Shown here: positions 1 through 34,640 of the stretch, piece by piece | Layout: each line of letters starts with the position of its first letter | Position numbering within the stretch: position 1 is the first letter of the stretch | Source: Nitrososphaerota archaeon | GTDB taxonomy: Archaea > Thermoproteota > Nitrososphaeria > Nitrososphaerales > Nitrosopumilaceae | Direction: 5' to 3' | DNA: 34,640 bases | NCBI GenBank assembly: GCA_028867675.1 | Contig: JAGWGA010000018.1 | Location: 1 to 34,640 of the forward strand | The notes under the pieces: model-generated | Seen by the model: only the letters and a program-made list of their open reading frames with translations | What the model was told of the DNA's origin: nothing | Databases searched by the model: none | Position numbers and translations under genes: made by a program

Positions 1-273
1 CTTGGAATGGTTGCCCAGTGGCAAAGAACATTCTATGATAGAAGAATGATAGGAATTGATCTTAAGAATTGCCCAGATTATGTCAAAGTGGCAGAAGCAT
101 ACGGCGCACAAGGAATACGAGCTACGACAATTGACGAAATTGGAAAAGCTGTACAGACTGCATTAAAGAGTAATGTTACTACTGTAATTGACATACCAAT
201 CGACCCACAGGAAGATGTCTTACCATTTGTTGCCCCAGGAACATCCCTTAAGGATATGATCTTACCATCATAG
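1..273 (+). CDS. ilvB: Acetolactate synthase large subunit, C-terminal end (partial)
   Basis: This is the last 90 codons of a gene whose 5' end lies outside the window. The frame is open from base 1 and stops at 271-273. The visible part begins LGMVAQWQRTFYD, matching the end of the thiamine-diphosphate-binding domain of acetolactate synthase (GMVxQWQxxFY). It then runs through the usual tail with a TVIDIPIDPQEDVLPFVAPG-like segment. The enzyme condenses two pyruvates, or pyruvate plus 2-oxobutyrate, in valine, leucine and isoleucine synthesis. The small subunit gene follows 10 nt downstream, which supports the assignment over other ThDP enzymes. The catalytic N-terminal domains are not visible here. 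Confidence 0.9.
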   Translation, partial: LGMVAQWQRTFYDRRMIGIDLKNCPDYVKVAEAYGAQGIRATTIDEIGKAVQTALKSNVTTVIDIPIDPQEDVLPFVAPGTSLKDMILPS

Positions 274-283
274 GGGAAATGGT

Positions 284-775
284 ATGTGGTCAATAATTTC
301 TGTTCTAGTTGAAAACAAGCCGGGTGTACTTTTCAAGATTACAAACTTGTTTAGATCAAGAAACTACAACATCGATAGCATATCAGTAGGAATAACTGAA
401 AACCCAGAAGTTTCAAGGATGACAATCACTACAGAGGCAGATGAAAAACAACTAAATCAAATAATAAAGCAATTAGACAAATTGATTGATACAGTAGAAG
501 TAAAACTATTAGACGAGAAAAAGAGCATATACCGAGAGCTTGTCATGATGAAGATCAAAGTATCAAAACCAACAGACATCAAGGAGATAACAGACCTTGC
601 AAACGCCTTCAAGTGTGATGTTCATGATGTTAGAAAATCTTCTATCATACTAGAAATCACTGCAACACCAGATAGGATTAACGCGTTAGAGGACCTTGTA
701 AGAGGATACGGAATTCTTGAAATGGCAAGAACCGGAATATGCGCACTAGCAAGAGGAGAGAGAAATGAAGGTTAG
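284..775 (+). CDS. ilvN: Acetolactate synthase small (regulatory) subunit
   Basis: The 163-residue protein is the usual length for IlvN/IlvH. An N-terminal ACT domain (about residues 3-75, beginning ISVLVENKPGVLFKI) binds the feedback inhibitor in this family, and a C-terminal ALS small-subunit domain follows (about 80-158). The protein activates the large subunit and makes it sensitive to branched-chain amino acids. It starts 10 nt after ilvB and its last 11 nt overlap the start of the leuA-like gene, so the three genes should be co-transcribed and translationally coupled. An ATG in another frame lies 5 nt upstream, but only the ATG at 284 opens the ACT domain. Confidence 0.93.
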   Translation: MWSIISVLVENKPGVLFKITNLFRSRNYNIDSISVGITENPEVSRMTITTEADEKQLNQIIKQLDKLIDTVEVKLLDEKKSIYRELVMMKIKVSKPTDIKEITDLANAFKCDVHDVRKSSIILEITATPDRINALEDLVRGYGILEMARTGICALARGERNEG

Positions 776-2288
776 AATTTTTGACACTACACTAAGAGAT
801 GGGGAACAGACTCCAGGAGTAGCTTTAACGCCGGACCAAAAACTTACGATAGCACAAAAATTAGACGATTTAGGAGTAGATGCAATCGAAGCAGGTTTCC
901 CAATCATTTCAGAAGGAGAGATGACGGCCATCAAGTCAATAACAGGTGCAGGATTAAAGGCAGAGATTTGTGGACTAGCAAGAACTGAGAAAAAAGATAT
1001 TGATGCAGCTGTTGCAGTAGGACTAAAGTACATTCATACATTTATTGCAACATCAGACATACATCTCAAGTACAAACTAAAATTATCAAGAGAACAAGCA
1101 TTAGAAAAAGCAGTAGAATCTGTTCAATATGCCAAGTCACTTGGATTACAAGTTGAATTTTCAGCAGAAGACGCCACAAGAACTGATAGAGATTTTCTAA
1201 AAAAAGTATTCAAGGCAGTAACTGAAGCAGGTGCTGACAGATTAGACATACCAGATACTGTAGGCTATTCCACTCCACAATACATTGCAGAGATTACAAG
1301 AGATACAATTGATGCAACTCATCTACCAGTGAGTGTTCACTGTCACAACGACTTTGGTCTTGCAGTAGCAAATGCATTATCTGCGATACAGGCAGGTGCA
1401 CAATGTGCCCACGTTACAATTAATGGAATTGGCGAAAGAGCAGGTAATGCATCCTTAGAAGAACTAGTTATGGGGTTACAGTGTCTTCAATGGGATAAAA
1501 ATAAAAAATTCGAGACCAATATCAATACAAAACTTCTTTACGAGACATCAAGATTTATCTCAAAAATAGTTGGAGTTCAAGTTCAGCCAAACAAGGCAAT
1601 TGTAGGGGAGAATGCATTTGGCCATGAATCAGGAATTCATACTCATGGAGTGTTAAGCAATCCATTAACTTATGAGCCAATCAGTCCCGAACTTGTAGGC
1701 AGAACAAGATGGTTCCAAGTAGGAAAACACGCAGGAGCACACGGAGTTGCGGCCATGCTTGAAGAATACGGAATCCAGCCATCAAAGGAGCAAACTCATG
1801 AAATTTTAGAGAGGATCAAAAAGCTTGGAGACCTAGGAAAACATGTAACAGATGTAGAGCTTCTTGGAATAACTGGAGAGGTCATGCAGCAACAAGGATT
1901 AAAGAGACTAGTTCACCTAGTAGGGTTTTCAGTATCAACAGGCATTGGAAACATGCCATATGCATTTGTAAAATTAAACATCGAAGGTAAAGATTTCATC
2001 AGTACTGACTACGGTGTAGGCCCAGTAGATGCATCAATTAACGCAATACAAAAAATCACTGGAGAAATTGCCAAGGTCAGAGTGAAAGATTACAGATTAG
2101 ATTCGATCTCAGGCGGTTCTGAGGCGTTGTGTGAAGTTACAATAAAAGTTGAAGATGTGTACGGCAATCAAGCATCTGCAAAATCAATAGGAGAAGACAT
2201 TGTAATTACAAGTGTACAAGCAATGATAGATGGAATAAACAGAATAATGCTTAAAAAAATTCTCAAACAAAAAAACTTGGGACAATAA
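765..2288 (+). CDS. leuA: 2-isopropylmalate synthase / citramalate synthase family
   Basis: The 507-residue protein belongs to the DRE-TIM acyl-CoA synthases, which condense acetyl-CoA with a 2-oxoacid. The catalytic signature FDTTLRDGEQTPGV is at residues 6-19, the metal-binding HCHND at about 192-196 and NGIGERAGN at about 220-228. Residues from about 375 onward fit the LeuA allosteric dimer domain, so feedback inhibition is likely. A purine-rich GAGGAGAG Shine-Dalgarno inside ilvN (about 753-760) supports the ATG at 765. Its place between ilvN and a leuB-like dehydrogenase favours leucine (IPMS) or isoleucine (citramalate) synthesis. Homocitrate synthase is the other option, since this family is hard to separate by eye. 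No leuC/leuD isomerase genes are in the window. Confidence 0.85.
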   Translation: MKVRIFDTTLRDGEQTPGVALTPDQKLTIAQKLDDLGVDAIEAGFPIISEGEMTAIKSITGAGLKAEICGLARTEKKDIDAAVAVGLKYIHTFIATSDIHLKYKLKLSREQALEKAVESVQYAKSLGLQVEFSAEDATRTDRDFLKKVFKAVTEAGADRLDIPDTVGYSTPQYIAEITRDTIDATHLPVSVHCHNDFGLAVANALSAIQAGAQCAHVTINGIGERAGNASLEELVMGLQCLQWDKNKKFETNINTKLLYETSRFISKIVGVQVQPNKAIVGENAFGHESGIHTHGVLSNPLTYEPISPELVGRTRWFQVGKHAGAHGVAAMLEEYGIQPSKEQTHEILERIKKLGDLGKHVTDVELLGITGEVMQQQGLKRLVHLVGFSVSTGIGNMPYAFVKLNIEGKDFISTDYGVGPVDASINAIQKITGEIAKVRVKDYRLDSISGGSEALCEVTIKVEDVYGNQASAKSIGEDIVITSVQAMIDGINRIMLKKILKQKNLGQ

Positions 2289-3305
2289 ATGTACAAAATA
2301 TCACTCATTACAGGAGACGGTATAGGTCCTGAATTATCAGAATCAGTTATTGATGTATTACATACAGTTAATGATAAACTTGGAGTAAAAGTAGATGTTA
2401 CAAAATTAGAAGCAGGAGATGCCACACTTAAAAAAACAGGAAGCGCACTTCCCGAGGCAACTCTAGATACAATAAAAAAATCAGACGCATGTCTCAAGGC
2501 ACCAGTTGGAGAAAGTGCCGCAGATGTAATTGTAGTATTAAGAAGATTATTGGACCTTTATGCAAATATCAGACCTGCCAAGTCTTATCCAAACATGCCA
2601 GCGTTGAAAGAAAATATCGACATGGTCATTGTTAGAGAAAATACGGAGGATCTATACACAGGAATGGAGTTTGATATGGGAGATACATCTATTGCGTTAC
2701 GTACAATCTCAAAGAGTGCCTCAGAGAGAATTGCAAAATATGCCTTTATGACTGCAGAACAAAGAAATGGAAAAAGAAAGGTAACCTGTGTTCATAAATC
2801 AAACGTAATGAAAAAGACAGATGGACTATTTGCAAGATCATGTGAAACAATAGCAAAGAATTATCCAAAAATCACATTTGAGCAGATGTATGTTGATGCA
2901 TGTGCCATGAATCTAATAAGACAGCCAGAATCTTTTGATGTCATTGTTACTACCAATTTGTTTGGAGACATCTTATCTGATGAGGCATCACAAGTTGTTG
3001 GAGGACTAGGGATGGCGCCAGCTGCTAACATTGGAGACAAGTTTGCATTGTTTGAACCAGTTCACGGTGCAGCTTTTGACATAGCAGGAAAACAGATTGC
3101 AAACCCATCATCATTTATCTTGTCTGCAAAAATGATGTTCGAGTGGCTTGGAATGAAAAATAACGACAAGACATGTTATGATGCAGCAAAGAAAATAGAA
3201 GATGCAGTGTATGGAATTGTAAAAGAAGGAATAAAGACTAAAGATATTGGCGGAAACAAGAGTACAAGAGAATTTACCCAGAGTGTAATTGCTCGTATCA
3301 CTTGA
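2289..3305 (+). CDS. Isopropylmalate/isocitrate/homoisocitrate dehydrogenase family (LeuB-like)
   Basis: The 338-residue NAD(P)-dependent beta-decarboxylating dehydrogenase has an N-terminal TGDGIGPE (8-15), the substrate-binding LRRLLDLYANIRPAKS segment, RENTEDLYTG at about 116-125 and the metal/cofactor segment NLFGDILSDE at about 223-232. It starts directly after the leuA-like stop (TAAATG), so the two are coupled. Operon context favours 3-isopropylmalate dehydrogenase of leucine synthesis. The RENTEDLY loop, however, is more like isocitrate or homoisocitrate dehydrogenases than typical bacterial LeuB, so a dual-substrate or lysine (AAA pathway) role is possible. Its last 8 nt overlap the convergent zinc-finger gene. 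I am confident of the family and unsure of the substrate. Confidence 0.85.
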   Translation: MYKISLITGDGIGPELSESVIDVLHTVNDKLGVKVDVTKLEAGDATLKKTGSALPEATLDTIKKSDACLKAPVGESAADVIVVLRRLLDLYANIRPAKSYPNMPALKENIDMVIVRENTEDLYTGMEFDMGDTSIALRTISKSASERIAKYAFMTAEQRNGKRKVTCVHKSNVMKKTDGLFARSCETIAKNYPKITFEQMYVDACAMNLIRQPESFDVIVTTNLFGDILSDEASQVVGGLGMAPAANIGDKFALFEPVHGAAFDIAGKQIANPSSFILSAKMMFEWLGMKNNDKTCYDAAKKIEDAVYGIVKEGIKTKDIGGNKSTREFTQSVIARIT

Positions 3306-3639
3306 CATCAGATGCAGGAGGTTCTCGTGACCAAAAGAACATTGCAAGACTAATTGGGACCATAATCATAATTGCAACTCCTAATGAGATCCAATAAAAT
3401 GCAGGATCAATCCCTTTGATCAGGGGAATTGGAAATACAGTATACGCCCAAACAAATGCAATAAATCCCAACAGTATCTTGTTTTTCTTAAAAATGCGCC
3501 AGCCAAGCTTTCTTTTTTCCACAAAACAGCGCTTGCATCTAGTTCGGTCATCAGTCATGCATGATGTGCAACAGTGTTTTTCACAAAAGTAACAGGTCCT
3601 ATCTCCAAATTCAGAACCACAGAATTGACATTGTTGCAC
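3298..3639 (-). CDS. Cys-rich zinc-finger membrane protein
   Basis: This 113-residue protein is not recognised by name. The first 38 residues hold nine cysteines (C4, C7, C16, C19, C23, C24, C27, C35, C38) in CxxC pairs, typical of a two-zinc finger. A basic stretch (KRKLGWRIFKKNK) follows, then two hydrophobic segments at about 54-72 and 80-102 that look like membrane helices. A cytoplasmic zinc finger tethered to the membrane is inferred, possibly for protein-protein or nucleic-acid contact. The start is GTG at 3639. A TATA-like GATAAATT lies about 25 nt upstream, consistent with a leaderless transcript. The 3' end overlaps the dehydrogenase gene by 8 nt. Confidence 0.7.
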   Translation of the reverse strand: MQQCQFCGSEFGDRTCYFCEKHCCTSCMTDDRTRCKRCFVEKRKLGWRIFKKNKILLGFIAFVWAYTVFPIPLIKGIDPAFYWISLGVAIMIMVPISLAMFFWSREPPASDVK

Positions 3640-3671
3640 AATTCAGTTGTATATGATGAAAATTTATCTTT

Positions 3672-4961
3672 TTACGGAAATAGCCTTTCAGAGTCACGTG
3701 GATATAGAACAACTTCTCGGACATTATCAATTTGGGTTAGAACAGTCATCAATCTGTCCAATCCAAGGCCCCATCCAGAATGAGGCGGCATTCCCCAATC
3801 AAATGTTTTCAAATGGTCTTCAAATTGGACAGGATCAAGACCTTGTTCTACAAGTCTTGATTTAATCTGAGCGGGATCATGTAATCTTCTACCACCTGAT
3901 GACAACTCTAGATAACCAAATTGTAGATCAAATGACTTTGAAATCGTAGGATCATCTTCTTTTTCATGTATGTAAAATGGTTTTAGTTTTAGTGGCCAAT
4001 CAGTCAAAAAATAAAATCCAGGATGAATCTCACCGAGTTTTCTCAGATGTGAATCCTGCAAGTCATCTCCAAATGTGAGAGGCAATCCCTGTTTTCCTAG
4101 CTCCTCAATAGCTTGTTTGTATGTCACCCTATCAAAAGGTGTTTTTGGTTTTTTAATTTCAATTCCTAAATTCTTTTGCTCTTCAATACAGTTCTTTTCT
4201 GCATGTTCAAAAACAGATACAACCAATTGTTCTAAAATTTCCATAACATCAGTATAATCCATAAATGCAGATTCAATGTCAACACTAGTAAATTCCGACA
4301 AGTGTCGCACAGTATGAGATTTCTCCGCTCTATAAAATGACGAGATTTCAAATATTTTCTCAAGACCAAGCGTCAATTGTTCTTTGTAGAGCTGAGGGCT
4401 TTGTGCAAGATATGCTTGCTTGTCAAAATATTTTAAAGAAAACAAATTAGCTCCACCTTCACTTGCACTACCAATTATTTTTGGAGTATTTACTTCAAGA
4501 AAACCAAGTTCTGCAAGCGTCTTACGAATTGTAAGAAGAACATTATGTCTTATCTTAAAGATAGATGCAGTTTTTTGATTACGAAGATCAAGAGCTCGTG
4601 CATTTAATCTATTATCAAGTCCACTTTCTAATCGACCTAATGGATCTATCGGTAGAGGATGAATGGCCCTTGACAAAATTTCAATTTTCTCAGCCTTTAT
4701 CTCATATGCAAAATCTCGTGCTTTGGATTCTTGTACTAGACCGGTTATTAGCACTACACTTTGTCTACTAAGATCTTTGACTTGTTGAATATTTTCCGGA
4801 CCTGCAACTACAATTTGTGATACGCCTGTTATATCCCTCAAAGTAAGAAATGTCAGTTTTCCCAATTCCCTCAAATCTTCAATCCAGCCACCAACTATCA
4901 CTTTCTGACCCTTCATAGAAGGTCCAAGCATACCTATGTTGTGGGTTTTTTTGATATCCAT
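3672..4961 (-). CDS. aspS: Aspartate--tRNA(Asp/Asn) ligase
   Basis: The 429-residue class II synthetase is of archaeal size. An N-terminal OB-fold anticodon-binding domain (about 1-105, with GGWIEDLRELGKLTFLTLRD) is followed by the catalytic core. Class II motif 2 is FRAEKSHTVRHLSEF (about residues 210-225) and motif 3 is GWGLGLDR (396-403). It charges tRNA with aspartate. Archaeal enzymes of this type are often non-discriminating and also make Asp-tRNA(Asn) for GatCAB amidation, but I cannot read that from sequence alone. The gene begins 9 nt after the KH/Zn-ribbon gene, so the two form an operon. No bacterial GAD insertion is present. Confidence 0.95.
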   Translation of the reverse strand: MDIKKTHNIGMLGPSMKGQKVIVGGWIEDLRELGKLTFLTLRDITGVSQIVVAGPENIQQVKDLSRQSVVLITGLVQESKARDFAYEIKAEKIEILSRAIHPLPIDPLGRLESGLDNRLNARALDLRNQKTASIFKIRHNVLLTIRKTLAELGFLEVNTPKIIGSASEGGANLFSLKYFDKQAYLAQSPQLYKEQLTLGLEKIFEISSFYRAEKSHTVRHLSEFTSVDIESAFMDYTDVMEILEQLVVSVFEHAEKNCIEEQKNLGIEIKKPKTPFDRVTYKQAIEELGKQGLPLTFGDDLQDSHLRKLGEIHPGFYFLTDWPLKLKPFYIHEKEDDPTISKSFDLQFGYLELSSGGRRLHDPAQIKSRLVEQGLDPVQFEDHLKTFDWGMPPHSGWGLGLDRLMTVLTQIDNVREVVLYPRDSERLFP

Positions 4962-4970
4962 GAAATTCCC

Positions 4971-5480
4971 TTACTTTCTCTCAAATTCTACTACTAGATC
5001 TATCTTTCGAAGATCGTTAGATATTGCAATTATTTTATCTACATCTATTGGAAATCGAGTGGTCTTTTTCCCAGATACTATAACTTTGGTTTTCCTAAGA
5101 CCTCCCAGTGCCCATACTTGATTTATTGCAAGTATTTTAATTGGAAAAAATACATCTTCTATGAATTTTTTGTCATCAGAGTTTTGATGCACAAGCCAAA
5201 TTTTTCCAGTGAATTCCCCTTGAAGTATTCTGTAAAGTTCCCTGCTTTGTCTAATCGTCATGATATCTTGACTGTTAAGATATAGTACAAAGTCACCATG
5301 AGATTCTCGACAGGAATTTAACGTGAATTTTTCTATTAATGGGATTTTTTGAGAAAGTTTGACAAGTTTTATCGATGCTTCAACGTCGGCCTTTGTAAGA
5401 ACACCTTGAGATAGTTTTGTTTCACATTGAGGGCACAATATGCCATTCATTGCATCAAAATTACAAATTGGAGTTCTCAA
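4971..5480 (-). CDS. Zn-ribbon/KH-like RNA-binding protein (NusA-like, archaeal)
   Basis: The 169-residue protein starts MRTPICNF and carries C6, C16 and C19 (with CPQC at 16-19), a small zinc-ribbon-like N-terminus. The rest, including GDFVLYLNSQD and a segment FPIKILAINQVWALGGLRK, resembles the archaeal Zn-ribbon plus KH-type proteins annotated as NusA-like transcription elongation or RNA-binding factors. It is upstream of aspS with a 9-nt gap, so a role in transcription or translation is plausible. The start is TTG at 5480. The frame stays open upstream with no better start codon, and PICxxDA...ILCPxC is the expected beginning of the family. The family is moderately sure and the function is inferred. 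Confidence 0.65.
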   Translation of the reverse strand: MRTPICNFDAMNGILCPQCETKLSQGVLTKADVEASIKLVKLSQKIPLIEKFTLNSCRESHGDFVLYLNSQDIMTIRQSRELYRILQGEFTGKIWLVHQNSDDKKFIEDVFFPIKILAINQVWALGGLRKTKVIVSGKKTTRFPIDVDKIIAISNDLRKIDLVVEFERK

Positions 5481-5611
5481 GGAAATCGATTTTTTGCGTG
5501 CAAAACTGGAAGATAAACTATGCGAAATCAGGTGCTGTCTAATCTACAGTTGATCTTATCTTTGTATAAAATCGGTTGATGAAAGTTTGAAAATCTGTTG
5601 TTTGGAATCCA

Positions 5612-5809
5612 TCACATGGCATTTCTGCTGAGGACATACAGAATTTGGATTAGTATCGAAATTCCAAAGACAACAAAGAGGGAAGGAATAACCCATGCTA
5701 ATCGAGATGGTGATTCTGCATTCTTCCGAATCATAAAATAGGAAATTATTGAGAAGATTGCTGTAGTAATAACAACTCGTACAATAAGAGATTGTGTTAA
5801 ATCAAGCAT
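5612..5809 (-). CDS. Small two-helix membrane protein
   Basis: This 65-residue protein of unknown function has two hydrophobic segments at about 8-26 and 42-60, separated by a short polar loop (RKNAESPSRLA). That predicts a hairpin in the membrane. I chose the ATG at 5809. A TTG 15 nt upstream (5824) would add five residues. A TATA-like CATATATTC at about 5837-5845 lies about 30 nt before the ATG, so it probably has its own promoter. That promoter sits between this gene and the transposase remnant. No partner is suggested by the neighbours. Confidence 0.6.
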   Translation of the reverse strand: MLDLTQSLIVRVVITTAIFSIISYFMIRKNAESPSRLAWVIPSLFVVFGISILIQILYVLSRNAM

Positions 5810-5851
5810 GAAAAAATGAAGCAATACAAGATTAATGAATATATGGAATTG

Positions 5852-6061
5852 TTATTTTTTACTAGCGTTCTGAATTAAAGTTAACCATTTGTCATTCCCT
5901 TCAACCTTGATCCCTACTACCTCTGAAGGAGTATTACCATCTAATTCCATACGTGGTCTAATGTAGTTATGATAAATTTGATAGTCAGTAAGAATCGGTG
6001 CATTGTTTTTCTTTAATCCTCTCATGGTCTTCCTTTTCCGACAGAAATAGGTCAAAATCAT
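5852..6061 (-). pseudogene. Transposase C-terminal remnant (DDE/integrase type)
   Basis: A 69-codon frame carries the typical end of a DDE transposase: KTMRGLKK, then YHNYIRPRMELDGNTPSEVVGI, very close to the widespread YYNFIRPHMALxGxTPAExxGI tail. The catalytic Asp residues and the glutamate would lie further upstream, but the frame is closed by a TAA just before the ATG and no recognisable N-terminal part appears in the 290 bp upstream. This is therefore a decayed insertion-sequence fragment and not a working transposase. No clear terminal inverted repeats or target-site duplication were seen. The ATG at 6061 is probably only the first in-frame ATG after the break. Confidence 0.75.
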
Positions 6062-6073
6062 GAGTGATGTTTA

Positions 6074-6356
6074 AGTGATCAGATTGTATCTATATAGAGA
6101 TATGAAAGATCAATCAATATCATTAAAAATTAAAACAAATGTTTTGTACATATTAGCAATGTATATCTCTAGACTTTCAGGATATTTACCAACTTATCTG
6201 ATAAGATTTGTTCATTAAGTTGTGTTCCTACACTTGATAGAGAGAAATATTCGGCCTATTTTCCATTAATCATATAGAATCTGAAATTAGATTCCAACAT
6301 CATAGATCGGTCATGATTCAAAACTCAAATGTACCACTTGTTATACGATATCCATA
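6074..6356. other. AT-rich intergenic gap, probable decayed sequence
   Basis: This gap of about 280 bp lies between the transposase remnant and dppD, and it is the longest gene-free stretch in the window. It is strongly AT-rich with many stop codons in all frames. I read the reverse strand for more transposase sequence and found none. A short inverted match (about AGAGATAT near 6096 and ATATCTCT near 6163) is too short to call an IS end. The gap should contain the dppD promoter. A TTATACGATA stretch at 6341-6350 is TATA-like but lies too close to the GTG for a leaderless start. Confidence 0.4.
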
Positions 6357-7289
6357 GTGTTTCTATCCATAACTGACTTGGATGTCAAGTACAAAAGTCA
6401 AGAAAAAAATGTTCAAGCTGTAGATCATGTATCATTTTATTTACAAGAAAATGAATCAATTGGGATAGCAGGCGAGAGTGGTTGTGGTAAGAGTACATTA
6501 GGTTTGGCAATTATGAAAACACTTCAAGATAATGCAAGTGTAACTGGTAAAATAATATTTGAAGATAAATCAATACTATATATATCAGATTCAGATTTTA
6601 CAAAGAATTTCAGATGGAAGCAGATATCCATGGTCTTCCAAGGAGCAATGAATTCTTTAGATCCGGTATTTACCATCAAGAAACAATTTGAAGAAATTCT
6701 AAAAAAACATGAATTCAAAGGAGATTATCAACAGGTCATAGAATCTTCAATATCTGCTGTAGGGTTACCTCATTCCGCTTTAGACAAGTATCCTCATGAG
6801 CTTAGTGGGGGAATGAAACAAAGAGTAGTTATTGCATTAGCACTTATTTTAAAGCCCAAAATGGTGATTGCTGACGAACCTACTACAGCATTAGATGTTT
6901 TAGTTCAAGCACAGATTATGGTTTTGTTAAAGAATCTTAAAAAAAGTGGACTTTCAATAATGTTAATCTCGCATGACCTTGGGATTATTTCAGAAATTGC
7001 TGAAAAAATAGGAATCATGTATGCAGGTCAGATTGTAGAATTTGGAAATTTGTCAGACATTTACAAGGATCCCAAACATCCCTATACTATTGCCCTGTTG
7101 AATGCAATCCCAAAACTAAACAATTCAGAGAGAATCATTCCATTAAAAGGCAGTCCTCCAAGTCTGATAAACCCACCTAGTGGTTGTAGATTTTATGACA
7201 GATGTCCGAAGGCCATGGAGAAATGCAAACAAACCCCACCACAAGTCAAAACAGAGTCAGGATTTGTAATGTGTTGGCTACACGAATGA
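6357..7289 (+). CDS. dppD: Oligopeptide/dipeptide ABC transporter ATPase (DppD-like)
   Basis: The 310-residue nucleotide-binding subunit of an Opp/Dpp-type importer has Walker A GESGCGKST at 39-47, the ABC signature LSGGMKQR at about 149-156 and Walker B MVIADEPT followed by TALDV. The C-terminal oligopeptide-transporter extension has four cysteines in GCRFYDRCPKAMEKC and a final VMCW, a pattern that may bind an iron-sulfur cluster. It hydrolyses ATP to drive peptide or nickel uptake through membrane permeases. These permeases and the binding protein are absent from the window. The start is GTG at 6357, the first start giving the conserved LSITDLDVKY opening. Its natural partner dppF lies 1.1 kb downstream, beyond an opposite-strand gene. 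Confidence 0.88.
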   Translation: MFLSITDLDVKYKSQEKNVQAVDHVSFYLQENESIGIAGESGCGKSTLGLAIMKTLQDNASVTGKIIFEDKSILYISDSDFTKNFRWKQISMVFQGAMNSLDPVFTIKKQFEEILKKHEFKGDYQQVIESSISAVGLPHSALDKYPHELSGGMKQRVVIALALILKPKMVIADEPTTALDVLVQAQIMVLLKNLKKSGLSIMLISHDLGIISEIAEKIGIMYAGQIVEFGNLSDIYKDPKHPYTIALLNAIPKLNNSERIIPLKGSPPSLINPPSGCRFYDRCPKAMEKCKQTPPQVKTESGFVMCWLHE

Positions 7290-7315
7290 ATAATTTTTAA
7301 AGTAAATTTAAGATT

Positions 7316-8278
7316 TTATCTGGTACTTGCTGGATAGTATGAGTTGAAGACATTCAATGCGTTATTCATGGATGATTGTTGAGCTTGTGCAATCAATGTG
7401 TTTCTATCTCTGCCTTGTGTATCAGTTGAAGTACTAGTTAGACCATACCATTTTGATTTCAATGATGCAAGGTTTGATTGGTGGATTTCGTTGAATATCA
7501 TTACTGCCTTTTCTAGCGAATATGCTTCTTGTGGAGTCAAATTGCGACCACCATGAGTCATTTCATTTGTAATTGAACCAGGTTTGTATGTGTATGGAAT
7601 GTTTGTATTTACGTAAGGAGTAAGATCAAGAAATACTTGGTATCTCTTTGCAAGTTCGCTAACCAAGTCTGCTGCTTGAGATTCTGAAGCAGCGGCATTC
7701 TGATTAATCATAGTTTGTCTATCGTATGTAGCAGCAGAATCAGTAGTTGGACCTGCTTGGAAGTCAGCATAGGTTTGTTGAACCTTTACTAGTTGACTCA
7801 TAATATCATCAGCACTTGCAAGAGATGATGCACGTACACTGTCAATCATTGCATTTCTATCTCTGCCTTGAGTATCTGTTGTAGTACTGTTAAGTCCCTT
7901 GTAATCACTTGCTCTGAGTTGCTCCAGTTGTGTTGAATGAATAGTATCAAAATAGGCAACTGCATTTTGTAGTGAAACTTGCTGTTGTGCATCAATTGTT
8001 CTACCTCTGCTTGTTTCATCAGTTGTAGAACCTGGTTTGTATACATATGGAGATTCAGTGGTATTGGTAAGTCCAGACCAATTTCTCATGGACTGATCCA
8101 TGTTAGCAAACTGGTACATGCTCATGTATTTGGTCATAGCCTTTTGTTCTGCTGCTTGTTGTCTTGCAGCAATATCAGACCATGGATCATCTGCAAATAC
8201 AGCATGGTTCAAGAATACAGAACCTGCACTGAACAAAAGTCCGGCAATCATAAGAACGGCTAATAATTTTGAGTTCAC
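7316..8278 (-). CDS. Secreted protein with internal 76-residue duplication
   Basis: The 320-residue protein of unknown function has a clear N-terminal signal peptide (hydrophobic LLAVLMIAGLLFSAGSVFL, with likely cleavage after AVFA at about residue 29). The mature part is hydrophilic and helix-rich. A block at residues 77-152 (PYVYKPGS...ASS) is repeated at 228-303 (PYTYKPGS...QSS), each containing TDTQGRDRN. A third, degenerate DRxxxI helix starts near 186. An extracellular, helical, perhaps filamentous or cell-surface role is inferred. No PEFG-type sorting tail is present. The GTG start at 8278 has a TATA box TTTTAAAA 26 nt upstream, indicating a leaderless transcript. The gene separates dppD from dppF. 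Confidence 0.8.
   Translation of the reverse strand: MNSKLLAVLMIAGLLFSAGSVFLNHAVFADDPWSDIAARQQAAEQKAMTKYMSMYQFANMDQSMRNWSGLTNTTESPYVYKPGSTTDETSRGRTIDAQQQVSLQNAVAYFDTIHSTQLEQLRASDYKGLNSTTTDTQGRDRNAMIDSVRASSLASADDIMSQLVKVQQTYADFQAGPTTDSAATYDRQTMINQNAAASESQAADLVSELAKRYQVFLDLTPYVNTNIPYTYKPGSITNEMTHGGRNLTPQEAYSLEKAVMIFNEIHQSNLASLKSKWYGLTSTSTDTQGRDRNTLIAQAQQSSMNNALNVFNSYYPASTR
7370..7597 (-). repeat. Internal repeat copy 2 in secreted protein
   Basis: This encodes residues 228-303 of the secreted protein. It shares PYxYKPGS, SLxxAVxxFxxIH and TDTQGRDRN with copy 1. One-residue gaps offset each other, so both copies are 76 residues long. Confidence 0.85.
7823..8050 (-). repeat. Internal repeat copy 1 in secreted protein
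   Basis: This encodes residues 77-152 of the secreted protein. The DNA of the two copies is conserved mostly around the GGxxTDTQGRDRN-coding segment, showing an old duplication and not a recent one. Confidence 0.85.
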
Positions 8279-8300
8279 GAATTTCTCTCATATCTTAGCC

Positions 8301-8308
8301 TTTTAAAA
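8301..8308 (-). promoter_or_regulatory. TATA box of the secreted repeat protein
   Basis: TTTTAAAA is centred 26 nt upstream of the GTG start at 8278. That is the archaeal TATA distance for transcription starting at the start codon (leaderless). Confidence 0.6.
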
Positions 8309-8344
8309 CTTTGCGATGAACGGATTTGCAGCCACTGATCGCTT

Positions 8345-8353
8345 GATATATTT
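8345..8353 (+). promoter_or_regulatory. TATA box of dppF
   Basis: GATATATTT is centred about 25 nt upstream of the ATG at 8373. It favours ATG 8373 over the GTG at 8370. It is back to back with the promoter of the secreted protein in a 90-bp divergent region. Confidence 0.6.
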
Positions 8354-8372
8354 GCGATCGTACTAAAAAGTG

Positions 8373-9332
8373 ATGCCAGAGATCCTGTCTGTCAAGAATT
8401 TAAAAAAATATTTTACCAAAAAAGGTTCTTCAGGTAAAGAGACCATAAGAGTAGCTGACGGGGTGTCATTTTCAATCAATAGCGGAGAGACACTTGTTTT
8501 GGCGGGAGAATCAGGTTCAGGTAAGACTACGATTGCTCGGCTGATATTACGAGCAATAGAACCCGATTCAGGAACAATAAACTTTGACGGTGAAGAAATA
8601 ACAAATCAACATGAACATCTAAAAAAAATTAGAATTGGTTGTCAGATGGTTCACCAAGACCCTTACGCATCAATAAATCCAAGAATGACAATTTTAGACA
8701 TTGTAAGAGAGCCACTTGAAATTAATTCAATTAGAAACAAAACAGAAAGAAACAATCTTGCCTTACAAGCACTAAGTCAGGTAAAGTTGGAACCAGTAGA
8801 AGAGATTGCAACAAAATATCCACACATGTTATCAGGAGGACAAAGACAAAGAGTTGCAATTGCACGAGCTATTGTAACAAGACCAAAGATCATCATAGCT
8901 GATGAACCTGTTTCAATGCTTGATGTATCAGTAAGAATTGGAGTATTAGAATTGATGAAAGAGTTACAAGAGAAACTTGGAATTTCATTTTTATACATAA
9001 CACATGATTTAGCTACTGCAAATTATATCGGTCACAGAATCGCAATTTTATATCTTGGAAAGATAGTAGAGACAGGGCCAATAAATGAAATTTTATCAAG
9101 TCCAAGTCATCCATACACCCAAGCACTCATAGATTCCATCTCAGACCCAGACCCAGACAATCTACAAAGAGACAGAAAGATTCGCATCAATGATCCTCTA
9201 GACATCAACGTGTATCAAGGCTGTAGATTTAGAGCAAGATGTCCTTATGCCATAGAGAAATGCAAGCAAGAACCTGAACTTGAAGAAATCTCAGATAAAA
9301 GACAAGTTGCGTGTTTTGTTAAGATTAACTAG
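8373..9332 (+). CDS. dppF: Oligopeptide/dipeptide ABC transporter ATPase (DppF-like)
   Basis: The second Opp/Dpp ATPase, 319 residues from the ATG (a GTG directly upstream at 8370 would add one), has Walker A GESGSGKTT, signature LSGGQRQR, Walker B IIIADEP with SMLDVS, and the same four-cysteine C-terminal extension (GCRFRARCPYAIEKC...VACF) as dppD. DppD and DppF normally form the heterodimeric motor of one peptide importer. Here they have separate promoters because the secreted-protein gene lies between them on the other strand. The ATG was chosen because a TATA box lies 25 nt upstream. The last 8 nt overlap the convergent smc gene. Confidence 0.88.
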   Translation: MPEILSVKNLKKYFTKKGSSGKETIRVADGVSFSINSGETLVLAGESGSGKTTIARLILRAIEPDSGTINFDGEEITNQHEHLKKIRIGCQMVHQDPYASINPRMTILDIVREPLEINSIRNKTERNNLALQALSQVKLEPVEEIATKYPHMLSGGQRQRVAIARAIVTRPKIIIADEPVSMLDVSVRIGVLELMKELQEKLGISFLYITHDLATANYIGHRIAILYLGKIVETGPINEILSSPSHPYTQALIDSISDPDPDNLQRDRKIRINDPLDINVYQGCRFRARCPYAIEKCKQEPELEEISDKRQVACFVKIN

Positions 9333-12300
9333 TTGCCACTTCAGGCATACTAGAAATTCTATGTGATACCACATGAGATACACCATTTCTTGGAAATACA
9401 CCATAGATCAGAGTTGCTTTCTTTACTACCGAGTCTTTTAGTGAAACCATTATCATCTGACTTCCTTTTGCTCTGTCCTCAAGTATTGTAGAAAGTCTCT
9501 CAGTGTTTAATGCATCAAGGTGTGCATCAACTTCATCAAGAAGATAAAATGGAGATGGTTTTAATTTTTGAAGAGCTAGCAAAAATGTAATTGCGGCAAG
9601 TGTTTTTTCTCCACCACTAATTGATGTCGACTCTCTTTTTGGCTTGTTTGGGAATTGTACAAGATAAGATATTCCCGAAGTAAAGATGTCATCTTCGTTT
9701 TGAATCTCAAGCCATGCGTTACCTCCAGTCATCTTGCTAAATATTTCACGAATGTCCTTGTCCACCTTATCATATGATTCCAAAAATGTCTGACGTTTGC
9801 CTTTGTCTATTTCTTCAATGAATTTTACAATGGAGTTTCGCTCTTCTTCAAGCTCATTCTTTCTTGACGACATGGAGCGATATCCATTAGAGACTTCAAC
9901 ATAGGTGTCAGGTGCACGAGTATTCAAAGAGCCAGATAATTTTCGCTTTTCAGATTCTAGTTCAACTAGCATCTGATCAACGTCAAATGATTCTAAAAGT
10001 GTGTCATAACCATAGGATTCCAATGTCTTTCTGATTTTTTCCTCATTTTCTGTCAAATCTTTGATATCCCTTGAGATAGAATCAGATTGTCTTTCCATTC
10101 CGTTTACCTCTTTACTTAGAGTCCTCTCTGATTCGTAGAGGGTCTTTAATTTAGAATCATATTCTTTTAGTGTAGATACCGATGTTCCAGAAGTAGCGAT
10201 AAGTTGCTGTTCCTTTTCTCTCAAAGTCACAAGTAGAGATTCAGCATTTTCTTTTTCTTTTGCAAGTGCTCTTGATTGTACCTCATTATCATATTTCTCG
10301 TGATTTAGTGAAGATTGTTCTTGGGATAAGAGTCTCACATTAGCCTTGAGAGAATTTTCATCATTGTTCAAGGAGGTCAGATTGCCAGTCAATTCTCTGA
10401 ATTGTGAAGCTATTGAACTATGAGTACTAAGTAAGGCGGCACGTTTTTCATTTAATGAAGTAAGTGAGCTTGCCACTCGTGCCTGGCCTTCATCAGCATA
10501 ATTTTCATTAGTTAGCGATATACGTTCTTCAAGAGATGACTCGTATGATTGAAGTTTGGACAAGGTAACCAGAATGCTCTCCTCTCTTCTTCTTAATTGA
10601 GAAATTCTCGAAGTGTGTTGTTCTTCGCTCAAGTTCAGCGTTTTTAATTTTGCCTTGATATCAGCAAGACTAAGGCCGACATTTGTAAAGCCAGTCTCGG
10701 ATGAATTGTATCTATTCTCAAGACTGTCTGTGATTCTTTCAAGTTTTTTTAGCTGACTTTTTTTGTTTTGAATGAATCTTCTTAGGAGTTCAATTGATTC
10801 AACCAATCCGTCTACAGAGGTACTAAGCAGAATTATTTTTGTCAGGTGAGATACTTTTGAGTTTACATCAACTACAACAGCATTTGCATCAGCCTCAAAG
10901 AATTGTCCATCAGTGGTTACCGCCCTGTAACCTTTCTTTGACAACTCGTAAGCTTTTTGTTTTGAATCAACTAGCACAATGTTTCCAAAAATAAAGTTTT
11001 TGAGTGACACAAACTTTTCTTCACATTGAACAAATTCAGATAAAACTCCAATGACTCCCTGTCCTTTGTCAACAGATATTTTAGAATCAGATATTGCATC
11101 TAATGGAATTATCCTGATCTTTGGTAGTTTTTTCTCTTGGGCAAATTCGGCAAGTCCAAGTAATGTTGCAAAATCATTAACAACTAGACCCTTAAGCCAG
11201 TCAGAACCAACTGCAAGGATAGGTCTTTCATATTGTTTATCCCATTTTAGAATCTCAAATACAAGACCCTGAATTCCAAGTCGCTTAGAGTCTTCTTTTA
11301 GTTTTGCAATAGAATAATCCTCATGCATTACTTCTTTTACGACTTTGATCTTTGCTTCATATTGTGCTGCAGCTCTGCTTGCTTTTTCAAAAATTATTGT
11401 AGTTTCCTCAATGTCTTTTTCTATCTTGACCTTTCTTTCACGCAGGTTCCCAAGTCGGGATTTTATGTCATTAATTGCTGTTTCATGAACTGCTCTTACT
11501 TGTCGGAGTTTTCTCTCAAGACCTAGCAAATTCTCCTTCTCCTCAAGTATCGATTTTATCCTGGAAGAATTTTGTTCTATTTTATTTTGAATATCCACAC
11601 GTTCTTGTTCTAATTTTGATAAGGAAAGTTTGGTATCATTTAATTGATCAGTAAGACTTCGTATCTTTTCATCGACACGCATTTTATTTGTAGCAATCTG
11701 AGATTGTTGCTTTAAGACTTGATTTATTTCAGAATCCACTGATGCAAGTTCAATATTTGCAGACTTTCTTGTCTCATTAATTGTTGCAATAGAGTTTTTC
11801 AATTCAGTTATTTGATTTTCTAAAATAGAACGACGTTCATTTAGTGTAGAAAGCTCAGATTGAATTTCAGGCAATCTAGAATCAATCTGAGAAAATCTTC
11901 TGGCATTTGTTGCAAGTTTACTATTTGCAGATTCAAATTGATGCATTGCACCCGCAAGTTCGGAGTCAATTGCAGCTTTTGCTTGATTGTATACATTTAC
12001 TTCATCCATGAATTTTTGTTTTTCTTCTTCAAGTTTCTTTATTTCATCACGAAGTTGACTACGTTGTTCATCAAGTTTTTTAGATTCCGATTGGATTGCA
12101 TTAAGATTTCGCTCTTTTGATATTTTGTTAGTTTCAATATCGCGTAGTTTGTTTGAAGATTGGATTGCATATAGTCGCTTTAATTCTTTATCTAAAATAT
12201 CATATCGAAGTTGGTTGTTTCTTTCTGCCTCTAGTTCGTCAATGCGTTTTTTTATCTCATCCATTCTTGCCAATGCTATCTCAAGTCTCCTATCTGCTTC

Positions 12301-12852
12301 GTCTAGTTGTTTTAGGGACTCTGTCTTTTTTTCGTCAAAATATGCAAGACCTATGATATCTTCAATTATCTTTCGTCTCTCTTCTGCATTAAATTCAGAG
12401 ATTCTGGTAATAGTTCCCTGTTGAACAATGTTGAGTTTATGAATACCGCAGTTGGCCACCTCTAAAATGTCCAAGACGTGGCTTCTTTGGACCTTTTTTT
12501 GATTTAAATAGTAAATATTCTCGCCGTTTTCATCCATCTCACGAGTAATTGTTACAGTGTTAGAATCTACAGGAATCTTCCTGTCAGAGTTGTCAAAATG
12601 ACAGCTTACACGTGCAATTTTAGCACCGTGTTTTGCATTATCTACGTCGTGCAATAGAGAACGAAGCTTGTCTACTCTCATTACTTTTGGAGAGTTTTCA
12701 CCAAGCGAAAATGAGATCGCGTCAAGTATGTTACTCTTACCTGATCCGTTGGCCCCAGAGATTGCAACTAGGCCTTGTTCAAAGTTTACAAGTGTATTTT
12801 TGTATCCAAACGACTTGAATCCAAAGATCTCTAGCTTACGAATGTGTACCAA
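9325..12852 (-). CDS. smc: Chromosome segregation protein SMC
   Basis: The 1175-residue protein has the full SMC layout: N-terminal ATPase half with Walker A GANGSGKSN (33-41), a long coiled coil (about 170-490), a globular hinge (about 500-650), a returning coiled coil, and the C-terminal half with signature SISGGEKTLAA and Walker B FYLLDEVDAHLD. It forms the dimeric DNA-organising ATPase that loops and compacts the chromosome. The kleisin ScpA and ScpB are not in the window. The start is TTG at 12852, giving the conserved MVHIRKLEIFGFKSFG opening, with no ATG nearby in frame. The 3' end overlaps dppF by 8 nt. The length and both ATPase halves show an intact gene. Confidence 0.97.
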   Translation of the reverse strand: MVHIRKLEIFGFKSFGYKNTLVNFEQGLVAISGANGSGKSNILDAISFSLGENSPKVMRVDKLRSLLHDVDNAKHGAKIARVSCHFDNSDRKIPVDSNTVTITREMDENGENIYYLNQKKVQRSHVLDILEVANCGIHKLNIVQQGTITRISEFNAEERRKIIEDIIGLAYFDEKKTESLKQLDEADRRLEIALARMDEIKKRIDELEAERNNQLRYDILDKELKRLYAIQSSNKLRDIETNKISKERNLNAIQSESKKLDEQRSQLRDEIKKLEEEKQKFMDEVNVYNQAKAAIDSELAGAMHQFESANSKLATNARRFSQIDSRLPEIQSELSTLNERRSILENQITELKNSIATINETRKSANIELASVDSEINQVLKQQSQIATNKMRVDEKIRSLTDQLNDTKLSLSKLEQERVDIQNKIEQNSSRIKSILEEKENLLGLERKLRQVRAVHETAINDIKSRLGNLRERKVKIEKDIEETTIIFEKASRAAAQYEAKIKVVKEVMHEDYSIAKLKEDSKRLGIQGLVFEILKWDKQYERPILAVGSDWLKGLVVNDFATLLGLAEFAQEKKLPKIRIIPLDAISDSKISVDKGQGVIGVLSEFVQCEEKFVSLKNFIFGNIVLVDSKQKAYELSKKGYRAVTTDGQFFEADANAVVVDVNSKVSHLTKIILLSTSVDGLVESIELLRRFIQNKKSQLKKLERITDSLENRYNSSETGFTNVGLSLADIKAKLKTLNLSEEQHTSRISQLRRREESILVTLSKLQSYESSLEERISLTNENYADEGQARVASSLTSLNEKRAALLSTHSSIASQFRELTGNLTSLNNDENSLKANVRLLSQEQSSLNHEKYDNEVQSRALAKEKENAESLLVTLREKEQQLIATSGTSVSTLKEYDSKLKTLYESERTLSKEVNGMERQSDSISRDIKDLTENEEKIRKTLESYGYDTLLESFDVDQMLVELESEKRKLSGSLNTRAPDTYVEVSNGYRSMSSRKNELEEERNSIVKFIEEIDKGKRQTFLESYDKVDKDIREIFSKMTGGNAWLEIQNEDDIFTSGISYLVQFPNKPKRESTSISGGEKTLAAITFLLALQKLKPSPFYLLDEVDAHLDALNTERLSTILEDRAKGSQMIMVSLKDSVVKKATLIYGVFPRNGVSHVVSHRISSMPEVATS

Positions 12853-12935
12853 TGCATCCGGTAGTGCTTGAGCTGAAATAACAGATAATTGACAAGATTC
12901 CTTGAGCTGCTGAATAAAAATTATAATGTGAGATC

Positions 12936-14003
12936 TTAGCTGTCTCGCTTGCCTTCAACAAATTCAGCAAAGGCGTTCTTTGCTTCAGTGTAAGGCATCT
13001 GAATGGGAGGATGTTTGAAACAGTACGATGAGATACTAGTCATTGGACCGTATAGTTTTCTATCAAGTGCGATCTTTAGTCCCCTTATTGCATCAATCAT
13101 AATTCCTGCACTATTGTAGGCATCAATTACTTTTAATTTGAGATCTAACTTTACAGGAATCTTTCCAAAGTATTTTCCTTCCAAGTTAATGTAACATATT
13201 TTTTCATTATCTATAAAATCAACATAATCACTAGGACCAATTCTCATTGGAATGTCATAGTCAGCCATTGCCTTTACTGCACTAGTCTTGCTTATTCTCT
13301 TATCTTCAAGCCTCTCTTCATCAAGCATGTTGAAGAAATCCATGTCACCACCAATGTTTAATTGATAGGTTCCATCGATTTGTACACCTCTGTCTACGAA
13401 GAGTTTGACAAGTGTCTTGTGAACAACTGTTGCTCCAAGCTGGCTCATCACATCATCACCTGCAAGCGGTATCTTTTTCTCCGCATAGGCCTGTTGCCAT
13501 TTTGGCTCAGATGCAATAAACACTGGAATTGCATTAAGAAATCCTATACCGGCCTCTAGTGCCTGACTTGCATAATGTCTAACTGCGTTGGTACTTCCTA
13601 CAGGGAGATAATTTACTAGCATCTCTGCGCCGGTGTCTTCAAGAACCTTTTTGACGTTAACATCTGGTTCTGAGGAATTTGTAACTATTCGGCTCAAGTG
13701 TCTTCCTAAACCATCAAAGGTTGGGCCCTTTTGTACAGTCACGCCCATGTGAGGAACTTCTGCTACTGTTATAGTGTTATTGGGTTTTGCATAGATTGCC
13801 TCAGATACGTCTTTTCCGACTTTGGTATCTGCAACATCAAATGCAGCCACAACTTCGATATCTCCTGGTTCATACCCACCCAAATTATAGGCAGTAAGGC
13901 CAATAGTATCTTGAGGATTCTCTGAATAGTATTTTGCGCCTTGAATAATTGCCGATGCACAGTTACCCATACCGGCTATGGCAATCTTGATTTTCTTACC
14001 CAA
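12936..14003 (-). CDS. ino1: Myo-inositol-1-phosphate synthase
   Basis: The 355-residue enzyme converts glucose 6-phosphate to inositol 1-phosphate with bound NAD. The N-terminal nucleotide motif GMGNCASAIIQG is the compact archaeal/actinobacterial form, and the family segments GDDVMSQLGATVVHKTL, NIGGDMDFFNM and SDYVDFIDN are present. It lacks the long insertions of eukaryotic INO1. In archaea the product feeds inositol phospholipids and compatible solutes. In actinobacteria it also feeds mycothiol. The start is TTG at 14003, with a TATA-like TTAATATG about 29 nt upstream. The gene is divergent from deoxyhypusine synthase and 83 nt upstream of smc. I see nothing abnormal in the sequence. Confidence 0.93.
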   Translation of the reverse strand: MGKKIKIAIAGMGNCASAIIQGAKYYSENPQDTIGLTAYNLGGYEPGDIEVVAAFDVADTKVGKDVSEAIYAKPNNTITVAEVPHMGVTVQKGPTFDGLGRHLSRIVTNSSEPDVNVKKVLEDTGAEMLVNYLPVGSTNAVRHYASQALEAGIGFLNAIPVFIASEPKWQQAYAEKKIPLAGDDVMSQLGATVVHKTLVKLFVDRGVQIDGTYQLNIGGDMDFFNMLDEERLEDKRISKTSAVKAMADYDIPMRIGPSDYVDFIDNEKICYINLEGKYFGKIPVKLDLKLKVIDAYNSAGIMIDAIRGLKIALDRKLYGPMTSISSYCFKHPPIQMPYTEAKNAFAEFVEGKRDS

Positions 14004-14060
14004 CTTCGATAGCTAGCAAATAATCAATCATATTAATTACTTGTGATCACGAACAGAGGA

Positions 14061-14068
14061 TTTTATAG
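14061..14068 (+). promoter_or_regulatory. TATA box of deoxyhypusine synthase
   Basis: TTTTATAG is centred 26 nt upstream of the ATG at 14090 but only about 11 nt upstream of the earlier ATG at 14075. It therefore decides the start in favour of 14090. Confidence 0.5.
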
Positions 14069-14089
14069 CCCAAAATGAATTTGAGGTTT

Positions 14090-15028
14090 ATGATAAAGCC
14101 TGGCAAACCGGTCAAGGATATTTCAATCAAAAAAGGGGATTCCATAGATACAATATTTGATCAAATGTCAAAGTCAGGCGGATTTGAATCAAAAAATCTC
14201 GTTGATGGTCTTAACATTCTAACTGCAATGATAGAAGACAAAAATTGCTTAAAGTTCATGTCATTTGTAGGAGCCGTTGTGTCAACAGGTCTTAGAGGAG
14301 TAATTACAGACATGATAAAAAACAGAATGTGTGATGTAGTGATAACAACATGTGGTGCTTTAGATCATGACATAGCCAGACACTATTCTAATTATCTTGA
14401 AGGATCATTTACTATGGATGATAGTGAGCTTATGGAAGAAGAAATTCATAGATTAGGAAATGTCCTAGTTCCAATGAAAAGTTATGGTCCGCTAATTGAG
14501 GAAAAGATGCAGGCTTTTCTTGAAAAGGCATACAAAGAAGGCAAACGAGAAATGTCAACTCATGATGTAACAAAGATGATCGGAGAGCATTTGGGAGAAG
14601 ATTCGTTTCTTTACTGGGCAAACAAGAATGGCATACCAGTCATAGTTCCAGGAATTATGGATGGTGCAGTTGGAAGTCAAATTTGGATGTTTTCACAAAA
14701 TCATCCTGATTTTAAATTAAACATTGTAACTGATGGAGATTTATTATCAGGATTAATTTTTAAAGCGAAAAAATCTGGTGCGTTGATGATAGGTGGAGGA
14801 ATATCAAAGCATCACACCCTGTGGTGGAATCAATACAGAGAAGGACTTGATTATGCAGTGTATGTCACAACTGCCCAAGAATTTGACGGTAGCTTGAGTG
14901 GAGCACTTGTCAGAGAGGCAATATCATGGGGCAAAGTTACAAAGAATGCAAAACAGACGACAATCCATGCAGAAGCTACTACAATTTTGCCGTTTTTGTA
15001 TTCAGCACTACTTGCTAAACTCAAATAG
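14090..15028 (+). CDS. dys: Deoxyhypusine synthase
   Basis: The 312-residue NAD-dependent enzyme transfers the aminobutyl group of spermidine to a lysine of translation factor aIF5A. Conserved family segments include SFVGAVVSTGLRG, TTCGALDHDIAR, VPGIMDGAVGSQ, MIGGGISKHH and the SWGK tetrapeptide, whose lysine corresponds to the covalent-intermediate lysine of characterised enzymes. The histidine and glycine-rich NAD-binding parts are intact. I chose ATG 14090 over ATG 14075 because the TATA box is 26 nt upstream of 14090. The longer form would add five residues before MIKPGKPV. The 3' end overlaps the convergent GNAT gene by 8 nt. No deoxyhypusine hydroxylase is seen. Confidence 0.94.
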   Translation: MIKPGKPVKDISIKKGDSIDTIFDQMSKSGGFESKNLVDGLNILTAMIEDKNCLKFMSFVGAVVSTGLRGVITDMIKNRMCDVVITTCGALDHDIARHYSNYLEGSFTMDDSELMEEEIHRLGNVLVPMKSYGPLIEEKMQAFLEKAYKEGKREMSTHDVTKMIGEHLGEDSFLYWANKNGIPVIVPGIMDGAVGSQIWMFSQNHPDFKLNIVTDGDLLSGLIFKAKKSGALMIGGGISKHHTLWWNQYREGLDYAVYVTTAQEFDGSLSGALVREAISWGKVTKNAKQTTIHAEATTILPFLYSALLAKLK

Positions 15029-15722
15029 TAAAAATTTTTTTGTCGTAAAGATTCTCAAATCCTAAATTAGAATAGAATTTTGACAGATTATCTTGCTCAT
15101 AGGTCTCAAGCATTAGAAACTCCAGATGCCTAGAATTTACCTCATGTAATGCAAAATCAATCAAAGAAGCAGCCATTCCCTTTCGTTGTCTGCGTGGAAT
15201 AGTTCCAAGACAGTAAAGTCCCAAGATAGAGTCTTTTTCATATAACGCCATGCATGAACTATGTGATTCGTCAACATAGTAATCTACAGAAGAAAGAGAA
15301 TTTTTCAATATAGAATTTACAGGTCCTGCCCACTCTGGACAATCATATGCCTCACAAAAAATTTCAGTCCAGATAGAAACACCATCATGTGTGATTTTAG
15401 TAGCCAAAGGTTTCTTGGATGTAGACGTACTTTTTTTTAATACATGTTGAGTGTCATGATAAGTAAATCCCTTTTCCCCCAACAATTCCTCAAATTCTGG
15501 ATAATCTAGGGAATATACATATGGTCTTGAATTGTTTTTTTGAAATTTCTCTAATGATTCAGAAACCATCTTTTCACTTATACATGATACGTTTGTGAGC
15601 TTGTTAAAAAAAACATCATCTGATAGTTTAGGATTTAAAAATAAAGTACCACATTCCAATTGATTTGGAGTGCTCCAAATTCCAGTAAAATTATTGTCAT
15701 TTGATTCAATTTGCTTGATCAT
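15021..15722 (-). CDS. GNAT-family N-acetyltransferase
   Basis: The 233-residue protein has a clear GNAT domain in its C-terminal half (about 115-233). The acetyl-CoA pyrophosphate loop is GTIPRRQRKGMAASLIDFAL and the terminal motif is FYSNLGFE. The N-terminal 110 residues have no motif I recognise and may be a degenerate second GNAT domain. Its ATG overlaps the stop codon of the CysRS-like gene (ATGA), so the two proteins are made together. Possible substrates are the product of that ligase, a tRNA-linked or free amino acid, or a protein N-terminus. The context makes a cysteine derivative the most interesting candidate. The substrate cannot be read from sequence. Confidence 0.8.
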   Translation of the reverse strand: MIKQIESNDNNFTGIWSTPNQLECGTLFLNPKLSDDVFFNKLTNVSCISEKMVSESLEKFQKNNSRPYVYSLDYPEFEELLGEKGFTYHDTQHVLKKSTSTSKKPLATKITHDGVSIWTEIFCEAYDCPEWAGPVNSILKNSLSSVDYYVDESHSSCMALYEKDSILGLYCLGTIPRRQRKGMAASLIDFALHEVNSRHLEFLMLETYEQDNLSKFYSNLGFENLYDKKIFTI

Positions 15723-16879
15723 ACTTTAATTCCAAAGATATTGCAGATACGGTCAAAATCATTTTTACTTATACTCTTTCCAGTTTTTACTGCAATACAG
15801 ATTCTTTCCAGGATTTCCAAGGCAACTGGAGAATTAAGATCATCATTTAGTGATTCTAACAATTCCTGTATCAAGTTTGTAATATCATCATGTGTCATGT
15901 TAGAAATTTGGGATCGAGTTAAGAGAATTAAATCCAATAGAGATTTTTTCATTAACAAGTCATTTTCAGAAAAATCAAAATCATCTCGATAATGTTTAGA
16001 AAAGATGCATAGTCGTACAAGATTATGACCATATTTTTTTATAAGATCTTTAACCCAGACTACATTTCCAAGCGATTTAGACATCTTCTCACCTTGTGAC
16101 AAAACAAGACCTACGTGTACCCAGGCTTTGACAGGCATCTCAGAATCTGACAAGAGTTGATATTGTGCAAGATGTGCCTCATGATGAGGATACAAAAGTT
16201 CCCTTGCACCTCCATGAACATCGTAATTTTTACCAAAATTTTCCATAGCAACAGCAGTATCTTGCATATGCCACCAAGGAATACCTTCACCAAGTTCACT
16301 CTTCCATGAAAAATCAAAATCATCAGTACAATTCCATAGCATTATATCTTCAGGGTTTTTCTTTCCAGGACCAATATCTAATCGATGCAAACTTAGATCT
16401 TGACGGGTTTGGTGAGAAATCTTGCCATAGTTTTTTACTTTAGATATATCCAAGTATGCATTTCCATGAGCAGTATAAGCAACTTGTTTTTGGATTAATG
16501 TCATAATCTCTTTTTCTATATGTTGAACATAATCTGAAACAAAAGCAAGTCTGTTTACACTATGTATGTTAAGAGAATCAAGATCAGATAGAAATGCTGA
16601 TGCATAAAATTTAGCAATCTCTATGTAAGTAGAAGAATTTTCCCGAGCTTTGTTAAAGACATTTTGATTAATATCTGTCAGATTTACAAGAGTATCAGTT
16701 GCAAGTCCTTGATCATTTAAAACTCTAGACAAAAGATCATAAGTCAAAAATATACGAGCATGTCCCAGATGAGTAAAATCATAAACTGTAGGACCACAGA
16801 TGAATATTTTTACATGGTTTTTTTCAAATGGGGTAAAGTCTTCCTTGGAAGAAGAAAAAGAATTAAAAAGTTTGAGCAT
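15719..16879 (-). CDS. CysRS-like cysteine-activating enzyme lacking the anticodon-binding domain
   Basis: The 386-residue class I ligase of the CysRS/MshC superfamily activates cysteine as an adenylate. HIGH is THLGH (36-40) and KMSKS is at 265-269. C28 matches the first zinc ligand, but the position of the second zinc cysteine (WHIEC in E. coli) is D207 (WHMQD). The HHENE box is HHEAH, putting H236 in place of the glutamate. The protein ends just after the DALR-like segment LNDDLNSPVALEIL, so the usual C-terminal anticodon-binding part (about 70 residues) is missing, as in the mycothiol ligase MshC. It is preceded by a RAM-domain gene (8-nt gap) and followed by a GNAT gene (ATGA overlap). 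It could be a divergent true CysRS or a small-molecule ligase. Annotation pipelines would call it cysS. Confidence 0.85.
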   Translation of the reverse strand: MLKLFNSFSSSKEDFTPFEKNHVKIFICGPTVYDFTHLGHARIFLTYDLLSRVLNDQGLATDTLVNLTDINQNVFNKARENSSTYIEIAKFYASAFLSDLDSLNIHSVNRLAFVSDYVQHIEKEIMTLIQKQVAYTAHGNAYLDISKVKNYGKISHQTRQDLSLHRLDIGPGKKNPEDIMLWNCTDDFDFSWKSELGEGIPWWHMQDTAVAMENFGKNYDVHGGARELLYPHHEAHLAQYQLLSDSEMPVKAWVHVGLVLSQGEKMSKSLGNVVWVKDLIKKYGHNLVRLCIFSKHYRDDFDFSENDLLMKKSLLDLILLTRSQISNMTHDDITNLIQELLESLNDDLNSPVALEILERICIAVKTGKSISKNDFDRICNIFGIKV

Positions 16880-16887
16880 TTTTTGAC

Positions 16888-17133
16888 TTAACGTCCGCCC
16901 TGAGATAGGATTGGAGTTAATGTCACAGTGGAACGAACCTTTGGAAGTCTTCGGATTTTGTGTGTAATGATTGACTCTAGTGCAGAGGTGGAATCTGCTT
17001 GTAGTTTTACAAAGATATCATAGATTCCATATGTTCCTCGTACCTCTTTGACTTCAGAAATTTTTGCAAGTTCATTTATGATTTCGACTTCGGAACCCAG
17101 GTCACAGTTAATGAGTATGTAAAGCGATTCCAT
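16888..17133 (-). CDS. Stand-alone RAM (Lrp/AsnC effector-binding) domain protein
   Basis: The 81-residue protein consists only of the alpha-beta RAM domain of Lrp/AsnC regulators (ILINCDLGSEVEIINELAKI, VRGTYGIYDIFVKLQ), without a DNA-binding helix-turn-helix. Such small proteins form rings, bind amino acids at subunit interfaces and may modulate Lrp regulators or enzymes. It is the first gene of an operon with the CysRS-like ligase (8-nt gap) and the GNAT gene, so it could sense a related amino acid. This is inference. A TATA-like ATTTTATG lies about 25 nt upstream of the ATG at 17133. Confidence 0.85.
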   Translation of the reverse strand: MESLYILINCDLGSEVEIINELAKISEVKEVRGTYGIYDIFVKLQADSTSALESIITHKIRRLPKVRSTVTLTPILSQGGR

Positions 17134-17154
17134 GAATAAAGTCTGTTTTCGCTA

Positions 17155-17162
17155 CATAAAAT
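17155..17162 (-). promoter_or_regulatory. TATA box of the RAM/CysRS-like/GNAT operon
   Basis: ATTTTATG on the minus strand is centred about 25 nt upstream of the ATG at 17133. It shares a 68-bp divergent region with the PAC2 promoter. Confidence 0.5.
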
Positions 17163-17170
17163 GATATCCA

Positions 17171-17180
17171 TATTTAAAAA
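17171..17180 (+). promoter_or_regulatory. TATA box of the PAC2 gene
   Basis: TATTTAAAAA is centred 27 nt upstream of the ATG at 17202, as expected for a leaderless archaeal transcript. Confidence 0.6.
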
Positions 17181-17201
17181 GGGTGTAAAACATCCCACAT
17201 T

Positions 17202-17918
17202 ATGGCAAATGAGGTATTTGTAAGAGAAATAGCTCCAATCGATGTAAAGAACGGATATCTAATTGATGGCTTTCCTTATACGGGACTGGCTAATGCAATA
17301 GCAACTGAATCACTTATCAACAATACTTCTCAGTTTGAACTGGCAGGTGTAATTGACTCTGATCTATTTCCGCCAATCAGTATAGTAAGAGAAGAAGTGC
17401 CAAATTTTCCAGCACGAATTCTAGTTAACAAAGATCTCAAAGTGGCAGTATTTTCATCATACCTTACTCCTCATGAATCAATCCATCGTCAAGTAGCACA
17501 GACCATGCTGGAGTGGGCAGAAGATCATAAAGTTTCTTACATCATAAGCAGCTCTGCAATAAAGACAGATGAGGAATCTCCCTTTGTAATTGGAGTTGGG
17601 AGCACAGATGAAGCAAAGAAGAAACTTCGCGATTCAGGTATTCCAGTATTAAAAAATGGGACAATCCCAGGAATTCCAGGAATTCTGCTTAACGAGGGAT
17701 TGATATCAAATATCAATGTCATTGTACTTTTGTGTAAAGCCAGAGATTCAGGTCCTGATTTTAGAGCAGGTGCTGAAATTTGTATGGCAATGTCAAAACT
17801 TGTTCCAGGAGCTTCGTGTGATCTCAAATCATTACTAAACGAGGCAGAAGGTATAGAAGAGAATCTCAAGCAAACAGAAAAAGATGCAGGTCCACTCCGG
17901 GATGCAATTTACGGATGA
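17202..17918 (+). CDS. PAC2-family proteasome assembly chaperone / activator (Pba-like)
   Basis: The 238-residue PAC2 fold protein has the family opening (GYLIDGFPYTGLANAIATESLI), the VRIL-like strand, and the GIPGILLNEGL and CKARDSGPDFRAGAEI segments. Archaeal homologues (PbaA/PbaB) relate to 20S proteasome assembly and ATP-independent activation. The protein ends in I-Y-G, a hydrophobic-Tyr-any (HbYX) tail that docks into pockets of the 20S alpha ring. A leaderless promoter lies 27 nt upstream. The next gene overlaps it by an ATGA. Proteasome subunits themselves are not in the window. Confidence 0.85.
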   Translation: MANEVFVREIAPIDVKNGYLIDGFPYTGLANAIATESLINNTSQFELAGVIDSDLFPPISIVREEVPNFPARILVNKDLKVAVFSSYLTPHESIHRQVAQTMLEWAEDHKVSYIISSSAIKTDEESPFVIGVGSTDEAKKKLRDSGIPVLKNGTIPGIPGILLNEGLISNINVIVLLCKARDSGPDFRAGAEICMAMSKLVPGASCDLKSLLNEAEGIEENLKQTEKDAGPLRDAIYG

Positions 17919-18163
17919 GTTATCACGAAAGAGAAATTTCAAAAGAGAGTCTGGAGAAATTTTTGAGGATCTTAGATTCAGATGAAGGTATCAGAATAGA
18001 TGACAAGTCTGGTCACATATTCATCAACAAAACTTCAAAGAGATATTGCATTAGCATGTCAAATTTAGGAAGAGAAGAATTTGTTTACAGGAATAGTGTT
18101 GAAGAAGTCATAGATTTCCTAAAAAAAGAAACAAGTCAAACATCAAAGATTTTTTCATATTAG
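17915..18163 (+). CDS. Small hypothetical protein coupled to PAC2
   Basis: The 82-residue soluble protein is of unknown function. It is charged, with a predicted helix-strand-strand-helix pattern: ERE.SKESLEKFLRIL, then IRIDDKSGHIFINK, RYCISMSNLG, and the final helix VEEVIDFLKKE. Its ATG overlaps the PAC2 stop (ATGA), so it should be made with PAC2 and may act with it. It ends FSY, which does not fit the HbYX rule because the tyrosine is last. No family name is recognised. Confidence 0.7.
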   Translation: MSYHEREISKESLEKFLRILDSDEGIRIDDKSGHIFINKTSKRYCISMSNLGREEFVYRNSVEEVIDFLKKETSQTSKIFSY

Positions 18164-18166
18164 ATA

Positions 18167-18424
18167 TCATCCACAATCCAATTCCTCAACATTAGATTTA
18201 CACTGGTTGTTAAATTGAGATATTTTTGTATTTAGTTTATCACATATGAGAGGGTCTTTGGTCTCATCATATTGTTTTATTTCACCTGCAATAGTCATCT
18301 GACGTACAGTGCAAGTGTTTAAAAATTCAGTTTTGTATGAAATTATTGCAAGAATAGAACCAATTGCAATTATAATCAAGACCCATTTTAGTTGCCTATT
18401 GAGCATTCTGACTTCTAGAAACAT
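18167..18424 (-). CDS. Small membrane-anchored protein downstream of Alba
   Basis: The 85-residue protein has one N-terminal hydrophobic helix (about 15-32, WVLIIIAIGSILAIISY) and a short outward-facing tail with four cysteines (CTVR, ICDK, QCKS, LDCG). The arrangement suggests disulfides in an extracellular domain. The 5' end overlaps the end of alba. A second ATG at 18406 (residue 7) would reduce the overlap to 11 nt and still keep the helix, and is just as likely. It is co-transcribed with alba. The function is unknown. It ends 3 nt from the convergent small gene. Confidence 0.65.
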   Translation of the reverse strand: MFLEVRMLNRQLKWVLIIIAIGSILAIISYKTEFLNTCTVRQMTIAGEIKQYDETKDPLICDKLNTKISQFNNQCKSNVEELDCG

Positions 18425-18686
18425 CTATCTCGATAGTTGAGACGTTTCTGTCTTTCCCATCTTTTGATTGTAATCTCTCAGAGAAGATTCTGACTCCACT
18501 GACCTTGTATCCCATTGCACTCATTCTTTTGACAATCATTTGAGATACATCAACAGCCGTGATTATACTTCGACCTCTTGCTTTGACAGTGACTACCGGC
18601 TCATTTGCAAGTAAGGTAAGCGTAGCATTAAGATATGTCAGGATTGGTTTTTTTCCGATAAATACAATGTTTGGCGGTCGCGACAT
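18396..18686 (-). CDS. albA: DNA/RNA-binding chromatin protein Alba
   Basis: The 96-residue protein is typical Alba length. The opening NIVFIGKKPILTYLNA contains the lysine pair corresponding to the acetylated Lys16 region of Sulfolobus Alba. The ARGRSIITAVDVSQMIVKRM helix and the GYKVSGVRI and TIEIDVSR strands are all present. It coats DNA and RNA as a dimer in archaeal chromatin. A TATA box (TTAAATA) lies 26 nt upstream of the ATG at 18686, inside the tail of the preceding gene, so it has its own strong leaderless promoter. A small membrane-protein gene overlaps its 3' end. Confidence 0.96.
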   Translation of the reverse strand: MSRPPNIVFIGKKPILTYLNATLTLLANEPVVTVKARGRSIITAVDVSQMIVKRMSAMGYKVSGVRIFSERLQSKDGKDRNVSTIEIDVSRSQNAQ

Positions 18687-18708
18687 AAGACAGCTCTTGT
18701 TGTGTTTT

Positions 18709-18715
18709 ATTTAAT
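18709..18715 (-). promoter_or_regulatory. TATA box of alba
   Basis: TTAAATA on the minus strand (plus-strand TATTTAA) is centred 26 nt upstream of the alba ATG. It overlaps the stop codon of the upstream hypothetical gene (18711-18713). Confidence 0.6.
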
Positions 18716-18956
18716 AGTTAAGATTGTTTTTTTCTACGTATTTTTGCAAGATGTTTTCAATATCTTCAGATTGTGCTTGTTTTACTTCATCTACAACATC
18801 TTTTTCTGTAATTTCATAACAATTTAGCATTTCATTTTTTTCCTTGTAGAATAACAGTATTTTTTCTTTGTATATACAATAATACAGTTTATCAATTTCC
18901 ATTTTTTCGGCCTTAATTTTTACACCGTCTGCTTCTACTAGTATTGGATAATCCAC
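18711..18956 (-). CDS. Small hypothetical protein
   Basis: This 81-residue soluble acidic protein is not recognised. It has a run of short strands (YPILVEADGVKIKAEKMEID, YYCIYKEKILLFYKE) and a C-terminal helix (DVVDEVKQAQSEDIENILQKYVEK). It lies upstream of alba on the same strand with a 24-nt gap, but alba has its own TATA box inside this gene's end, so it may be expressed separately. It has no membrane segment, signal or cysteine cluster. Confidence 0.6.
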   Translation of the reverse strand: MDYPILVEADGVKIKAEKMEIDKLYYCIYKEKILLFYKEKNEMLNCYEITEKDVVDEVKQAQSEDIENILQKYVEKNNLNY

Positions 18957-19056
18957 AATAAATTTACCATATCAGCATATTTAGATTATATCAAAAGGAC
19001 AAGAAATTCTCAAGCAGAGCAATAACGTAATAAGGATTTCAAATCATAAATTTACT

Positions 19057-20151
19057 GTGTCAAGTCGAGTTGTATTTCACATTGACTTTGATTATTTTTA
19101 TGCCCAGTGTGAAGAAATTCGCAAGCCAGATTTGAAAACAAGGCCTATTGCAGTGTGCGTATATTCTGATCGTGGAGGAGACAGCGGGGCAATTGCAACT
19201 GCAAATTACATAGCAAGAAAGTATGGAGTAAAATCCGGAATGCCAATTAAATTTGCAAAAAAGAAACTCGAGGAAGTTCCAGAAGCAGTTTTCTTGCCTA
19301 CAGATTTTGATTATTATACCGAAGTCTCAGAAAATGCTATGAGTATAATCAGAAGTCATGCGGATGTTTTCGAATATGTTGGAAGAGATGAGGCATATCT
19401 AGATGTTACAAACAGAACCGAGTCTGATTTTAAAAAGGCTGCACATTTGGCACAACAACTAAAGAATTCCCTACGTAGTACAGTGAAATTATCAAGCACC
19501 ATTGGAATCTCTTCAAACAAACTTGTCTCTAAGATTGCTTCTGATTTCAAAAAACCAGATGGTCTTACAATTGTTGAACCAGAAAATATAGAATTATTTT
19601 TAGATCCTTTACCAATCAGAGTAATTCCAGGAATTGGTAAAAAATCCGAAGAGAAATTTTCTGAAATGGGGTTTGAGACAATATCACAACTCCGTGGTAT
19701 GGATGTCTTTACACTAAATGAATTATTTGGACGAAAAGTTGGAACATACATCTACAATGCAGCACGTGGGATAGATGAAGATCCTGTCTCGCCAAGACAT
19801 GACCCTATTCAATACAGCAGAATCATAACATTAAAGCAAGATTCCAAAGATTTTGATTTTCTGGTAAAGGATTTGGAAAAATTATGTGAGGATTTGCATC
19901 AGACAATAATCAAGGACAATCTACTCTTCAAGTCAGTAGGCATACAATTTGTACAATCAGACTTGTCAAACAGAACAAAATCAAAGACACTAAAAAATCA
20001 CACATCCGGATTAGACGAATTGAAAAAAACCGCAATTTCATTACTTAGAGAATCCCTTGTGGATCAGAGATTACCAATAAGACGCCTGGGAGTAAAAGTT
20101 TCAGATTTTTCTCAAGTTTCAGGACAAGTAGACATTACAAGATTTTTTTAA
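19057..20151 (+). CDS. dinB: DNA polymerase IV (Y family, lesion bypass)
   Basis: The 364-residue Y-family polymerase is close in length to Sulfolobus Dpo4. Palm motifs are FHIDFDYFYAQCEE (first metal site, D10) and YVGRDEAYLDVT (the usual SxDExxxD box, here GRDEAYLD, keeping the D-E pair). SSTIGISSNKLVSKIASDFKKPDG and the helix-hairpin-helix IPGIGKKSEEKF follow, then the little finger. The C-terminus QVDITRFF (357-364) is a perfect PCNA-interacting peptide. The start is GTG at 19057. The stop (TAA) shares the TTAA with the stop of the convergent HExxH gene. The protein copies past DNA lesions while held on PCNA. Confidence 0.95.
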   Translation: MSSRVVFHIDFDYFYAQCEEIRKPDLKTRPIAVCVYSDRGGDSGAIATANYIARKYGVKSGMPIKFAKKKLEEVPEAVFLPTDFDYYTEVSENAMSIIRSHADVFEYVGRDEAYLDVTNRTESDFKKAAHLAQQLKNSLRSTVKLSSTIGISSNKLVSKIASDFKKPDGLTIVEPENIELFLDPLPIRVIPGIGKKSEEKFSEMGFETISQLRGMDVFTLNELFGRKVGTYIYNAARGIDEDPVSPRHDPIQYSRIITLKQDSKDFDFLVKDLEKLCEDLHQTIIKDNLLFKSVGIQFVQSDLSNRTKSKTLKNHTSGLDELKKTAISLLRESLVDQRLPIRRLGVKVSDFSQVSGQVDITRFF

Positions 20152-20633
20152 ATTTTTATGCCAACACTAGATGCCAGTCTTTTGTGTTCATCTGAAGAGA
20201 TCCATTCTACATGTAAATAATCAAATATTTCTGAATCATTCATGCCTAGTCTTCTTGCTTCTTGCACTGCAATATCATATGCTTCTACTTCTGTTGGCCT
20301 ATCAACGTAATGATATGATGAATCGTAAAGATCAAGCCCTTGCCTTTGTTGTTTTACATGCACCAATTCATGAATGATATCCAGATAGAGAACTTTTTTT
20401 TCTGAATTTTTGAGATGGTCTTTTCCCACTACAATGGATGCATCCTCATTTTTAACATGCATGTAATGACTACTACCATCTACAACAACTACTGTTTTTT
20501 CAAATACATCATCAAGAATTTCTTTTGATTTGAAAACTTTTAAGAGAATTTCTACCGATTTTAGATTCACAAATATGTCTTCTAGATTATAGTGACCATC
20601 TTGTAGATCTCTATTTACTTTTATCTGATTCAA
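20148..20633 (-). CDS. HExxH zinc metallopeptidase-like protein
   Basis: The 161-residue protein contains HELVHVKQ (H88, E89, H92), the zinc-binding and catalytic motif of metallopeptidases. A downstream RPTEVEAYDIA segment has glutamates (E115, E117) that could be the third ligand. It has no signal peptide or membrane segment, so it is probably cytoplasmic. The start is TTG at 20633, overlapping the archaeosortase gene by 23 nt. The reading frame stays open a little further upstream, so the start is uncertain. It is last in the nreA-archaeosortase operon. Substrate and family name are unknown. Confidence 0.7.
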   Translation of the reverse strand: MNQIKVNRDLQDGHYNLEDIFVNLKSVEILLKVFKSKEILDDVFEKTVVVVDGSSHYMHVKNEDASIVVGKDHLKNSEKKVLYLDIIHELVHVKQQRQGLDLYDSSYHYVDRPTEVEAYDIAVQEARRLGMNDSEIFDYLHVEWISSDEHKRLASSVGIKI

Positions 20634-21579
20634 TCTTTGCCGCCTCTAGTTTTTTGATACGTTTTGTTTCAACATATGTAACTATAAGCAAGAATATGAA
20701 GAGCCATGGTAGAAACATAATCTCACCTGCAATACCATGAAATGATTCGAATTCGTTTACGTTTGTAGATACCTTTAGAACAAAAATTGATAATGATAAT
20801 ATCCTAATTACGTTTACAGTTATTGTTCCGACTACTCCAAGGGCAAAGTATGCAATCTTCCTATTTCTCGGAATATTCATCTTTAACAAAAATGCCATCA
20901 TTACAAGTGAGTAGATGATAATACTATGAACACCCGCAGAAGGCCAGAATACTTGCAATGCAAATGGGCCATGATCACCATTGAGGAACATCACGTTGCT
21001 TTGAGATGTTGCTTGACCGATATGGAATACACCAATCAAAAAGACATCAAGTTTTACAAGATACGGTACAACGTATTGTAGTGGACCAAGGGAATCATAT
21101 GGAAAAAACGCATCAAGAGATAAAATAATAGCGGTGCCGGCTGCATATATCGGACCAGCTGGAGATATTCTAATCCATCTTTTTCCAAACAATATAGTCA
21201 TACTTGCCATAAAGAATGCGGCAATTACAATAAAGTCCCACATCCAAGTCCAAGAATATACTATTTGTACATGAAAGTGGGGAGCAATCGATATAAGGTA
21301 ATTTTTCAATCCAAAGTCCAAGCTAGTAAGATAAACAATTACGCCTGCCGCAAGCGGTATTATTGCAATTAGTCTCTTTTTCGGAATTTCTAGTTTTAAA
21401 CCAAGAAGTTCAGCAGCAATAAACGCCATGGCAAAGAGAAAACCTCCTCTACCTTGATTCCAACCCAGACTAAACGTATTAGGATATACAGCTAGCGCAA
21501 ATATCACAGGTGATGCAAGTATTGCCAGTGCAAAAACGACACTTTTGTTTTGCAATAGTTTGAGTTCAAAGTGTGTCAA
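20611..21579 (-). CDS. Archaeosortase/exosortase family protein with Ser in place of Cys
   Basis: The 322-residue polytopic membrane protein (about eight hydrophobic segments) has the exosortase-family triad region. FWPSAGVHS holds S214 where the usual CAG cysteine would be, NVIRI holds R259, and FHGIAGEI holds H281. Archaeosortases recognise short C-terminal sorting tails of secreted proteins and cleave or transfer them. The thaumarchaeal branch is associated with PEFG-type tails. The start is TTG at 21579, 16 nt after nreA, and the 3' end overlaps the HExxH gene. No substrate with a recognisable tail is encoded in the window. The Cys-to-Ser change may be a feature of the whole branch and not a defect. 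Confidence 0.85.
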   Translation of the reverse strand: MTHFELKLLQNKSVVFALAILASPVIFALAVYPNTFSLGWNQGRGGFLFAMAFIAAELLGLKLEIPKKRLIAIIPLAAGVIVYLTSLDFGLKNYLISIAPHFHVQIVYSWTWMWDFIVIAAFFMASMTILFGKRWIRISPAGPIYAAGTAIILSLDAFFPYDSLGPLQYVVPYLVKLDVFLIGVFHIGQATSQSNVMFLNGDHGPFALQVFWPSAGVHSIIIYSLVMMAFLLKMNIPRNRKIAYFALGVVGTITVNVIRILSLSIFVLKVSTNVNEFESFHGIAGEIMFLPWLFIFLLIVTYVETKRIKKLEAAKIESDKSK

Positions 21580-21595
21580 ATAAAAACTCTAGCAA

Positions 21596-22756
21596 CTAGA
21601 AAAAGTCTGAAATGGATTTTTGTTTTATTGCCTGATACAGTTTACTGTGAGAAAGCCATTCTTTTTTATCAATACTTAGTCTATTACAAGCAATATCAAG
21701 TCCTTGTAGAAAATTTGAAACTATGACAGGTTTTTGTTTTAATGCCATTCGAACTCCTTCTCTGACTTGCCAGACACCTACAGGCACTGCATATTCTGGC
21801 CTTATTTCACGAAGAACCATTACACTGGCTTGAGTTTTGTGTTCAGATAGATATTCTGATACTGCAAGCCTTGATGCAAAATGAGCTCCTGCTGTTTCAG
21901 GAGGATGATTCAGTCCACGCATGTCTTCAAAGTCAGTTCCAAATCCTACATTTCCTCCTTCTCCATACCATGCTTCTTGCATCTCAAACATCCATCTACC
22001 TGGAAACATTATAACACAAAAATAGTTCCCAAGATGATCATATGAAAACAGCATTGAGGTATCAATTACATCATAATCAATTATTTTTTCAATTAGAGAT
22101 TTTGAAATAATATCATCAGTTGCGGTAATACTCCAGCGAGTTGGAACAAGTTTTCTGCTTTTACCAAACATTCCAATACTAAAACATTTTTGAATTCTTG
22201 AAATATCAATTCCCCTATTATAAAGATCAACTACTGCATCTTGTGCCAGAAGGTCTTTGTCATAAAATGATTTTTGGATATTTTTATCAGAGGAAGAATT
22301 TGAGAATGTGGCAGATTTTATCTCACCAATAGGTCCAAAGATTTGGCTATCGCCATCAATAGATACTGTCGGAGAAGCATTTTTGACAAGCTCCATCTCT
22401 GCGTCAGTTGATCTTTCAGACATGGACATGACTTGGAGATTTTCAATGTATTTTTGCCCAACATCTTCAATCTTAACTGGCTTAATGCCTCTAACTAGAC
22501 TTAGCCTGTAATTGACTATATCTTCAAGACTTTTTCCAACCCATTTTTCTGGAGAATCAAGAATTGTAGTATCTCCATGGATTGGAGGCAACATTGGTCC
22601 TACCAAAACTTTTGGATAACCATAAGATCCTACAAAGACAGATGGAGGAGTAGAACCATCTACATGATTAGATGAAAAAAGATTACCATATCGTGAAAGG
22701 TATTCTTTCCAATTTGTTTCTATAGACTTTCTAATATCTGCACCAGTACGCTTCAC
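21596..22756 (-). CDS. nreA: DNA repair protein NreA with PIP box
   Basis: The 386-residue protein has the Nre family layout: PPSVFVGSYGYPKVLVGPM near the start, the DSPEKWVGKSLEDIVNYR segment, LVPTRWSITATDD in the middle, and VPVGVWQVREGVR near the end. The N-terminal zinc finger of some Nre proteins is absent. The C-terminal QKSISDFF (379-386) is a perfect PCNA-interacting peptide, as described for archaeal NreA, which contributes to DNA damage tolerance. The start is GTG at 22756. A TATA-like AATAATATTATT lies about 30 nt upstream. It is first in an operon with the archaeosortase and HExxH genes. Confidence 0.9.
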   Translation of the reverse strand: MKRTGADIRKSIETNWKEYLSRYGNLFSSNHVDGSTPPSVFVGSYGYPKVLVGPMLPPIHGDTTILDSPEKWVGKSLEDIVNYRLSLVRGIKPVKIEDVGQKYIENLQVMSMSERSTDAEMELVKNASPTVSIDGDSQIFGPIGEIKSATFSNSSSDKNIQKSFYDKDLLAQDAVVDLYNRGIDISRIQKCFSIGMFGKSRKLVPTRWSITATDDIISKSLIEKIIDYDVIDTSMLFSYDHLGNYFCVIMFPGRWMFEMQEAWYGEGGNVGFGTDFEDMRGLNHPPETAGAHFASRLAVSEYLSEHKTQASVMVLREIRPEYAVPVGVWQVREGVRMALKQKPVIVSNFLQGLDIACNRLSIDKKEWLSHSKLYQAIKQKSISDFF

Positions 22757-22809
22757 AAATTTACCAATACAATCATGCTAATAATATTATTCAGGTAATC
22801 AGTTTCAAG

Positions 22810-22817
22810 TTATATTC
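22810..22817 (+). promoter_or_regulatory. TATA box of the 127-residue hypothetical gene
   Basis: TTATATTC is centred 26 nt upstream of the ATG at 22839, consistent with a leaderless transcript divergent from nreA. Confidence 0.5.
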
Positions 22818-22838
22818 AGCTATTGATACATCCGGATA

Positions 22839-23222
22839 ATGGACTCTGAAACTTTTGGAATAGAAAAGGGATATGGATCTCAAGCAGTGGAATGGATGAA
22901 CAAAGAAGCAAAGAAGATGGGTCGAAAATTTGAAGCCAGATTATACAACTATGAGATAAATACAAAAAATTTTGGTGCATTTGAAATGTTTTCATTGATT
23001 GGAGAGCCAAAAGTAGCAAGAGAGATGACAACAAGAGCAAGTAAGCGGTTCAAGATCAAAGTTATTGAAGGCGGATATAAGACAAGAAAACTTTTGGTGA
23101 AGATAGCAAGAAATGAGTACGGAATGGTAAAAAGAGGCGATAGAATCATAGGTCAGATAGAATTTGAGTCATCAAGATTTGTCCACAATAACTGGCAAGT
23201 AACAAAAGAGGAAAGAAAATAA
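22839..23222 (+). CDS. Conserved-looking hypothetical basic protein
   Basis: The 127-residue protein is of unknown function and rich in lysine and arginine (TRASKRFKIKVIEGGYKTRKLLVKIARNEYG has many basic positions). It has no cysteines, signal or membrane segment, and appears to be an alpha/beta soluble protein. The basic character could suit nucleic-acid binding, but no motif proves it. It has its own TATA box 26 nt upstream and ends before an AT hairpin shared with the convergent DUF99 gene. An opposite-strand open frame over the same bases is a shadow. Confidence 0.65.
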   Translation: MDSETFGIEKGYGSQAVEWMNKEAKKMGRKFEARLYNYEINTKNFGAFEMFSLIGEPKVAREMTTRASKRFKIKVIEGGYKTRKLLVKIARNEYGMVKRGDRIIGQIEFESSRFVHNNWQVTKEERK

Positions 23223-23260
23223 TTTCAAATATGCAAATTTATTGGGATGCAATATGATGC

Positions 23261-23279
23261 ACATATATTTTCTATATGT
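23261..23279. terminator. AT-only hairpin between convergent genes
   Basis: ACATATA and TATATGT form a perfect 7-bp stem around a 5-nt loop (TTTTC). It lies in the 75-bp gap between two convergent genes and could serve both, but an A/T-only stem is weak and archaeal termination depends mainly on T-runs. Confidence 0.3.
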
Positions 23280-23297
23280 AATACATTTTGAGTCAGC

Positions 23298-23861
23298 CTA
23301 AACAGTAGTCCTTGCAAGAATCTGAGCAACTCGTACAGGTTCAGGTATTGAACCCTGTAATGTAAGTCCGTCAAGAAAGGGTATTACTTTGTCATACGTG
23401 CATCCTTCATTTCTTAAAAAAAGTTTATGCCCAGTATGAAGTGTAATTTCCATTCTCTTTCCAAGTTTGCCATACTGTTCTAATTTTTTTTCATAAGAAT
23501 TTGGGAAATGGTGTCGTATTGCATCTTCAATTCCCTCAGACTCCCCATATGAAACAGCGATTATTGGAATTTTTGTTACTTCCCAGATTTTTTTTATGTC
23601 TATGATATTATACATCGAGATTATCAGGCCGGAAATAATGATGTAGCTAATGTCATCCCTATTTAGTCTAGAATACATGTCAAGTATTGCATCAGTTGCA
23701 TCGTCTCCTTCTATAGTACACTTTCCAAATACAAATCCATCAATGATAAAATCACGTCTAATTACAACTCCTGCAAGTCTAGATGCATCATCACCAGGCT
23801 TGAAACTCTCTGCTATTGCAAGTCCTCTTAGACCCTTTTTTTCAAGATGTATGTGATGCAT
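23298..23861 (-). CDS. DUF99 family protein (endonuclease dU-like)
   Basis: The 187-residue protein fits the archaeal DUF99/UPF0215 family. It opens with KKGLRGLAIAESF, then the family's VIIRRDF..DGF core (here VVIRRDFIIDGFVFG), a short hydrophobic YIIISGLIISMYNIID stretch and IPIIAVSYGESEG. Members are annotated as putative endonuclease dU or uncharacterised. The fold relates to nucleases of the endonuclease V type, which would fit damaged-base repair. A 40-residue membrane-protein gene ends 20 nt inside its start, so the two may be co-transcribed. The family is fairly sure and the activity is not. Confidence 0.75.
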   Translation of the reverse strand: MHHIHLEKKGLRGLAIAESFKPGDDASRLAGVVIRRDFIIDGFVFGKCTIEGDDATDAILDMYSRLNRDDISYIIISGLIISMYNIIDIKKIWEVTKIPIIAVSYGESEGIEDAIRHHFPNSYEKKLEQYGKLGKRMEITLHTGHKLFLRNEGCTYDKVIPFLDGLTLQGSIPEPVRVAQILARTTV

Positions 23862-23964
23862 TTTGTTTTTTAGAAAATCTCATGTAAATTAAGCCTACAA
23901 CTAGCATACAAATTCCAGTCAAAACAGACCATGAAGTTAATGCCGTAGTATCAAGATGAGTCAT
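23842..23964 (-). CDS. 40-residue single-helix membrane protein
   Basis: This short gene has an ATG at 23964 and a TGA at 23844-23842. The product has a polar start (MTHLDTTALTS), one hydrophobic helix (WSVLTGICMLVVGLIYM) and a basic end (RFSKKQ), so positive-inside places the C-terminus in the cytoplasm. It overlaps the start of the DUF99 gene by 20 nt in another frame. The composition is that of a real micro-membrane protein, but no family is recognised. Confidence 0.5.
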   Translation of the reverse strand: MTHLDTTALTSWSVLTGICMLVVGLIYMRFSKKQNASHTS

Positions 23965-24048
23965 GTGGTATCATACAATATCAAATAGTTCTATTTTAGT
24001 GAATTTAAAATATAGTTAGAATTTTTGATATTTCAAAAAAATTGACGT

Positions 24049-24969
24049 TTATTTTGTTATTTTCCCACTACCTACGATACGAATGGATGTTGATTCAGGT
24101 TTTAGAATTACACAGATATCTCCTTTCTCATATGCGGCAGGTTTTCCAAGAGAGAGTTTCATTGGAGATAGTGAAGAAATTTTTGCAGGCCTAATTTGTA
24201 ATCCAATATTAACAAGAAACATTTGGTTTTCAATCACCTTATCTTTGAAAAATTTATTTTGAATATAATCAATCTCGATTTCTTGAGAAACAAGTAATGT
24301 GTCTGGAAGAGATAGAATATCACCCCTTTGAATGTCATCTGGTGTAACACCTTTTGCTGCAAGCCCTACCCTAGCTGGGCAAACTGCTTCATCAACAGTA
24401 TCATCATGCATCTGAATTGATTTTACCATAACATCTGAGCCTTTAGGAAAGAGTTTGAGATTGTCATATTGTTTTACTTTTCCCTGTGTCACTTTACCAA
24501 GTATTACAGTTCCCACACCCTTTACATCAAAACAATGATCAATTACGATCTTGCTTTTTCCATCTGTTGAGACAGGTTCTAGCAAATCAATTTCTTTTTT
24601 CAAATTGTCAGGTTCCACTATTTTGTAATTTTCTACTACCGTTCCTTTTACCATAGTAAGCAACGTGTTTCTATCCACATCAAACGTATGAGATAAGATT
24701 CCGTGTTTTTTTCCCAAAATATCTAGGGCGATAATTTGTTCACCGACAAATTTATCCAATTTTGAAATGTGAAATATGACGTATTCTCCCATGTTAATTG
24801 CTTGAAACAGTGGTTGAATCTTGTCTGGAAAGGAAGTAGGTATTGTCCAGGTTCGTAAAATGCCTGATTCTTTTTTATCATATATGGTTATATCGGTTGC
24901 AGTTCCTTTTTTTCCAAAATCCTTGGCAATAGATTCATCACCTAAAAGTGTAAAATTGATAGATTTCAT
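24049..24969 (-). CDS. EF-Tu/SelB-like translation factor paralogue without GTPase motifs
   Basis: The 306-residue protein resembles archaeal SelB/EF-Tu proteins. Residues about 135-215 form an EF-Tu domain II (VIDHCFDVKGVGTVILGKVTQGKVK, then GLAAKGVTPDDIQRGDIL), and a domain III-like part follows, ending KPESTSIRIVGSGKITK. The N-terminal region keeps the shape of a G domain (ALDILGKKHGI) but has no P-loop GxxxxGK[ST], no DxxG and no NKxD. It should therefore not bind GTP in the usual way. Related GTPase-degenerate proteins occur in archaea, but their role is not established. It may bind tRNA or ribosomes through the beta barrels. It is monocistronic. Confidence 0.7.
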   Translation of the reverse strand: MKSINFTLLGDESIAKDFGKKGTATDITIYDKKESGILRTWTIPTSFPDKIQPLFQAINMGEYVIFHISKLDKFVGEQIIALDILGKKHGILSHTFDVDRNTLLTMVKGTVVENYKIVEPDNLKKEIDLLEPVSTDGKSKIVIDHCFDVKGVGTVILGKVTQGKVKQYDNLKLFPKGSDVMVKSIQMHDDTVDEAVCPARVGLAAKGVTPDDIQRGDILSLPDTLLVSQEIEIDYIQNKFFKDKVIENQMFLVNIGLQIRPAKISSLSPMKLSLGKPAAYEKGDICVILKPESTSIRIVGSGKITK

Positions 24970-25024
24970 TTTATTTACAAAAATTATGCTCTAGTAAAAT
25001 ATCTTGTGAAATTTATAGAAAATA

Positions 25025-25531
25025 TTATTGGATAGCGGCCCAGCCACGTTGAATCAAGATTTGTACTGATGAAGAGTGAACACATGCAGGTGAGCTATCT
25101 TCTGCTTTTAGAACTAGACTAAAACCTGATTGACATTGGACAGATTTTGCAGCAACACCAGATTGGAATTGTTTTAACGGAGACATTGATTGAGTTGTAG
25201 ACTTGGAAGTTGTAACAGTAGTTGATGGAGTTGACACGGTCATGTTTGTGCTAGTTTGAGGAGTTGTAGTGGCTGGCATTGTCATGGTTTGATTAGAAGA
25301 TGGTGTTGTCATGTTTGTGCTAGTTTGAGTAGGAGTTGTAATAGATGGCATTGTCATGGTTTGATTAGAAGATGGTGTTGTCATGTTTGTGCTAGCTTGA
25401 TTGGCAGTAGTTGATGAACCAGGAGTAAAATCAGGAGAATTACCATATGACGCATAAGACATTCCAACAGGAATAATCATAGCGCTTGCCAAGAACATGA
25501 AAACAATTGTAATTACAGAGATTTTCAACAA
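25025..25531 (-). CDS. Secreted Thr/Ser-rich repeat protein with SPLKQF C-terminal module
   Basis: The 168-residue exported protein has a signal peptide (hydrophobic VITIVFMFLASAMIIPVG, likely cut near SYA), a Thr/Ser/Pro-rich linker (about 35-115) of 23-24-residue repeats (TNMTTPSSNQTMTMP) full of N-x-T/S glycosylation sites, and a compact C-terminal module at about 117-165 (SPLKQFQSG, C133, C150, QRGW). I recognise that module from exported proteins of ammonia-oxidising archaea. The cysteines probably form a disulfide. The linker looks like a glycosylated stalk. The start is TTG at 25531, with another TTG at 25528. AATATTTAAG lies about 25 nt upstream. Confidence 0.8.
   Translation of the reverse strand: MLKISVITIVFMFLASAMIIPVGMSYASYGNSPDFTPGSSTTANQASTNMTTPSSNQTMTMPSITTPTQTSTNMTTPSSNQTMTMPATTTPQTSTNMTVSTPSTTVTTSKSTTQSMSPLKQFQSGVAAKSVQCQSGFSLVLKAEDSSPACVHSSSVQILIQRGWAAIQ
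25241..25390 (-). repeat. Coding tandem repeat, 69-72 bp period
   Basis: The unit encodes STNMT...TMTMP. Its conserved 16-base core recurs at 69- and 72-base spacing (CATG at 25241, 25310, 25382). The DNA copies are nearly identical, so the array is young or kept uniform by slippage or recombination. Confidence 0.85.
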
Positions 25532-25621
25532 TCTATCTTTTTCAAATCAATATTTAAGTTAAATGAAGAAATTCTCATCGTTTTGACTGTGAATATTTTT
25601 ACACCAAATGAAATTGACGGT

Positions 25622-26008
25622 TTATCGAAATCCGTTAAGGATTACAGTCATCAATGCCTTTCCTCCAAATACTGCTCCAATGGATAGTCCTACGTTAGAG
25701 AGAATATTGAAAGCCATGAGACCTATTTGTTTACCTTCAAAAAGACTTGTGGTTTCCAAAGCAAATGAAGACATGGTTGTAAGTGAGCCACAAAATCCTA
25801 CTGCGACCAATAATGCATATTTTTGATCAAGACTCCATTGTAGCGATAATATTGCAAAAAGACCAAGAATAAAACTGCCAATAATATTTACAATCAAGAC
25901 ATTTATCGGAAGAACTCCGTAAAGTAAAGGAGATTCAGTCATTTTATATCGCAGAAATGTTCCCAAGAGCCCTCCTGCTGCAATAAACACTATAAAGATA
26001 GGTTTCAT
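25622..26008 (-). CDS. crcB: Fluoride channel CrcB/Fluc
   Basis: The 128-residue protein has four hydrophobic helices. The family signatures are AGGLLGTFLRY near the start, VNIIGSFILGLF in helix 2 and GFCGSLTTMSSF in the helix 3 break, with the Asn, the Thr run and the Phe residues that line the fluoride path. It exports fluoride as a dual-topology dimer. No second crcB copy is adjacent. The start is ATG at 26008. No fluoride riboswitch was seen in the 85-bp gap upstream. Confidence 0.93.
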   Translation of the reverse strand: MKPIFIVFIAAGGLLGTFLRYKMTESPLLYGVLPINVLIVNIIGSFILGLFAILSLQWSLDQKYALLVAVGFCGSLTTMSSFALETTSLFEGKQIGLMAFNILSNVGLSIGAVFGGKALMTVILNGFR

Positions 26009-26093
26009 TTTTGTATGATTAATTTCATCGGTTCAATATAACTGCAAACAAATAGACAGAGATTAGCAATACAATGAACGGTATTTTTCAAAG

Positions 26094-26978
26094 TTATGAC
26101 GAGTCATTGAATTTCTCTACAAGAATCAGATCCACTTTATAATTCAAGTCTAGTCTGGGATTTACATTTAGTTTCCATGGAATAAAACTTGGTTTTCCAG
26201 TATGTTGTAAAAACTTGAATCCCATTTTGGTTAGTTTTGTTCTAAGGGATTTTTCGTCAAGTTTTATTTTAACAGAATTTTTTTCCCTCTCATAGTCATA
26301 AGGATCAGACAGAACAATAAATCTTGCAGATTGCTGATTTAAAATTTTTAAAAGATCTAAAGGTTCAATCAATTCTAGAACATTCAAGGCTACAACAAGT
26401 TCAAATTTTTTATCTCCAAACGGGGGTAAGAGAGAGTCGGCTAGGAAAAAATCAGAATTCCCAATTTTACGTTTCTTTGCTTCTACAAGTGCAAAAAAAG
26501 ACTTGTCAATTCCAAAAACCCATCCATTATGTTTTGCTAAAATCTCTGATGTTATCCCTATAGAACAGCCATGTTCTATAACAAAATTACTTTTAGGCAG
26601 TTTTCTGATAGTATTTTTTATTTTTGATTCGAGTGATGAATTTTCACTATTTTTGTATATACCAACCCACCTCTTTTCCAAGTCTGTTGTATCATCACCA
26701 ATTTTCTTAATTTGTTGAAGAGATTTTTTTATGATAGACTGTACAGTTTTGCTTTTTGCTTGTAGTAAAAGATATCCACCCAGTTTCATTCTGATAGAAA
26801 AATACAAAGATAGATCTTCTATCAAAATCGGAATTGAAGAAATTATAGGATATTCAGTCCTACATATTTTACAGGTTAAAACTCCCTCAACAATTTCATT
26901 TTTAGCCTCAAGTGTTTCCAGTTCCAGTTCGTTACCACACCGAACACATCGCAAATATCGTAAACTAGATCCGTACAA
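26094..26978 (-). CDS. SAM methyltransferase with N-terminal Trm112-like zinc domain
   Basis: The 294-residue protein begins with a Trm112-like zinc ribbon (C11, C14, C36, C39 followed by YPIISSIPILI) and continues, after a helical stretch, with a class I methyltransferase domain at about 130-230: VIEHGCSIG for SAM binding, then the acidic FGIDKS, and DSLLPPFGDKKFELVVALNVLELIEP. The acceptor is unknown. Proteins of this shape occur near lipid, quinone and tRNA modification genes. The start is TTG at 26978, 43 nt from the HTH gene. A later TTG just before the first CxxC is possible. No frameshift is seen. Confidence 0.75.
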   Translation of the reverse strand: MYGSSLRYLRCVRCGNELELETLEAKNEIVEGVLTCKICRTEYPIISSIPILIEDLSLYFSIRMKLGGYLLLQAKSKTVQSIIKKSLQQIKKIGDDTTDLEKRWVGIYKNSENSSLESKIKNTIRKLPKSNFVIEHGCSIGITSEILAKHNGWVFGIDKSFFALVEAKKRKIGNSDFFLADSLLPPFGDKKFELVVALNVLELIEPLDLLKILNQQSARFIVLSDPYDYEREKNSVKIKLDEKSLRTKLTKMGFKFLQHTGKPSFIPWKLNVNPRLDLNYKVDLILVEKFNDSS

Positions 26979-27021
26979 TAAAATCTAGCAGACAATATCA
27001 GATTTAATCTATAACTATTGG

Positions 27022-27834
27022 CTACTCAAGTATCTTGTTCTCGTGAAATGTTCCAGAATTATACCAACAATATCTAAAGTAATCAAGGCACCATTCATGA
27101 AATAGTTGATCTTTGCTATAGAACATCTCACGCATATCAGCATCGCCATCAAGGGTTGGAAATAAAACGCATGCCTCTTTCTCGTTTAAGACAACAACAA
27201 CTTTGACATTTTCTTTCATCTTTCTTTCAATTAGTCCCTTGTCAAGTAATTCCTTCATACCTAACTTGTTGAGCAACTCTTTTCTTCCTTTTGGAACAAT
27301 TACATTATCTGAAAAGATGTAGTTTAGTGTGATACCGCGTTTTACTCTTGCAAGTAGAGGTTCAATCAAGTCCAAAGGCACCTCAGTAAAAATTTCATAG
27401 ATGTATTCATCTGCATTTTTGTATATCAACTTCCATTGCTCCAACACTTTGACAAATCCTTTGATCTGTTGACCCCCTGCCAGAGCTCCAATTCTTTGTA
27501 TGAATTTCATTGGAACGTCACCAAAGTCATGGTTTTCAAAGTATTTCCTATTTCTCGATAAAAATAACAATGATGGAACCTGAGTACACATGGTTTTTCC
27601 ATAAGTTGTAAGATCATAGAATCCATCTTTATCTTTCACAATTAAACCCGCGTTAGAAAGTCGCTCAAAGTTTCGATGGACTTCTTGGACTGTGGCATGT
27701 AACTCCTTAGCCATATTAGAAATCTTGGATTTTTTTTCCAATAAATTAAAAATGATCTTTAGTCTCTGCTCACTTGCAAGTTCCAAAAAATCATTTGCAG
27801 CATTTTCGTAAATCGTGCCCATAATGTACATCAT
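27022..27834 (-). CDS. Winged-helix transcriptional regulator with DUF1724-like domain
   Basis: The 270-residue archaeal regulator has an N-terminal winged HTH (about 12-75, EQRLKIIFNLLEKKSKISNMAKEL and the recognition helix region EVHRNFERLSNAGLI) and a C-terminal effector-like domain of about 180 residues, similar to DUF1724/FilR1-type regulators (LEQWKLIYKNADEYIYEIFTEVP). It probably controls transcription in response to a small ligand. Three in-frame ATG codons occur at residues 1, 2 and 5. ATG 27834 is given, but MGTIYEN is equally possible. It faces the C2H2 gene across a 125-bp divergent promoter region. Confidence 0.85.
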   Translation of the reverse strand: MMYIMGTIYENAANDFLELASEQRLKIIFNLLEKKSKISNMAKELHATVQEVHRNFERLSNAGLIVKDKDGFYDLTTYGKTMCTQVPSLLFLSRNRKYFENHDFGDVPMKFIQRIGALAGGQQIKGFVKVLEQWKLIYKNADEYIYEIFTEVPLDLIEPLLARVKRGITLNYIFSDNVIVPKGRKELLNKLGMKELLDKGLIERKMKENVKVVVVLNEKEACVLFPTLDGDADMREMFYSKDQLFHEWCLDYFRYCWYNSGTFHENKILE

Positions 27835-27959
27835 TCAAGTATTAATGTAAATCTTACTAGCTTTTGTAATATGATAAATGACAAATCATGAAAAATTTTA
27901 ATCGTTTAAAATTCCAAAAAATTGGTAGACTAAAATACCAATAAACAATTTGTGTAAGT

Positions 27960-28328
27960 ATGATTACAGTAGACTGTAAAGATGTATCTTCCTTAAAATC
28001 TCCTCTAGCTATATACACATCAGATCAGGTGGGAGCTGTGCCGTCACTAAAAAAGCATGAATTCATGCTTGTTAATTTAAATGATGAAGAAATTGATACT
28101 GCCAGAGTCATAAAAGCAATCAAGAGTTTTCTCAATTCTTTAGCTATTGAAAAACACTTTGCGGTAATACAGAAGAAAGATGTAATCTCTATTGTTCCAA
28201 TAGATGACTACAAATTAGAAGGTCAGCCATCAAATCCAACAGACCAGTTTTTTTCATGCGTACATTGTGGACATGTAACTCAATTTGAGGCAGTTCACAA
28301 CAATCACATGAAGATACATTATTTGTAA
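27960..28328 (+). CDS. Hypothetical protein with C-terminal C2H2 zinc finger
   Basis: The 122-residue protein ends in a textbook C2H2 finger (C100, C103, H116, H120, spacing CX2CX12HX3H). The first 90 residues have alternating strands and helices and no recognised motif. C2H2 fingers are rare in prokaryotes but common in small archaeal proteins. DNA, RNA or protein binding is possible. It is divergent from the winged-helix regulator. The ATG at 27960 lies about 25 nt downstream of an AAAATA stretch, fitting a leaderless start. Confidence 0.75.
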   Translation: MITVDCKDVSSLKSPLAIYTSDQVGAVPSLKKHEFMLVNLNDEEIDTARVIKAIKSFLNSLAIEKHFAVIQKKDVISIVPIDDYKLEGQPSNPTDQFFSCVHCGHVTQFEAVHNNHMKIHYL

Positions 28329-28359
28329 AATAAAAAATTTGAAAAGAGGTTTTGTGGTT

Positions 28360-28644
28360 TTATTGAGCCACTACTTCGTAAAATGTCGGCATTGGCATTC
28401 CTTCCATGAAGGAATGCCCCTTTGATTGAATCCGGGCATGTTCTGGAGTTTTATGCATTGTTTCAAACTTTTCTTTGGTTTCAAACTCTACCAAAATTAT
28501 ATTCTTACCATTGCGTGATTCAAGCAATCTTCTTCTTACAAAACCATCAAATTTTGAAAGTTCGGCATTGGATTCCTTGATCCAACTCTTAAATTCTGCT
28601 TCAGAACCTTTCTTTACCTGAATTTCTGCTGTAACTACAAACAT
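28360..28644 (-). CDS. ABM-domain (antibiotic biosynthesis monooxygenase-like) protein
   Basis: The 94-residue protein has a single dimeric alpha-beta barrel domain (MFVVTAEIQVKKGSEAEFKS, then FVRRRLLES and the final FYEVVAQ). Family members include quinol monooxygenases and haem-degrading enzymes. The haem-binding Asn/Trp set of IsdG is not evident, so the activity is unknown. I chose the ATG at 28644 because it opens directly on the first strand. An upstream ATG at 28692 would add 16 hydrophobic residues with no family match. Confidence 0.75.
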   Translation of the reverse strand: MFVVTAEIQVKKGSEAEFKSWIKESNAELSKFDGFVRRRLLESRNGKNIILVEFETKEKFETMHKTPEHARIQSKGHSFMEGMPMPTFYEVVAQ

Positions 28645-28776
28645 GTAATGGAATGATATTAGTTTGAATAAGAATATTTCTAAGATTTCCATACATAGTA
28701 AATGAGATTACTTTCCACGCTAAACACAATGCGGATACTCAATAATCCTAAATAACGGAATAATTCGATCAAAAGT

Positions 28777-29034
28777 ATGAATGAGAAGCTCTTAGCAGTT
28801 GGTGGCATTGCAGCAGCTATAATCATTATGGCTACACTAGTATTTCCATTTTGGAATTTGATTCCAAGCATGGTGACTGAAAAAGTCAAAGTGGTATACG
28901 TCGAAGCAGGCAAATGCACTGTTGAAACAAATGATGGATTTCTAATTCGTGGAATTCCTTGCAATGCCCAGATAGGCGACAACATAACTGCATCGTATGA
29001 CGTTAAAGTAAAAGATAGAGAGCACAAAATCTAG
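28777..29034 (+). CDS. Small membrane-anchored extracellular protein
   Basis: The 85-residue protein has an N-terminal hydrophobic segment (LLAVGGIAAAIIIMATLVFPFW) acting as signal anchor, and a short beta-rich tail (VKVVYVEAGKCTVETNDGFLIRGIPCNAQIGDNITASYDVKV) with two cysteines that could form a disulfide and one N-x-T sequon. The tail is probably outside the cell. The function is unknown. It ends 4 nt from the convergent pth2 gene. The opposite-strand open frame over the same bases is a shadow. Confidence 0.7.
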   Translation: MNEKLLAVGGIAAAIIIMATLVFPFWNLIPSMVTEKVKVVYVEAGKCTVETNDGFLIRGIPCNAQIGDNITASYDVKVKDREHKI

Positions 29035-29038
29035 TAAA

Positions 29039-29395
29039 TTATAACAGTTTTAGATCCTTTGTAACTTTGTCAATCATTTCTTCAGGTGCAGGACCTATGG
29101 AAATACATGTTACAGTTCCAGGCTCAATCTGAGTATGTCCTGCATCGGTTACTTCAGACCAGGGCAAGTCGTGGGATATTGCATCTCTTTTCACTTTTTC
29201 AAGTTCCGATAAACTTTGTACCTTTACAACAACTTTTTGCTGACCGTATCTTTCCCATTGATCATACCATTCTCTTTTTGATTTTCTAACATGTTCGGCT
29301 CCCAATACACATGCGTGACCTACTTGAGCTGCAATCTTTCCAGTACCCATTCCAAGATCCTTTCTTACTACTATCACCTGTTTGATTACGCCCAT
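29039..29395 (-). CDS. pth2: Peptidyl-tRNA hydrolase 2
   Basis: The 118-residue enzyme of the archaeal/eukaryotic Pth2 type cleaves peptide from stalled peptidyl-tRNA. The conserved set KQVIVVRKDLGMGTGKIAAQVGHA, KVVVKV, DAGHTQIEPGT and CISIGP is complete, including the catalytic Lys and Asp regions. I chose ATG 29395. A TTG four codons upstream (29407) would add MKSS, not usual for the family. An AATATTAT stretch upstream is TATA-like. It overlaps nothing and is convergent with the membrane-anchored protein. Confidence 0.95.
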   Translation of the reverse strand: MGVIKQVIVVRKDLGMGTGKIAAQVGHACVLGAEHVRKSKREWYDQWERYGQQKVVVKVQSLSELEKVKRDAISHDLPWSEVTDAGHTQIEPGTVTCISIGPAPEEMIDKVTKDLKLL

Positions 29396-29533
29396 GCTAG
29401 ATTTCAAATAATATTAGGACATGTTAAACTTTTGAATTATTTTATAGTGATAAAAAATTTGTAAATACGATATAGATGAATTATCTTCTCGAATTGTTAT
29501 ATCCATAAATAACGGGTTTGTTCTATTACATAC

Positions 29534-29677
29534 ATGCCAGGTATGAAATGCGTATCATGCGGAATTGGATTCTTTTCAGCTACTGGATCAGACAAATGTT
29601 CCAAATGCTCAGGTAAAGGAGGCCAACATGAAGCCGCAGAAAGTCATGACTCTTGTGGTTGCGGTCATAGCCACTAA
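29534..29677 (+). CDS. 47-residue Cys/His-rich zinc-binding protein
   Basis: This short gene encodes two CxxC pairs (C6/C9 and C22/C25) making one zinc ribbon, then a flexible tail ending SCGCGHSH with additional ligands C41, C43, H45, H47 and H32, H38 before them. Such metal-binding tails occur in metallochaperones and metal storage peptides. No family is recognised. A TATA-like CATAAATA at 29504-29511 is centred 26 nt upstream of the ATG. A T-run follows the stop (CCATTTTTTC), a likely terminator. It lies between pth2 and geranylgeranyl reductase. Confidence 0.7.
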   Translation: MPGMKCVSCGIGFFSATGSDKCSKCSGKGGQHEAAESHDSCGCGHSH

Positions 29678-29761
29678 CTCCATTTTTTCAATCAATTCAA
29701 CATAATTTTATTTTCTTAAAGAAGATTGAATTAATAGTACAGATATTCACAAGAACAGATT

Positions 29762-30898
29762 ATGGATTACGATGTAGTTGTAGCAGGTGGAAGTGTTGCA
29801 GGACTATTATGTGCACGAGAGATTGCAAGCAAAAACCACAAAGTCTTGGTCATAGAAGAAGATTATGAGATTGGAACTCCTGAGCATTGTGGAGGAGTTG
29901 TAAGCATACCTGCAATGGACGACTTGGGAATCATACCCATGAGAGCTACACTTGATAATAAAATTCGCTCAGCCATGATTGTATCCCCATCTGGAAAAAG
30001 TTTCACATTAGATGCAAGACCACAACAGGTCATAGTATTAGACAGACGTGAGTTTGACAAACAGATTGCCCATCAAGCTCAAGTCAATGGAGCGGAGATT
30101 AGAGTAAAATCATCATTGCAAGAGATAACAAAAGACGGAGTACGAACTTCAGACGGAGAGATAAAATGCAAAATAGTTGTGGATGCAAGAGGAGTGTCAT
30201 CGTTAATTCACAAAGACCGAACTGGTACACTCCAGTCAGCCCAATACGAAGTTATTGCAGATTGGGTAGACAAAGAAAAAATCGAAGTTCACCTAGACCA
30301 AGAAAAATATCCGGGATTTTTTGCATGGGTTATACCTACAAGAAGAGATGAAGCAAAAATCGGCGTAGCCGGAAGAGGAATCAATCCTGCCATCGTAATA
30401 GAAGATTTCTTGAAGAAAAAAGGAAAACATTCGACAATTAGAAAAATATTTGCACCAATTTGGGTCAAAGGACCAATCAAGGAATTTGTTACAGGAAATG
30501 TAATTACAATAGGTGATGCTGCAGGACAGGCAAAGCCAACAACTGCAGGAGGCATTTATTCATCAGGACTAGGCGGCATTTTAGCAGGAAATTCAATTTC
30601 AAAATTTTTAGAGTCTAGGCAAGAATCTAGTTTACTAGAATACCAAAAACAATGGAATGAAAAATTCGGTAAAGAATTTGAACATATGCTCTTGGCACGT
30701 TCGTTACTTGAAAGATTAGATAACAAAACAATTGATTCCATGTTTGACACCATAACGCCAAAAATATTGGATGAGATCTCATCAGAGGGAAATTTTGATT
30801 TTCATACAACCTCTGTTGCAAAAATATTAGGTGTGAAAGGATCTGTCAAAGCAATTCAGGCAATTTTAGGAAATGAATTGAGAAGATTGTTAACATAG
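29762..30898 (+). CDS. Geranylgeranyl reductase family flavoprotein
   Basis: The 378-residue FAD-dependent reductase has the N-terminal dinucleotide fold VVVAGGSVAGLLCAREIA, then IGTPEHCGGVVS, the second flavin motif DARGVSS, and the C-terminal GDAAGQAKPTTAGGIYSSGLGG. It saturates the isoprenoid double bonds of archaeal lipids (digeranylgeranylglycerophospholipid) or quinones. A CxGGxx loop near the flavin is conserved. Whether the substrate is a membrane lipid or menaquinone is not visible. It is followed by the translation cluster with its own promoter, so the two are probably separate units. Confidence 0.9.
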   Translation: MDYDVVVAGGSVAGLLCAREIASKNHKVLVIEEDYEIGTPEHCGGVVSIPAMDDLGIIPMRATLDNKIRSAMIVSPSGKSFTLDARPQQVIVLDRREFDKQIAHQAQVNGAEIRVKSSLQEITKDGVRTSDGEIKCKIVVDARGVSSLIHKDRTGTLQSAQYEVIADWVDKEKIEVHLDQEKYPGFFAWVIPTRRDEAKIGVAGRGINPAIVIEDFLKKKGKHSTIRKIFAPIWVKGPIKEFVTGNVITIGDAAGQAKPTTAGGIYSSGLGGILAGNSISKFLESRQESSLLEYQKQWNEKFGKEFEHMLLARSLLERLDNKTIDSMFDTITPKILDEISSEGNFDFHTTSVAKILGVKGSVKAIQAILGNELRRLLT

Positions 30899-30917
30899 TA
30901 AGAAATGATAAGCAAGG

Positions 30918-30924
30918 TATAAAT
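30918..30924 (+). promoter_or_regulatory. TATA box of the Zn-ribbon/aEF1-beta/CDC48 operon
   Basis: TATAAAT is centred 27 nt upstream of the ATG at 30948, a near-ideal archaeal TATA box for a leaderless transcript. Confidence 0.7.
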
Positions 30925-30947
30925 TCAGTTAAAATCGAGTTTTTAGC

Positions 30948-31127
30948 ATGTCGTCAACTATTGCCTTGCCTGTGTGCAGTTCATGCCACAGACCAATCAT
31001 GCCTAACGATAAGTGTGTAAAATTTAACTGTCCTAGTTGTGGCTCTTTGCTGCTTTGGAGATGTGAAAGCTGCAGAGAATCGGCAAGAGTTTACAAGTGC
31101 AATTCATGTACTTTTGAAGGACCTTAG
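30948..31127 (+). CDS. Small zinc-ribbon protein upstream of aEF1-beta
   Basis: The 59-residue protein has nine cysteines (C10, C13, C23, C28, C31, C39, C42, C51, C54) in CxxC pairs, forming two zinc ribbons joined by a short LLLWR strand. It matches the archaeal small zinc-finger family that precedes the aEF1-beta gene in many archaea and is thought to bind RNA or nucleic acid. It lies 5 nt upstream of aEF1-beta, so a translation role is inferred. A near-ideal TATA box lies 27 nt upstream. Confidence 0.85.
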   Translation: MSSTIALPVCSSCHRPIMPNDKCVKFNCPSCGSLLLWRCESCRESARVYKCNSCTFEGP

Positions 31128-31132
31128 AAAAA

Positions 31133-31414
31133 ATGGCACGACTATCAATGCGAGCAAAGATCCTCCCAACTGGAACTGAGATTAATCTTGATGATGTTGC
31201 AAAGAAGATAGGATCTTCATTAAAAGAAGGAATAACACTTGCAAAATATACAAAAGAACCACTAGCTTTTGGTCTATACTATATTGTTGCAGAATTTGCT
31301 CTAGATGATAAGGAAGGACAGATGGATTCTCTTGAAAATACAATTCGCTCAATCGAAGGCGTTGGAGAATTTGAGGTGTTAGGTTTAAGCCGAACATCTG
31401 TTGATATGAAGTAG
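31133..31414 (+). CDS. ef1b: Translation elongation factor 1-beta
   Basis: The 93-residue guanine-nucleotide exchange factor for aEF1-alpha opens ARLSMRAKILPTGTEINLDDV and closes IEGVGEFEVLGLSR, both typical of the single-domain archaeal form. It swaps GDP for GTP on the elongation factor. It lies in an operon, 5 nt after the zinc-ribbon gene and 8 nt before cdc48. Length and sequence are normal. Confidence 0.95.
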   Translation: MARLSMRAKILPTGTEINLDDVAKKIGSSLKEGITLAKYTKEPLAFGLYYIVAEFALDDKEGQMDSLENTIRSIEGVGEFEVLGLSRTSVDMK

Positions 31415-31422
31415 GTGCACTC

Positions 31423-33591
31423 TTGGTAAAAAAAGACGAACTGCTGCAAATGCGGGTCGGAGAAGCAAAACAGAGAGACGTTGGAAAAAGACGTGCAAGA
31501 ATTGAACCAGAAGCAATGGAGTTTTTAAAAGTAGAAGCAGGCGACATGATTGAAATTATTGGCAAGAGATCAAGCTGTGCAATTGTCTGGCCTGCAGACG
31601 ATGACAACAAGTCACCAGATGTAATTCGAATTGACGGTCAGACAAGAAAGAATGTAGGCATTGGAATAAACGATCTAGTAAATGTGAAAAAAATTGTTGC
31701 CAAGCCTGCAAAAACTGTAACACTAATGCCAGTAAACGGCAATGTAACTGTAGACAAGGAATTTACAGATTTTGTAAAAAACAGACTACGTGGACTGCCA
31801 CTCTCAGAAGGTGATGAGATATCAGTCATGATTTTAGGAAATTCAATGGATTTTAAAATTCACAAGATTTCGCCAAAGGCTGTTGTAAAGATAGAGCGAA
31901 GCACTACAGTGACAATACTTACTGAGACAACGACTGATAAAAAAGTTCGAGTTACGTTTGAAGAAATAGGTGGTCTTAAGGCTCAGACAAAAAGAATGCG
32001 AGAGATTGTAGAACTACCTCTAAAACATCCTGAAATTTTTACAAGACTCAACATAGAACCGCATAGTGGCATACTGCTATACGGTCCACCAGGATGTGGT
32101 AAGACTTTGATTGCAAAGGTACTAGCCAGTGAATCAGAGGCAAATTTCTACTCAATTAACGGCCCAGAGATAATGAACAAGTATTATGGAGAGACAGAGG
32201 CAAGACTTCGAGATATTTTCAAAGAAGCAAAGGAGAATTCTCCAAGTGTAATATTTATTGATGAAATTGATGCCATTGCTCCAAAAAGAGAGGAAGCGTA
32301 TGGAGACGTTGAAAAAAGAGTAGTGGCTCAGCTGTTAGCTTTGATGGACGGTCTAAATGACAGAGGAAATGTCATTGTTTTAGGAGCAACAAACAGACCA
32401 GAAAGTGTAGATCCAGCTTTGCGAAGACCTGGAAGATTTGACAGGGAAATTGAAATCTCTGTTCCAAATGCAGATGGTAGATTAGAGATATTACAAATTC
32501 ATACTCGTGGCATGCCTTTGCAAGATGTTGATCTTAAAACACTTGCAGCAGAATTGCACGGATATACTGGTGCCGATATCAAATCACTTTGCAGAGAAGC
32601 TGCAATGAAAGCTGTTAGAACATTCTTGCCAGAGATTGAAAACGAGAGTGAAAAAGTATCTCCAGAGATTTTAATGAAGATGAAGATTACACTTCAGGAC
32701 TTTTACGATGCGATGCACGAAATTGTACCAACTGCAATGCGTGAATTCTATGTAGAAAGTCCAAAAGTTTGGTGGAGAGAAGTTGGGGGACTAGATGATG
32801 CAAAACGAACTTTGGAAGATAATCTAATCATGGCAATTAAAGAACCTGCAAAATTCCAAAAGATGGGGATTAAACCGCCAAAGGGTGCACTATTGTATGG
32901 ACCATCAGGATGCGGTAAGACATTACTTGCACGAGCTCTTGCAACTGAGAGTGGTGCAAACATGATTCTTGTTAGAGGACCAGAGATATTATCAAAGTGG
33001 GTTGGAGAATCAGAAAAAGCAATCAGAGAGATATTCAGAAAAGCAAAGACATCATCACCATGTATTATAATATTTGACGAGCTTGATTCTCTTGCTCGCT
33101 CCAAATCAAGTGAGGAAGGAGGGATAGGAGAGAGACTACTCAGTCAGCTTTTAACAGAGATGGAAGATGGAGGAGCTTCAAGAGTTATAGTATTGGGAAT
33201 CTCAAACAGACCAGACCTTATTGATCCATCCTTGATAAGACCTGGCAGATTAGATTTGGTAATTTTTGTTCCACCGCCAGATGAGAAGGGAAGATTTGAG
33301 ATAATCAAATTATTAACAAAACAGATGCCACTTTCTGGAGAGATAGATTTGAAAGAACTCGCGGTTGCAACCAAGGGATACAGCGGTGCAGATTTAGTTG
33401 CAGTGTGTAGAGAATCTGCAGTAAACGCAATGCGAAATAACAATCCAAAGATTACTAGCGGGGATTTCTCTACGGCATTGAAAAATGTCAAGCCATCTAT
33501 TACAAAAGGAGTAGAAGAATGGTATTCAACGGTTAAAGATAATATGTCCTTTGCATTACCAAAACCAATGGACAAGGCATTTTACGGGTAG
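31423..33591 (+). CDS. cdc48: AAA+ ATPase CDC48/VAT (p97-like)
   Basis: The 722-residue unfoldase has an N-domain (1-175, double-psi barrel with [21 protein letters not shown]) and two AAA domains. D1 Walker A is GPPGCGKT (221-228) with Walker [16 protein letters not shown]2 has GPSGCGKT and [11 protein letters not shown], both with arginine-finger regions ([20 protein letters not shown]). The tail AFYG ends in the HbYX form (F-Y-G) that docks on the 20S proteasome. It unfolds substrates for degradation or disassembly. The start is TTG at 31423, supported by an AGGTG Shine-Dalgarno 5-6 nt upstream. It is co-transcribed with aEF1-beta and followed by a small gene 4 nt away. Confidence 0.95.
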
Positions 33592-33595
33592 ACAT

Positions 33596-33916
33596 ATGGC
33601 AATACCACTTCGAAATACAGTATTTGAGAAAATAAAAAATGCAGGATCTCTTACAGATTCAGAATTATCTAAAGCATTGATCAAAGCAGGAATATCAATT
33701 CCAGAAGACGAGTTTAACAAAATTCTGCTCAACTTGGAGATTTATGGCATGATAAAAGTAACATGGCTCACTAAAGATGAGCGTAGAATAGAGATAGCCA
33801 TAAAAGAAGAAGATGAAGATGAGATTGAAAAACAGAACATGGAGAATCTAGAAAGAGAATATGAGTCTGGTTTTCCAGGCGCTGTACAAGAAGAACCAGA
33901 AATCGAAGAATCTTGA
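33596..33916 (+). CDS. Winged-helix-like protein downstream of cdc48
   Basis: The 106-residue protein has an N-terminal winged-helix-type domain (about 1-70, LRNTVFEKIKNAGSLTDSELSKALIKAG...LEIYGMIKVTWLTKDERRIEIAI) and an acidic tail rich in glutamate. I chose ATG 33596, 4 nt after the cdc48 stop, over an in-frame ATG at 33551 lying inside cdc48. It may be a CDC48 partner or a transcription regulator. No family name is recognised. It abuts the convergent ctaB gene with no gap. Confidence 0.75.
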   Translation: MAIPLRNTVFEKIKNAGSLTDSELSKALIKAGISIPEDEFNKILLNLEIYGMIKVTWLTKDERRIEIAIKEEDEDEIEKQNMENLEREYESGFPGAVQEEPEIEES

Positions 33917-34640
33917 TTATTTTATAACTGGAAAGTGAAATGCCGCATCAAGTGCAATTGCTACAAAGATTATTGTAAGATATGGAGCAGTTACCTTGTA
34001 TGCCTTCCATGCAAAGTCTGAAGTCGGATTCTTGGTCAACTTGTAATGATACAAAAACATCAATCCGCCTGATACCAGGGCTACTGCCAAATAGACATAG
34101 CCTAATCCAAATGCAACAAGCATTACAGAATACGGTAGTAATATTGCAGTATTGAGTAAAATATACTTGGATGTCTTTTCCATTCCAATTAATACTGGCA
34201 ACATTGGAACCTTGGCAGCTGTATACTCTTCTTTCATCTTCATTGCAAGACACCAAAAGTGAGACGGAGTCCAGACAAAGACTAGTGTTCCAACTAATGC
34301 CCCCAAAATATCCATAGAGCCTGTCGCTGCAGCCCATCCAGCCATTGATGCACAGCTTCCTGCAAATCCACCAATTACAATATTGGACCAGTTGTTTCTC
34401 TTAAGCCATACAGTATAGATGATAACATAGAAGAATATTCCAAGTGCGATAAAAAATGTTGAAACAGGGTTTAGCGTAAACCAAGCATATATCACAGATA
34501 TGCAACTAACACCTAGTCCGTACAACAAGACATTTCTTGCAGACATTCTTCCAGAAGGAATAGGTCGTGTACTAGTCCTCTTCATCAATGGATCAATATC
34601 TTTGTCATAGAAATGATTCAATGCGCTAGAACCTGCAGAG
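33917..34640 (-). CDS. ctaB: Protoheme IX farnesyltransferase (partial, 5' end outside window)
   Basis: The open frame runs off the window end, with AGSSALNHFYDKDIDPLMKRT visible at the edge. The polytopic UbiA-type prenyltransferase carries the family's NHFYDKDIDPLMKRTSTRPIP (the first metal/prenyl-diphosphate Asp motif, NxxxDxxxD form), and then FVWTPSHFWCLAMKMKEEY, specific to haem O synthases. It farnesylates haem B to haem O for cytochrome oxidase. About seven helices are visible. It abuts the winged-helix gene tail to tail. Confidence 0.93.
   Translation of the reverse strand, partial: SAGSSALNHFYDKDIDPLMKRTSTRPIPSGRMSARNVLLYGLGVSCISVIYAWFTLNPVSTFFIALGIFFYVIIYTVWLKRNNWSNIVIGGFAGSCASMAGWAAATGSMDILGALVGTLVFVWTPSHFWCLAMKMKEEYTAAKVPMLPVLIGMEKTSKYILLNTAILLPYSVMLVAFGLGYVYLAVALVSGGLMFLYHYKLTKNPTSDFAWKAYKVTAPYLTIIFVAIALDAAFHFPVIK

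Follow-up and report, generated by a model that had tools for sequence, protein, structure and literature searches.

A lineage-specific exported archaeal protein consisting of six tandem helix-plus-loop units

Introduction

The window analysed here, a stretch of 34,640 nucleotides forming contig JAGWGA010000018.1 of a Nitrososphaerota archaeon that probably belongs to the genus Nitrosotalea, contains a reading frame located on the opposite strand between two genes encoding oligopeptide ABC transporter ATPases. An initial annotation described its product as a secreted protein, built on a duplicated 76-residue unit, to which no known domain could be assigned. The locus raises the question of what the true building block of this protein is, and which role such a protein may have outside the membrane. 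The features considered in the current work are collected in Table 1.

Table 1. Features of the repeat gene, its product and its surroundings (window coordinates)
Feature	Coordinates	Strand	Basis or remark
ORF, secreted six-unit repeat protein	7316..8278	-	320 aa, GTG start, stop codon 7316-7318; open frames in homologues
N-terminal export signal, residues 1-29	8192..8278	-	invariant columns and hydropathy
Unit U1, residues 30-90	8009..8191	-	unit profile comparison
11-residue loop insertion in U1, TESPYVYKPGS	8027..8059	-	alignment; resembles U4 loop
Unit U2, residues 91-138	7865..8008	-	unit profile comparison and single-unit profile search
Unit U3, residues 139-184	7727..7864	-	unit profile comparison and single-unit profile search
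Unit U4, residues 185-242, with loop insertion PYTYKPGS	7553..7726	-	alignment and unit profiles
Unit U5, residues 243-289	7412..7552	-	unit profile comparison and single-unit profile search
Unit U6, C-terminal, helix only, residues 290-320	7319..7411	-	unit profile comparison and single-unit profile search
Promoter core TCGCAAAG-TTTTAAAA, BRE/TATA-like	8301..8316	-	22 nt before GTG; conservation over loci
Upstream element GCGATCA	8336..8342	-	CGATCA in 21/21 loci, leading G in 19/21
Inverted repeat TGATCGC-N11-GCGATC	8336..8359		spans TATA-like box of divergent DppF gene
DppD-like oligopeptide ABC ATPase	6357..7289	+	ABC_tran, oligo_HPY
DppF-like oligopeptide ABC ATPase, divergent from repeat gene	8370..9332	+	ABC_tran, oligo_HPY

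Results

Reading frame, export signal and composition

The reading frame matches its earlier description in extent, strand and start codon, and all 21 homologous loci have a GTG in the corresponding position. An in-frame ATG located a few codons upstream in 4/21 loci, very close behind the TATA-like box, was taken as a false start. The signal peptide, previously called clear, was recovered by inspection and hydropathy: residues 1-29 comprise a basic start, a hydrophobic core (mean Kyte-Doolittle value of 2.36 over residues 5-22) and a small-x-small site within the sequence VFA-DD, as is characteristic of a Sec-exported protein. A29 and D30 are invariant in the 21 aligned proteins, and cleavage would occur between these two residues (VFA-DD).

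The mature protein (32.4 kDa, pI 5.1) is acidic, free of cysteine and hydrophilic (GRAVY -0.71), with S, T, N, Q and A accounting for 47% of its residues. None of the six homologues measured has, in its mature part, a 19-residue stretch above a Kyte-Doolittle value of 1.05, and a membrane anchor is therefore not predicted. N-glycosylation sequons exceeded shuffled sequences at p<0.05 in just one of the 21 homologues, most of which show no enrichment.

A repeat of about 46 residues

The alignment underlying the proposed duplication was reproduced: residues 77-152 and 228-303, which contain the anchors PYxYKPGS and TDTQGRDRN, align with a BLOSUM62 local score of 178 and constitute the best single internal alignment of the window protein, and the two halves of the protein align with a score of 187, the maximum in 1000 shuffles being 65. 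What did not hold is the 76-residue block as the basic unit, which was rejected on the grounds of a 46-residue period and of the unit profiles. At an offset of 46, residues 80-219 pair with residues 126-265 with an ungapped score of 88, as compared to a mean of 27 and a maximum of 57 in 500 shuffles of the mature protein. Scanning of offsets 30-70 gave a best short offset of 45-48 in 21/21 aligned homologues. A longer period of 137-139 is seen in part of the genus, or of 149-151 where the U4 loop has an insertion of 10-12 residues; in the second genus (loci L019 and L020), the 46-residue period scores 110 and 90, far above the 48 and 51 of the ~140 period.

With unit borders placed at the loop arginine that is conserved, profile-profile comparison identified U2-U5 (99.3% probability) and U3-U4 (98.6%) as the strongest pairs, followed by U1-U2, U1-U5, U3-U5 and U3-U6 (95% or more), with U1-U3 and U1-U4 as the weakest (about 10%). 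An alignment in which overlapping three-unit fragments were aligned in register, and not one unit apart, was set aside. A profile of a single ~46-residue unit, searching being the check suggested for the earlier proposal, gave six matches in the window's genome, and all five among the matches listed fall in the repeat gene, which bears out the repeat. These comparisons show that the mature protein is composed of six related units, each about 46 residues long and made up of a single predicted helix that leads into a loop with the pattern Y.GL.S.TTDE..GRDRN, so that several homologous units stand in tandem as in other tandem repeat proteins. The full-length homologues have the same architecture, and across the 21 aligned proteins 24 columns are invariant, a large share being aromatic residues, arginine or glycine.

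The previous suggestion of an older multi-repeat helical protein is thus borne out by six units related by profile comparison, and the "third degenerate helix" noted near residue 186 is the place where unit 4 begins. An exact two-copy duplication of a 76-residue domain is now very improbable: it would account for the best internal alignment, but not for a 46-residue period found in all 21 homologues and dominating in the second genus, for profiles linking U3 to U4 and U1 to U2, or for the same unit motif in a 166-aa paralogue of genome G097. The match at an offset of 151 instead reflects a register of three units (3 x 46), lengthened by a loop insertion, and the 76-residue block covers about 1.5 of the real units, sliced through a six-unit protein.

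Loop insertions in U1 and U4

The insertion in the U4 loop is common to part of the genus and missing from some of the aligned homologues, and that in U1 is missing from the other 20; the window protein is the only one of the 21 with a PYxYKPGS-type loop in both units, which in part explains the long match reported earlier. When the DNA sequences of the two halves are compared, good alignment is limited to 51 bases around TDTQGRDRN (score of 63, codon-shuffle maximum of 38), and the two PYxYKPGS-type loops are no longer close. Since the other 20 homologues are without the U1 insertion, the U4-U5 loop was likely copied into U1-U2 within the gene in the lineage of the window, an event not recent enough to be proven from the DNA.

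Predicted structure

AlphaFold models of three full-length sequences (mean pLDDT of 34.9) and of a three-unit block with six rows (mean pLDDT of 46.7) are both of low confidence, because of which tertiary packing is not readable from them; in both, one long helix is predicted per unit and the protein is essentially all-helical. Column variability within the predicted helices, the ends of which were drawn from these low-confidence models, follows a helical period, with peaks at 94-102 degrees in U1, U3, U4 and U6, and for the combined units none of 1000 permutations was as strong; tested alone, U5 (p 0.49) and U6 (p 0.58) are not significant. A helical period was found neither in hydrophobicity in any unit (smallest p 0.33) nor in the proportion of residues that are large and apolar (combined p 0.50), and a compact bundle is consequently not demonstrated. 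Our reading of these patterns is that the helices are real and have one face under constraint, within a protein that is very polar.

Distribution, selection and database matches

The family profile matched 33/400 genomes of the class, these being 28 of the 32 genomes of the window's genus, four of a second genus and a weak match in G296, which was rejected as a member since it represents a different lysine/glutamate-rich secreted protein. The single-unit profile matched 30/185 genomes at the level of the family Nitrosopumilaceae, restricted to the same two genera. Named relatives are "Thaumarchaeota archaeon REEA57" and "Candidatus Nitrosotalea sp. sed-bin190". The gene was not found in G064, where its absence is probably a gap because the contig begins inside DppF, nor in G298, G312 and G367, whose completeness is 70-79%. 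A secreted 166-aa paralogue with the unit of the repeat protein (L066:4825-5325) was also observed, full length only in genome G097. The rejected lysine/glutamate-rich protein (L067:1912-2385), of another genus, has 157 aa and what by eye seems to be a ~45-residue helical repeat of its own.

Values of dN/dS of 0.05-0.20 in nine pairs, with synonymous sites near saturation in several of them, point to clear purifying selection on the repeat gene. Its codon usage leans weakly toward that of the amo genes (rank 10/59), relative to a tiny reference set made up of the amo genes and one putative ribosomal gene that itself scores badly when left out.

In agreement with the earlier statement that no known domain fits, the best Pfam match of the window protein (PF05009, 16.7 bits) lies below its cut-off of 24.4, NCBIfam gave no match for this protein and scattered weak matches in other members, and none of the PDB sequence families fits. 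Profile searches retrieved neither an S-layer or carbohydrate-binding domain nor any other functional domain, no viral homologue was present among 36 candidate stretches, and PHROGs matches were weak and scattered. No description of the protein was encountered in the literature searched, which included passages of PMC5767755 and PMC4836417.

Promoter and divergent upstream region

The earlier claim that the gene has its own promoter is well founded, as the core CGCAARGTTTTAAA is invariant in 21/21 loci, even at 29% protein identity; its position suggests that the transcript has no leader or a very short one. In the genome, the exact 15-mer at 8302-8316 is found a single time, and allowing up to two mismatches it has 9 places, which is not above the 11 of the reversed control, so that neither a regulon nor a genome-wide box is indicated.

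The upstream region of the repeat gene has a mean identity of 0.73 and 24 invariant columns over 17 loci. Corresponding values are 0.62 for AsnRS, 0.59 for the gene at 4971, 0.46 for DppD, 0.44 for DppF, 0.66 each for the genes at 12936 and 14075, and a close 0.72 for SMC; the upstream regions of LeuA (0.75) and IsoDH (0.71) abut coding sequence. The conservation of the repeat-gene promoter is the highest among the upstream regions that we treat as intergenic (others 0.44-0.72), which is notable because the protein itself is less conserved than its neighbours DppD, DppF and SMC, and which speaks of conservation, not of promoter strength. An abundant surface protein, as suggested earlier, is a conjecture for which this promoter conservation and the weak lean in codon usage serve as proxies. 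The inverted repeat listed in Table 1 is perfect, none of 100 shuffled windows has one, and it is a possible operator between the divergent repeat gene and DppF.

Gene order

The order DppD - repeat gene (other strand) - DppF - SMC is present in 17/17 repeat-gene loci, 19 having been taken in and the paralogue and rejected-match loci (L066 and L067) left out. The first three genes have the same order in G000, G118 and G106, giving 20 genomes in two genera; one locus, L024, has an extra 1.5 kb between the repeat gene and DppF. Of 30 DppF loci, 18 come from other genera; in none of these do the 1.5 kb around DppF contain DppD or the repeat gene, and in nine of 11 such loci inspected the place is taken by an ORF of ~300-350 aa, which we take to be an EgtD-like methyltransferase. 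DppF itself is present in 97/100 genomes of the class. For DppF of G116 (L060:8722-9722), the match falls into two pieces whose frames differ, which may reflect a broken or mis-assembled gene. Both Dpp ATPases of the window are separated from their likely permeases and from an SBP_bac_5 ORF of 818 aa, which are located on another contig of the same genome (G000:C111:19666-24458).

Discussion

The sequence comparisons describe a lineage-specific protein with six tandem ~46-residue helix-plus-loop units, an export signal and a conserved archaeal promoter. The reading to which we incline, at somewhat less than even confidence, is that of a soluble component of the cell-envelope space with a structural or binding role. 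The protein would pass through the Sec pathway and be released in soluble form, as an acidic molecule lacking cysteine, either between the membrane and the S-layer or beyond the S-layer; its helices may lie against one another, forming a single bundle or a pair of three-helix blocks whose ends carry the conserved TTDE..GRDRN loops, and it could be a structural spacer, or a scaffold for binding, in the envelope of what are probably acid-soil archaea. Every functional step after export is one that we infer. The family may have grown by duplication of the unit, with the three-unit register (U1-U3 resembling U4-U6) arising later.

Known systems provide partial likenesses. Spectrin-type repeats likewise have tandem long helices of ~25-34 residues and a three-unit register near 138-151, whereas the present unit has one helix with a conserved TTDE..GRDRN loop; no spectrin-type family is listed for any of the 21 members at E up to 1, no PDB match was obtained, and where a three-helix bundle per ~106 residues would be expected AlphaFold gives helices with low fold confidence. 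TPR proteins share tandem helical units, and weak, non-significant PDB matches of the single-unit profile include TPR proteins (E 0.81 and 0.83); the TPR unit, however, has 34 residues and two helices, against ~46 residues and one helix here. Thaumarchaeal S-layer proteins such as NDEV_0159 and NDEV_0294 of Ca. N. devanaterra (PMC4836417) are also exported envelope proteins, probably of the same genus, from which the repeat protein differs in having only ~290 mature residues, an all-helical prediction and no matching domain.

Two other roles were weighed against that of an envelope component. A secreted accessory of Dpp/Opp peptide uptake, which would capture peptides or present them to the transporter, is suggested by the fixed position of the gene between DppD and DppF in 17/17 loci plus three genomes of two genera, and by the promoter region lying head to head with DppF across an inverted repeat. 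We consider it unlikely: the flanking genes are collinear too, so that the linkage may be passive and is not taken as proof of joint function, DppF is nearly universal in the class whereas only two genera have the repeat gene, the DppF upstream region is poorly conserved, and in L024 the two genes are separated by 1.5 kb. Furthermore, the permeases and a real SBP_bac_5 protein are encoded on another contig; the repeat protein does not match SBP_bac_5 (PF00496), for which the genome has its own protein at G000:C111, and its essentially all-helical prediction differs from the two-lobe alpha/beta fold of that family.

A hydrophilic protectant or extracytoplasmic chaperone-like protein, acting under acid, drying or metal stress and flexible or partly folded off its target, would suit the polar, acidic, cysteine-free composition, the low AlphaFold confidence, the missing apolar helical period and the fact that close relatives belong to obligate acidophiles (PMC5767755). 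It too is improbable in our judgement, considering that the 24 invariant columns and the helical period in variability argue for a defined fold, and that no LEA-type family in Pfam was matched. The broader proposal of a new helical repeat family with a Y.GL.S.TTDE..GRDRN cap, serving as envelope scaffold or protectant in one (probably acid-soil) branch of ammonia-oxidizing archaea under a near-invariant promoter, is put forward as speculative.

The mechanism of Nitrosotalea-type ammonia oxidation in acid soil is debated and the envelope of these archaea is poorly known. As an exported protein at the level of the genus, under strong selection, at a fixed locus and behind a near-invariant promoter, the envelope component proposed here would offer a small and expressible candidate for its study, and its repeat unit would be new for protein-family databases.

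Follow-up and report, generated by a model that had tools for sequence, protein, structure and literature searches.

The closest described systems belong to the mycothiol pathway of actinobacteria, in which MshC is the cysteine ligase and MshD is the finishing N-acetyltransferase. A ligase derived from cysteinyl-tRNA synthetase (CysRS) is as such already known from MshC, whose zinc is coordinated by the substrate thiol and by no protein residues beyond Cys43, Cys231 and His256 (PMC9736012). CysRS* of Desulfobacterales, also without the anticodon domain, charges tRNA and is coupled with SelC*/SelB* (PMC9437257). For archaea, a 2020 review of thiols reported that a search for mycothiol homologues gave a single MshD match, from uncultivated samples, and concluded that the archaea sequenced up to then lack mycothiol (PMC7278568). 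A study of the evolution of ammonia-oxidising archaea names, among thiol pathways, the genes for ergothioneine and gamma-glutamylcysteine; the passages concerned do not mention a CysRS-like ligase (PMC7554672).

In this study, a stretch of 34,640 nt from a Nitrososphaerota archaeon (referred to as the window) was analysed. At 15719..16879 on the minus strand, an ORF of 386 residues with no internal stops encodes a short Asp-type CysRS paralogue, predicted to be an amino-acid (probably cysteine):amine ligase. The protein scored 264 bits against the CysRS catalytic domain (PF01406), 300 bits against cysS (TIGR00435, cut-off 340) and 238 bits against MshC (TIGR03447, cut-off 485.1), reaching neither of the two curated scores. 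The class I HIGH motif, in the form HLGH (residues 37-40, 16760..16771), and KMSKS (residues 265-269, 16073..16087), both on the minus strand, were intact upon translation and alignment. An AlphaFold2 model (pLDDT 95) matched MshC (8hfn) over its full length, with TM scores of 0.92/0.86 at 2.5 Å. Against CysRS 1u0b the TM score was 0.93 by query and 0.78 by target, and the C-terminal anticodon-binding domain was missing. The same genome encodes elsewhere a canonical CysRS of 467 aa with the C,C,H,E zinc site (G000:C147), and a second CysRS was present in nearly all short-form genomes of the order sample.

The four zinc-site positions are encoded on the minus strand by the codons for C28 (16796..16798), D207 (16259..16261), H232 (16184..16186) and H236 (16172..16174). 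In a gap-free profile alignment with E. coli CysRS (1li5) and other CysRSs, WHMQD(207) aligned on WHIEC(209) and PHHEAH(236) on PHHENE(238), giving the window protein the set C28, D207, H232 and H236, which does not match the CysRS set C28, C209, H234 and E238. The second of these positions is C209 in E. coli CysRS and C231 in MshC; the alignment to solved structures placed D207 there. The short forms compared comprised 79 distinct order-wide sequences and 28 from family f8, 26 of them new, making 105 distinct homologues. C28, D207 and H232 showed zero variation (79/79 and 28/28). In the order-wide set T31 and T68, equivalent to the amino-group binders T46 and T83 of MshC, were invariant as well. 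Position 236 differed among homologues, being E39 H36 Q2 I1 L1 in the order-wide set and H7 L7 I10 Q2 D1 V1 in family f8, although H236 was fixed in all 29 other relatives from the window's own family (f1) compared with it. On the short-family tree, position 236 changed at least four times and D207 zero times, and the Glu-to-His change is thus a later one at a relaxed site. The dN/dS of the short ligase was 0.10-0.23, indicating purifying selection. Because C28, D207 and H232 are invariant and dN/dS is so low, chance or decay is excluded.

These results agree in part with an earlier, sequence-only reading of the gene, which had named the same four residues by eye, noted intact HIGH and KMSKS motifs, and argued against decay. 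Its central proposal was a paired, compensated exchange of Cys for Asp and Glu for His, with D207 and H236 expected to be invariant together; D207 behaved as expected, whereas H236 showed the free variation that the reading itself had named as a refutation, and the pairing was therefore rejected. A Streptomyces MshC-like protein (L173) carries Gly at the equivalent of position 238, which, together with the three-residue zinc site of MshC, makes a free fourth position fit a ligase. The conserved Cys-Asp-His triad is accordingly the counterpart of Cys-Cys-His in MshC. As a separate observation, short ligases of genus g13 (L207 = G049, L312-L316) have KMSNS and a hydrophobic residue (Ile/Val) at 236 but retain C, D and H, and the neighbouring acetyltransferase is present at those loci where it was checked; they represent a diverging or altered version.

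In a maximum-likelihood tree rooted at its midpoint, the short forms (about 385-420 aa, without the anticodon-binding domain) made up a monophyletic Nitrososphaerales family with an SH-aLRT of 99, which branches from within the full-length archaeal CysRSs of Asp-type; MshC lay on a long branch in the C-type half. Since the short clade is placed away from MshC, the ligase-like truncation occurred separately from that of MshC. Other archaeal short CysRS paralogues, of C-type and 386-406 aa, were observed at L169 (G215, Micrarchaeota), L170 and L172, and that of L169 grouped with the MshC-like L173 (SH-aLRT 99, long branch).

The Asp residue is not peculiar to the window enzyme, a possibility that was rejected when full-length C,D,H,E CysRSs were found to be widespread. 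A wide scan detected CysRSs of 420-485 aa with WHIEDTA in Methanobrevibacter, Methanoregula, Thermoplasmatales, Micrarchaeota, Zestosphaera, several CPR bacteria and one Streptomyces. In many of the genomes scanned this was the sole CysRS found, including Methanobrevibacter (L079, L083, L261-L284), CPR bacteria (L068, L074, L075, L093, L141), other archaea, and the genomes L071, L094 and L142. Each of 26 Methanobrevibacter genomes searched had one CysRS locus, with Asp at the site in all 24 that were readable, and SepRS was not detected at the curated cut-off in 25 of the 26. As the Asp-type enzyme is the only CysRS in whole genera, Asp by itself is compatible with cysteine activation. In the tree, Cys-to-Asp appears as an old trait of one CysRS lineage, the midpoint root leaving the direction of change at deep nodes unfixed. 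In the Streptomyces genome, which additionally encodes an MshC-like protein and a CysRS of the C-type, the Asp-type CysRS (L091:7998-9353) has an ATP-grasp gene and an AMP-binding domain in its vicinity; it is possibly a resistance copy or a biosynthetic ligase.

Directly downstream of the ligase gene, an acetyltransferase of 233 aa (15021..15722, minus strand) is encoded, the start codon of which overlaps the ligase stop codon (ATGA, read directly in the window). It matched Acetyltransf_10 above the cut-off, and its model (pLDDT 81) showed a tandem GNAT fold. MshD (1ozp and 2c27) was among the significant fold matches, not at the top; the best fold and profile matches were other tandem or generic GNATs, and the best score against MshD (TIGR03448) was a weak 16 bits (cut-off 163). 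A generic acetyl-CoA loop is retained, and the fold matches include Sbb17, a peptide synthase of GNAT-like fold that depends on aminoacyl-tRNA. The GNAT gene directly followed the short ligase at 36 of the 37 loci in the order-level set and at 21 of the 27 f8 loci that could be scored, equal to 55 of 62 distinct loci. Six f8 loci (L294, L296-L300) keep the short ligase and have no adjacent GNAT, and none was adjacent at the two full-length Asp-type CysRS loci examined. Hosts of the gene pair are soil and freshwater archaea; within its family, most genera lack the ligase gene.

Directly upstream of the ligase lies a gene for an 81-aa protein with an Lrp/AsnC ligand-binding domain (PF01037; 16888..17133, minus strand), found there in the window's lineage only, mostly at f1 loci. 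A divergently oriented gene (17915..18163, plus strand), present at 29 of 39 loci including the window, encodes a conserved 82-aa protein with no recognised fold and no match in Pfam or the PDB; its family has 82-119 aa and an invariant D..G.R, and is retained at L296, where GNAT is not adjacent. At 20148-20633 on the minus strand, a 161-aa HELVH-containing protein with no Pfam family above cut-off is encoded, and its gene directly follows GNAT in several deeper lineages (L196, L210, L211, L212, L214). No tRNA gene was linked to the operon in the window or adjacent to it across 36 loci.

Genes for the mycothiol acceptor were also searched for. The genome (97.5% complete) gave no match to the MshB-like PIG-L deacetylase (PF02585), the presence of which was uncorrelated with the ligase in family f1, and a true mycothiol pathway was rejected on these grounds. 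Because PIG-L is absent from the genome and the review cited above reports no mycothiol genes in archaea, the product is probably not mycothiol. An inositol-3-phosphate synthase (MIPS) is encoded at 12936..14003 on the minus strand (TIGR03450, 403.7 bits, below the 638 cut-off). Almost every f1 genome has MIPS, whether or not it carries the ligase, so its presence is uninformative for mycothiol; MIPS is a neighbour only in the f1 and f8 lineages, and was not accepted as proof of an inositol acceptor. A second MIPS-like gene was found in 26 of 31 ligase-bearing f1 genomes vs 0 of 120 without the ligase, and was dropped as a pathway partner when, across the order, genomes that have the ligase and genomes that lack it proved to carry the gene at about the same frequency. 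This divergent gene, L229:5025-6092 in the window's genome (G000:C143) and common across the order, belongs to a sulfur-assimilation cluster, with neighbours named by eye as cysteine synthase, TusA, thioredoxin reductase, Thi4, sulfite reductase and rhodanese-like genes. Replacement by gamma-glutamylcysteine was likewise rejected, with GCS2 in only 2 of 61 genomes and no anticorrelation.

The reading we favour, which may equally prove right or wrong, is that the 386-aa protein is a tRNA-independent amino-acid ligase paired with an N-acetylating GNAT, an analogue of MshC and MshD. It would have arisen by duplication of an Asp-type archaeal CysRS, followed by loss of the anticodon-binding domain. 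Cysteine would probably be activated as the adenylate (cysteinyl-AMP), with its thiol on a C28-D207-H232 metal site matching C43-C231-H256 of MshC, and then passed to the amine of a small acceptor; the tandem GNAT, presumably co-transcribed given the gene overlap, would N-acetylate the newly attached amine, as MshD does. Parts of this scheme differ in strength. The short protein is probably not an enzyme of translation, and its metal site has probably been retained. With somewhat less confidence, the substrate is taken to be cysteine, and a small molecule is favoured to a similar degree as the acceptor. More doubtful, and proposed here tentatively, is that an N-acetylcysteinyl amide serves as a new low-molecular-weight thiol in Nitrososphaerota, non-marine ammonia oxidisers among them, and that they make it with an Asp-type-derived ligase convergent with MshC and a finishing GNAT of their own.

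Several observations count against the ligase model: no acceptor-making gene was consistently linked to the ligase in the neighbourhoods, the GNAT is closest to non-MshD GNATs, and the six f8 loci lack it. In addition, the anticodon-less CysRS* charges tRNA (PMC9437257), and replacement of C209 by Asp in E. coli CysRS strongly reduces translation activity (PMC10655014). The former raises the case of an additional CysRS with a specialised role, charging tRNA-Cys or some special tRNA with no readout of the anticodon, in the manner of CysRS*/SelC*, the GNAT acetylating the aminoacyl-tRNA or using it as a donor. Intact HIGH and KMSKS motifs would suit such an enzyme, as would the match to Sbb17 and the probable role of the parent Asp-type CysRSs in translation. 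However, none of the 36 neighbourhoods has a tRNA gene coupled to the operon, a full CysRS coexists in the genome, and the acetyl-CoA loop of the GNAT is of the generic kind, and we consider this explanation unlikely. Impairment of the E. coli C209D enzyme, along with a site that has given up one thiolate and, in many family members, the fourth ligand too, could instead mean that the C-D-H site takes another amino acid (e.g. serine, diaminopropionate or aspartate) or holds a different metal. Such a ligase for a non-cysteine substrate seems improbable: Asp does not exclude cysteine where the sole CysRS of whole genera carries it, and the amino-group contacts T31 and T68 are unchanged.

The coordinated exchange of two zinc ligands proposed in the sequence-only reading would leave the protein a CysRS in which the changes compensate each other and retune Cys/Ser discrimination. 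Asp and His are both able to bind zinc and H236 is constant within f1, but the pair is contradicted by the free variation at 236 beside a fixed D207, and C,D,H,E enzymes are widespread. A translation role with altered discrimination also fits poorly with the separate canonical CysRS, the missing anticodon domain and an operon shared with an acetyltransferase, and this explanation is very improbable. The KMSNS motif and Ile/Val at 236 in G049 and its g13 relatives, and the absence of the gene from the majority of genera in its family, would be expected of a regulator without catalytic activity or a gene in the course of being lost; in the window's lineage the catalytic motifs are intact and dN/dS is 0.10-0.23, and this can hardly apply.

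In the literature searched, no description of a CysRS-derived ligase from Thaumarchaeota was found, and neither this lineage nor its Asp site, its archaeal hosts or its GNAT operon turned up. Nor was a paper found on Asp at the second zinc position of CysRS, although this does not prove that none exists. As the window protein falls below both the MshC and cysS cut-offs, searches for mycothiol homologues would miss the short family. Should the protein prove to be a cysteine ligase, a thiol pathway could be tested for in archaea that are abundant in the environment, and ligases would have arisen from CysRS at least twice. That the sole CysRS of whole genera has Asp where other CysRSs have the second zinc cysteine challenges the view of the C,C,H,E site as universal, and these Asp-type enzymes offer a natural test of zinc-site variability.

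Compared with known systems, the window protein resembles CysRS* in being an anticodon-less CysRS copy alongside a normal CysRS, and differs in that CysRS* is genetically coupled with SelC*/SelB* whereas the window operon has no linked tRNA gene (PMC9437257). With CysRS (TIGR00435) it shares the catalytic domain, HIGH, KMSKS and C28/H232, and D207 is common to the full-length Asp-type enzymes; unlike CysRS, it has no anticodon-binding domain, scores below the cysS cut-off and is encoded in addition to a housekeeping CysRS. The partner resembles MshD (TIGR03448) in its tandem GNAT fold, active C-terminal half and matches to 1ozp and 2c27, and differs in scoring far below the MshD cut-off and in that other tandem GNATs rank above MshD. 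With respect to MshC (TIGR03447), the second ligand is Asp instead of Cys (triad Cys-Asp-His vs Cys-Cys-His), the short clade comes from Asp-type archaeal CysRSs while MshC is in the C-type clade, and the genome is without an MshB-like deacetylase; the window family is accordingly a variant and not a member of MshC. Both are nevertheless CysRS-derived proteins (MshC about 410 aa) without the anticodon domain, matching each other over the full-length fold, with three invariant metal positions (the metal site of the window protein being predicted), a free fourth position and a GNAT partner, which for MshC is MshD.
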